From positions 1 to 64,000 of the forward strand of contig MU621103.1 in assembly GCA_025399215.1 (NCBI GenBank): 64,000 nt of DNA. The letters run 5' to 3'. Position 1 is the first letter of the stretch, and every line of letters begins with the position of its first letter. The translations under genes were made by a program, and so were the position numbers. Source of the DNA: Globomyces pollinis-pini (taxonomy: Eukaryota; Chytridiomycota; Chytridiomycetes; Rhizophydiales; Globomycetaceae). Under the pieces are notes generated by a model. It was not told the DNA's origin. It made no database searches and was given only the letters and a program-made list of their open reading frames with translations. Below are positions 1-64,000 of this stretch, one piece after another.

Positions 1-904
1 AACTTATCACTCTTCTGAATTGAATAATAATGACTTTGGCAACAGCAATTCAAATGGTTTAATTTCCAATTCGACCAATTCTTGTATCCCCATTTGTGTT
101 CGATTTTTTTTCAATAAATTTCTTTAACCCCTATTTCTTAAATACCTACGCAATATATAATATTTTTGTGAGTATACTAGTGATAAATTTCACAGTCCGA
201 ACACTTCATTGTTTAGAATTACTTGAGGCGATTTAACATATTCTTCTTGGATTACTTTTATATTTTGCTAGGTGCAAGTGTACTAAGAGATTGTCAATAC
301 CACTGTTCCTGTACTAGAAGCAGTATTGTGCTATAAAAGCTCTCTATAGGTTTAAAGGTACCCTACGCTAGGAATAAATTTTCATAGGATTAGTGTTTAT
401 CAGGTGTTTCTATACGTTTGTTTTATAAGAAACTGTTATAGCTCAAAATTGGGTTCCATCTTGACCAATCAAATAAAACTTACAGCCTTTTAAAGTTACA
501 TTTTCTTACCTAGTTTGTCCAGTCAATTGATATGTCCATTTAATCCATCTTTATGCGAGAAATTTTACTTTGTTCATTTTTGTAAAAACAATACCAATTG
601 TCCGAACTGTAGCTGTTGAGTACCATACAAGTGTTCTTATAGCGTAAGGATTTATAGCTCAGTTTCAATCAATCAGATATCACTTTGGTTATTTTTGTAA
701 CATAAGTCAGGAGCTATAAAACGTATAGGAACATTTTCTGAAAAGATGAAGAGTTAGTTGTTGAATGGCTTGATTAATTTAGAAAATAGATATGATCGCA
801 TTTTAGTTTACGTTAGATCGAACATGCTCGGACCATTCTTTCATAATCAATATTTCAGAATTTCTATTAGGGTTCAAAATTGACATAGGTTACAGGTCAG
901 CATT

Positions 905-980
905 TGGCTTCTTTCAATAAAAAATTATTGATGTTGTTGTTGGTCCGATAGTGAGCCACCATTGTATACGTGGCATGAAG
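905..980 (+). repeat. Diverged LTR-like segment (direct copy)
   Basis: Contains TTGATGTTGTTG, then CGATAGTGAGCCACCATTG, then a GAAGAC-like tail. It matches the inverted segment near 4150-4200 over roughly 50 bases with gaps, and the core motif after the copia stop codon near 3215. It is most simply read as a solo LTR remnant. Confidence 0.45.
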
Positions 981-1150
981 ACAAGTAATATACAGTAGAG
1001 TTTCTAAGCTTAAAATAAAAGTATCATCAAAACGTTGCCAGCACCATTTATGGAACAAAACTCACCACATAGTCAAGCAAAAGATTATTCATCCACTGTC
1101 CTCTCACTAAAGAGAACTACCAGCTCTGGCGTTTTAGGATCCTACCACCA

Positions 1151-1546
1151 TTGGATGATGAAAAACGGCAACTTTGGTATAAACGGCCATATATCCGAAA
1201 TAGGATAACTTTTATGCTGTATAAACTTTTTAAGACCCCCGAATACATCTTTATCGACAATAAAACAATTTCATTCCAATTTCATTCATGCCTCCAACTC
1301 AAGGTGAGCAAAGTATTGGATCTACTGATTTTGAACAAGATGATCGATCTAACTATCAATGGCGTTGATTTTGAAGAACTCATTAATCAATACAAAACGA
1401 TCAGTAAGCAAAACATTACCATTTCAGAACAAACTTCCAATATGATCATGATGGCATTTATGAATAAAAAAATGATTAAAACTTCAAATTTCAATATAAC
1501 TTTATTGAGAATATACAGTTTGTATTTGATTAAAATCTATACATAA
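1151..1546 (+). other. Unclassified ORF in transposon-rich DNA
   Basis: An open frame of about 130 codons without an ATG at its left end; the first in-frame ATG follows the segment RNRITF. The product is rich in Lys, Ile and Asn and has no motif I can name. It lies between an LTR-like motif near 910-965 and the DDE_Tnp_4 relic. It is probably a fragment of a mobile element or a chance frame. Confidence 0.2.
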
Positions 1547-1738
1547 TTGGTTCTAAAATTGTGCAATAAAACTATTCCTTTAAGAATAGTTAAACGTTTA
1601 CGATTGATTAACGGGAAAGGCAATTTTAGACGACCGGATGTTCTTTGAATATTACCCACGCCCCATGATGCAACTTGACGTTGACCAATAACTGCTTTGT
1701 GAATAATTAGGTTGTTTATGTTCTTGAACGTAATTGGT

Positions 1739-2165
1739 TTATATGTCCATCGCTGAATCTTTCATTACAGTTAATATGTATTTGCTTAAATAATCCGAAT
1801 AAGCAAACGCTGAGTTAGCTAAAATATTAAATTCATGAGGAGTATCATATCTAAGCCTATCATATACACTTATACCTACTTGGGAATCATGCCAAGATCC
1901 TGGTTTGTTAATTGCAGCATACATAATGCAATCAGTTGGACTGAAGACAAAAACATTCGAGACGAAACAACCACTTAACCATCCATTATAGTACGCATTC
2001 TGAGTCTCTAAATTGGATGATTTATGTACAGAGAGTTTGAGACCATCGACATACAGACAAACAGATAAATATTTGTGCTAACATCTGTTTCATATTTGAT
2101 TTACCAGTCCCAATACATCAATGCTTTGCATTAATCGACGTCTTCCTGCTTTTTTGGTTGATGTT
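1739..2165 (-). pseudogene. DDE_Tnp_4 (HARBI/Harbinger-like) transposase relic
   Basis: Reading the minus strand from about 2055 gives a stretch containing YVDGLKLSVHKS, then YYNGWLSGCFVSNVFVF, then INKPGSWHDSQVG. This is the usual core of DDE superfamily 4 endonucleases, with the first Asp in the VDG motif and the second in SWHDS. The block usually written as DTAFP here reads NSAFAY, so a conserved Asp has become Asn. The frame stops at 1739, before the third acidic residue. Further upstream (about 2110-2165) RRRLMQSIDVLGLV, the normal preceding segment, is in another frame after a stop. The element is therefore a truncated, frameshifted fossil. I saw no terminal inverted repeats. Confidence 0.8.
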
Positions 2166-2778
2166 AAAAGGAAGATATTAATTGTTAAAATTTCGAAAAT
2201 TAGAGCATGAACGTTAACTAGTAGTGTTCAAAAAGGCAATCTTGCTTTTCGTTTCAAGATTTCTCTCCATGGTGATGAACAAGGATGAACTAGGGAGTCT
2301 CTCTTTAATATTAAGGACATTCTCGTTTTTGATATGAGAATCCACTATTCGCACAAAAGAAGTTTTCGATGTTGATTCATTTTATGTTGTGTAAAAAATG
2401 TTATATAACTTGTCTTGCCTTCAAAAACTGTAGAATAAAATAACAAATGGAAAATTCTATTTTGACACCTTTTCAAACTAATTTGAAACCTTGTCACATT
2501 GCGGAAAAATATTATAAAGTGTCCCAAACCAAAGCAACTTTATTTGTTAATGGTTTGTTTTAGGATTCGATGATGAATTTGACGATTTATATCTGCATTC
2601 AGAATTGGTGTACCACACTAGAAATGAATTAATAACCGAGTTGAAAAAACAATTATTGGAGAGAGGGATTGTGCTTACCATTAGAAATAGCAACTTTAAA
2701 AACCTATGGAATGCCTGACCACATCGCTAATCTCATTACTAACCCTGATATCAATTTTGGTAGACAAGATCCAATGCC

Positions 2779-2961
2779 GTGATAAGTCCAGTTGACAATA
2801 TCGAAGAGCCACTAATAAATAAGAAATCAAGAGGAAGACCGGTTGGATATAAAAATATAAAGTCAACAACTCGAGATAAATCTCATTTTGAACATGTTGA
2901 TGGTCGTAAATGTAGTCGTTGTCATCAAGGTGCACATAAGTCACCGACACGTTCTCAATAA
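2779..2961 (+). pseudogene. Transposon-type zinc-knuckle fragment
   Basis: The 60-codon frame contains KKSRGRPVGYKN, a Lys/Arg GRP motif like an AT hook, followed by TTRDKSHFEHV and CSRCHQGAHKSPT. This order is familiar from the C-terminal tails of MULE-like transposases and related element proteins, which end in a CX2CX4HX4C knuckle. Here the last Cys is replaced by Arg (cgt instead of tgt), so the knuckle is broken by a single transition. No transposase core is joined to it. Family assignment is by pattern memory only. Confidence 0.45.
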
Positions 2962-3021
2962 ACTGCTAGTTTACAGCTAGTTTACACTTTATAATTTTGA
3001 TGCTTTTATATTATTAAATAG

Positions 3022-3207
3022 GTTATCAAGCACATTGGTATTCAACAATGTTTAATAAGAGATCATGTTAAAAATACCATGGACATCAAATTGGTAAAGG
3101 AAGGCACTAAGGATATGATGGCAGATTTTTTCACAAAGGCGTTACAATTTCCAAAACATCGACTATCATTGGGTTTTATTATAACTATTCGACAAGGTGT
3201 GTATTGA
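3022..3207 (+). pseudogene. Ty1/copia retrotransposon: end of RNase H region
   Basis: Translation of this stretch gives VIKHIGIQQCLIRDHV followed by TKDMMADFFTKALQFPKHR. This is the C-terminal signature of copia polyproteins (KHID-xRYHFIRD and DxxTKPL), which closes RNase H. The frame ends at a TGA at 3205-3207, and an LTR-like motif begins immediately after it, as expected for a copia 3' end. No reverse transcriptase or integrase precedes it in frame, so this is a 5'-truncated relic. The substitution of TKPL by TKAL is mild. Confidence 0.75.
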
Positions 3208-3232
3208 TTTGATGTGATAGTGAGTCACCATA
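3208..3232 (+). repeat. Putative start of a copia 3' LTR
   Basis: Just downstream of the copia stop codon the sequence GATAGTGAGTCACCAT occurs. A diverged copy (GATAGTGAGCCACCAT) lies at about 947-963 on the plus strand, and an inverted copy (ATGGTGACTCACTATTAC) at about 4162-4179. Both outer copies are flanked by TTGATGTTG-type repeats and by GAAGAC/CACG text on the other side, so the similarity is longer than the motif. The far ends of the LTRs could not be placed. Confidence 0.5.
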
Positions 3233-4147
3233 GATTTTCTAATAAAAGTAACATAAAAAAAAATTACTCGTTATACTCGATAAAGATATCAATATATTCT
3301 TTGGTGTTGTAATGGTACTAATTGTGTAGACGATTCAAAAAGCTTTACTTTTTGAAACACAATATGAGTTAACAGGTAAGACTTATTATTTCAAGTCCTT
3401 CTGTGTAATCCTAATATGAGAACAGAATTGAAACTGACAACCATACCATTTTTCCTTCTTTAAGATTAAGGAATTAGAGAATGAACATTAGTGATTATCT
3501 CACTTAGAGCCTACTTGCACATCCTGAATCTGTCTGGAAGATTAAAAATACCAATGCCAAAGCTCGTTTCGTATTTTCTAAACAGCATCTGAACCGAACT
3601 TCATAATACCACTTCTAGCAAGTTTGGACTTGGAATACTACAAATTCTTTCATACCAACGGAGCGTATCAGGTACCGAAAACATTTGGGTTACAAAGCAA
3701 AAAACGAACTTTTTGTACTGAAACAGCGTCTGTAAACACAATCGGAATACGAAAACATACCAATATTGTATATACAACAAAATAAGCCATATTGGTATAG
3801 ATTGAAACCATTGAATGTGATAAAGAGCAAACTCTTTTAAACAGCATCGTTACACAAGAAACCTATACGATTTCTAACTACAGCCATAATTGACATAAAC
3901 CGTTCAAGTGTTCGGACTGTTAAACTTTTACAATGAGAACCCCTGTGATAAAATTTCAGCGACTCAACTTATAGTTTCTCAATTGTTCAAAAACAAGCAA
4001 AATTTATTATAGCTGCGGGGATTAGATTCACAGTCATAGATTACATTCCAGATATGATAATAGAAATGTGTACACTTTGTCGCATAATATTCTTCAACGT
4101 TATGAGGATATATTGCAAGAGGAACTAAATCTATAGAATAGATTTTC

Positions 4148-4202
4148 ACGTGTCTTCATCAATGGTGACTCACTATTACATCATCATCAACATCAACAAT
4201 TG
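4148..4202 (-). repeat. Diverged LTR-like segment (inverted copy)
   Basis: The plus strand shows GTCTTCATCAATGGTGACTC, then CACTATTACATCATC and a run of CATCAACA units. Its reverse complement matches the segment at 905-980 and the core motif near 3215. The inverted orientation shows a second insertion or a rearrangement. Confidence 0.45.
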
Positions 4203-4884
4203 TAATCCGTAAAAAAAGTGACACCTAGGACAAGTACTATCCACGGAAAATACAATACAGATGAAGTTACCCAACCTGTTCATTTAGCACAAGTACATGT
4301 TCGACCAATTACTCATACGTTCCAAATAAGGTCAGAACAGAGTGCCAGGCGTGTCAGAGAATTCTTGGCATCAAATTTCCGTTGATAGTCAATTCTTAGG
4401 ACTTTTACTCGCTTTCATCCTGGTGGAAGAAGGTATGAATTCAGTACATGAGGACATAATCTGAAACGTTTAGTACAACTGCGATTGATATATTTAATTG
4501 TACTCAACTTCATCTATGTTTCGACAATGCGAAAATAGTACAAAAAATAATGCGAAAATATCAATTTCCTTTTTAAATGTTGAGTAGCATGTTTTAAACT
4601 ATCGTAATAAATGTAAGGGTCTAAGTCCAAGTATCGAATCATTTGCTTTTACTTAATGAATTATGAGTAATGTGAGCAAATATTCGAATCTAGTATTCGA
4701 TTATAAAATATTAGAATTAGACACCTGAACTGGACTAATCTAATATTAGACGATCTAGACTAATATTAGATTAGATCCAACATTAGTGGACATCAAAAAT
4801 TCCTAACGGGTCAGTTGGGTTGGAGTAACATTGATTTGTGGAAGTATAAAGTGGTAAGCTTTTCAAATCGTCCGGATATTCACT

Positions 4885-5330
4885 TTAGAATTTCATCAAC
4901 TGATTACCGTGGTAAATAGATAATATTATCCCGCTCTTTAATCCAACTGTTAGCGACATACAATCTGATATGGTAATGTTGCAGCGAAAATCAGTAATCA
5001 ATTGTCTCCCTGTACTTTGAGCCCTGTTGGAAGGAGTAGAAGACCAATATCGGACCATCAGAAGGAGCATAGGGTCTCTCGTTGTTAGAAACTCTTTACG
5101 AAAGACCACATTTCTTCAGGATCATCTGCTGACGGGTTCTTGTCAGCCTTGTAATGCTGTCATAAAAAGATAATCGGTGGAATCAAAGGAGTGTTGCAAA
5201 TCGCACATAACTCTGACAAAACGTCGTAATATTTGTTTAGCTTCTCTGTAGCTTTCCATGCATCAGCTTTAACACGTCAAACGTATCTGCAAATTATCCT
5301 GGGTAATTGTAATTTGAACAAACGATCCTT
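4885..5330 (-). pseudogene. hAT transposase C-terminal relic
   Basis: The minus strand encodes SSTPSNRAQSTGRQLITDF, the same hAT dimerisation-domain block as STPSERAFSEGRQLITDF in the element at 47,954-48,805. Upstream, after frame breaks, come KYYDVLSELCAIC and KADKNPSADDPEEMW, matching KYYDISSELCTIA and KSDKNASAENPEEI in the other copy. The two are copies of one family, and this one carries indels that shift the frame. I could not find the TAGAGTTCC termini of the other copy around it. Confidence 0.75.
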
Positions 5331-5339
5331 CGACCTTAT

Positions 5340-6196
5340 CAGCAGGAAAAAATCTCTAGTTCTTCTTCTCCACCATTAATTGCCATGCTGTTATCCACCA
5401 TTTTTCATCCTAATTCTTCATTTTCTGCAATATTTTTTTGCAAGTATGAACTTATACATTAAGGTGTATAGAACCCATATCTACAACTTTTACTAATATG
5501 TTTGAACAGTTCGACGAACATCTTGAATGAACCCTTGTGTTCAAGTTCGTAAGTGCACTACTAGCTATTGCCGTTTTATACAGAAAGTTTAAAAGCTTTT
5601 GTTAGTTAGGTAGTTTCTATATTTATACAAACTGGGATCTTTTTCCATAAATTAAATGACTATTAGTGATTTAATTTGTGGTTCACTATAGAGTAATGCT
5701 AACATGAACTACAGAGTGCAGGTCAATACTACAGACAATCAATGTATATTACAAAGTTTCAACCATAAGTCACCTTAATTGGTTTTGCACCTGTTAAATG
5801 TACATTTGGTGGTGAGTCAGAAGGCAATTTAGGCTTTTTTGGACTTAAAGTTACAGCAACTTTGTCCATTATTGGGATCCAGTGTTTAAACACGTTCTGA
5901 TATAGGAATAATGCTCCCTAGAATTATTTGTTTGGTTAGATACATGAGTTTGAGGAAGCACAAGCCATAATATAATTACTGTTTTCAGGATACTAGATTC
6001 AGATGATACAAGCACTCACTAGTAGAAAGGAAAAACTTTCAACAGGTGTTCATTAAAGTTTTCCATTAATTTGTAGAATCCAAACATTAACCTATTATCA
6101 GTCCATTTCAAATACCAGTAGCTAAGCCATTGTTTAGGAAAATGTTTGTCTTTTTCCCTACAATCAGCTATTGTAAAACAATACTTCTCAGCTATA
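5340..6196. other. Spacer without recognised gene
   Basis: AT-rich DNA between the hAT relic and the small membrane protein gene. I saw no coding frame with family motifs, no repeat end and no RNA gene. Confidence 0.4.
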
Positions 6197-6586
6197 TCAA
6201 TAGACTTTATAGTTTTGTATGCTGGATAAATATATGCAATTATGTCTGTGATGAATGCACCTTTTATGTTCTAATTTGTTGGTGAAGGGTAAAATTACCA
6301 AACATATCAAAATAACTCCCACCAGCATTCCAATTAAAATTAGTGTTACAGAGAGTCTTGAAAATTCATATTTCTTTGCTATATATACCACTGGTTCAAC
6401 TTTTTCCAATACTTTGTCAACTTTCTGGTTAAAATTATTACTGATCATACTGTTTTTGTAATGCTCCGTTGCTACTTTTTTCAGCTGTTGAGATGGAGGT
6501 AGTTTCTTTTCTTCCTCCTTTTTAACTTCTTTTACTTCTTCTTTCTTTTTATCTTTTTTGGCCATGAATTTGAATGAGTAGGACAT
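6197..6586 (-). CDS. Small Lys/Glu-rich single-pass membrane protein
   Basis: A single open frame of 129 codons starts at the ATG ending at 6586; a second ATG begins MAKKDKKKEE. Residues 8-40 are a highly charged Lys/Glu tract (EVKKEEEKKLPPSQQLKK), residues 40-75 are mixed, and residues about 78-102 form one hydrophobic helix (VTLILIGMLVGVILICLVIL). A short His/Arg-rich tail follows. No signal peptide is visible, so a tail-anchor-like orientation with a cytosolic N-terminus is likely. I do not recognise the family; it is reminiscent in shape of small ER or peroxisomal adaptors, but no diagnostic motif supports that. The last 20 codons look low in coding quality, so an unseen 3' intron is possible. 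Confidence 0.5.
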   Translation of the reverse strand: MSYSFKFMAKKDKKKEEVKEVKKEEEKKLPPSQQLKKVATEHYKNSMISNNFNQKVDKVLEKVEPVVYIAKKYEFSRLSVTLILIGMLVGVILICLVILPFTNKLEHKRCIHHRHNCIYLSSIQNYKVY

Positions 6587-7057
6587 TTAAACTTTTTTTA
6601 GATCAATTTTTGGAATAAAACACATACATGCCACCGACGTGCTGATAAGAGTACTTTTATTAATAAAGCTGTATGGGGGCTAATGAAACTTTATAGTATC
6701 ACTAAGTAATGTATATCATTGTAGATCTTTATTCAAGTAATGTATATCATTATAGATCAGTTAAACTGTTTATTTCACATTTCAATTGGTATAAAAGTTT
6801 ATATAAATTCCAATCAGATCTACCAATACAATTAACCTATGATCTTGAGAATTAGGAAGTTGTTGAAACCAGTAATTTTTAGGAAATCCATGACAATAAA
6901 GTGACAGTTGCTTATCAAATGTCTATCATTATGCAATAAATTAAAAACTTGATTAAATGAAATTTAAATTAAATTATTTGTGCCTACTTGGTTTCACCAA
7001 TCCCCACCGCACTTTCCTTATAAATATCCCCGCTTAAGTTTCACCTTTAAACTTTCA
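6587..7057. other. Divergent intergenic region, small membrane protein / ACC
   Basis: AT-rich 471-base spacer between two divergently transcribed genes, so it must hold both promoters. It contains short repeated text (GTAATGTATATCATT twice, near 6705 and 6737). An open frame runs into the ACC gene from 6980 but has no ATG before 7058. Confidence 0.4.
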
Positions 7058-10000
7058 ATGCTCCAACAAGAGGGAAACCATGATCAGCTAGTCAAGGACT
7101 TTATGCTGGAAGCAGGAGGAAATACTTTCATTTCAAAAGTATTGATCGCAAATAATGGAATGGCTGCTGTTAAAGCCATTCGTTCCATTAGAAAATGGTC
7201 TTACGAAACATTTGGAGTAGAAAGAGCTATCACTTTTACTGCAATGGCAACCCCAGAAGATTTATCAATGAATGCTGGTATGTCTTTACTTATTTAACTG
7301 TAAGAATACATTCGAATGGCAGACCATTTTATTCAAGTTCCTGGTGGTGGCAGTCATTTTAACTACTCCAACGTGGACTTGATTGTAGATATTGCTAGAA
7401 GGACTCAGGTTCATGCCGTGTGGGTCGGATGGGGATTCGCTTCGGTATAAGTTGATCTATTGATCTAATGTTATAGGAAAACCCTATCTTAGCAGAGCGA
7501 CTTGCTCAATTAAACCCAAAAGTGGTATTTGTTGGTCCTCCACCATCAGCAATGCGGTCCTTAGGTGATAAGATCGCTTCAACAATTGTTGCTCAATCTG
7601 CCAAAGTTCCATGTGTCGATTGGAGTGGAATGGGATTATCTTTTGACTCAAATTCGGATAATGCAACAGTACCGGACGAACTGTATCAAAAAGCAACTAT
7701 CACATCTGCCGAAGAAGGGTTGGTCCACGCAGAGCGAATCGGATTTCCTGTTATGGCGAAAGCATCTGAAGGTGGTGGTGGAAAAGGTATTCGCATAAAA
7801 AAATCGTTGATGTTAGGGATTAGATTAATTTATAACAAGAAAGATTTCAAGGCAGCTTTTAACCAAGTTCAACGAGAAGTTCCTGGGTCACCAATATTTA
7901 TCATGCAAGTAGTACAGAATGCACGGCACTTAGAAGTACAACTTTTAGCGGATACTTACGGGAATGCAATTGCTATTTTTGGGAGAGACTGCTCTGTGCA
8001 AAGACGGCATCAAAAAATCATTGAAGAGGCCCCAGTTACAATTGCACCACCAAATGTTTTGAGAGATATGGAGCAATCTGCTGTAAATTTGGCAAAACTC
8101 GTCGGATACGTTAGTGCAGGAACAGTGGAATATTTATACGAACCTAGTACCGGAAAATATTACTTTTTGGAACTTAACCCACGATTACAAGTTGAGCACC
8201 CAACGACTGAAATGGTAACTTTAATTTTCTAATATTAGGTCTCTGGTGTGAATATTCCTGCTGCACAAATCCAGATAGCAATGGGAATTCCTATGTCTAA
8301 TATCAAGGATATCAGGATATTGTATGGCATGACCCCAACTGGTCGCACCCCAATCGATTTTGATTTTTCGAATCCGAAATCTTCTCAAATTCAACGTGTT
8401 CCTATTGCAAAAGGGCATGTTATTGCCACTAGAATTACAGCAGAAAATCCGGATGCTGGATTTAAACCAAATATGGGGAAATTTTTGGAGTTAAATTTTA
8501 AAAGTAACTCGAATGTTTGGGGATATTTTTCTGTAAACGTGGCTGGTGGGGTTCATGAATATGCTGACTCTCAATTTGGACACTTGTTTGCATATGGGGA
8601 GTCAAGGGAGGAGGCTAGAAAAAATATTGTAATGGCTTTAAAGGAAATCTCTATTCGTGGGGATTTTAGAACTACTGTGGAGTACTTGGTTGAATTATTG
8701 GAAACTGAGGATTTCAAAAATAATACTTTCACCACTTCATGGTTAGATAAATTGATCTCTGAAAACAACGCAAAACCAAAAACAGATAGGAATAATGCTA
8801 TACCTGCAATCTGTGGCTCGATTGGAAATACTTTCTTACAATTTAATGAAAATACTTCATTGTTCCTTTCCGCTTTACAAAAGGGTAAAGTTTTATCGGA
8901 TGATTGTTTGGTTACCTCTTTCAAGTCTGAATTCATTATCAATAACATATCGTATGATATCAAGGTGTTAGTAACAGGACCTGAAACTTACTCGGTAACA
9001 ATTCGCGATATCTCATATCATATCACTGCAAAAGCGTTGGCTGATGGAGGTATCCTTGTCATCTTAGGTGGAATTAGTCATGTTGTATATTTGAAAGAAG
9101 AAGCAGGCGGAACCATTTTGATTGTAGATGGAACTACTTATGTCATGGAGAAGGAGCATGATCCAACTGAGCTCCGTTCTCCATCCCCTGGAAAACTTAT
9201 TCGTTACATGGTAAAGGAAGGTGACCATTTGTTAGTAGGTGATGCCTATGCAGAAATAGAAGTAAGTTTGCTGGTATTTATGTTTAGGTTATGAAAATGT
9301 ACATGCCTTTAGTTTCGTCCGAATCAGGGATATTTTACCCATGCAAGCCTGTTTCGTCAACTTTGTCAACTGGTGATGTTATTGGTCGTCTACAATTAGA
9401 TGATCCGTCAGCAGTAAAGAAAGCAGTTCCTTTTAATGATTCTTTGCCAACTTTTTCGTAAGGTTACTGTTTCTCACAAATAGGAATCCTTTGGAGCGAG
9501 ATGATTTACCGCATCATCAATTACGGCAGTTTTCAGCTTCTATTGACTCTGTCCTACTCGGTTTCGAACCTGAATGTGGTTTAGCAGTTATGGTTGAAAA
9601 ATTCTCTTCTGCTCTTCAATCAGAAACCTTGCCCGTGTATGAACTGAGTGAAGTAATTGGTTCTATCTCCACCCGAATTCCACAAACCCTTGGTGCATTT
9701 CTGTATGATAGCGTCGAGGCTGCATTAGAAACCAAAAGTCAGTTAGATTTCTCAAAGATTGAGAAAACTATCTCTGAATCAGTGCAATCTATGCCTCTAG
9801 ATGAACAAGACCCAATGTGGACTTTGCTTGAGCCATTAAATGGTATCATTAAGAAGTTTGCTGATGGTGTCTCATCAAATTACCGAAATGAATTGCTGCA
9901 TTTGCTCCAAAGATATTATGATGTGGAAAGACTTTATGAAAACGGAACAGCCGCTCGAGTTATTTTAAACCTTCGTGACACACACAAAACCGATTTGGAT

Positions 10001-13000
10001 TCTGTGGTGTCAATTGCAAGAGCCGCCACCAAAAGCGTTTATAGAACAGATCTAATGCTTCTTGTTTTGGAAAAAATCCGTGACGATTGTATTACACCTT
10101 CTATACAAAAAGTGTTCAGTCCATTGTTGGAAATTCTTGCAAATTTAACGCATAAAAATTCAGGCAAAGTATCTTATCGTGCTAGAGAGATATTGACTGG
10201 ATTCCAACTTCCAAGCATTGATGAAAGAAAGCAGAAGATTTTGAAGATTTTCAACAAAGTATCAAAGAAATCTCGTTGTGGCACTCGAGTCTATTTTGAC
10301 TTCAGTCAGTTATCCAAGTTGATTTTATCCAGATTTCCGATTATCGACATTCTACCAGATTTATTTTTCCATGATGAGATGCATCTCCGTGCAATTGCTT
10401 TATATACTTATGTGATGCGAACAAATCAAGCTTACTCTGTTTTATCATTTGAACATCATTTCTTGGATGATTCTGTAATCATATCATGGGACTTTGCTTC
10501 GCAGAATCAAAATATTTTTCAGTCTTCGCATGATTTAGAAATTGAAGAGGATTTGGAATTACAGCCAGAGTTGCAGATGAAGGGGGCGATATTTGCATGT
10601 GTGTCATTCGAAGATGTAGTGAATCAAGTAGAAAAATTAATGCCACAACTGGCTGTTGATTTTGACAACATGAATAGAGAGACATTTGCTGGCTACGTTA
10701 CCATTGTGTTCCATAGTACCAGTGTACATGAAAATCCAACAGATGAAGTTTGCTCTAATGTGCTAAGGGAATTTGTTGAACAACATGCCGAATGGCTTGG
10801 TCGAAAGCTTATTCGTCGGATCACATTTATGTTATTAGATGACAGTGGTCATCCAAGATACATTACGTTTAAGGAATCGATTGGTTTCAAAGAAGATTTG
10901 GTGGTTAGAAACATTGAACCGTTTATGTCTCATAGACTTGAACTAGAAAGACTTTCAAATTTTGATGTCAAACCATGTTCAAGCAATGCTCGTGGTTTAT
11001 CTATTTATCATGCCGTTGGGAAAAAGAATCCTTCTGATGTCCGGTTTTTTATTCGTGGTATTGTTCATCCAAACAATGTGTCAACTTTCCAAGATTTCTT
11101 CATGTCTGAAGGAAACCGAATCACAACTGATACTTTAAATGCATTGGAATTATTAACTGCAACCCACCCAAATACTGATTGTAATCATGTTTTGTTGCAT
11201 TTTATTCCCGTGTTTAATCTGACAACAAAAGTAGTTCAAAGTGCCATAGAAATGTTAATGCAGAGGCATAGAACAAGACTTTCCAAATTACGTGTGACAG
11301 AAGTTGAAATTTGTTACCTCAGTCATCATCCGGTTACGAATGAGGTTGTACCTTTCCGGTGGATTATCGAAATTAAATCTGAATATGTCATCCGAATTTC
11401 TTGGTACAGTCAACAAAACCAGAAAAATGGGGATACCATCTTACAATCTTTAGTCACACCGACTGGACCGCATCATAATGAACCAGTGCTCAGACTTCAC
11501 TCTCCAAAGGCTGCAATTCAACCAAAGCGATACAAAGCACATCTCTTAGGTACTACGTATGTTTATGATTTCCCTGCCCTCTTTGAAGAAGCAACAAAGC
11601 AATCATGGCTAAAGATCAATAAAGGCAGAAACATGCCTCTGTCTTTAATGAAGTGCGTGGAAATGGCTTTAAATTCTGTCGGAGAATTGGAAGAGACTGA
11701 CAGACCGTATGGTAAGACTTTCATCATTGATAATATTAGGATCCAATACCTGCGGAATGGTGGTTTTCAAATTAGTACTCAATACTCCAGAGTATCCTCG
11801 TGGTAGAGAGGTTATTATTATTTCAAATGATATTACATATCAGATGGGATCTTTCGGACCTACTGAAGATCTGGTGTTTTTGAAGGCTTCTCAATATGCC
11901 AGAAGTGTTGGAGTGCCTCGAGTGTACTTATCTGCAAACTCAGGTGCTAGAATTGGGTTGGCAGATGAAATTCTTAATAAGTACAAAATTGCTTGGCTGA
12001 ATTCTAAAGAACCTCAGAATGGATTTGACTATCTTTACCTAGATGAATCTGACTATAGATCTCTTAACAAGGATTCATCAAAACCATCTGTTTCTGCGAT
12101 ACCGATTGTCGTCGATGGTGAAATTAGATATAAACTGGATGCTATTATTGGGCAGCAACATGGTTTGGGAGTCGAAAATCTTCAAGGCTCGGGTATGATT
12201 GCTGGTGAAACTTCTCAAGCCTATAAAGATATATTTACTATCACATTGGTTACCTGCCGTTCAGTGGGTATTGGTGCATATTTGGTTCGTTTAGGACAAA
12301 GAGTCATCCAAGTAGACTACAGTCCAATCATTCTCACTGGTGCTGGAGCATTAAACAAGGTACTAGGTCGACAAGTATACTCTTCAAACTTGCAGCTCGG
12401 AGGAACTCGTATAATGCACCCAAATGGAGTGTCCCATTTATGTGCTGCAAATGATTTCAATGGAGTGGTTGAAATTTTGAATTGGCTTGGCTATGTTCCA
12501 GAGCGAAGAGATTCCCCATTACCAATTATGGCTTCTCCTGACCCTGTGGATCGACCAATCGATTGTGATATTCCAAGTTTACCTTACGATCCACGTAATT
12601 TGCTACAAGGTCATTATGAAGGAGGAGAATGGAAATCAGGATTCTTTGATAAAGGCTCTTTCAAAGAGACCCTCAGTGGTTGGGCTAAAGGTGTGGTAGT
12701 TGGTCGTGGTCGGCTTGGTGGGATTCCTATGGGTTGCATTGCTGTTGAAACAAGAACTACGGAAACTGTTCATTGGGCTGATCCTGCCGTTGAAACTTCA
12801 CAGGAAGAAACCACAATGGAAGCTGGTCAAGTTTGGTATCCAAACTCTGCTTACAAAACTGCTCAAGCTATTAATGATTTCAACCATGGAGAACAATTGC
12901 CATTAATCATTTTTGCCAATTGGAGAGGATTTAGCGGTGGTCAGAGTGACATGTCCAAAGAAGTTCTTAAATTTGGTGCACAAATTGTCGATGCACTGCG

Positions 13001-13757
13001 TGATTACAAACAACCTATTTTTATATATGTGGTTGGTGAACTTAGGGGTGGTGCTTGGGTAGTTGTGGATCCGTCAATCAATCCCGAAATGATGGAGATG
13101 TATTGTCATGAAAATGCTCGTGGTGGGGTTTTGGAACCACAAGGAATAGTTGAAATCAAGTACCGTACTCCGAAGATTATCTCATCTATGGAGAGGCTAG
13201 ACCCAAACTATCGAGCTTTGAAGACAGCAATTACACAATGCGTTACTGAAGACGAGCGAAAATCTCTTGCGAAAAAAATCAAGGCTTTTGAGCAAAATGT
13301 GCTACCGGCATACGAACAGGCTGCTGTTGAACTTGCTGACCTTCATGATCGACCACAAAGAATGCTAACCAAGAATGTTATTAAAGAGGTCATCCCTTGG
13401 AAAGAGTCTCGTGCAATCTTTTACTGGCGTTTAATGAGGAAACTCAGAGAGCAATCTTTAATCAAATCAATCCAAAAGAAATGCGATCATGGTTATCAAG
13501 AAGCTGCAGGATTAATTGCAAAGTGGAGTGGTCAAACTTTGGGATCAAGGTTAAGTGACAAGGAGTTTCTGCGATGGTTAGATGTAAATCGTATTCAAAT
13601 CGATGGACATTTAAGCCGCTTGGAAATTGAATCAATTACCAGTCAAATGGTGGAATTAGCAAAACGAAACCCTAGCTCTTTGACTGCCACCGTTAGCTCA
13701 TTGGTGGATCGTTTATCAGCAGGAGAAAAGCAACAACTGTTAGCGCTACTTCAATAA
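7058..13757 (+). CDS. ACC1: Acetyl-CoA carboxylase (multidomain, eukaryotic)
   Basis: Catalyses ATP-dependent carboxylation of acetyl-CoA to malonyl-CoA, the committed step of fatty-acid synthesis, in the cytosol. Seven ultra-short introns lie at 7278-7304, 7445-7476, 7787-7816, 8215-8238, 9262-9287, 9458-9483 and 11712-11739 (24-32 nt). After their removal the frame closes exactly: 2,168 aa, close to yeast Acc1 (2,233). Visible domains are biotin carboxylase ([35 protein letters not shown]), the biotin carrier with biotinyl Lys in VMKMYMPL near residue 699, the central domain, and carboxyltransferase ([24 protein letters not shown]). The start is the first in-frame ATG; no targeting peptide is evident, which fits a cytosolic enzyme. 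The 3' end converges on the USP gene, 67 bases away. Confidence 0.97.
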
Positions 13758-13824
13758 TAAAATCTTTTAACGTAATAATGAATGGCCTGGCCTTTACACA
13801 AGTAAATTTATTTTATAACCTAAA

Positions 13825-16774
13825 CTAAATACGTTCGTAAAACAGTAAGTATGCTTGACTTTTTGAAACCATTTCCCAGTTGGCAGGTTTCACCACTGAG
13901 TCGCTAACATGTGCCCAGACATCACCACCTAATACGCGAACAAATGATGTATAATGCCCACCAAATAAACTGCCAGAATGGACCACAACTGCGTTTATGC
14001 GGTAAACTGCTGTCTTTGGTTGTCTGTGATGTTTCTCTTTATCTTTTGGTAAATCTGGAGATATAAAACATTCCAGATCTAGGAATTCTGGAAACGGAAT
14101 GTGAGCTGTGACCTTCTTACTTCCAAATCGTTGTTGTGCGAATCGCTTTAAGTGAATAACAAGCGACTCTGGTATATTATATAAAAGATAGCGTTTCAGA
14201 GCTCGAGAATAGATCGGTGGTTTTTTTTCTATAACTTTACCTTTGTTTTGCGATGATAATGATTGGCTTTCATTAGCAACAGCAATTGGTTCAAGAATAC
14301 TATTGGTTGTACTTCCATGGGTTTGGACGACAGCTTTGCTAGAGTCAAATGATTCATTATCAGAGTCAGAAGTGACAGTTTCTTTTCTTTGTATTTTTGT
14401 TAATAGTGACAAAGAGGTTTTTGAATCATTTACAGCAGAAGCATCACCATTTTGTTGCGGATCATCTGTTATTGGATTGGTTGAATCAATTGAATCACTG
14501 TCTGATGATATTTGAATGCTGGTATTACTTACAGTCCGTTCAATATTTGTTAAATCAAGCTGATCTGTATTGGTTTTTTGATTTAAATCAGTATCATCAG
14601 TGACAAATATGGATACTTGGCTTGAATTTTTGTTACTGTCCACTTTATCAGTTTTTGAATCACCATCTCGAGAAACTCCATATTTTAATTTATAACAATG
14701 ATCACATGCAAATTGATCCTCCAGAACTTCTACACCAAAAAAATCTGATAAACAAGATTCCAGTGTCACACCAGTTCGCCATGTATCTTCTGATGGGAGG
14801 GTTTTTAATAGCGCCTGAAGCAATTCTATTCGCTTTGACTCTTCATCCTCTTTTAGCTCCTCTTTATCTAAATATTAACCAAGTTCAAAGAAACGTACTC
14901 TGTTCCTCTGAATTATTTGATGATATGTCTTGCTTTGATGTTTGCCCCATTCCAAACGAAAGTTTTTGGAGTTTGTCTAAAAAAGCTGGTGTGTTTGCAC
15001 TATCTATAACTTTTTGCTCAGAAAAACTGGATCTAGGAGATTGCTTTGGAGAGGAAAGAAAACTATCATAAGAATTAGTGGATGGAGTTCTTGATCGCAT
15101 CATTGAACCAAAATAATTCTTCAAACTTAATTTTCTATTCAGACCGCCTAACAAAGTATTTTCACCTTCCTACAATCAGCTAAACTTTGTTACTTTCGAT
15201 ATAGATAAAGATAAATCCATAAACTCTTCGAATGAACTTGAAAGCTATGCCGTATTAAAGACAGATATTTACATTTTTACATACAGTACAGATGATCACA
15301 CTGACTAACTTTCCACCAAAAACATCATCAACAAATGTATGTTTGTTGACTGCCACATTTTCAGTTGGAGTGGTATCTTTGTTTGGTTTTGCTTCTAAAT
15401 TTTCCATAACTCTATCGGTTGGCTTATTCTCTATAGGGTTTTCTTCAGTAGATACATTTCGTTGATGAGAACTTTGCTCAATTTCATCCACACCAATCAA
15501 AAATTTTCTTTCTGGTCTTTCTTCTATCACCACATTTGTCTGAGTATTCTGTTGCGCTACCAAGAGCTTATCATTGGTTGAACTAGCTGTCCTTTTAACT
15601 CCCATGTCTTGTGAATAACTTTGAACAACACAACTTCCAACATCAGTACCATCATCATTATCAAAAGACACATCCAGATTTTCCGCTAATCGCAATAAAG
15701 ATGATTGAAATTCTTGCTTGTTTTTAATCTGGTCCACTGGCTTATCACTATCATTTTGTGGTTGATTAGAATTGCTTTCCGTATCTGTATCTTTCTGTAT
15801 ATCACTTTTTTCAGCTGTGGTTTCGATTAAACTATATTTTATACCTTTCATTATCTTTGCCACATTAACTTGATCTATTTGTTTTGTTGCCTCAATCCTG
15901 ATAGTTTTCCTTTGTTTTATTATTTCTTCTTTGACTGAATCAAGTAATCTTCGAAGTAATTCATGTGCATCTTGTTGTCTGTAACGAGCATAAATGGGCC
16001 ATTCTTTTGACAATCGATCAAGTAATTCTTTAGGATTGAAAACAGTTGATGGAGAATTATGGCTGGAATTGTTCATGTTTCGTATTAGTCTTAATAGTGC
16101 TTTAAAGGTGAATCACAAATCAATTACATAATGTTAATGGAGGAGATGCGGGGTCCCAAAACTCTACATCTTTTCCATATTTGACCAAGTGAGTGGATAC
16201 TGACAATCCCTAAAATAAAATAAAAATACCCCAATTACTTGAACAACTGAATTAAAGAAACAGGTATTTCCCAGATTATTTAAGCCAGGTGAAGATGTGG
16301 GACCAGTTGGAGCAACCTTTTCAACAACAACTGGATTTGAAATAATCTGGATCTGAGATTCCAATTCTTGAACACTTGTATGCCATCGATCCAGTATCAC
16401 TTGTGCTTCTAACACTAGTTGATTCTTTTTATCGGGAAGTATATGCATTTTACAGGATTGACACCAAAATGTCCTTCTCTCTAAATCATATGCTATTGAA
16501 TGATTTCTCCTGTCATGATGTCGTTCCATATGTTGGTGTAGAGTACAATTAATCTGCAGTTGTTTAATACAAATCTAAATTCACCTGTGCGCAACCAACA
16601 CAAAGAACCCTTGGTGAATCATTTGCTAATGTCTTTTGCTTTATACAATGCTATCAATCAGAATTTTCTATAGATTTTTACATGACAATCCCCGGTTGAT
16701 TTTAACTTTGATAAAGTGGTAAGTTTTTGAATTGTTATTGATTTCTTGAAATGACTGCATTTTTTGTTGTTCAT
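13825..16774 (-). CDS. USP16/USP45-type ubiquitin-specific protease
   Basis: Cysteine deubiquitinase that removes ubiquitin from substrates. An N-terminal zf-UBP zinc finger occupies about residues 5-85 (KCSHF, DCHHC, LCVGCAQ, HMERHHDRRNH, FWCQSC). The catalytic Cys box GLNNLGNTCFFN is near residue 140, and the His box GGHYTSFVRV with DSVVKP lies near the C-terminus. A second Cys pair pattern is split between CTVCKN and FACDHC. Long Ser/Asp/Thr-rich disordered inserts separate the catalytic blocks. Seven introns: 16651-16681, 16554-16584, 16210-16238, 16100-16127, 15245-15272, 15170-15193 and 14868-14898 (24-31 nt). With these the frame closes to 915 aa from the ATG at 16774. Family known: histone H2A and nuclear or cytosolic substrates in animals; the substrate here is unknown. 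Confidence 0.9.
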
Positions 16775-16940
16775 GGTTTTCTTTGACTCTTTTTAATGTG
16801 TGATAAAAAACAGGATACAAAACATTTAATTAAATGGAAACGAATGGCTATGTACGATGATTTATTGTAAAAAATTTATAAACAGTTAAATAGTAAGGAA
16901 TCCAAATAAGGTATGGAAAGGTAGCTAAAAATCAAATGAA

Positions 16941-18417
16941 TTATCCCTGTCTTTGTAATTCTATAGTATCACTACTATCCATTCCATTTTTATTCCCTCC
17001 TCGAACGAGATTACCAAGTTTTTGTAATAATAGAATGTTCAGCATAGTGTGAGCTGTAAGAATCAAACTCTCAAATCCAAGTATAGAATCATATGATTTA
17101 TCAGATCCTAAATAGTTTGTGTGAGTACGTATGTAGGACACCAAAAAGTATACTATTCCAAGAATAACTTGATGAATTGACAGAATCAAGAAACTAGAGT
17201 CAATATAGTAAATCTCTTTGAGACTACCACGCCATGATCCAATGTAAGAATAGTGTAACTTTAAGCCAACATAGAAAGTGGGGACAATGTCCCAAACAAA
17301 CATAATTAAAATCCAAAAAGGATACAACTTCAACCAACCATTGAGACTTTCTGCATCTATACAAAAGTCCACATTTAACTGCCAGCAAAATCCAAAATAA
17401 TAAGACCCTGCAAGGATGAAGTGTAAAAGTGCCAAAGATGCATATGTTGTTGCTTTGAAGTATTTGGTTGGTTTTGGTGTCATCATTAGGAATAGAAACT
17501 GTGTAGTTTGATAGACATTCAAAATGGTAGCTATATTTTGGAACATCCACTGAAATTAAATGAATATAAATAACTGTAATTGGGATCGAAACTTTGCAAG
17601 GCCATAGATGGATTTTAATACATCATTTACCGTCCAAATGCAAGCAGTAAAGAGGAATCTCCGTATATATGTTGTTTGGGTGAATCCAAACTTTTCAAAT
17701 AATACGAAATAGATTATGCACACGTCGCTAATCAAACTGAAAGCAAAACTAAGTAGTTGGAAAATATCCCAAAAGTTCTGCAAACCTGGGGTCGCTAAAG
17801 AAGATGGATTGTATGAAGTCCAAGATATGTCAACTGAATTTGTACTTCCTTTGATAAAACTTCCTTGAAAGTTTCCCACCGATTGTGATTGTTGTACTGT
17901 GGGAAGAGGCGAAACAATTGACATATCTGATTGTCCTATTTAAACATAAATATACTTTAACCCCACCTTGGCAGTTCTTTCCACTTGAGTAAATAGATAA
18001 TTCACCATTATTGGCACATCTGAATGTGTCATTTATACAATGCCCATTAGCCAATATATATATGGCATTATATCCCCATAAATCAATAGACTGCTTCGCT
18101 TGAAGTGCACAATAATCTCCTCTTGCAGAGAATTTATCCACCGGATCAGACAAAGTAGTTGGAGTATCTATCATAACTCCACTGCTATATGATGCTGATA
18201 GTTCAAGATCCAAAGATGAGATACAACAACTCTTTTCTAATTTTAGAGGAGCAGAACCACATATATTTTGATTGTTTTCCATGATGCCAAATGAGTAAAA
18301 GCTTGGCCAAGATTCATTTGTTGGAGTAGTTAATGTAGAATCTGCAACATCAAAAGAATACATTGAAGAAGGAGGACCAGTGCAAATATTTGAATGTAAC
18401 CATAGTAACAGTAACAT
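16941..18417 (-). CDS. Seven-pass membrane protein with secreted ectodomain
   Basis: The ATG at 18417 starts a short signal peptide (MLLLLWLHSNICTG). An ectodomain of about 180 residues with many Cys and N-glycosylation-type sites follows. Then come seven hydrophobic segments, including FWDIFQLLSFAFSLISDVCI, FLFTACIWT, FLFLMMTP and YPFWILIMFVWDIVP. One intron is clear (17936-17966, 31 nt). A second junction near 17556-17580 is unresolved: the frames on both sides agree, but the only in-frame GT-AG pair would remove 81 nt (through part of TM2), while a GC-AG choice removes 48. The ectodomain-plus-7TM layout suggests a receptor, but I do not recognise a GPCR family. Neighbours give no hint of ligand. 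Confidence 0.65.
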
Positions 18418-18783
18418 TTCTAATGGTAACGTCACTAAAAATTGAATCTTTTACGCTGTAGTTCTCATGAAATAACAAAGTTACACAATCATGAAAAAAA
18501 GTGATTGGAATGAAAGAGGATTGTGGATTAGTAATGAAATCCTATTAACTTTGAGTTGCACAAATTAAGAAAGTGATTCTTAAAGTATTTATTACCCAAA
18601 ATAAATCAAATTGGTATCATCATCATCATACATAACAAAACACTATAGTAGTTATTCTATTCATAACAAACTATTATATAAGACTTATCATTAAATAATT
18701 CTACTTATGTATTAGTTGTAATTTTTGTGGCGGATGATTATTTATTAATCTTCAGTTTCCTTGAAATCATTAGTTTCCTTGAA
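18418..18783. other. Divergent spacer
   Basis: Between the seven-pass protein gene (-) and a small membrane protein gene (+). It includes an ATCATCATCATCA microrepeat near 18618. No gene seen. Confidence 0.35.
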
Positions 18784-19050
18784 ATGTTGAAGAATTCAAT
18801 TGTTTTTAGATTCATTCTTTTCTTAAGTGTCGTTACTGCTAAATATCCATTCAATCAAACTCATGCTACAAATTCTACTATACCCAATTTTATAATATGT
18901 CCAATGGGAAAAACTCCTACTGTCACTAACCATTATATTACTTGCAACTATGATTATTCGTTTTTATTGAAATTATTCAGCACTCTTGCACTTTGTGGAA
19001 TATTTCAATTAATTATATACTTACTGGATAATAACATTATCACTATTTGA
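18784..19050 (+). CDS. Small secreted/membrane hypothetical protein
   Basis: An 88-codon frame begins at ATG 18784. It starts with MLKNSIVFRFILFLSVVTA, a good signal-peptide candidate. A 40-residue extracellular part with three Cys and several NxT/NxS sites follows, and then a hydrophobic stretch (LFSTLALCGIFQLIIYLL) near the C-terminus. No family is recognised. The frame extends upstream of this ATG without another ATG. It could be the first exon of something larger, but no donor site stands out. Confidence 0.4.
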   Translation: MLKNSIVFRFILFLSVVTAKYPFNQTHATNSTIPNFIICPMGKTPTVTNHYITCNYDYSFLLKLFSTLALCGIFQLIIYLLDNNIITI

Positions 19051-19246
19051 TCATCAAAAGAGCTATTTGATTAAGCTATATGTATGGTGTTTATAAAGTT
19101 ACAGAATTTTAGTGGGATAAATTAAATAAAGGGAATTGTTTATAGTTTAATTATTATTCAAATGTTGAATCATCTAGTCTTTTCCACACCTTATTATTTC
19201 ATTGTCACTTGAATTGTTTGTCGCGTTCGATTTAAGATTTAATTGA

Positions 19247-22200
19247 ATGACAACTGCACGATTTACAAACAAGATTCGATTGCTCAATAACAGTCCTCCC
19301 ATCACTGCACCATTTCACCCTATTTTGATTGAATCGTTGCAAAATATTAACCTAGAAGATAGAGGTTATTTACACTTATTTTGATACAGCAGCTCTGTTT
19401 GATTACTCAGAAATTAACCAGAAAGGAAATGATAAAAACATAGCTTCAAAATACTTTATATTAGAATCTCAATATGTATCCCAATTGGTAGACATTCAAT
19501 AACAGCGCTAACTCCAGAATTCATTACTGTTGGAAGGACGATCAGTTGTGGAAACATTATATGCATTTCGCAGTTGTGGAAAAGCTATTCCTCAAGTAAC
19601 GACTTTTATTTTATGCTTTTACAAATAGGTGCAAAGTCAAGATCAAAGTAATAAAGAAGAACTTTACTTGAAGACTTGTGAGATTTTATCTCCTGAAATC
19701 AATCGAATGACTGAACTGATGTCATTCTGTTCAAGGCTAATTAGCGGATTCTTTGAAGCTTTAACTGCGATTATCCCTCACATAAAAGACAAGGATGTGT
19801 TCCCATCAGAAACGTTTCTGTTGACATTAGCCAATATTTTGGACTTGGCAATTTGTTTAGATACCATGAAGAATTTTAAAGGATCAATGAGCAATGACTT
19901 GTCAATGTACAAACGGTAAGATCTACAGTTACTTGGTAATACTGTAGAGCCAAATCCATGCTTGTTAAAGATCACTTAGATGCCGAGTTCAATTCATTAC
20001 CAAAATTAGCAATGTTTTTAGCAAACAAAGACTTTTGTGTCAATGAAGTTAAACGGTCACTGTCAACTATTAGCAACCTGTATGAGGATATATTTATTGA
20101 CTTGATGAATCTATGCGCCGAATACCTTGAAAAGGGTCATTACATATTTCCTAATTCCAAACATACGTTGCTTCGTGTAAGTGTAATGAATACCAATATC
20201 TTAGGCTATTGCATTCACTATTGTTCTGTTAGATGGTGATAATGATGAAGCAGATATATTAAAACGAAGAAAAATCAAAACGGATAAAATCCAAAAGATT
20301 TTAAAGGTAACATACAACATCTGCCCATTCATTCGATTCATTATTTGTTTTCGAATTGATCGATTAAATAAGCTAACCAATAGGCTAATCTTATCACTCC
20401 TGTATTTGGCGATATAGCTATCCCAATGAGCTCAATTTTAATCAGAGCACCACATTGGCCAACTGCAAAATTCGATTTGAACCAAATGGATAAAGAATCA
20501 AAAGAAGCGATAAAGTATGGATATATGCTGTCTAATAAGATTCCGACCGTTGATGGATTGTTTCATAACACAATAGCTAAACTCCACACCTGCAGAACAT
20601 TGGTATTTGATTACTTCAACTTAATGATTAGATCAATAGTACAGATGAATTGTCACAAAATCAAGTGAAATTGGTATACGATACTAGTTTTGAATCTCTT
20701 AAATTGCTGTCTAATTTATCCATTGATGTGTTGGAACAAACAGCTTGGAAGTATCTCAATCCGATTGATACTACATCTGAAGCACAAAGATATTCTATTT
20801 ATGAGAAGGTTACCACACAATTTTAATGACCGTTCAGGCTGTTCAATATAATTATGATGCAAATGATAAGCGGAGTTTAATACAGGTATTTATATCACTA
20901 TCCAATGGTTGTAGTATCTTTATATGATCAAATCTTTGGCGAGAATTTTGTTTCAAATAGAACAACAAGTGCAACCTCTGTTTGACATATTGATTGGGAA
21001 TGAAATTCAAATGTTTGTCAAAGGCACCATCACAGACTATTACAACAACGCGATCAAGAAAAAGAAAGCCTCCGTCACGTATTCAAACTATTTCATGTTA
21101 ATCAAATGATAGTTTGCTGAAAAATTTACGAGACTGTTTGTTGGATGTGAATATGGGAGAGAAAGTCAACCCAAACAATCCATCGAAACGCACAGACCCG
21201 ATTTCTGGCACGCAAGTAACGGCATCAATCTAAAAATAGCTACTGTTTGCCAGATCAATGCTTGATCTTTGTTTTAATGAGAAATCAAAAGGAATGAAAG
21301 GTGGTTTGATGAAAGAAAAGTCCTTCAAAGACAACCAAGTTACAGAGTTGCAACAATTCTTCAATAATAGCTATTTCTTTTCATTCATGATTGATTTCAA
21401 AAGTTAATACTCAGTTCTACTTACCATCAGATTCAATAAGCCAAAGCTCCGATTTGTCAAACCTCTGGTTCAAAGAGTTTTATTTAGAGCTTAGTAGAGA
21501 AATTCAAGTATTGATTTGTGATGATTTAACAAAAAGTTTCCCATCAGCACATCTCTTCCATGGATTTTAGCAGACTTTGCACTCGAGACACACGATACTC
21601 GTGTACTTCAGTATTCAAATAATTCTTACATCCAGGAATATCTTTTTACCATTGGACCTTTACAATGATGCCGCTTTTAAAACTCTACACCATCTAAAGA
21701 GTCAATATATATATCTCGAGATTGAAGCTGAAGTAAAAATATGATTACACTCTTACGTTTAGGTCAATTTATGTTTTGATCAATTCATGTTCAAATTGGG
21801 TCGAAAAGTGTTCACGCACTACAAAAAACTGGCGGCCTTGTAATACATCAAATTTAATTTTCATAGACAATTACTAAACCCAGAGACTAAATACCAGGTT
21901 AATCAAGAAAATAGTATAGGAGGGTTGGCTGCAAATGCCTTTGACAGTATACTGTCCCAAAAGCAGTTTAGGGTTTGTTTCATTCATCAAGTACTAATAA
22001 TTCAGTTACTCGGGCGTAGTATCGACATATCATCTGTACTGACCCAAATGATGAATCAATATATTAAGCATAGCATTGATGTAGCAATAAGTAGATTTGA
22101 ATCATCAGATATTCCATCAATTATTGTAATGAAATTCGAAATATGTATTGATCCTTTAGGAACTAGAAACATTGCTAGAAATTTGTCGACTAACACATTT

Positions 22201-23625
22201 TTTATTGTTGAGTCGTTTGGACTTGGAAAGTTTTGACGATATGTTGATGGAAATTGATGGGTGCATTTCTCCTGGTCAAAACAATGGTAGGATTTTAGCA
22301 CATATCATCGATGAATTGGTTAATGATTTTACTCCAAACTACTGTTTTAATAACAGTATATCGAGGTTTTATTGCATTTTTTATAAGTATAGATTTGTAA
22401 AAGGAAGTGTTTTCTATACAGAGCCAATTGAAAGAACAGATATGGGCAATTTTAAAGCAATGTATCTCTATGGTAGCAAGGCAATGCATAATTTCTGACC
22501 ATAGACTTTAGGTTATCAGTTTGAATCCAAACTTGGGAGTTTGAAAGATTTTATAGGGTCAAATCACTTCATGTCTATCTATAGATTAGTAAAAGCGCAA
22601 GGGTTAAATATCATTGTGTCTGAGATTGAAATTCATATTAAACTGATTGTAAAAACAAGAAGCTAATTCTAGATGGAAAATAGCCTTGATGAAGTGATTG
22701 AATTAGTAGATGATTTATGTCCGTTTTCAATTCATATTCCAATTGAGCCAGAAAACCTTACTGGTAATAGTGTTGTTCTAACCATAGAAATGTTTGATTA
22801 TTTTGCTCAAAGATATTCTCCACTAACACAACACAACAATTTCAAAAGTGATATTTTGCAAAGCTTTCGTGAATTGGGTAATTCCCTTATGGTAGTGTTT
22901 TTCTTGCAGGACGCCTTGGTATATCAATAGTACTTAACATGATACAGAACTACTCAAATTGTACGAATAGGCTTTTGATCCAAGATATAATCTCTGAAGG
23001 TAATCAATTATCTCTAATACCTAGATTCAACAACCGCATCCTATATTAATCAATTATGTAGCGCAGGTAATTCTAGTAAAGCGCTATCCAGTGGATTTCC
23101 AATCAGCCAATGGACTCAAACTACTGCGGACATTTTTCAAACGCTAAACAAGAAAACTACGTTTGTTGAACGGATTTTGAACACCATGCATACAGCATTA
23201 AAAAGAATGAACAGCTTTACGGAAAACGGCTCTATAACCGGCGGAAAATCATTTGCTAAAGCTTTGAATGCCATCCAGTTTTCTGCCAGTGTCCCCGCAG
23301 CTGCTGGTAGCCGAAACATTAGGTAAGATGAATGAAACTGATTATATAAAGAGAAATCTTTGGAGATAGTTTATCAGTCTCGTTCAGTGCAGTTTTACAA
23401 ATATCAGAACAAGCTTCTATATATCAAGTGATCAATTTGAATGAAATTCTGCTCACATTGTTTGATGACGAGGTAGAGTTGAACTCCAACGTTTCGATTT
23501 CGGACCGAAAAATGACAGTTAGTCTCAGGTCGGAAGTCAAACAATTCATCAAGAATAGCGAGTGGATGATCAAGGGCAATCAAGAATGGTGCACAGTTTT
23601 CTCAGCTTTTTTGATTAAACCTTGA
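19247..23625 (+). CDS. CYFIP: CYFIP/Sra1, SCAR/WAVE complex subunit
   Basis: Rac-binding scaffold of the pentameric WAVE complex that activates Arp2/3 at the leading edge. Diagnostic matches along the whole length include FRSCGKAIPQ, LTLANILDL, PVFGDIAIP, AIKKKK, LPWILADFALET, QLLGRSIDI-type text (here LLGRSIDISSVLTQ), DFTPNYCFNNSISRF and LYGSKA-like text. There are 24 introns; the first starts at 19365 and the last ends at 23351. All are 24-39 nt except one of 77 nt (20307-20383). Removing them gives exactly 1,209 aa against about 1,253 for human CYFIP1. One junction (22473-22511) is the only GT-AG choice but removes a conserved-looking SKAMH segment, so that splice is uncertain. Dikarya lack this complex; its presence suggests crawling cells. 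Confidence 0.93.
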
Positions 23626-23783
23626 TGTTTATAATTTTATTTTTTAATCTGATGAGTTGAGCTGGTTGGTTATCAGTACTTTATTCATATTCACATTATG
23701 AGACACTATCTAGATGAAAACCGCGCCATTTAATTACGTAACACGCCTACCTAGTTGAATTATTTTCCCAATTTTCATTTTCA

Positions 23784-25650
<1,867 letters not shown>

Positions 25651-25843
25651 ACTATCTGATTGTTTCTTCAAATTTAGAAGTGGAACTGAGAAACAACTAT
25701 TTATTGGTTTTACTATAACGTTGCATTTGTTTTGCCTTGTTTTTAGTTAGTTGATTTAGTATCTAAGGTGGTTCCACCATCTCATCTGTGAAACAAAATC
25801 AGTGTGACAATCTCACCACTTTCCCAAATCCAACTCTTTGACC

Positions 25844-26062
25844 ATGAATATCCTTAGCATCATTTTCTTCCTCAACACAATGCTTGCCCAAGTTGACGGA
25901 ACTGGTGCGCAAACCACATGTTCATTCTACAGAGAATTCAACCAGGAACGCAATGCATGTGTATTCACACCAGAAGCTACTAAAGCTGGCACAACAGCAC
26001 TCGCATTCGCATCTTTTGCTTTAATTGTGGTGGGTGGAATTTACTACGATGGATTTGAATAA
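25844..26062 (+). CDS. Small secreted or single-pass protein
   Basis: A 72-residue product starts at ATG 25844 with a signal-peptide-like MNILSIIFFLNTMLAQ. A short segment with two Cys (TTCSFYREFNQERNACVF) follows, and then a hydrophobic helix (TALAFASFALIVVGGIYY). It may be a tiny type I membrane protein or have a cleaved anchor. No family is recognised. Confidence 0.5.
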   Translation: MNILSIIFFLNTMLAQVDGTGAQTTCSFYREFNQERNACVFTPEATKAGTTALAFASFALIVVGGIYYDGFE

Positions 26063-26192
26063 CTAGTGTTAGACCAGCACACAAAGGTTTGGGTATAAGA
26101 TTTACAAATATACAGTTTATAGATTTAGATTATCGATTTATTACATTGCTTATTATTCTTTTGTTGTTATGTTCAAGAGTTGTGAGTTGATA

Positions 26193-27209
26193 TTACTTCA
26201 ATTCGCTCTGAAATTTGGACTCGTTTGTCTTTTTAAAGTATACAGATAGGAATACGAGTGACAGTGAAATCCCAAATAATCCGTTAAGAATATCAAAAGG
26301 TGTTGCACACGGACGAGTAGGTGAGAATCTTATGATTTGGTTTGGATCTTGTGATAGGAAAAGTATATTGATATCCGTTTCAATAGATGAAATTGCATTA
26401 TAAAGTAACAATATGACCGCAATAATACCAAAAAATAGGAGATTACACAGAAATAAGGAAGTTTTGTCAACGTAACTTGCTCGTGTTTTAGTTCTGTTTT
26501 GATTACGTTGATCAATCATTTTCTTGTACGATACAATTGCATTCATCAAATCCATTATAATGGGACCGCTAAATAACCCCAGAATTAGACCTACTGTTGA
26601 TTTGACATTTCGTATCCAATAATACATTCGAATTGGTTGTCGATTACATGTAATAATTAACATTATATATGCAAGAGTGGGATATAATAAGAATCCAATC
26701 ATGAACTGATCCAATCGAGAACCTTTCAAAAAACACTTTTTCATACGATTAACAAGTGTAGGACCTTTAATTAAAATGTCGATGTTGAACCAATAGAGTA
26801 CAATCATCCAAAAAATTATAATCGCACCTATGGAGATGAAGTAGGCAGCACCTAAAATGAACCAGATGGTAGTTTGTAACTGTATTTCCAATGTTATGTT
26901 TTTGTTCTTTATCACAGTTGTTGTAGAGTATGCCCAAAGCCCTTGAAATATGTGAAAGAGTAGAATAACCAATCTTGCAAATAAAGTAATTCGCAATTGT
27001 TTTTGTGTATCTATCAATAATCTTGAATAGTTTTTAATCAAATCTATTGTTATGGAAACCAACAATAAGACAATTGACAGTAAATTGACGACAATATGAA
27101 GAACTTCGATGAAGGTGAAGTTATCCATCTTTTCAAGACAGAACGCGAAAGATTCTCCATGAAAACTCGACCAAGGCATAAAATTACCAGGCCAATGGTT
27201 TAAGAGCAT
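26193..27209 (-). CDS. Multipass membrane protein, unknown family
   Basis: An uninterrupted 338-codon frame from ATG 27209. About seven hydrophobic segments are visible, for example VLHIVVNLLSIVLLLVSI, LVILLFHIFQGLWAY, IIIFWMIVLYWF and SLFLCNLLFFGIIAVILLLY. The N-terminus (MLLNHWPGNFMPWSS) is not a good signal peptide. Four codons upstream an in-frame TGA closes the frame, with no acceptor AG between, so this ATG is the start unless there is an error. It resembles in layout the seven-pass protein at 16941-18417. No transporter or receptor motif was recognised. Confidence 0.6.
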   Translation of the reverse strand: MLLNHWPGNFMPWSSFHGESFAFCLEKMDNFTFIEVLHIVVNLLSIVLLLVSITIDLIKNYSRLLIDTQKQLRITLFARLVILLFHIFQGLWAYSTTTVIKNKNITLEIQLQTTIWFILGAAYFISIGAIIIFWMIVLYWFNIDILIKGPTLVNRMKKCFLKGSRLDQFMIGFLLYPTLAYIMLIITCNRQPIRMYYWIRNVKSTVGLILGLFSGPIIMDLMNAIVSYKKMIDQRNQNRTKTRASYVDKTSLFLCNLLFFGIIAVILLLYNAISSIETDINILFLSQDPNQIIRFSPTRPCATPFDILNGLFGISLSLVFLSVYFKKTNESKFQSELK

Positions 27210-27339
27210 AGAATGGTATCAAAGCCTGAATATCACTCATAGGATTTTAGTAACATTTCGTGTGTTTTGGTGAATGAGTTTTCAATTTCAGTTCTTCAAA
27301 AGTTTTTAACAAATTAGCAAAGTGGAGTTTATACCTGCA

Positions 27340-27819
27340 TATCAACTACCATTCCCATACTCATACTCGGTGGAAAATTAACACAAAAATTATGAGACAC
27401 GCTAAATGACCAACACATGACCATCGTATTTAAGCCATCAGTCAACTGCCAATTTACAGTTTGATCCATGAAATACGTTGGACTGACGATCTTAGCACTT
27501 ACTGTCTTAGTCTGGGTTGCATCGGTGTTTTTGGACAATCAGAAATACCACCTTAGTGTACACCTTCTACAATTGTCCTTCAATCCTATCAAGGTTATCA
27601 TAGAATCAATATGGATAAACTTTCATTTGAAATCTTATTCAGAGCAGCTATATCAGATGATATCCTATATCCATGATCTCGTTAAACTGACCATATCCTT
27701 GTGGTGGATATTTCTTAATCACCACGGAGTTTTCAATTATCTAAGCTCCGAAATGTCAAATCCATCAAATTCTACCACAGTTGATTTGGTGTTGAATATT
27801 ATGTAAAGAGTAAATGTAA
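27340..27819 (-). other. Possible split gene, secreted-type exons
   Basis: Minus-strand frames here look coding but could not be joined. From about 27819 MKDYFTFTLYIIF (signal-peptide-like) leads over a plausible 36-nt intron to VVIKKYPPQGYGQFNEIMD. From about 27538 a Cys-containing frame contains VNWQLTDGLNTMVMCWSFS and ends with VVDMQ at a GTATAA donor-like site. The layout hints at an ectodomain gene or at 5' exons of the multipass gene downstream, but no consistent splice path to it was found. A long plus-strand frame over the same DNA (27468-27806) looks like a shadow. Confidence 0.3.
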
Positions 27820-27872
27820 AATAATCCTTCATTTTCAATATAAAGTAATTCTAGTATTTTATTGCTTTATTG

Positions 27873-29746
27873 TTATATAATAGTTGAATCAGGATCAATA
27901 GTTTCCACGGTGGTTATATTCCAATTTTCCTGTGTATTATAATGGTTGACTAACTGACTTATGTTTTGAGAAAAGTATCGAGGTCCGCAAATAAAACATT
28001 TCTGATTATCTGCTTTCATGTGTCCAAATATATCCTGACAATCAAAGTAAGTTAATGGGTTCAATCCAAGCGTTTTAATTCGAATAGCAAAAGGGTATGA
28101 GAGAAGTAATGCTTGAACAAGTGGGTGATTGATAAAGTCATCATTTAAACCTTGGAAATAGATTAAGACTACACATGTTGAATGTGGTGGAGCTGTACAG
28201 GCCAATGGGAATTGGCCTCGAAGACCAGTGGTAGCATTTAAGCCTAAACACCATCCATCATAGTTGTGTTCTAACACCAATATTATATCATTCTCTTGAA
28301 TTTTCATTTCATCATCATATAGTGGTTGATAAGCTCGTTCAGCCTGGTATCATTAGTATCACATAGAATATGTACCTTTAAATTAACATAAACTGGGAAA
28401 AATAAGAAATTGATTAAATCAATAAATGGATCTGTTCCAGACTTATCAGCAAAGTAAAACAGTCGGTCTGGATAGTTGTTTTTTAACATTCCGCCAGGGG
28501 TGGCCATTCTACTTTGTTGCTGTTCTGCTAAGATTTGTATATCGTCTAGATTTGATGTAAAAGATTCATTGGTCGGAGATGCAGGATTATCATTCCTCTC
28601 GCCTTCATCAATTTTGTTCAAAGTTTCTGGTAAGCTTCCTGACGATTGATTTAATCTTGGAATGGTTGAGATTTTGGCGGCATTATTAGATTTTAAGCTA
28701 TTGTATCTGTAAGGTATAGCAGATGCGTTCGATTGAAAGGAAAACGCAGAGACTCCTGAGATCATTGTGTTGGCCCTGACCACTTCACCAGACGATTTGA
28801 GAGACAGCCCTCTGTGAATCTCAATAGGCTGATGAACGCGACGTGGTGGATACATTGTATCTATTTTCTCAGAACTAGTATTTAAGACCGTTGGAAGGGT
28901 TGAATCCTTTAACTTTTTCTACAAATTATTAATTTGGGTGTGCATACCTTTCGATTTTTCTTTTGTATTCTTGTGATAGCCAAACCGACCGATACAAACA
29001 GGATCAAACCAAATCCAGTGAGTGTTAGTATTGATAACCAATTGTTAGGTGATACATCAAAAGTCTGAGGGGCAGTTGAGGAACTATTTCTATTTGGATC
29101 TAACGCTCCTTGTGGAGGTGCATTACGGCTATCAAATACTCTACTTGGTTTAACGTGAAACAACTTACAAGTCTGTTAAGGCAGGAAGTTGAGCCACTGT
29201 CAATGGAATAGGGCCAGATAAATTATTTTGGCTTAGATGGAGCATCGTTAACTTCTTCAAGTTCGATAATGCTTTGGGAATGGTACCCGTTAATTGATTT
29301 GTGTCCAATGCCCTAAAATAAATTCGTAAAAACATTTACAAAGTTGCTAGATTAGTTAGATTTCCCAGTTCTGGTGGGATAGAACCAGTTAGCTGATTTC
29401 CACTCAGTACTCTATAAAGTTTAATAGTAGTGACTAGTTACAGTTCTGATAATTGCGATAAAGACCCCAATGATGATGGTATTTCACCATTGATATTAGT
29501 TTGAAAGAGTTTGAAGGTTGATAGTTCAGATAAAGAAGCAACTTCTTTTGGGATTGATCCTTTAATATTTCCATTTTTGCCCAGTATTCTAAGGGTTAAA
29601 GATGTACATGTATACATGGACACAATTCGTTGGTTTTGGTTACAAGACAGACCAGGTTGAGTACAGCAGTCCAAGGAAGGAACTTGAGGGATACCATAAA
29701 TAGCTGTAGCCAGGACAGTGTTGAATAGTGTACAATCCGAGGACAT
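27873..29746 (-). CDS. LRR-transmembrane-SH3 receptor-like protein
   Basis: An extracellular part with a Cys-rich cap (SSDCTLF, DCCTQPGLSC) and four to five plant-type leucine-rich repeats (NINGEIPSSLGSLSQLSEL, NQLTGSIPPELGNLTNL, NQLTGTIPKALSNLKKL, NNLSGPIPLTV). One membrane helix follows (WLSILTLTGFGLILFVSVGL), then a basic stop-transfer (RIQKKNRKKK), a Ser/Asn-rich linker, an SH3 domain (AYQPLYDDEM, DGWCLGLNATTGLRGQFPL) and a C-terminal domain. Introns: 29412-29441, 29313-29339, 29144-29168, 28919-28947 and 28344-28375 (25-32 nt). From ATG 29746 the frame closes to 576 aa. That start lacks a signal peptide, so an upstream exon is probably missing. Likely a cell-surface sensor coupling to SH3 ligands; ligand unknown. 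Confidence 0.75.
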
Positions 29747-30238
29747 TTGAATAGTAGAGAAGCCAAGGAGGTATAGAGAAAAGGAACGCCAGTACCCAGT
29801 TTCACAACCAACCAAAAGAAAGAATTATTTTGGAAGCCTATGTGTATAAGCTGTATATTATTAGATACCGTCATATTAGATGCTAGCAGACTAATTGTCA
29901 CGATAAGGTTTAATATGGCATTAAATATAAACACGAAAGTGGTATAAGCTCTCAAGACAACTACAATTTTAAATTAATCTTGACAAAATTCAGTCTTGTA
30001 TTATCAGTGATCCATCAATAAGACTCAAAGATACGAACTTTCATTGATTCAAAGAAATTGACAATTATCAATAACCACAAGTAACACTACTATGTGGAAA
30101 CAAACCCATGCTCTGATTAAGTTTCCTATTACTTTCTAGTACTAAAACTCTCGTATTAAACACTTGTTCAAACATTCAATTGGACCCTGAAACCAAAAGC
30201 AAGAAAATTGAATTCATAATTTTTACTTGCTTTTTCAG
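29747..30238. other. Spacer upstream of LRR-SH3 and ArfGAP genes
   Basis: On the minus strand a hydrophobic frame (FVFIFNAILNLIVTISLLA) lies just upstream of the LRR exon and could encode its missing signal peptide. However, it has no ATG at its start and no acceptor that joins it in frame. No other gene seen. Confidence 0.35.
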
Positions 30239-32022
30239 ATGGCACAACACCTTCCAAAGGACCAAATTCTAAAGACTTTTGCAAAGCTTCAATCAAAGAA
30301 ACAAAATAAGGTTCTCTTTCTTACTCTGAATTGATAGACGTGTTTTGATTGTAATGCAAAGAATCCTACTTGGTCTTCAGTTACATTCGGTGTTTACTTG
30401 TGTTTGGACTGCTCTGCTGTTCACAGAAATATGGGTGTTCATATCACTTTTGTTAGGTATAATTCTATGGAATTCTCACTTTACTAGGTAAGGGTTCTAT
30501 AATCTTATATCTCTCAGATCCGTTCAACTTGATAGCTGGACAATTGACCAACTTAGAGTTATGAAGGTTGGTGGTAATGGTCCAGCCCAGGAACATTTGA
30601 AAGCTTCTGCCGGTTCTTTCAAAGACGCAAAAGCAAAGTATTCATCCAGACAAATGGCAACATACAAAGATAAATTAATGAGACTCGTGGAAGACGATAA
30701 AAGAAGGTATGTATTATGGAATTCAGAACCTTTCAATTTGGGTTTATTTTTCTCCATCATATTATGTGTTTCAATTTCTTTGGATGATTGGCTGTTAAAT
30801 ATTTGATGATGCTTTATACCATACAATTTATCATTTATCATGTAATTATATGAACTTCAATCTCGAAACAGAAATACAGCAAATATTTAACTTTTGGTAA
30901 TAGATACCCAAATGAATTGGTGATTGAGGGATTGGATTCTGACACTCCTACTGCTGCTGCTGTTGCAGATGACGGTGATTTCTTCTCTGATTGGGATAAA
31001 CCTGCTGTAGTATCGAAACCAACCGTTACCACTCAGCGATCTACCGCCTTTTCTAATCCACCTTCTAGCGTTTCTTCTTTTGGATTTACACCTTCCGCGA
31101 TAGCTCCGAAACCAAAACCTGTTGCATCACCTACACCAGCTTCAATCCCAATCAGCCAACCTTTAAGTAGCACCTCTTCTGCGGCTCCAATTATTAAGAA
31201 AAAGACCGGTGCCAAAAAAATTACAAAAGCAATTGACTTCGAGGAAGCTGCTAGACTTGCAGAGGAAGAATCACAACGAATTGCTGCTAATAGAGAAAGA
31301 GAAGCACTTCAATCAAAGTCTTCACGACAACAACCATCTGCTTCTGGTAATAACTCATTCTCCAGTCGTTTGGCATATCAGGAACCTACAACCAACTCGA
31401 CCAAGAATGACCAGAGTCCTGAATTAGAGCAGAGTTTTAAGAAATTTGGATTTGGATTTGATCCTACCAGCCTGGATTCTAAACCAGCAGCTTCATCTGC
31501 AGGTGTTGGGCATAAACTTGCAGGTGGGAAGGTAACCTCGAAACCCCCTCTTGGATCAGGTGGATTCGGTGGTGGATTTGGAGGGGTTCCTTCTCAGTCA
31601 GAGTCATCTGGTGAATCTGCAAAGCGCTTCGGAAATGCAAAGGCTATATCATCTGATGAATATTTCCAAAGGGGACAATTTGATGCTGCTGCCAAGTACT
31701 GCACAATATGAGTTAACAAATAGTGCTGAAGCAAGAGAAAAGTTACAACAATTTTCTGGAAAGAGTGGATTTGGATCTGAAGATTATTATGGAGAGAAAG
31801 ACACATCAGTTGGTGCTCAACGTCGTCAAAGTGTGGAAAATGTATTGTATGCAGTACAAGATGGTGCTAGTGATTTTGCACAAAAATTTGTTGGCCAAGC
31901 AAGTGAAGATTTTGATTCTTTGAAAAAATTAGTTACTGTTGGAGGTTCTAAGTTAGGAGAACTGTTGGGAGATATTCAGGTAAGTCACGATATTATTTAC
32001 TTTACAGTCCCGTTATACTTAA
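30239..32022 (+). CDS. GLO3: ArfGAP of the Glo3/ARFGAP2-3 type
   Basis: GTPase-activating protein for Arf1 in COPI coat cycling at the Golgi. The N-terminal ArfGAP domain has the zinc finger [11 protein letters not shown]...[14 protein letters not shown] with the arginine-finger region [12 protein letters not shown], then [17 protein letters not shown]. The middle is Ser/Pro/Ala-rich and ends with repeats typical of Glo3 ([14 protein letters not shown] and [12 protein letters not shown]), closing in LGDIQSRYT, a family-like C-terminus. Introns: 30311-30337 (27), 30457-30517 (61, two abutting GT-AG units), 30707-30903 (197, the longest in the window), 31696-31723 (28) and 31980-32007 (28). The frame closes to 480 aa. 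Confidence 0.92.
30457..30517 (+). other. Two abutting mini-introns with a zero-length exon
   Basis: Unit 1 is 30457-30487 (31 nt, starts GTATAATTC, ends TTACTAG). Unit 2 is 30488-30517 (30 nt, starts GTAAGGGTTC, ends TCTCTCAG). Both have full GT-AG ends and the usual local size. Protein continuity (HITFVR to SVQLDSW) shows that all 61 nt are removed. It may be spliced as one intron or in two recursive steps. Confidence 0.7.
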
Positions 32023-32116
32023 AAACACCAGCATAATTTCTTAAATAATAAACATGGCCAGTTTTTGGTAATTATATTTTATTTTGCTGTCTATTTGAGT
32101 TTAATGAACCAATACA

Positions 32117-33543
32117 TCATAAGTGTAATTTTGTGTTTTCAAATTCCCATTTGGAAAGCGAGCCATTGTTATGACCACAAATTAAAGAATTGTGCACTGT
32201 TGATATAGCTAAAATAGGGCTCTTGTCTCTTGATTGTAAAATCCTTGCCAATTCTTGTGTTTGTAAATCATAGACCATTAAATTACTATTCCAACAGCCA
32301 ACCAATATCAAATTGGATTTAACTTGTAAACATCTAATTTTTCCAAGCACTGGAGACATGTGCGATTGCGTAAGGTTGTATTTGTCATTTATGCAGTTAA
32401 GTGTCCAACATTGAACTGTGTCATTAACCATTCCACCAACGATAATCCAGCGTTGATGGTATATTGGAGCGATACATCCCACTAAAAGGCCGATGGATGG
32501 TATCCCACACTTGAATACACATTCGATGTCTTGGTTTTGCAAGTGCCATACTTCCCAAGTCCCATTACTGTACATTACAACAAAGGATTGATGTTTCAAC
32601 CAACCTATATGTTTGATCTCTAAATCGGTATCAATAACCAATTCTCTAATGGCATTAGAGCGATAATCAATCAACAACAATCGATTCTGACTATTGCAGG
32701 CCAATATTTGATGGTTCAATATATCCATCATACATATTGCAGCTGTCAACGTGTATCCTGAACATACTGGTCCAAATCTCAACCCACCCCTCTTGTATTG
32801 ACATTTTTCAAGGAATGGAAAGGAGTTTAAACCTACAAAAATCCAGTCATCATCTTTGACTAAGCATAGAATATTGCAATTAACTTTAGTCAGTAATATA
32901 TCTGAAATACCATATTGTTTCAATAACTTTGGAGCTTTCAAAATCTTCTGATACGATTCAGAGTCAGCTGGTTGTACTATTTCACGTTCGTATGAGTCAA
33001 ACCAGTTTGGATTGCATGTAAATGCGTTGTATTTTTGAGTTTCACTGGCAAGTTCATTAACGGCAAGATGTCCATTCCTAAATGGTTAGCATACAAACAG
33101 TTATTTAATGGGAACTGATAAGAGACGCAATGAAATATCGTTAATGGCCAATTACAATGTAAGTGTTGGACTGTATGTACAAAAATAACTACTTACCATG
33201 AGCCTGTAATTACAAAGTGATTGAAAGTGACCAAACTGGAGAGTCCAAATCTATCATCACAAGTGGAAGCTGCGATTGAGTAAATTCCCGACTTTAATTG
33301 ACATCGTTCTGTGAGATATGCGCTGAACAGTTTCTTATAATTTGATGGTAAATCTATACGGCTCTTGTTTGGAAAATTGATACCAACCATTTTACATTTT
33401 CGTCTCCAAATTTCTATTTGAATGAAATGTTGATTTAACGTTTTGCAAGTTGCGCTAATTGATAATATAGACTTCGCGTCAAGATAACGACAAATATCTA
33501 ACCATATTTCGGATGGTAAACCCTCTATTCTATCTGATGTCAT
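32117..33543 (-). CDS. F-box protein with WD-like repeats
   Basis: Probable substrate receptor of an SCF ubiquitin ligase. An N-terminal F-box lies at about residues 5-50 (GLPSEIWLDICRYLDAKSIL, then CKTLNQHF and IWRRKC). The remainder is built of beta-propeller-like segments (VTFNHFVITGSW, DDWIFVGLNSFPF, NLILVGCWNSNLMVYDLQT, NSLICGHNNGSLSKWEF), with the classic GH/WD spacing only weakly kept. One intron of 119 nt (33078-33196), unusually long for this window, joins the two frames at a Trp codon; the total is 435 aa from ATG 33543. The long intron has no obvious internal coding exon. Substrate unknown. Confidence 0.7.
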
Positions 33544-33983
33544 ATCCAATAAATTAACGTGTAATATGTATATAAAATGTACAATCCAACAAAAATGTTT
33601 CTTTCACGTTGGTTGTTTAACTGGTGTTTTTTCTTTTGAAATTTATAGAAACATTTGACATTTGATGTAAATATGACATTCCATATTGAATTATGATACC
33701 AAAATCTATTATTTGTTTATAATAATTTTTTGTTTACCGGTACTGTTCCTAGTGGGCATACTAGGTAAGTAACAGTAGGCTGTAAATCATTACTAAATAC
33801 ACCAGACTGAGCAATGACCAATTAATACCACGCTGGTCATCCTGATCATCTGCTGATTTGATTGGGTCCAAAGTACTGTTGGGCTTTTAATTAGGTCTCA
33901 TGGGAAATGGCCACCAAGTGGCTTCGAGGGTTCATTCATGTTCCTGGTTGAATAATATTCTTAACTAAATACATTAATCCCAA
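33544..33983. other. Divergent spacer, F-box / CCCH genes
   Basis: About 440 bases of AT-rich DNA holding the promoters of both genes. No open frame with family motifs and no repeat end recognised. Confidence 0.35.
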
Positions 33984-35522
33984 ATGAATGAGCATTCAGA
34001 ACTATCGATCGGAGCTGATTTAATGAATGCTTTGGATGAAGACTATACTGCTCCAACCCACTCGCAACCACAAGATATTTCAAAGCAATTATTCAAAAAT
34101 TCAATTGCTAATTCTCCTTCTCATTCTTTTGCTTCAAACTCTCCTGGAAGGAAAAAGTCTTTCAGAACTCGATCCGTCTCTAATGAACAGTTTGAAGGAA
34201 AGGTTAATGCGGATGGAACCCAAGAAGATGACCAAAAAGACATTAGAAAAAAGTCTTTATACAAAACTGAAATGTGCCGATCAAGAGAAGAAACCGGTGT
34301 ATGTCCATATGGACCAAAATGTCAATTTGCTCACTCTCCTTCTGAATTAAGAGTGTTGGATAGGCATCCAAAATACAAAACTGAAATGTGCAAAACTTTT
34401 TGGGAAAGGGGTTCCTGTCCTTATGGAAGACGTTGCTGTTTTATTCATACTACAAAAGAAGCGGAAAACTCAAAGAAACCTTCATTGGCCATTCGTACAA
34501 AGTTGGATACTCCACAAAACATCACTTTTCACTCTCCTAGGGCTAGAACATTTTCTGAAGGATTTGATGGCATTTTAGACCGTGCGACCCCTGTAGAAAT
34601 CAAATCCGCTGGGCCAACTCAACATCATGATTTTATTCCCAATTCTTTTGGTCCCGCAAGTGCTGCGGCTTATTCAGTTCCTCAGTCTGCCGGAGTCTAT
34701 GGCCGTTCCTCGGATATGGCTTTCTCGTCTAGTCCCTTTGCTAGTTCTTATGGTAGAGGTGTTGATATGCCATTACCTGCTGGCTTGAACATCTATCCTG
34801 GCAACGAAATCCCACCAAAGTCTGCTGGACCATTTTCAAGAGCTCAAGAAATTTCCATGCCTCCAAACTTGTATGGAAGGTCTCAGGATATGTCCGCATT
34901 TTCTGGTCCTTATGGCCGGTCTCAAGATATTCCAAAATCTGCGGGACCATTTGGCCGAGGACAAGATATGCCTCTATCTGCCAGTCCTTTCACTCGTGAA
35001 ATCCCAATCAATGGATTTGCTCAAAGTGCAAGCATCCCAATCAATTCCTTCAACCGCAATCATGAAGTTGCTAATTCTTTCAGCTATCGGTCTGACATTC
35101 CTACCGGTAGTCCTCTAGGTAAAGCCGATCCTCATCGAAGAATGCCATCAAACGATGCAATCTTGATGACTGTTGCCACCGACAATTTTAGGCGCCTTAA
35201 TGGGAGTCCTTCGATTTCTGAATTAGGTTCTTCCTTGAAGGGATTGCGAATTAACAATGCAGTTGAGCCTGGATCTCCAACATCCAGACTTCCATCAGCT
35301 AATCCTCTATCATCAAGATCTAGACGTGGATTTCCTGAAGTATGGAATGAAGAAGCAACAAATGGATCTTCAGGATTTTCTAGTCCTATTGGATTTCCAT
35401 CTTCACCACAATTCCCAAACATATCCAAATCATTACCGCAAAACAATCAAAATTTTGATTCCATGCTATCACCTCCGTCATCACCTCTCCAAAAGTCCAA
35501 CCCATGGGGACCCCCACAATAA
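33984..35522 (+). CDS. Tristetraprolin-type CCCH zinc-finger mRNA-binding protein
   Basis: An intronless 512-aa product. Two tandem CX8CX5CX3H fingers with the YKTE lead-in, typical of TTP/ZFP36 and yeast Cth2, lie at residues about 90-160: [16 protein letters not shown]...CQFAH and [16 protein letters not shown]...CCFIH, 18 residues apart as in the family. These bind AU-rich elements in 3' UTRs and promote mRNA decay. The C-terminal 350 residues are low-complexity, rich in Ser, Pro and Gly. They carry at least six degenerate GRSQDM/GRGQDM-type repeats (for example [30 protein letters not shown]). Many Ser-Pro sites suggest phosphoregulation. Its targets are unknown. Confidence 0.9.
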
Positions 35523-36024
35523 CTTATTTGTTTAAGCATCGCATTTCAATGAGATCTATCACAACCCAAATGGCAATATTTACTATCTTTTTATTTCAAT
35601 ATAAACATATCTAAGTTTAATTATTATCTTAATTCTCAATTATAATATTACGTAAGTAGTATTCACGAACTTACGAAATTTGGTTAGTTTATAACTTACA
35701 TGTGTATCAGAAGACAATTCCTGACAATATAAATACAGATGATACAATGTTACAATATAGAAACCGTTTGCTAGTAAACAAAGTGACTTAAAAACGCGTT
35801 TTCATTGCTTGAATTCGGGTATTATTCCAAATAGATCCTTGACAACAACAATAAAAATACGTATTAAGCGGCGTAATGGTGACTGCCATAATGCTAAGAT
35901 TGGAGTTTAAATCTTGTTTCAAATTTCGATCCAATTTGCCTTATTTGTTGAATAGGTGTATACAAATAAGGGGAGCCAATACACTTTGAATCAGGTCAAA
36001 TTTTTTATCAAATCTTAATTTATT
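35523..36024. other. Spacer upstream of first antiporter gene
   Basis: About 500 AT-rich bases. No recognisable gene or repeat; it must contain the CCCH gene 3' end and the promoter of the first antiporter gene. Confidence 0.35.
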
Positions 36025-38492
36025 ATGTCATCGAATTCAAATTCTACTTTATCAATAGGATCCTTCCTAGATGGGGATAATCCATTAAGAGATAATGCAT
36101 TCTTGTTTGTAGTTCAACTTTTGGTGATTATCGTTACATCTCGTTTCTTTGGATTTATTCTATCGTACCTTAACCAACCCTCAGTGATTGCTGAAGTGGG
36201 TAAATTTTTATTAGTATCTTATATTATAGTGGGTGGAATTGCATTAGGCCCAACGGGATTGTCCAGATTTACTTGGTTCAAAGAAACTATATTCCCAAAA
36301 GAATCCCTTCCGAGATTAAAACTCGTTGCTGAAGTTGCTCTAATTCTGTACTTGTTTTTGGTTGGTATGGAATTGGATCCTGTCAAGATTCAAAAGGAGT
36401 TTAAAAAATCGGCGTTTATTTCTATTGCTGGAATTTTACTACCATTTGCGTCAGGATTGGCTGTTTCTAAATTGATTTATGATAGTTATATCGATACCTC
36501 TGTTGCTTTAGGGTTTGATTAAATATGTTGACAATAGTCCGTTTTTACTATTCTGTGGAGTAGCAATGTCTATCACTTCATTTCCTATTTTGGCACGTAT
36601 ATTAACTGAACGAAAGTTGTTAGGCACAGTATGCTCGTGAACTAATCTAATCCATAGAGTGTTGGTCAGGCATCTTTAGCTGCTTCCGCAACAGACGATG
36701 CATTAGCATGGTCTATGCTGGTTCTAGTCATTGCCCTGATCAATAACCCAAACAAAGCTATAAATGCACTCTGGGTGTTTTTGATTATTGTTGGGTTAAC
36801 TGTTTTCTTGGTTATAGTTATTCGACCAATCTTTGTCTATTTGGTCAACAATTCACGGGCAGATCATGGAGCATCTCAGTCGAATGTGTTTATTGTGTTT
36901 GGATTCATGTTATTAGCAGCTTTGTAAAACAATGTTTTTGTTTATCATAGATTTACTGGTGCTGCGGGAGTACACACTATTTTTGGAGCTTTTTTGACTG
37001 GCATGATTGTACCGCATGAACGTGGGTTTGCAATTGCAATTACGGAGAAATTGGAAGACATGGTTTCGATTTTGTTTTTACCGCTGTACTTTGCTTACTC
37101 TGGACTGAACACACAACTGGGTGAGTTAAATGACTGGAAGGCTTGGGAATATGTTTTGTTGGTCTTTTTAACTGCATGTTTTGGCAAAATTATTGGATGC
37201 TTGGCGGCTGCCAGAATAAATGGAAATACTTGGAGGGAGTCGATAACTATTGGTGTGTTGATGAATACTAAGGGGTAAAATTCTAACTTACTAATAATAG
37301 ATTAATGGAAATTATCGTCTTAAACCTTGGGTTACAAGCGGGAATCATTACTCAAAAAGTATTCACCATCTTTTTAATGATGGCCTTATTAACTACCTTA
37401 ATGACAGTACCTATCGTTTCCGTTATCTATCCAATGTCTCTTTACAGCAAGAATGAATTCAACATGTCCAAAGACCGATTATCACTTGAAGAATCGCAGG
37501 CGACGCTACCAGAGAACACCAGTAAGGATAAACTACAAGTATTAGTTTGCTTGCCAAGCATGAGAATTGTCCCTGCTATGATGAATGTTACTCAAATGCT
37601 CTTCCAGTCGAATCGAGGACTGGAAGTCTATGCGTTAAGGTTGGTTGATTTGGGAGATCGTATGTCCAAAGTCATGATGGCCTCCTCAAGCGTGCATACA
37701 ATGAATTCAGATCCTGTTATCAATGTATTTCGAACATTTGGCCAATTGAACAAACGTTCAGTCAAAACTATTATGTCTATCTCACAGCAAGAAACCTTTT
37801 CTAACGATGCAATTGATGCTGCATCTGAATTGCTCATTAATTTGATTCTTTTTCCTATTGATAGAGCCAACAATAGTTTTCCTAAAGGTTGGGCGGCCGG
37901 CACAGCCAAGCATCTGTTTGAGTCTGCACCATGCCCAATTGGATTTTTCGTTGATCGTGGCTTTGGTATCTCCGATGTAACCGAGATTGATGAACCATTT
38001 GCAGCATCACTTAGCGAAGAGCAAAGAATATTTTTCCCATTCTACGGAACTCAGGATGACGTCGAAGCATCAGTAGTTTTGAACTACATGGCACATTCAA
38101 ATGGATTATTGGTGACAATCTATGGTAACTGACTTTATTTTAATGTTGCAGTTCTCAATGAGCCAACCCCAGAGTCAACAGAAGGACTCGCACTTGCTGC
38201 GTTATCATCATTCCCTAATATTACAATTGAAAGACCAGCAATACCAATAAGCTCCGTTACTCTTATTGCTAGAGCCAATAGTTTCAAGTCGAAAGATCTG
38301 GTGATCCTAGGACACTCAACTTACGATAATGTGGATGATGACGCATTCAAAATGTGGTTGGACAACCAGTCAACCTCTTCTTATTTGATTGTCAAGAAAC
38401 CGTACACAATTCCATTAGCACCGAAATCTCCCAAATCCCCAAGTGTAGTCAATAGACGTCATTTAGAGCGTAGTCAGTCTAACTTGGTTTAA
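36025..38492 (+). CDS. KHA1: CPA2 cation/H+ antiporter (Kha1-like), copy 1
   Basis: Na+/H+ exchanger domain of the KefB/Kha1 branch, exchanging K+ or Na+ for H+ across an internal or plasma membrane. About twelve hydrophobic segments fill residues 25-420. Conserved text includes NQPSVIAEVVGGIALGPTGL, GMELDPVKI, GVAMSITSFPILARILTE and SATDDALAWS with the Asp-Asp pair. The C-terminal 340 residues form a cytosolic USP-like regulatory region. Introns: 36200-36229, 36513-36537, 36629-36657, 36924-36950, 37275-37300 and 38125-38151 (25-30 nt). The first is 30 nt without a stop, so the genomic frame reads through it. The frame closes to 767 aa, identical in length to copy 2 next door. Confidence 0.92.
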
Positions 38493-39085
38493 CATTTTTG
38501 TTTTTCGTTAATAAAACCCTGTCAATAATTAATTTATAGATCTATAATTTATATGCTAATTATGAATGAGGTTCATTTGGAAATGATTTCTTTAGAAATC
38601 GCCAAAATCGATCGTATCTGACTTGAGAATGATGAATCCAAACCCACCAAAAGTTTTCTATAAATTAAAATTTGCTATTGTTTAACTATAATTTTTACTT
38701 GTCTTTCTGTATTTCGGTTTGCTGTTTAAAAGAGTCCACTCAATCTTATTCTACAATTACTCCGCCGCTACAACCAGACCAACCATTTCAAAAACAACAT
38801 GATACTTATTATGAAAATATTCGTAATGCCTTATGAATCTATTCCTAACGATTTACTTATCATGAATCCATTCCCAACTACTTGCAGGGATAATTCTCAA
38901 CTTATAGAAGGAGAGATACTCTAAATATACACCAACTCCATGATTATTCAACCGGATTCAGCAACTCTTTGTGTGTTAATCAACCTCCCAAATTCATGGA
39001 TGCTTTGTGTTAAGCCAATTCTAGCCACAGATGAACCCATTTCAGTGAGAATTCGTCACATTCACTTCACTTTAATTTTTACTTA
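38493..39085. other. Spacer between tandem antiporter genes
   Basis: About 590 AT-rich bases separating the duplicated genes. I saw no pseudo-exon of the antiporter and no mobile element ends. Confidence 0.35.
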
Positions 39086-41564
39086 ATGGCTGGGTCAAAT
39101 GGTACCGTTACTTCAGGATCCTTTCTGGATGGTGATAATCCTTTAAAGGATAATGCTTTTCTATTCGTCGTACAATTATTGATCATCACTATCACCTGTC
39201 GAATCTTTGGATTTATACTCTCATACCTTAATCAACCTTCCGTTATCGCAGAAGTTGGTAATTAAAATTTAGTGATTTATTTTAGTCGGTGGTATTGCTT
39301 TGGGACCAACTGGCTTATCTCGACTCCCATGGTTTAAAGAGACATTTTTCCCAAAGGATTCCCTTCCGAAATTAAAAGTTGTAGCTGAAGTTGCTCTAAT
39401 TCTGTACTTGTTTTTGGTTGGTATGGAATTAGATCCTGTCAAGATTAAAAATGATTTCAAAAAATCGGCATTTATATCTATTGCTGGGATTTTAGTACCA
39501 TTTGCTACCGGTTTAGCGGTATCTAAATTAATTTATGATACTTACATTGAACCTTCAGTCCCCCTTGGGTAATCGTGACACTTTCCTGACAAATATAGTT
39601 CATTTCTCATTTTCTGTGGTGTAGCAATGTCAATCACTGCATTCCCTGTATTGGCGCGTATCTTAACTGAAAGAAAGTTATTATCAACGGTATCAAATCA
39701 TTTTCTCATGTATTTAGAGTGTTGGACAATCGACTTTGGCAGCCGCAGCAACCGACGACGCAGTAGCTTGGTCACTACTTGTACTGGTGGTTGCGTTGAT
39801 TAACAATCCAGATCATGCCCTGAATGCTGTTTGGGTGTTTTTGATTGTTGCTGCCTATGCCATTTTCTTGTTTGTAGTTATTCGACCATTTTTTGTGTAC
39901 CTGATTAACAGCTCTAGTGCCGAACATGGAGCTTCTCAATCAACTGTATTCATTGTCTTTGGTGTGATGTTGATGTCAGCTTTGTAATTTACACAGTATG
40001 ATTAACGTTTAGATTTACCGGTGCTGCTGGTGTTCATACTATTTTCGGAGCCTTTTTGACCGGATTGATTATTCCTCATGATCGAGGTTTTGCTATTGCC
40101 ATCACCGAAAAATTGGAAGATATGGTATCTATTCTGTTCCTACCACTTTACTTTGCTTACTCTGGGCTGAACACACAACTTGGAGAGTTAAATGATATTC
40201 AAGCTTGGGGATTTGTAGCATTGATCTTTGCTACAGCCTGTTGTGGAAAAATTCTGGGTTGTTTGACCGCCGCTAGAATAGGTGGAAATTCATGGAGAGA
40301 GTCATTGACCATTGGTATTTTGATGAACACGAAAGGGTAACGATGCTATGTAATCTTATTTTAGACTTGTTGAAATCATTGTTTTAAATCTTGGGTTACA
40401 AGCTGGTGTGATAAATCAAAAAGTATTTACCATGTTTTTGATGATGGCTTTGTTCACCACATTCATGACAGTACCAATCGTTTCTATAATCTATCCTATG
40501 TCCCTGTATAGCAAGAAAGAATCAAGTATGTCTAAAGATCGATTGGGCTTTGAAGAATCACAAGCAACCATCCCTGATCAAGGCAGCAAAGACACTTTAC
40601 AAGTGCTAATTTGTTTACCTAACATGAAAACTGTTCCAGCAATGATGAATATCACACAAATGTTTTTCCAATCTAACAGAGGACTGGACATTTATGCCTT
40701 GCGTTTAGTTGATCTCGGTCAACGTATGTCACATGTGATGAAGGCTACTGAATCATCCGAAACGATGCAATCAGATCCCGTTATCAATGTATTCCGAACA
40801 TTTGGTCAATTGAACAATCGATCTATCAAGACATTAATGTCTGTCTCGCAACATGAAACATTTTCAAATGATGCAATCGATACTGCTGCTGAAATGCCAA
40901 TAAATTTGATCATCTTCCCTATTGAACATGCCAATAATACCTATCCTTCCGGATGGGCTGTTGGAACTGCCAAACATCTATTTGATAGCTCACCATGTCC
41001 TATCTCATTCTTTGTTGATCGCGGATTTGGAGTTTCTTCTGTATCCCAGTTGGATGAACCATTCGCTGCATTCCCAGGAAAAAATCAACAAATATTTTTC
41101 CCATTTTATGGTACTCAAGATGATATTGAAGCAGCCGTCGTATTGAACTATTTAGCACATTCTAATGGTATTTTAGTTACTATATATGGTAAGAATCCAC
41201 AATTGTATTAATTCTATTAGTTCTCAATGAACCTGCACCAGATTCACTTGAAGGACAAGCACTCACCGCACTTGAATCATTCCCAAATGTGACTGTGGAA
41301 CGACCGGCTACTCCGATCAGTTCAATAACTCTAATCGCAAGAGCAAACAGCTGCAAGTCAAAAGACCTAATTATACTTGGACACTCTTCTTATGAAAACG
41401 TGGAAGATGATACGTTAAAGTCGTGGCTGGATGGTCAAGCCAAATCATCTTACATGATTGTAAAAAAACCAAACTCACAACCATTGCCATCACCAAAAAC
41501 TTCAGAATCCAGTAGTCTACTCAAGAGGAGAACGATTGAACGAAGTAGTTCAAATCTAGTTTAG
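39086..41564 (+). CDS. KHA1: CPA2 cation/H+ antiporter (Kha1-like), copy 2
   Basis: Tandem paralogue of the preceding gene with the same domain order: exchanger domain (NQPSVIAEVVGGIALGPTGL, GMELDPVKI, GVAMSITAFPVLARILTE, ATDDAVAWS) and a long cytosolic tail ending in RRTIERSSSNLV against RRHLERSQSNLV in copy 1. Six introns sit at the same codons and phases: 39258-39285, 39569-39598, 39690-39717, 39984-40012, 40337-40364 and 41189-41220 (28-32 nt). Their sequences and lengths have drifted while the exons stay close. The frame closes to exactly 767 aa, as in copy 1. ATG 39086 begins MAGSNGTVTSGSFLDGDNPL, matching copy 1. Both copies look functional; ion specificity is not readable from sequence. 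Confidence 0.92.
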
Positions 41565-41765
41565 GCTATTCTTCTAATACAATTTTTTATAATTGATTTC
41601 CTTATTTGCGGTTTATCATGGTGATTCTAAAAAAAATATAGCTGTCATAGAGAAGCGATAGCAATTAAAAATATCCAGTTACAAAAAATAAAGAACTCTG
41701 ATCATTGATGTATTTTTTTTTTAAATTGGTTGTATATTGTGAAATCATAATGATACCAATAAAAT

Positions 41766-43760
<1,995 letters not shown>

Positions 43761-44332
43761 ACTAATAACTTTATATGTTTTCTTTAAATTTTATAAAGAA
43801 ATGTGAAATGATTTGTTGGTTAGTCAAGGACCAAAAGTTTACATTCTTTGTCATGGAGATCCATGTGGTTCCCATTGTTCCCAAGTGGAGACGTTTATTT
43901 TCTTACCAATCACCTTTATCATTCAATTCATTTATATCATAGTGTCATATTGATGTTAATATCGTAAAGTGTCATTTAGATCGTGGATATCATACCTAGA
44001 ATTACATAGCAATAGTCAAATCTGTAAAAAAATTTACATTCAACAACTAAATAAAAAAGTCAATTTCAATTAATGATGTCAATCATACTGAAATTGACTT
44101 TTGGTTACTGACTTGGTTGGTAAATAAGAATTTAGACGCGGTAAAGCTTAAATCTCGTGGTATTAGCAAACGATATACTTTTTTATCAACTACCAAAAGT
44201 AGATCAACTACACTGAGATTTTAAAATCATATATTATAAAATACTATTTATATTCATCAAAAAAAGAATAGAAATAAAAGACAATAGAAGTAAAAAACGC
44301 GTGTTTTCGAAAAGTTTGTCATTCATTTAGAA
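43761..44332. other. Divergent spacer, PAR-1 / SPAG8-like
   Basis: About 570 bases, AT-rich. Shared promoter region for a polarity kinase and a flagellar protein. No gene seen. Confidence 0.35.
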
Positions 44333-45242
44333 ATGTCAAAGAATCGTGGTGAGCATTCAACAGCATGGAACAAAAATATAGCAAGTTCCTTGTACTAAAA
44401 CCATTAGGGAGTTGGTGCAACATTACTCGAAAACTGGGTAGAGGAAAGAGCAGTGGGACCAAGAATAGGTATTTTTTCAAAAAGTCTTAATTTACTTAGT
44501 CGAGGAACGTAGTAATATCGCATTGGTGTCCAAACAAGGACATGAGGTATACAATCTTTACCTAAATACAGAATATTCTAAGTCACGTATCACATCAAAA
44601 TCGGAATCAATATCGCACTACGACAGAGGATACTTATGGTACATCTCCTATCGACAGGTATTTCTAAATAACTGATATGGTAGTCGTTTACCAACAAAAA
44701 TCGGGAAACGAAGACAATACTTGGAAGCAGCATTACTAAAACAAGCCTTGTAAATTTATTTACATATATTGAAATGATAGAATGGAGGAATCTGTACCGA
44801 CGATGGATCCAAAAGAACAATGGAAGACTACCACTTTACAAGTATTTTAGTATAAACGTTAACGTTAGGATTATGCACATGAAGATATTTATCCACCTAT
44901 TCGAGAATTAGGTAAAACGTTACCACCAAAGGAAAAATTAGATCAGTACAAGAACCCCATCACGTTCTGGACGGATTATGCGGCCAAAGGTACGGTCATG
45001 AATCTAATTATAGGCAGTGGAACGGCGATATGTTCAACAAGAGGTAGATGATATGAACTCACATCTTAGCTGATTTATTACACAAGGAATGTTATCCTGG
45101 AACGGAAGGTCCGGCTACGTTTGGACATAAGAGTGGTCAGTTACATCAACACGATGCTAGTAGTAAACCTATCATGTTTGGAAAACAGTCCAAGTTTTCC
45201 ACTCCCATTCAAGAATATAAAAAAGGGGAATGTAAAGAATAA
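44333..45242 (+). CDS. SPAG8-like axonemal protein
   Basis: Eight introns of 24-31 nt (44385-44411, 44469-44499, 44547-44571, 44658-44683, 44750-44780, 44842-44868, 44990-45013 and 45044-45069) interrupt a gene with no long ORF. After their removal the frame closes to 230 aa. The product contains IGATLLENWVEERAVG, then TYGTSPIDS, GKRRQYLEAALLKQ, ITFWTDYAAKGSG and a C-terminal GKQSKFSTPIQEY. This order resembles SPAG8, a microtubule inner protein of cilia and sperm flagella; FWTDYA corresponds to the family's FWSENA and KFSTPI to AFSTPI. The family assignment rests on remembered motifs, so a search should confirm it. It implies a motile flagellated stage. Confidence 0.65.
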
Positions 45243-45750
45243 ATTTGATTGGATTTGTGATTTTGAATTTGATGTGGTTTAGTAATGATTTTAAACGTGA
45301 TGATGACATGGTTGATTGATAATTGCCATGTATCGCTTGCAAACTATGTAGCTTGGAATTAGTGGGACGTTATTCGAAATAACAATCAAGTAAACTACAT
45401 TCACTTACGTCAATGGCTACTAGTTTAGTCACCTCAATGATTCCCCACTTAGGTTTACAGGACTTACTGTACATGTCATGAGACTCATTATTGAATAGAA
45501 TGTAGTTAATGGGAGATGATATAAAATGAGTATATTGAAATAGACAGAATGTGTAACCACAGATAAAGTAAAAACGTGTATATCCATCCATTCATTCAAA
45601 AAGAGATAATTTCAGTAAAAATTGTACATAGGAAAGATACTGTCAAATATATATGTATCGAAAGATGTGTATATTGAAGAAGATATAATGTATAATGTAT
45701 ATATTGTGAAAAGTATACAATTACGAAAATGAGTATGCAACAAGAAAGAA
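45243..45750. other. Convergent spacer
   Basis: About 500 bases between the ends of the SPAG8-like and phosphatase genes. It is AT-rich with TATA/TGTATA runs. No gene recognised. Confidence 0.35.
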
Positions 45751-46665
45751 TTAACCTCGCAAGGAGAGAACTGATCGTACATCTTTTGTGAAACGCAGAG
45801 CATCCAGAAGAGGCAACAAATCCAATAGACATTGATCAGAAGAATCTTGAGTCCAAGTTTCTATGGGTATTCCATTATCTAGGTGTTAGTGAAACTAACC
45901 AAACCAGGATTTAACGTAAAGCAGAAATCGGAATTATCTAGTAGAATGACTTTAGATAGATCAGGTTCGACTAATTCCAAATTTTTCATGAATGAACCTC
46001 TAGAAGGGACACAGCTCTATGATGAGAAAAGGGAACAAGTACATCTCTAAAGTAACGTTTTGAAATGAGAGTTCTTGTTGGATCTAGCCAGTCGATGACA
46101 GGGTCGGCGTATTCTGGAACAGATGCACTGTGGTTAAGATGAGTTGATAAATACGTGAATATGACAATTTTGAACCATTCGGATACCTGCTGATGAGTTT
46201 TTTTAATACTGTACCTAGCAATGAGTCTTTTAATATTTCACCTTGATGAGTTTTTAGTTTGTATAGTTATTATACCTAAAGGATCAGATAGAAATGAATA
46301 CCTAAAAGATCAGTGAGAGTATAATACCTTTTTTAAAAACAGATCACAATAAGGTCTTTTATAAACTAACCATTAATATAATATTGAATACCATAATATA
46401 GACACACATGTTTATCTAATAAAACTTCAACTAAAAAGTCATGAGAACCGAAACCATCTAAATTTGAATGAACTAAAGTTTCATCTAAATCTAATACTAA
46501 AGTTTTTCTAGAATGAATTTTATGTAATTTTTTAGTAGTATAATTTGGTAAGAAAGGGAATACTAGAGAAGAGAAGTAAATGATAGAATTTAATAAAGAA
46601 AGAGAGTAATAATAATATAAAGATTGTAATAGAGTATCTAATGCTTTCATCCAATTTGGATCCAT
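45751..46665 (-). CDS. CTDNEP1/Dullard-Nem1-type FCP/SCP phosphatase
   Basis: Protein Ser phosphatase of the nuclear envelope/ER family that activates lipin. An N-terminal hydrophobic region ([16 protein letters not shown]) likely anchors it in the membrane. The catalytic motif [12 protein letters not shown] lies near residue 65. It is followed by [48 protein letters not shown] with the second acidic motif, DNGIPIETW and [18 protein letters not shown]. Introns: 46366-46391 (26), 46187-46327 (141, five abutting units), 46017-46042 (26) and 45879-45904 (26). The frame closes to 231 aa from ATG 46665 (human CTDNEP1 244). The partner subunit (Spo7-type) is not in the window. Confidence 0.9.
46187..46327 (-). 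other. Tandem array of five abutting mini-introns
   Basis: In transcription order the units are 46302-46327 (26 nt), 46276-46301 (26), 46242-46275 (34), 46215-46241 (27) and 46187-46214 (28). Each starts with GT and ends with AG, and each AG touches the next GT. Units 1 and 2 share GTATT at the start and CTGATC near the end (19 of 26 positions identical). Units 3-5 share a TAAAA...CTCAT block before the AG. The flanking exons join as DLFLKK-VSEWFK, matching the family without gap, so all 141 nt leave the mRNA. Confidence 0.8.
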
Positions 46666-46991
46666 CTTGAAAAAAACAATCAAATTAAATTTGTCTCAAA
46701 CTAGTAAAAACTACTACTAACTACAACTAGTTATACTATGTAATACTAGTCATTACTACTACTAGTAATTAAATAAACTATGAATGAATTACCTACTCAT
46801 AACCAATAATTCCTACAATAATGTACTACTCACTACTACTCACTACTACTACTAGTTATTACTACTAGTAGTAACTACCACTAGTTACTACTACTACTAG
46901 TAGTAACAGATTATTGTTTTGTATTTGTTTGGGTCTGAAACAAGTAACGCCTATTCTTTATTGGCTTATTCTCTCTTCCAAACTACTACAA
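46666..46991. other. Spacer with ACT/AGT trinucleotide tracts
   Basis: Between about 46,705 and 46,905 the sequence is dominated by short (ACT)n and (AGT)n runs facing each other, for example ACTACTACTAGTTATTACT, giving several small palindromes around ACTAGT. Similar text occurs near 47,905-47,955 and 48,825-48,855 around the hAT insertion. It lies in the divergent promoter region of the phosphatase and WSC-SH3 genes. Confidence 0.6.
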
Positions 46992-47814
46992 ATGTTACTA
47001 TCATTCCTATTACCAATCGTAAATGCTGGTTATATCATGCAAGGTTGTTATGTACCGAAAAATATATTACCTCCTTCAGTACCTTTAGCTTCTCTATCAG
47101 TCGATGTATGTACAAACGAATGTTTACTATCCCCTTCAAACTCTTTTGCTGCTATAGGAACTAATTGTACTTGTCTACCTTCATTAGATGGTTTCAATTT
47201 AGCTAACATCGCTGAATGTAATCAAAAATGTACTACTGATGGTGAATTTTGTGGTAATGCTTTGAATACTAGACTATCCGTTTATCAATTATTAGCGGTA
47301 TCAATTCCTTCTGGTATTACTTTACAAGTAAATTATAATTTCAAATTTAATTATATAGACAACTCCAACTTCTACTACTCGTCCTTCTACAGATGATAAC
47401 AGTATTCTAGGAACTGGAACCAATGTAAATCAACGTAGAATTGCCTTGTATATTTCAATTGCTGTCGTTTCATTATTACTCATAGCTTTGGTGATTTACT
47501 GTATTCGTAGAAAGCAAAAGGAAGCTTCTATTCCTACATTACCTCGTTTACATTCTTCTTCAAAAACTAGAATGATTTTACCGAATTTACCTGAAACTAG
47601 TGATATGGTTTATTCCGTACAAACTCCTTACACTCCTAGACGCTCTGATGAAATTCCTTTAAATGCTAATGATGTCGTTAAAGTAGGTGATTATCATCCT
47701 AATGGTTGGGGTTACGCTACTAATGTTACTACTGGTACTCAAGGTCTAATTCCTTTAGTTACACTCGCTCAAAATGATCGAAATGGTGTAGTTACTATTC
47801 CTTCTCGTGATTAA
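46992..47814 (+). CDS. WSC-transmembrane-SH3 surface sensor
   Basis: ATG 46992 starts a signal peptide (MLLSFLLPIVNA). A Cys-rich WSC domain of about 85 residues follows (GYIMQGCYVPK, VDVCTNECL, CTCLPS, CNQKCTTDGEFCG), a carbohydrate-binding module found in fungal wall-stress sensors. A Thr/Ser-rich stalk comes next, then one membrane helix (LYISIAVVSLLLIALVIYCI), a basic stop-transfer (RRKQK) and a C-terminal SH3 domain (TPYTPRRSDEIPLNANDVV, NGWGYATNVTTGTQGLIPL). One intron of 31 nt (47328-47358) joins the two parts; the total is 263 aa. The upstream frame has no ATG. The layout parallels the LRR-TM-SH3 gene: outside binding domain, inside SH3. Confidence 0.85.
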
Positions 47815-47945
47815 TACTTTACTATTGCATTTAATAAATCATTCATTAGAAATGTCACTTTAAAGTAATACTGCACGTTGTAATCTTTCTGATATCACTC
47901 TACTTCTACTACTACTATAACTGTTTCTGACATCACTACTACTAT

Positions 47946-47953
47946 TACTGTAG
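47946..47953 (+). repeat. Target-site duplication, left copy
   Basis: The 8-bp TACTGTAG directly precedes the hAT element and is repeated exactly at 48806-48813 after it. Eight base pairs is the standard hAT duplication length. Confidence 0.9.
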
Positions 47954-48805
47954 TAGAGTTCCTACGAACTCGAACAAACTAATTAGCCCATCCCATTGTC
48001 TCCTTCAACTCTTGAGCAACATACAAGCTGTGATAGATTCCCCCTAAGTCTGCAGCGAAAATCCGTAATCAATTGTCTCCCTTCACTGAAAGCTCTTTCA
48101 GATGGTGTAGATGTTCCAGGAGCAGCTAAATAATCTCTCGCTATTCTTGACAAATTTGGAAATCAGTCAGAATTGATTTTCCAATAATCTAGCACCTTAA
48201 AATATGAATGATGTCTAACCACTGGTTCAGAAAGGTAGACATCGAGTTCCGATTGCTCCAAATAATGAGTGGTGCTTAGTTGGAATAGCTCAGCGAGTAG
48301 TGAAGGTTTTTCAGGTGATGGATTTGAAGATCTACCAGAAGCGTAATCTCGGTTGTAGAAACTCTGCACATATGAACGAATTTCTTCGGGATTTTCCGCT
48401 GAAGCATTCTTGTCGGACTTGTAGAAATCTAGCTTATGCCTCGGATCTAAGACTGTCGCGATGGTACAAAGTTCGGAAGAAATATCGTAATACTTAGTTA
48501 ATTTCATTAACGCAGCTTTAGAAGCATCAACCTTGAAGTCTGATTCAGTATATATCGAAGTCACTCCATCATTACATGACGACAATACTGAATTCTTCTG
48601 GTTCTGAATCACTACAAACGATTCTCATAATTTTTTTTGTAAGTTCGAAGAAAAAAGTCCACCCTAAGTACTAAATGATGTATTAAATATCATTTATACT
48701 ATTGTTATTGAAGTGTTCGAAAGTGTTCGATAACACATCGAACTAACTCGAACTCGAACTCGAACAGGGGCCTGTTCGAGTTCGTTCGAGTTCGTAGGAA
48801 CTCTA
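47954..48805 (-). mobile_element. Internally deleted hAT element with intact ends
   Basis: An 852-bp element bounded by terminal inverted repeats: the left end begins TAGAGTTCCTACGAACTCGA, and the right end is its reverse complement. They match for 22 positions, then one mismatch, then four more matches. The ends are flanked by the exact 8-bp duplication TACTGTAG. Inside, on the minus strand, is only the C-terminal part of a transposase. The right subterminal region contains a near-palindrome of CGAAC/GTTCG units around CAGGGGCCTG. The perfect duplication suggests recent insertion. With most of the transposase gone it would need a helper in trans. Confidence 0.92.
47983..48612 (-). pseudogene. 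hAT transposase C-terminal fragment
   Basis: The fragment reads LTKYYDISSELCTIATVLDP, then HKLDFYKSDKNASAENPEEI, SYFKVLDYWKINSD and, after one in-frame TGA near 48165, FPNLSRIARDYLAAPGTSTP and SERAFSEGRQLITDF. These are the hAT catalytic C-terminal and dimerisation blocks (PNLSxIAxDYLA, SERxFS). The N-terminal zinc finger and the catalytic Asp region are absent. It is related to the relic at 4885-5330. Confidence 0.88.
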
Positions 48806-48813
48806 TACTGTAG
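48806..48813 (+). repeat. Target-site duplication, right copy
   Basis: Exact second copy of TACTGTAG, abutting the right terminal inverted repeat of the hAT element. Confidence 0.9.
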
Positions 48814-48912
48814 TAATTCTTTCTAATATCACCACTACTTGTTACTACTGGTCACTATATCGTGTTGATTCCAATTTTCAACAGTTTAATTTTTTATTGA
48901 CCACATACTACA

Positions 48913-51205
48913 ATGGATTATTCAGATATAAGAAAGATCAAATCAACAATCCGACAAATGAAGAGCAAGATTCAAAGTCTTTCTACAACTCTTCAACAAG
49001 CTCCAACAAATTCTTTATCAATCTCTCATCGTTACTCTTCAATCACTCTTAAACCAATTAAACCTATTGATGCCATTAATAGAATTAAAGTATCATCTCC
49101 TGCTCGTAAACATATCCTTACACTCAAAGATCATTTCAACGATCAATTGGATCGTATCATTAATTCAACTACTACAACTGATTTCCCTAGTTTAGCTCAT
49201 TTATGTTGTTTTACGATCGGTAAATTAGCCATTGAATTCAATACTGATGTGAATACAACGGATTCTATTGATATATCTAACGATCAAGATGATTTTTATG
49301 ATTATATACCACCTCATTTTAGAAGGTACTTTATAAATCACCTAACCATCAGTATCGTTCTATTCGAACATCTCGTTCAAACTCTCATTCATGGTATCTC
49401 TGATATTATCAAAAAAAACTATACCCTATCACATTTAATTTTATCATTTGCTGATACTTGTATCCAACATAAAGCTACCTACCAAGTATTACTATCTTAA
49501 CTTACCCTAGGCATTTGAAATTTTACAATGGTATTGGTATCAATCTAGAAATCACAAACAAGATTTAAAAATGATTACTCAACGTATAAAAACAATTGGT
49601 AAAACAAATCAATGGATACAATTTATCGCTCAAGTATGGATAGAACGTACTGGATATTTAAAACTTTTGGATGATTTAATATCAGATTCCATGAAATTTC
49701 AGTTTATCAATGTAGTGTTTGAATATTGGAATACAAATACAATCACACAATTAGATAAACTGGAATTGTGTTTTGTTTGGTTATTGCAACATTCAACTTT
49801 ACACGGACATTTCAAAGAACGTGAATGTAGTTGTGGAAAACTATGGATTTGGGTTAGTCAACTATGGGTAACTCATCCAGTGACTATTTCATCACATCTG
49901 GTTGGTATTATATATCTTGTTTGATTTTTTAGGTGCTCTATACATGTTTCTAGGGTCATTTGATGGATTATCCATTCAAACAAAAACAGAATTTTTACAA
50001 TTAGCCATTCCTTTTCATTCATACGTGTTTGATTACCTTCAATACAATTATGTACATATCAAACAACTAGAAACTCTTTTATCATTTTCAACACAATCAC
50101 AAACAGATCAGTTCACTTTGGTTTTGCTGGTGGCTATTATAAACCATTCAAGAACTTTGGCGCTGGAAGATGGTGATGAAATTGTAGACTGGGATCGGGT
50201 AGATAGTCTGGAAATGGAGTTGACTGACTTACAATCCAAGTTAGATACCTATGAATGGTAAATACATTATTCATTAATATCCCAAGGGTTTATGATCCTA
50301 CTGAACGGATGTGGATGAATCAACAAGATACATTACTAGAAAATACAAATTCAACTCAATTATTACCACCCATGACTAATGTAAATACAGCAACATCATT
50401 TCAAACGCCGAAAAGAAAGAATGGTAGTGATGATATGTTTCAAGTCCCTGAAAGTGATCCTCTAACAGCTGCCGATACCGTCGAACGAGTGAAACGAATT
50501 TTTAACGAGAAATTCAGTAAACGTTATCGAATGGATGACTTTGTACAGAGCTCTCCCGTCAAGGCTTTCATATTAAAAAGCTCCAATGATCGAATGTCTA
50601 TTTTTGATACTAGTGAGATTGATGAAAGGGATGATGATGGACTGTTGGCAGATGATGTGGATGATTTTGAGATTGATAGCTTGGAGTTGATTGATGGAGA
50701 TCATTCATTTAGAGCGAATCAAACGGATCGCTATTCTTATTCTGCTGGTGATAAGGTTTCAAAAGTGGCTGTTGCTTCAAATCAGGATCTATTGGATGGC
50801 GAGAGTATTTCATCGTATCTATATGGGAATGAACTGGGAAGAGACCAAGATATGCAGACAAATGATCCATGCAGCGATCAGTTAGAAAGCAATGATGGTA
50901 TCGATAGTGACGATTCAGCAAGTACCATAACCATTTCACACACTAACGCACACCAAAAACACATTAATATCAATCAGCCAACACCGCAACAAGTAAAACC
51001 ACACAGCAAATCAATCGCCAGACAAATCAACGTACGGTCTAATATTCTGGTAGTAATTCCTAAGCTTACCAAAACAACATGTATTGATGATTTGTTGGGT
51101 AAAGACACACCGGTCAAGAAACGATTGAAATCATTCAAAGGTTGTTCATCGCCACCCAGTAGTTGTTTGAGTGAAGTATCTCAATGTGATTTATTGAAAG
51201 GTTGA
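48913..51205 (+). CDS. Unrecognised protein with acidic C-terminal half
   Basis: ATG 48913 and three introns (49486-49510, 49905-49932 and 50258-50286; 25-29 nt) give a 736-aa product. The first 440 residues are largely helical, starting with a basic coiled-coil-like segment (DIRKIKSTIRQMKSKIQSL) and containing FEILQWYWYQSRN and WIWVSQLWVTHP. At about residue 445 WVYDPTERMWMNQQ opens a disordered half that is rich in Asp and Ser (DDGLLADDVDDFEIDSLEL) and ends KGCSSPPSSCLSEVSQCDLL. No catalytic or binding motif is visible. A nuclear or spindle scaffold is conceivable from the shape, but I do not assign a function. Confidence 0.6.
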
Positions 51206-51468
51206 TACTTGATTCATGTTACTTACGTATTTAATACCTATATATTAATTAATACCTTTATAAAACTCTTTTAAACAGATTCAATACAAATTCCAAGATC
51301 GACTTTAATTTTTCTATTCCATGTATTTGTTAATACGCGATTCCAATAAATCAGATCCAATAAACGATCGGTACGAGATTCAAGTACCGACTGACAGTTT
51401 AGTTTTTGAATGTGTGACAAAGTGACAGAATTTTGAATAATTTTTTCACAAATCCATAGATTCAACAA

Positions 51469-53108
51469 ATGAACAATTTAGTGCAAACAACAGCACGAAT
51501 GAATTCCATAGCATTACGACCATTCCGGAAGATAAAAGTCAGAGACCATCTAGGACCTGGTATTTGACCAGTTAAAAAAAAAATTGATTATTTCATAGGA
51601 TATAAACCAAATGTGTTACACTGTCTACAAGGTATTATTTAATTGATTGATATATAAAAGCTTCAAGAATAGTTGCGGGTATGTGATAGCCTTTATTAAA
51701 GAATAGATGAAATCAGTGTTCGATTAGCCAGACGTATTCATGAAATCAGTAACTTTTACTATTTTCATTAATCCATCTAGATTGTGTTCCAAAGAATTTT
51801 GCGGAATTACCCTATGCTAAACAAGTATCAACTTGGTATACACAAACATGCCAAGTAAATTTTTAAATGAATTTGATGTTTTATAGGAATTATTTGAATT
51901 TACGGATGAAGTGGAGCATTTAAGAGTTCATCCAGATCATCAGACAGATGTATTAATTTTATCGATTTCATATTGTTTGTAGTATTGGCCACCACCTAAA
52001 CGATCCTTCTTCTCCTTTTTCAAATCTTCGAAACCGGATCCTATTGTAATTGAATCGCTATTTTTATATTTAAGGATATTCAATCTCAACCATTACAATC
52101 ACCTGATCAGGATTTGGATAAAATGTATTATTGTTTGATTCATTTTGGATTTAGTGTTTTTGGAACTGAATGTACTGATCCTATTCTCGCTCCTCGTGCA
52201 TCACAAATTACTGATAAATTATTTCATATTCTAGAACGTGCAGGTATCTTTGATCTCCGTTAAGCATCTTTTTTAGTTGCCAGACATAAACCTATTTCAT
52301 TATTGGCAACACAAGCATTATATCGAAGCTCACTTGATAATACATTGACACCAGAGGAATTACAGATTTTTTTAACGAAATTTCACTACGTGAGTTCATA
52401 TGTATTGATAGTTTTAGCAAAGGATTGCTGTTCGTCTACTCATTGGTCATTGTGTAGCTTTATACAAACCTTTACCCATGGAAAATATGATTGGAATTTT
52501 TTGCACAAAGACTCCTATTGAAGATATTGTATTGGAATCAGTTCAGTTAGCAGAAGAATTGGCAATGATTACGTATGGATGTGTTCCACCTGTTGAATTG
52601 AGTTGTTCTACAGAAACTGGTGGTGATTTATTGTACATTCCAAGGTATGTCATCTTGTACTTATAATAGTCATCTACAACATATCATCTTTGAATTAATT
52701 AAGAATTCAATGCGTGCAGTTTTGGAAAAAGAGCAAGCTAGAATTGGAGCGGACAAGATTATTTCAACTGCTACGTTACCACCGATAACAGTCCATTGGG
52801 ATCTAACACCTGATCATTGTTTGTTTGAAATCAGAGATCAAGGATTGGGAATCCATCCCGAACAATTAAAGAATTGTTTTTTGTTCCATTATTCAACCGC
52901 ACCAAAGCCGAAAAATGATGAAGTGGTAAGATATCAATGACTTGATTAATTTTAACAGGTCATGGCTGGATACGGATATGGACTTTCATTATCAAGACTG
53001 TATGCTCGATTTCTTAAAGGTGATATATGGATTGAAAGCGAATATGGGGTTGGTACCAGTGTTTTTATCAAATTAAAAGCTAATTGGGACCCTGATGAAT
53101 TGATTTAA
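51469..53108 (+). CDS. Mitochondrial PDK/BCKDK-type protein kinase
   Basis: GHKL-fold kinase that phosphorylates E1 of pyruvate or branched-chain ketoacid dehydrogenase. Eleven introns of 25-39 nt (51560-51598, 51632-51660, 51679-51706, 51749-51780, 51855-51886, 51950-51982, 52046-52074, 52244-52276, 52390-52417, 52645-52669 and 52926-52958) break it into short exons. After splicing the frame closes to 432 aa. Visible are a mitochondrial-type basic N-terminus (TTARMNSIALRPFRKIK), VRLARRIHEI, RIAVRLLIGHCVAL, N box HIIFELIKNSMRAV, G1 EIRDQGLGI and G2 GYGYGLSLSRLYA. An unusual insert rich in Pro, Phe and Ser (WPPPKRSFFSFFKSSKPDPI) lies between the N-terminal helices. Substrate choice cannot be read from sequence. 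Confidence 0.9.
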
Positions 53109-53329
53109 TCATCTCTCAATCGTTTCTACCTCTTTTTGCTTTTAGTTGACCTTGGATACCAATCCATTCTTTATATTTATTTCATTTTTTAAAGCGAAAC
53201 CAAAAAAAACACTATTTAATGAACACTTTCTAGTAATTTGGAACTAATATACATATAATGAACACACTTGTATTTTCTTATAATTTGAACCTTTAAAGTA
53301 ATAATTGAAATGTCAATTGTAATGTATTT

Positions 53330-54880
53330 TCATTGATCTGTAGTTAAGTGCAATGCATCTATGATATCTTTAATAGGTTTCCAATGTGAATCTTTCCAAA
53401 AATCGTCCTGATATGGGTTTTCAGGATCATCTGTTGTAGGTGGAGCAAACCTATACACGTTTAAACAATAGATAAAAATACCAATAATTTAATGCTACAT
53501 GAGTTTGAGATTTCACATCAGAACCAAATGACTTGACTTCATGAAACCAACCTAGTTGATGAATTGGATCGATTTGATTACCTGCTGGTAAATATAAGAT
53601 TTGACCAGGTAAGAGATTGATTTTGATTGGTGTTGAATTTTCGAAATTTGGATACTTTGTAGATTTTTCTTTGCCATCTAAAACTGAGATTGGAATTTGA
53701 CTGAATGATGGTGGGTTTTGTTCATTAGTTTCTAATTCAATTGATTTTGATGTATCTAATGTAGATTCTGGTACTGTCTTTTGACGTTTTTTTGGATGTT
53801 GTACTGTATCACTTTCAAATGAATCATCAACTTCATTATCTGCTTCATTTGTATCATCTTCATCTTCAAAATGTTCTAAATCTGTTGCCAACAAGTCTAA
53901 ATCATCACCTAATATTTAGCACTGTACAATATTGTAACCATCAAGACCACTTTCCATCATTTCTTCCAATGCCTAATTCAGTAATCATTTTCATTTTGTT
54001 AATTGAATACCTTTTCGAGTAATTCTTCTGCTTTTTCTTTCAATTGTTCATCGTCATTTGCTTCCTCTATTAACCTTTCAGCATAATCAACCTTCCAACG
54101 AATCACATCATTTTCAAATGCTCCATCTGAACGAATTCGATCACCTGGTTCTTGCTGATATTCAATCAATCCATTAAAATGGACTTTTAAGAAATCTTTA
54201 TTGAGATACATGTTTGAAATATCTTTTGGAGAAAATATAGTGAATTCTTTTTTGCCTTGAATTAAGAAATAAAGATTATCATGGAAATCGTGATGTAATC
54301 CTGATGATGTTCCATTTTTATCTGTTGAACCAATCCAGAGATTCATCTAAAAGTTAGTTTTTATATAATGTACCTGATGAAGTATTAAACCATTGAAAAG
54401 ATCCATTGAATGGGGAACTTTGTCTAAAATGTGATCCAATGGAGGAGCTGCAAAAGCTTGTAATGTTGATTTAATGATTTTTGAATTATCCATATCTTGA
54501 GTAGCATAATTATCATCATCGAATTCTTCATCATCATCATCACTCTTTTCATCTTCATCTTCATGGTATTGAGTAGTTAAATAGTATTCACCAGTTTTTA
54601 ATGATTGAACAAACTCTTTAAATAACATATTTGACCTTGTGCCAGCATGACCAAAACTACCCTTCAACTTCTTTTCTACTTGAACAGTTTGATTACCACA
54701 AGACTTCAATAATGCTTGAATAGATAATTGAGAAGGATCAAAATTTTCTGGGAATTGAGAGATAATACAAGGAGTTCTAGTATTTATATATTTTTTAAAG
54801 AATAATTCAGGTTGAATAGTTGATTGAATGATATCCGGTTTCCAATTTTTATTTGGATGAAATCCTTTGTAATCATTCAT
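53330..54880 (-). CDS. JmjC-domain oxygenase (cupin), JMJD7/HSPBAP1-like
   Basis: Fe(II)/2-oxoglutarate dioxygenase fold. The N-terminus starts MNDYKGFHPN, then PCIISQFPENF. The JmjC core contains LWIGSTDKNGTSSGLHHDFH with the H-x-D iron site (HHDFHDN), YFLIQGKKEFTIFSP, and, after splicing, LPAGWFHEV with the distal His region and HVALNYWFAPP. Between these lie acidic low-complexity inserts (DDDDEEFDDDN; HFEDEDDTNEADNEVDD). Introns: 54347-54373 (27), 53973-54010 (38), 53909-53938 (30), 53552-53581 (30, in-frame without stop) and 53451-53481 (31). The frame closes to 464 aa from ATG 54880. The substrate (protein hydroxylation or other) is unknown. Confidence 0.82.
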
Positions 54881-54971
54881 TTTCAAAGTCCAATTTTATT
54901 TTAAAAAAAAAACAAAGTTTTTGGATTGGTTGCAACATGCTCATTGAATTGTTTTCTGATTTTTTAATTCA

Positions 54972-56658
54972 ATGTTTAAAGATGTCAAATTGTTTGTAGT
55001 CAACAAAGACTTGAACAAAACACAATCCAAGATCGTTTTAAAAAGGTTCATGAGAATCATTAAAATATTAGATTCAAAGAACACGGTGGTCACATAGTAA
55101 AGTCAAAGTCAGATGCTACTCACATTTTGGTAAAAGTTCCAACTGATAAAAATCATATTGATCCAAATTGGATTTCAGATTCAATTATAGTATTCCATTT
55201 AAAAAAGTTGATTATAGAATGGAAAGTTAATCCATATTCAAAATACCACAAAACCAATACCTTCTTCATCTAATCAAGAACCGATTCACATTGAAAGCTC
55301 AGATACAGATTTAGATGGAGTTCAATCAATTTCTTCGGATACGGATTCGGATATATTTAATCCTAACGAGGATTTCTATAGTATCAATAAAGTTGACAAG
55401 AAACGAAAATTGGAATCAGATCCAAAGAACGTCAAGAATATCGAATCAGATCCAAACTACGTACAGAATATTGAATCAGATCCAAGATCAAAAATAATTA
55501 AACGACGTAAAAATGACTTTAGTGTCGCCAAGTTTATTGAACAGTTTGCAGAATCAAAACCAACCAGCAATGAAGAAATGGAAAAACCTAAACACAATCA
55601 AATCATTTTAATGGAGTTGGATCGACTATTGAAGCGATATACCGCTGAAGGTGATCAATGGCGAGTAAAAGCGTATAAAACAGCAATCAACATCATTAGA
55701 AGTTTACCAAATCAAATCAAAAGTGGTGCAGAAGCATATAAAATTAAAGGCATTGGTAAAAAAATTGCAGAGAAAGTTAGTCAATTATGAAAGTTTTCTG
55801 ATTTTTAATAGATACAGGAAATCTTAGACACTGGTACATTGCGCAAGAATCAAAATGAACCCGAAAGTGTTCCTGTGTTGATTGAATTTACTAAAATCTA
55901 TGGCGTCGGACCTGCTCAAGCACAAGCTTGGTACAGAGAAGGAATGAGAACAATTGACGACATAAAACATCGCAACGATTTAACACATGCACAAACTTTA
56001 GGATTAGAATATTTTGATGTAGTTTTCGTGATGGAATTAATGTTAGGATTTGAATTGTAGAATACCAAGGGAAGAAGTGGGAGAGATTGGAAAGCTGTAA
56101 TACGATCATTTAACCCGTTTAGTGTTGACCAAATGATTAAGGAAAAATATCCTTCCGTTACCACAATCATTGGTGGGTCATATCGGCGAGGTAAAAAGGA
56201 CTGTGGGGATATTGACATTCTAAGTATAATATTTCTGATTCACATTAGTGTATTCCACAAAACCAAAATCAGAAAATGTGTTGAAACATATTATTGAATA
56301 TCTTGAGCATAAAGGGTTGATTACTCATGTTTTGGTGTCATCAGATTCTATTCTTCGTGGCATTTGTTGTTTGAACAATGGAAAGCAACGGCGAATAGGT
56401 AATGCAACTATCTGATCATTAGATTTGCTTTGGATTAAAAAAGAAGAATTAGGAGCGGCATTGATCTATTTCACTGGAAATGATATATTTAATCGTAAAC
56501 TACGATTTCTAGCCAAAAAGAAAGGACTTAGCCTCAATCATCATGGTTTATATAAGGATGTTGTTAGAATCAAGGGCAAAAAGTCAATTAAGGGTGAAAG
56601 AATCGCAGGTGAATCGGAAGAGGAGATATTTCAGATTTTGGGTATTCTTATTTACTAA
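54972..56658 (+). CDS. POL4: Family X DNA polymerase with BRCT domain (Pol lambda/mu/IV-like)
   Basis: Gap-filling polymerase for end joining and base-excision repair. N-terminal BRCT at residues 1-80 (FKEHGGHIVKSKSDATHIL, IDPNWISDSI). A Ser/Asp-rich linker follows with three SDP-type repeats (IESDPNYVQNIESDP). Then come the 8-kDa lyase domain (RYTAEGDQWRVKAYKTAI, IKGIGKKIAEKIQEIL), fingers (IYGVGPAQAQAWY), RIPREEVGEI and palm GGSYRRGKKDCGDIDIL with the two catalytic Asp; a third is in RRIDLLWI. The thumb ends LGILIY. Introns: 55046-55071, 55190-55217, 55776-55811, 56019-56046, 56097-56122, 56224-56248 and 56399-56422 (24-36 nt). The frame closes to 497 aa. Confidence 0.93.
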
Positions 56659-57381
56659 ATAACACTCAGGCGTGCCTTACAAACCACCAACTGAAAGAAA
56701 CTTGGAATAGACACTTTTTTGAGCTCATCTATTTCTTTCAATCTACCATTAGTTTTACTTGTCAATATAGCTTATTATCAATTCACTTTGTTTGGAGTTA
56801 TAATTTTGGTATGACCATCCATGTATTTGGAATTGTAAAAATTTCCAAGAAGATTCATTATATAGCTCGGGTGATGGACGGCGTGAATTGAACGAGCAGA
56901 TATATTTGAAATTGGTTAGTTGGTTTGTACAACCATATATACGCATGATCGGAATGAATAAAACCGGAGAGTTTCTCAAAAGGATTCATAAATGTTTGAA
57001 CTTTTATTGTTGTGCAGTTGCTTGGAAGGGCCAAAGAAAGAAACCCCCATTACCAAGAATGCCGACATAGGAACACCTCAAATGTCAACAGTCCACAATT
57101 TTACAACCACCAACACTCCTCCGCCATATTCCAAAGACTAATAGTAGTTAAATAGCACCTATAGTACACGTATAAGAGTTTGTCGTTGGAACGTGCATTA
57201 ATAGCGAATAATATATCTTATCAAAATGCAAACCATTCCATTGATTAATCTTAAGTAAATATATTTGATTTAGCAATCAAGCATCTTCATCATGTGATGT
57301 GTCCAGTTGATGCTCTGGTTTCGTGGAGATTCATTCACATATAATCCACGATCAACTAAATCGTAACTTTACTTTTCAAAC
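56659..57381. other. Spacer without recognised gene
   Basis: About 720 bases. Short opposing frames occur at 56755-56979 (-) and 56888-57070 (+, ending in WKGQRKKPPLPRMPT), but neither carries a family motif. One of them could be an exon of a small gene. A clear gene model could not be built. Confidence 0.3.
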
Positions 57382-58145
57382 ATGGCACTTTCAACTGCAA
57401 CAGGTAATTATCGTCGACTGTCCTCATCTCAAGAATATAAAGATCACTTTTTGACCTACCCAACCCAGGTGATCAGAGGGAAACCGGCACCACAAGAATT
57501 AAAGGTGGGCGGTGAATTTTTCGGAAGCACTGAAAAGTAAGTGACTTTTAGCTTTTTGAATGGCAATCTCTTTTGAATCTTAACTGTTAATCATACTAAC
57601 TTTTTCTAGTCGTGAACAGTATCATGCACATGAGATTGGTGAACGATACAAAGTAAATTTGTAGCATTTAATCTATTAGATTGTTAAACCTGAATACGTA
57701 CCAAACCCCTCAAAATTGGAAGGACTTACGACACAAAAGGACAACTACAAACCATGGCTCAATGTTCAACCACCGAAACGAAGACAACAACAACCGTATA
57801 AACCTTCTGAAGGTGCCTTTGATTCCACAACCACAAACAAACATGACTTTGGAGAGAAAGAATTGCCAGTTCACTACTATAAACCTCCTCAACCGTATAT
57901 CACGTCCAATGCAAAAATGGACACTGTCTCTACACAAGTAGCTGATTATAGACCATGGGAAGTCACCTCTGTGCCTTCGCGTCGTAAAGCCGCAGCTGTA
58001 CCGTCTATGGGAGATGAAGATAGGTATCATATCAAGTTTAATCTGTAGGGATTTCAAGTCCACTACTTCGTCATCTTACACAGGACGAACTCAGACTCGG
58101 GTATTGGTGAAGGCACCACACCCTCCAACTAATTTTATGTGTTAG
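57382..58145 (+). CDS. SAXO/MAP6-type axonemal microtubule protein
   Basis: A 212-aa product after removing introns 57537-57609 (73 nt), 57653-57679 (27) and 58024-58048 (25). It carries Mn-module-like repeats typical of stabilisers of axonemal microtubules (SAXO/FAM154) and MAP6: TTQKDNYKPW, DSTTTNKHDF and VSTQVADYRPWEV, each with aromatic-Pro-Trp endings. The region between them is Pro/Arg/Lys-rich (PPKRRQQQPYKPSE), and the tail ends TRVLVKAPHPPTNFMC. It should bind the microtubules of the basal body or axoneme. A 30-nt stretch near 57402-57431 also has GT..AG ends and no stop; I kept it as exon because it encodes ordinary sequence and its 3' end is a weak acceptor. Confidence 0.75.
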
Positions 58146-58362
58146 TTTACTACTAGAATGCTCAATAGTATTATAGAATCGTTAAATTTTTTATAAACCA
58201 GTTACGTTAGTTGACTTTTTCATTTACCCAATCCTTTTAAGAAAGTAGCAACAATACATCGAAGTAAGGATGTTACCCATACTTGCTTGATAAGAGAACA
58301 CGTTCCATAGATACAAGAATGGATATTTGTCAACAAGTTTCCATTTTTAACCTTTTTCAGGA

Positions 58363-58758
58363 ATGCAGCTTAGAAACAGAAAAATAACGAGCAATGATAT
58401 TGAATGTCTTATCCCGAACACTTTAACACATAATGGGAAAAAGATCCACAAAAAATCAGGGTACAAGAAACATTCTCAAAAAGGGATGTCTGTAGTGAAA
58501 AAGTCGCTGGACCTAAATATGATGGAATTACCTTCACTACCAAGAAAGTTTGAAGTCCATGCTACTTCTATTACAATCAAAGTATGTGGTCACAGTTTCT
58601 GCAAATTAGAATTCACTACAAAGTGTTGTTGGTGTAGTGATATGCGTCCAAAAACTGCTGGCTATTTGATGTATAAAGACAATGGTAAGGGAGACACAAT
58701 GAAAGGTACTCGAAGCATGCATTACTGTCCTGGTTGTGTTAATGAATCTGTTGAATAA
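58363..58758 (+). CDS. Cys/His-rich protein with C1-like zinc-binding segment
   Basis: A 131-codon frame from ATG 58363. A basic N-terminal half (KKIHKKSGYKKHSQKG) precedes a Cys/His cluster: VHATSITIKVCGHSFCKLEF, CCWCSDMRPKTAGY and MHYCPGC. The spacing HX11-12CX..CX2C with a late CX2C is reminiscent of phorbol-ester C1 or a related treble-clef finger, but the pattern is not complete. The protein is small and may be a nuclear or membrane-associated adaptor. An acceptor-like TTTTTCAG sits two bases before the ATG, but upstream joining gives a stop. Confidence 0.5.
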   Translation: MQLRNRKITSNDIECLIPNTLTHNGKKIHKKSGYKKHSQKGMSVVKKSLDLNMMELPSLPRKFEVHATSITIKVCGHSFCKLEFTTKCCWCSDMRPKTAGYLMYKDNGKGDTMKGTRSMHYCPGCVNESVE

Positions 58759-59171
58759 ACAATCAGGCAATTGTTCCCAGATTACTGTATTTTATTTGAT
58801 TATACAACAAATCTTTCGTAATTAATAGGCCGTAACTTGATATTAAAAACGAGTCATATGCTTTATTATGAACTAAAAAATCATATTTTTGGCCATATTA
58901 CCCCATTTGAGCAATTCGTGTGTTCCTGTGCTATATTAAAAACCATTTGGAATACCATGTGGTATAATAATGGGAAGATATGGAGGAACAAAAAGACAGC
59001 TATATATTGTAATGATATAAGCTTGTAAAGGTAACTTGTCAACAGATCATTTGATCAAAAATCTTAATTGATCAACATCGGTTTTGTGTAGTTTTGTTTC
59101 AAACACAGAGTACCAACTTTGGTATAAAAACACTAAATGGATACGGAAGAATAATCATTATAAAAATTTAG
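58759..59171. other. Spacer without recognised gene
   Basis: About 410 bases. A 60-codon frame (58837-59028) lacks an ATG and looks like a chance frame. TTTGGTATAAAAAC near 59118 is a TATA-like element about 50 bases upstream of the next ATG. Confidence 0.4.
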
Positions 59172-59468
59172 ATGAAGTTTGGATTACTTTCTGTGTCAAT
59201 GTTTGCTTGCTCCGTATCAGCTTGGTGCCAAAGTTGGAATAGTTGTCCAGGAAAGCAAGTCTGTGTAGAAGCTTTTATGGGTAAACAACGGTCATGTAAG
59301 GAGCCTACCACCTGGGGGACTTACACAGGGAGTGAACCTGCCTACTTCTCCAAACCATGTTTTAATGCCAGAAGTGAATTCGTAATCTGTGAAGATGCTG
59401 GAAATAGACCGTGTATTAGTCACAACGAACTATACGCTACTATGAGTTGTAGCACTTATCCAAATTAA
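59172..59468 (+). CDS. Small secreted Cys-rich protein
   Basis: A 98-aa product with signal peptide MKFGLLSVSMFACSVSA, then about 80 residues containing eight Cys (WCQSWNSCPGKQVC, RSCKEPTTWG, KPCFNARSEFVICED, NRPCISH, MSCST). No membrane helix follows, so it is secreted. Spacing does not match defensin or hydrophobin patterns that I know. A role in the wall, adhesion or host/prey interaction is conceivable but not shown. A TATA-like box lies upstream. Confidence 0.6.
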   Translation: MKFGLLSVSMFACSVSAWCQSWNSCPGKQVCVEAFMGKQRSCKEPTTWGTYTGSEPAYFSKPCFNARSEFVICEDAGNRPCISHNELYATMSCSTYPN

Positions 59469-59699
59469 TAGAATAAAAAGAACATTCATTAAACTGATTT
59501 TTGTGAATTACTGCTGGTGAAAAACTAATGCTTGTTCATCACATTTTGATTAACTACGTGACTGTAATCTTTTAGATACTAGATTCCCAATTTCAACGAT
59601 AGAGGTGAATACAATGCAAGAAATACACATAAATACCTATCATTTAACATCTTATTTTAATTGTACATCTCTTTCAGTTGTCTTTTCATTTTTCCTTTC

Positions 59700-62600
59700 A
59701 TGTCTGAACCTTCCGGCTACTTTCAGTCATATCAAGAAAAACCACAAGGAATTATCACTGCTCAAATAGCAAGGGGACTTAGTATTATTCTTTCCAAGTT
59801 CTCATTCAAAGGTGATAAGCAGTATGAAAAACGAAAGATTGCTGCCCTGGAAATTGAAAAGTACCAATTCAACTACATATTTACCAATTAGAATCGTTCG
59901 TGATGCGGCTAGTACGAAAGATCATCAGAAAATACATCAATTGCTGAATACTCTGATTCAAGATTATGCTTATTCAATTGTCCCAAATTCTCGAAATGGG
60001 GGGTTAATTGCATTGTAACTCAATTGAAAGTAATAAGATTAGAGCTGCTACTGCCATTGCATTAGGATCTTTGGTGCAGGTTCATTTAAAACAAATTATT
60101 CCTCCAATACTGTCTTGTTTTAGTGATCATGATTCCAGGGTTAGGTACTACGCCTGTGAAGCAATGTATAATGTTGGTAAAGTTGCCAGAGGTGCAATTT
60201 TACAATGGTTTAATGAAATATTTGATGCATTGACAAAGGTACTACTTGTAGATTCATTTGTTTCGTTAGCTGTCGACTGATGTAGAGTTATCTGTAAAAA
60301 ATGGAGCCGAATTATTGGATAGATTGATGAAAGATGTCGTATCAGAAAAAGCAACATATTATCATCCCGACTTTGAAAAAGAGTTACAAAAAACAGATAT
60401 GGGAGGAAACTCCACCTCGCCCAATTCTGCAAGTAATACAGCAGATTCACACCCATTATCGTTATCACCACCTCCAACTATTTTCCCTCCAGGTTTTCGT
60501 CCACATTTTAACAATTAGTCCCAGGTAATGTTTAATTATAAACACTTTTTAGGGTCCACAAACATTATAGGAGGACCAACAACATTTAATTTACCCCGAT
60601 TTATTCCATTATTAAAGGAGAGAATACATGTCATCAATGCACCAGGAAGGTTGTTTTTAGTTCAGTGGATTTTTGTATTGAATTCAATTCCTGATTTGGA
60701 ATTACTGTCATTTCTTCCAGAGTTTTTAGATGGTCTTTTTGTTTACTTATCAGACTCAAATGTAATATTATTAGTTGTTTCATGGAATAGATTGATGTAA
60801 GAACGGCGACTTTAAACGTATTGGGTGAATTTCTAAAAGAAATCACTCAAGTCATGACTGTACAGAAAGAACATGGCCCCTTGCAATTCAAAGTAATCCC
60901 GATTTCAACTAACCGTTAGAATGTACTATTCGAACCGTTGGTTGATCGTTTTAGTTAAAGAATGAATCGAATGTGTTACCGGCGAGTAACTCGATGGAGA
61001 ACCTGTCTATATCCACTCACAATCCACCGTCATTAGAGTTAGTCAATGCAAGCGAATTGTCTAGCAATGTAAAATCTAGTTCAACAGCACAGGCCAGTGA
61101 GTCATACGTAATTGGCCATGGAATCACAATCAATTTCGGTCTAATGACGGAGATACTTGCTAAATATTTATCAAGCAAAGGTAACATTTATGACTAATTT
61201 TGCTTTAGATGAAGAAACACAAGCAACAGCACTTCGCTGGATCAATTTATTCATATCATTGGCGAAAAATGCCATGTTACCTTTCACTCCTCTTCTCCTC
61301 AGTGCCATTTTACCAATCTTGTCTCATTCTGTTGATACTATTCGTTCTTTGGCCATTGATGCCAATACAAACTTGTTTACGTTGGTCTTAGATTGGTCTA
61401 TGCTACCCAATCAGCCGTCATGCGACCCGTTCGATATTGTTTCTACCGTTGGCACGTTGATGCAACTGTTTCAAGATGTTCATGAAGACACTCGTGTTGG
61501 ATCGTTGGAGTGGTTATTAATGCTTCATAAGAAATACCCCAAAAAGGTTTCCAATTTAACAAAACACTGACTCCCAGGTTATGAATTCAGATCAAACAAT
61601 ATTTCAAGGACTTCTGAAAACATTATCCGATTATTCCGAGGAGGTAACAAGCAAGTAATTTATGCAGCTAGGTTGTAAGACGTGATTTACAACTTTTGGC
61701 ACAAATATCACACAGTTCTGACGACGAATACTTTACAAAGTTTATGGTGAATCTTTTAAACCTATTCACCATCGATCGACGATTATTAGAAACACGAGGC
61801 AGTTTGATTATTCGACAGTTATGTCTGTCACTCAACCCCGAGAGAATGTATCGCAGTTTTGGAGAAATTTTGGAACAAGAACAGGTATCTCTTCTATCGA
61901 TAAACCTTTAAGGATTTAGAGTTTGCAACAACTATGGTGCAGACCTTGAATTTGATTTTAATCACAGCCCCAGAACTTAATGACATGAGACGGAGACTAA
62001 AAAACATCGAAAGCAAGGTAAATCTTGAAGCAATGTTTAATAGGCAGGATGGAGCATTGTTGTTTACGGCTTTGTATCGATCATGGTGTCACAATCCCAT
62101 CGCCGTTTTCTCATTGTGTTTACTCTCTCAGGCCTACGAACATGCATCAAACCTAATGACCTGTTTTGGTGATTTAGAAATTACAGTACAATTTCTTATC
62201 CAAACAGATAAGCTTGTACAGTTGTTGGAATCCCCAATTTTCACATCGTTACGTTTACAACTATTAGAGCCAGAGAAATTTCCACATTTATACAAATGCT
62301 TGTATGGAATACTAATGCTACTACCGCAAAGTAGTGCATTCGTCACTTTACGCAATCGATTAAATAGTATCAATTCATTGGCCATGTGGCATGCTACTCC
62401 ACCTCTATCTTCAAGTACGTCTCAAACACAAATCCCTGTTCGCCCGTAATTCCAACATATTATTCATATTAGATCATCTAAAACTGGTAAATCAAGCTCA
62501 TCAACAGCACTTCCAACTACAGACAGTGCCACATTCAACATTCGCTGGAACGAATTACTACAGCATTTCAAGCTGATACAGGCACGTCATGATCGATGTC

Positions 62601-62835
62601 GTAGAGCAAGTACTTTATCAATGACTCATATAGTATAGTAAATGTCCACGATACTGCACATGAAGAAGATGTTCCATTGGCATTGATGAAGAGAGATAGA
62701 AGTGAAAGTGTACCCAATGTGTCAACGTCCAGTATCAATCAAACGTCGATTCCTTCGTTAGGTGTAAGTTTGTCTAGGTTTAGTCGAAGCAAACCACCAA
62801 GTGGAGAGAATACATCCAAGTATTCTAAAAAATAA
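59700..62835 (+). CDS. VAC14: VAC14, scaffold of the Fab1/PIKfyve complex
   Basis: HEAT-repeat scaffold that holds the PI(3)P 5-kinase and the Fig4 phosphatase on endosomes or vacuoles. Conserved text: YEKRKIAALEIEK, DHDSRVRYYACEAMYNVGKV, FIPLLKERI, FLPEFLDGLFVYL, the Vac14_Fig4-binding block LFTALYRSWCHNPIAVFSLC, QAYEHASNL, KLVQLLESPIFTSLRLQLL and LYGILMLLPQSSAF. Introns of 26-31 nt start at 59861, 60015, 60239, 60493, 60525, 60762, 61181, 61547, 61644, 61885, 62018, 62446 and 62610, plus a 62-nt stretch at 60893-60954. Exon 60519-60524 would be only 6 nt. The frame closes to 899 aa. The intron at 62018-62047 is 30 nt and free of stops. Confidence 0.92.
60493..60552 (+). other. Two mini-introns around a possible 6-nt microexon
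   Basis: GT..AG units at 60493-60518 (26 nt) and 60525-60552 (28 nt) leave only TCCCAG between them. Frame is kept whether the six bases are exon (adding two codons) or part of one 60-nt intron. A similar pair at 60893-60919 and 60923-60954 leaves only three bases. Confidence 0.6.
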
Positions 62836-62988
62836 TTGTTGATAAAATTGAAACTATATATATACTAACAACCAATTTTTTGATAAATATTGAGTGAATT
62901 CGATGATGTGAACATAAGATTATTGAGAGTTTGATGAAAAATAGCAAAACATTTGAATATATTAGAAAAAAGAATAATTGAGTAGAAA

Positions 62989-64000
62989 TCAAGCAAAATC
63001 CTTTAATACTTTTTTGATTGCTTCATCCAAATCATCAGCCCAAATACTTTCTTGTTCAACATCGTCAAAGTATAATGGTTGCAGATTCTTAAAGACTTTG
63101 GATTCTAATTGTTTGCCAGTAATGTAATTATCAATTGGATCCATATATAATTTAAATTTTTCAATGTTAAAGGGATTGGATTTGATGTAATGTGATTGGA
63201 ATGAATTTATGAATGTTTCCCATGATACTGGAGAAGTTAATTGTAGTTTCACTGTTAGAAAATATGATCCAGGTGAATGCTTCCACATGGCGGAATTTGC
63301 TTCTGATACATGTACATTTCGATTGTTGGTGGGAACTAACAGTGTTCCAACATTTCGGTTAACTGAGGTTAATTTAAAAAAAGTCGCTTACGTGTAGAAG
63401 GGTTCATATTAACTTCATTTCGATTGCATTGGAAATCTGACTGGTTGTATGAATTTAATTTGCTTATGATGTACTTCATATCAGGTCTCTCGGTTGGTGT
63501 GTCATGTAAACATGACAAAACAAGTTCTGCAACATCTCGATTTTTAATGTGTGTTTGTATAAAAGGTCGTTTGCGCTCCCATGATCTTGTACCCCACCCA
63601 AGGGCGTAGTCTTCCAACATCAATGTGTGTAACATGCAGTATCCAAAGGCATAAATGTCATATTTGTAAGTCCGCTGATAATTAAATAAGCTTGGAATAC
63701 CTGTGGAATATTGGCTTGTCCAGGAGCCATTCTTCCTTCTGGTGCAAGGTAGATAGGGGTAAGAAAAACTGAATCATATCCACCGTTTAATCTGGTGGAT
63801 CCAAAATCTGATATTTTCGCGATAATTGATCCATCTGTATTTCTATGCAAGAGAATATTTTCAGTTTTAATGTCTAAATGATTGTAGCCCTTTTCATGTA
63901 TAAAATTGATTCCTTCAGCAGACATTCGGATTAACGATAGAGTTTGATTGATGATTGAATTATATGTGTTTATATCATAATCAAGATTTTCGAATGACGG
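62989..64000 (-). CDS. Protein kinase, 5' part outside the window
   Basis: The open frame runs off the right edge, so the N-lobe is missing. Present are INFIHEKGYNHLDIKTENIL (catalytic loop with HLD in place of HRD, and Asn), KISDFGSTRLN, activation segment FLTPIYLAPEG, the DIYAFGYCMLHTL helix and the end of the kinase domain (LVLSCLHDTPTERPDMKYII). After the kinase about 130 residues form a separate domain (VSWETFINSFQSHY, IKKVLKDFA) that I do not recognise. Introns: 63675-63700 (26) and 63363-63391 (29). Replacement of the Arg in HRD by Leu suggests that the activation loop is not regulated by phosphorylation in the usual way. Confidence 0.8.

Follow-up and report, generated by a model that had tools for sequence, protein, structure and literature searches.

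Drosophila ratchet points, at which recursive splicing is of the zero-nucleotide kind, were reportedly described by Duff et al. in 2015. At these points, a juxtaposed AG/GT lies within a long intron, and a cryptic RS-exon is needed (PMC8605326). In stwintrons, one intron lies inside another and interrupts one of the outer intron's splice signals, and joining of the distal sites shifts the reading frame (PMC5639578, PMC9024468). Introns can also arise when exonic AGGT or AGGC segments are duplicated in tandem, as in two genes of fission yeast with introns that extend over several repeats (PMC4974935, PMC3629103). Introners are intron units that have copied themselves into many genes (PMC9860276).

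Here we describe an insertion of 141 nt in Globomyces pollinis-pini, a chytrid fungus of the order Rhizophydiales. It lies in a CTDNEP1/NEM1-type phosphatase gene within the window, which is the whole 64,000-nt stretch of contig MU621103.1 that was analysed. As at the Drosophila ratchet points, acceptors adjoin donors, and splicing would recreate a donor if removal is stepwise. Unlike the Drosophila case, the units measure 23–37 nt, stand up to ten in a row and leave no exon space; the total here is 141 nt, and in place of an RS-exon in a long host intron the next acceptor is found 27–34 nt beyond the joint. Like fungal stwintrons, the arrays would be complex introns made of short U2-type introns, for which we propose consecutive splicing by intron definition. 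Unlike in stwintrons, neighbouring units are placed next to one another, GT and AG are uninterrupted in each of them, and joining of distal sites leads to the same mRNA. In common with the AGGT or AGGC duplications, the joints of tandem repeats make splice sites and several repeats share one intervening stretch; there, exonic segments were duplicated in two fission-yeast genes, whereas the Globomyces arrays repeat entire introns, and do so at many sites. As with introners, intron units multiply within a genome. Unlike with introners, the similarity found here is between neighbours; in DNA searches that skipped simple repeats and very common words, the phosphatase array and two further array loci had no matches other than themselves. 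We found no account of abutting ultra-short spliceosomal intron arrays in the titles and abstract openings among the matches listed, a literature mostly outside subscription journals, and we therefore take the arrays as a variant of recursive or complex introns.

A phosphatase gene interrupted by 141 nt

The phosphatase gene lies on the minus strand, with its ATG at 46665 and a TAA that ends at 45751. Excision of the 141 nt and of four further introns of 26, 27, 26 and 26 nt leaves a single open frame encoding 222 residues (Table 1). The predicted protein matches PF03031 (E 3.6e-56) and human CTDNEP1 (E 3.3e-52), the latter without a gap where FLKK meets VSEW. The location proposed in an earlier note on this DNA, between codons that are adjacent in the protein family of a CTDNEP1-type gene, is thereby borne out. 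The open frame and the PF03031 match rule out a pseudogene. The closest protein match is a deposited G. pollinis-pini protein with 96% identity. The deposited protein P0001 reads FLKKVSEWFK and the 141 nt are absent from the annotation; the annotators, therefore, had also removed them. P0001 carries nine extra residues that derive from the 27-nt intron at 46154-46128, and P0002 and P0003 are without them; retention of this in-frame intron in P0001 is likely an annotation error. Our gene finder missed the gene at first and mis-spliced it under a flat length prior, and when limited to introns of 20–45 nt it did not report the array. The gene model consequently rests on homology. Another PF03031 gene gave identical scores at G000:C115:47049-47475 and G000:C406:7735-8161, and these two contigs have the look of either a recent duplication or haplotypes left uncollapsed.

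The 141 nt divide without remainder into units of 26 + 26 + 34 + 27 + 28 nt, all of which run from GT to AG, and each internal AG adjoins the next GT, which produces four AG/GT joints. Units 1 and 2 are alike at 19 of 26 positions (73%), and a TAAAA..ACTCAT block can be read in units 3–5. All of these features had been listed in the earlier note and were recovered here. Two in-frame stop codons within the 141 nt rule out a coding role. Known RNA families are ruled out as well, since the window has 0 Rfam matches at the gathering score.

Table 1. Coordinates of the phosphatase gene, its introns and array units, the second array in the window, and the protein seams at which arrays lie (a slash marks the seam)
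Feature	Position or seam	Strand	Remarks
CTDNEP1/NEM1-type phosphatase gene	45751..46665	minus	222 aa once the array and four single introns are removed
Single intron, 26 nt	46366..46391	minus	
Array of five abutting mini-introns, 141 nt	46187..46327	minus	not in deposited P0001
Unit 1, 26 nt	46302..46327	minus	motif score 3.8
Unit 2, 26 nt	46276..46301	minus	resembles unit 1; motif score 4.2
Unit 3, 34 nt	46242..46275	minus	motif score -0.6
Unit 4, 27 nt	46215..46241	minus	motif score -2.2
Unit 5, 28 nt	46187..46214	minus	resembles unit 4; motif score -0.7
Single intron, 27 nt	46128..46154	minus	in frame, stop-free; retained as nine residues in deposited protein
Single intron, 26 nt	46017..46042	minus	
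Single intron, 26 nt	45879..45904	minus	
Second array in the window, ArfGAP gene	30457..30517	plus	two abutting units: 30457-30487 (31 nt), 30488-30517 (30 nt)
CTDNEP1 seam	FLKK/VSEW		ungapped
Gamma-tubulin seam	FFYQ/ADDA		ungapped
UXS1 seam	NFYT/GHKR		ungapped
Rab8 seam	TITT/AYYR		ungapped
ArfGAP seam	HITFV/RSVQ		ungapped vs ARFGAP3; one-residue gap seven residues downstream
CHMP3/Vps24 seam	LAKE/VVNS		ungapped
MARK-like kinase seam	KSQKE/VAIK		ungapped; one-residue gap further on

Arrays at the seams of conserved genes

Intron sites with abutting arrays hold 2 to 10 units of 23–37 nt each, and the genes that they interrupt include Vps24/CHMP3, Rab8, gamma-tubulin, UXS1, an ArfGAP and a kinase. 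All seven seams tested are ungapped against homologues at the seam (7/7). Among the coding models of the arrays, L049 is without a model across the seam, and several arrays were trimmed, with their outer units counted as other introns. The array with the largest total is that of Vps24/CHMP3, with ten units in 289 nt (L045, C4:30500-33500, from 1434 on the minus strand). In the deposited Globomyces Vps24/CHMP3 protein (P0122), the start residues are encoded by array units 7-8 and the true N-terminus is missing; the full N-terminal part is present in the proteins of Boothiomyces, Terramyces and Kappamyces. At another locus (L072, C68:15550-16390), six 27-nt units occupy 328-490 on the plus strand, some neighbours being 0.91-0.96 identical, and GTAAAAGA opens both unit 1 and the downstream exon. 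This shared start is perhaps a trace of intron birth from exonic duplication.

Tandem repeats are by nature prone to misassembly, and an assembly artefact or a sequencing error in the repeat might be suspected. Such an origin is practically negligible as an explanation, given that the units have mostly diverged, that the phosphatase gene is fully open and that arrays fall precisely on codon seams in conserved genes. DNA queries returned a single copy at each of three array loci and no second allele with a differing number of units.

Abutting introns across the genome

The frequency of chance decomposition was assessed in 124 kb, comprising the window and six 10-kb stretches picked before inspection. 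In this sample, 33 of the 54,754 GT..AG segments of 100–180 nt can be split into at least three abutting units of 22–40 nt, 15 of them at the phosphatase array and 18 elsewhere. For segments of exactly 141 nt the figure is 1 of 693. This control, together with the genome-wide excess of abutting pairs described below, rules out a chance decomposition of the 141 nt.

Across the genome of 18.5 Mb we searched for a strict pattern, GTAT..TAG/GTAT..TAG, with units of 23–33 nt. The abutting form has 182 matches (83 + 99), compared with 26, 28 and 28 when the units are spaced by 1, 3 and 6 nt, and 22 when they abut and are longer (43–53 nt). Tandem introns with zero-length exons, which the earlier note had read at this one locus, are thus a trait of the whole genome. 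These counts are approximate because nested matches are included, and two of the 28 matches at 6-nt spacing are one abutting pair in another register. Reversing the letters gave 83 abutting matches (49 + 34), which is more than in the spaced controls and less than half of 182. A looser pattern, AGGT..AGGT..AGGT, gave 1203 matches (577 + 626) against 3563 (1687 + 1876) in its reversed control, and was not used as a count because such letters are frequent in coding repeats. AGGT chains that inflate the loose pattern occur at L022, L030 and L037 (C1 near 106 kb; C2 near 36 kb and 115 kb), and look like short tandem coding repeats, not introns.

Two rough extrapolations give an idea of the abundance. 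Three arrays in 124 kb, one of them in the phosphatase gene, scale to about 450 in 18.5 Mb, or to about 300 without that one. Division of the 155 excess strict pairs by the share of pairs that fit the strict pattern (2/44) leads to about 3400 pairs.

Intron size and splice signals

The intron-size distribution was determined in the 124 kb with the gene finder under a flat length prior of 15–250 nt and no motif scoring. GT-AG introns of 20–39 nt numbered 68, compared with counts of 27, 20 and 22 when three control boundary pairs were used, and at 50 nt and above there was no GT-AG excess (67 against 78, 73 and 79). Without an excess in this upper range, no class of long introns is apparent at the power that 124 kb affords, and none above about 45 nt was seen in that sample. 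The array units match the short class: 115 units from 32 arrays measure 28.7 ± 2.8 nt (range 23–37), and 233 predicted single introns measure 29.4 ± 4.6 nt. The 32 arrays comprise 11 loci kept by eye from AGGT chains, the others having either resembled coding repeats or shown no intron features; 18 of 20 eye-picked places, look-alike copies included; and three from the window and L055, one of which is the phosphatase array. The two eye-picked places dropped were L071 (no chain) and L059 (weak first unit, though with an open seam).

The units also carry the signals of single introns. A YTNAY core is found at the best site in 0.84 of the 115 units, 0.81 of the 233 single introns and 0.27 of 300 decoys. 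The motif score separates 54 units (from arrays of at least three, with no similar neighbours) from decoys with an AUC of 0.935, compared with 0.942 for single introns, a comparison that is partly circular in that array ends had been extended with the same score. In the phosphatase array, units 1 and 2 reach 3.8 and 4.2 with a score whose training set was other introns; the single-intron mean is 2.14. Units 3–5 (-0.6, -2.2 and -0.7) fall below that mean and above the decoy mean of -4.23, and the five units together give an AUC of 0.884 against decoys. A further test is independent of the strict search pattern and free of the circularity at array ends. YTNAY lies 5–13 nt before the end in both units of 38/77 abutting pairs and of 5/50 spaced pairs (Fisher p 2.8e-6), or in 31/68 abutting pairs when matches that share a unit are counted once. 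The 77 pairs, also used for pair identity below, are from the 182 abutting matches, namely the first 80 of the 100 listed, less two nested ones and the phosphatase array's own; the spaced controls are 24 of the 26 matches at 1 nt (two nested ones dropped) and 26 of the 28 at 3 nt (both in C165 dropped).

These data bear on how the 141 nt are removed. The main rival to stepwise removal is a single splicing event that pairs the first GT with the last AG and takes out all 141 nt as one intron; the AG/GT joints inside it would then be unused relics of duplication. One-step splicing would change neither the mRNA nor the deposited protein, the weak motif scores of units 3–5 agree with it, and the deposited Vps24 model (P0122) seems to take two neighbouring units as one intron. 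We nevertheless regard it as unlikely, since the donor, branch motif and acceptor have been kept in the units of diverged arrays, ten consecutive units are intact in Vps24, and introns longer than about 45 nt do not form a visible class in the 124 kb. Mixed removal, with one, two or more units taken per spliceosome step in no fixed order, would likewise give the same mRNA by every route, as follows from the joints, and two-unit steps of 52–61 nt may remain within reach of the splicing machinery. The 124 kb show no visible intron class at 50 nt or above, and we judge this alternative highly improbable. Stepwise removal, which the earlier note had raised as a possibility, would fit all of the evidence, and the size limit together with the signals kept in each unit appears to favour it.

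Similarity between neighbouring units

The earlier note had further suggested that the array arose by tandem duplication, which the data uphold for part of it. Aligned identity is 0.77 between units 1 and 2 and 0.71 between units 4 and 5, which places the first pair beyond the 99% point and the second beyond the 95% point of pairs taken from different arrays; units 2 and 3 (0.47) and units 3 and 4 (0.57) are at background. Outside the pattern letters, the 77 listed pairs have a mean identity of 0.595, against 0.531 for unrelated pairs, with 19/77 exceeding the 95% point of the unrelated pairs and 14/77 exceeding their 99% point. In the 32 arrays, 18/83 neighbour pairs exceed the 95% point; 14 of those 18 come from the 37 eye-picked pairs, and outside the eye-picked loci the count is 4/46, where about 2 are expected. 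As most neighbour pairs are at background, copying between neighbours is evident for a minority, including units 1 and 2 and units 4 and 5 of the phosphatase array. The remaining units are either old and diverged or of a different origin.

An origin of the latter kind would be insertion of unrelated introns exactly at AG/GT splice joints in place of copying from a neighbour. AG/GT is a protosplice-like target, and most neighbour pairs show background similarity, both of which count for insertion. The 14/77 listed pairs above the 99% point, and the neighbours that are 0.91-0.96 identical, count against it, and we regard it as doubtful. Insertion concerns origin only and is compatible with stepwise splicing.

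For copying, the spacing of the units is informative. With an exon of 3 or 6 nt left between units, the reading frame would stay intact and the protein would gain one or two residues. Such mini-exons have 28 and 28 matches against 26 for the 1-nt control, and zero-nt spacing is six- to sevenfold enriched over the spaced controls. That 3- and 6-nt mini-exons are no commoner than the 1-nt control suggests copying that respects intron borders. The mechanism could be border-exact slippage or reverse splicing. Exonic AG or GT microhomology finds no support as a requirement: one or the other is present in 9/18 arrays and both are absent in 9/18, with an upstream AG in 6/18, a downstream GT in 5/18 and the two together in 2/18. 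Single introns have an upstream AG in 25%, a downstream GT in 12% and both in 8/233.

A model for the growth and removal of arrays

We consider it probable that the 141 nt consist of five complete tandem spliceosomal introns and belong to a genome-wide class that multiplies by copying at intron borders and is spliced unit by unit; duplication is seen in a minority of pairs, and unit-by-unit removal is what we infer from the layout of the arrays. In this model, copying would duplicate an existing intron exactly from its GT to its AG, so that arrays grow and later diverge, a history that for most units is deduced. Each unit, having its own donor, branch-type motif and acceptor, would be removed by intron definition, its length falling in the narrow range that this genome uses. 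Each splicing step would then set the next GT against the exon and recreate a donor, and the cycle would repeat until the array is gone. Because of the AG/GT joints, the same mRNA results whichever donor is joined to whichever acceptor, provided that the acceptor belongs to that donor's unit or to one further downstream. The order and size of the steps are therefore immaterial, and extra units hardly affect the protein; this near-absence of a protein effect would let arrays accumulate.

A broader proposal, for which the chances seem to us evenly balanced, is that G. pollinis-pini has a genome-wide regime of order-free serial splicing in which arrays are necessarily cleared stepwise, and that copying is perhaps splice-site precise. 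Its spliceosome would cope with little beyond introns of about 23–40 nt, and one or a few units per step would be needed for that reason. Border-exact copying would yield arrays of ten or more units in hundreds of genes, essential ones included. Such copying might occur, for example, if an excised intron were reverse-spliced next to the site that it came from and then reverse-transcribed.

Implications for splicing and intron gain

Gene annotation fails on arrays of this kind, as illustrated by the deposited Vps24/CHMP3 protein, which begins within its own ten-unit array. If confirmed, the arrays would represent recursive splicing at its smallest scale and at high multiplicity, in a fungus. 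They would make testable how the spliceosome recognizes touching 26-nt introns, whether these can be removed in any order and how introns multiply. Since extra units leave the mRNA unchanged, the arrays would, if confirmed, also offer a nearly neutral route for growth in intron number.
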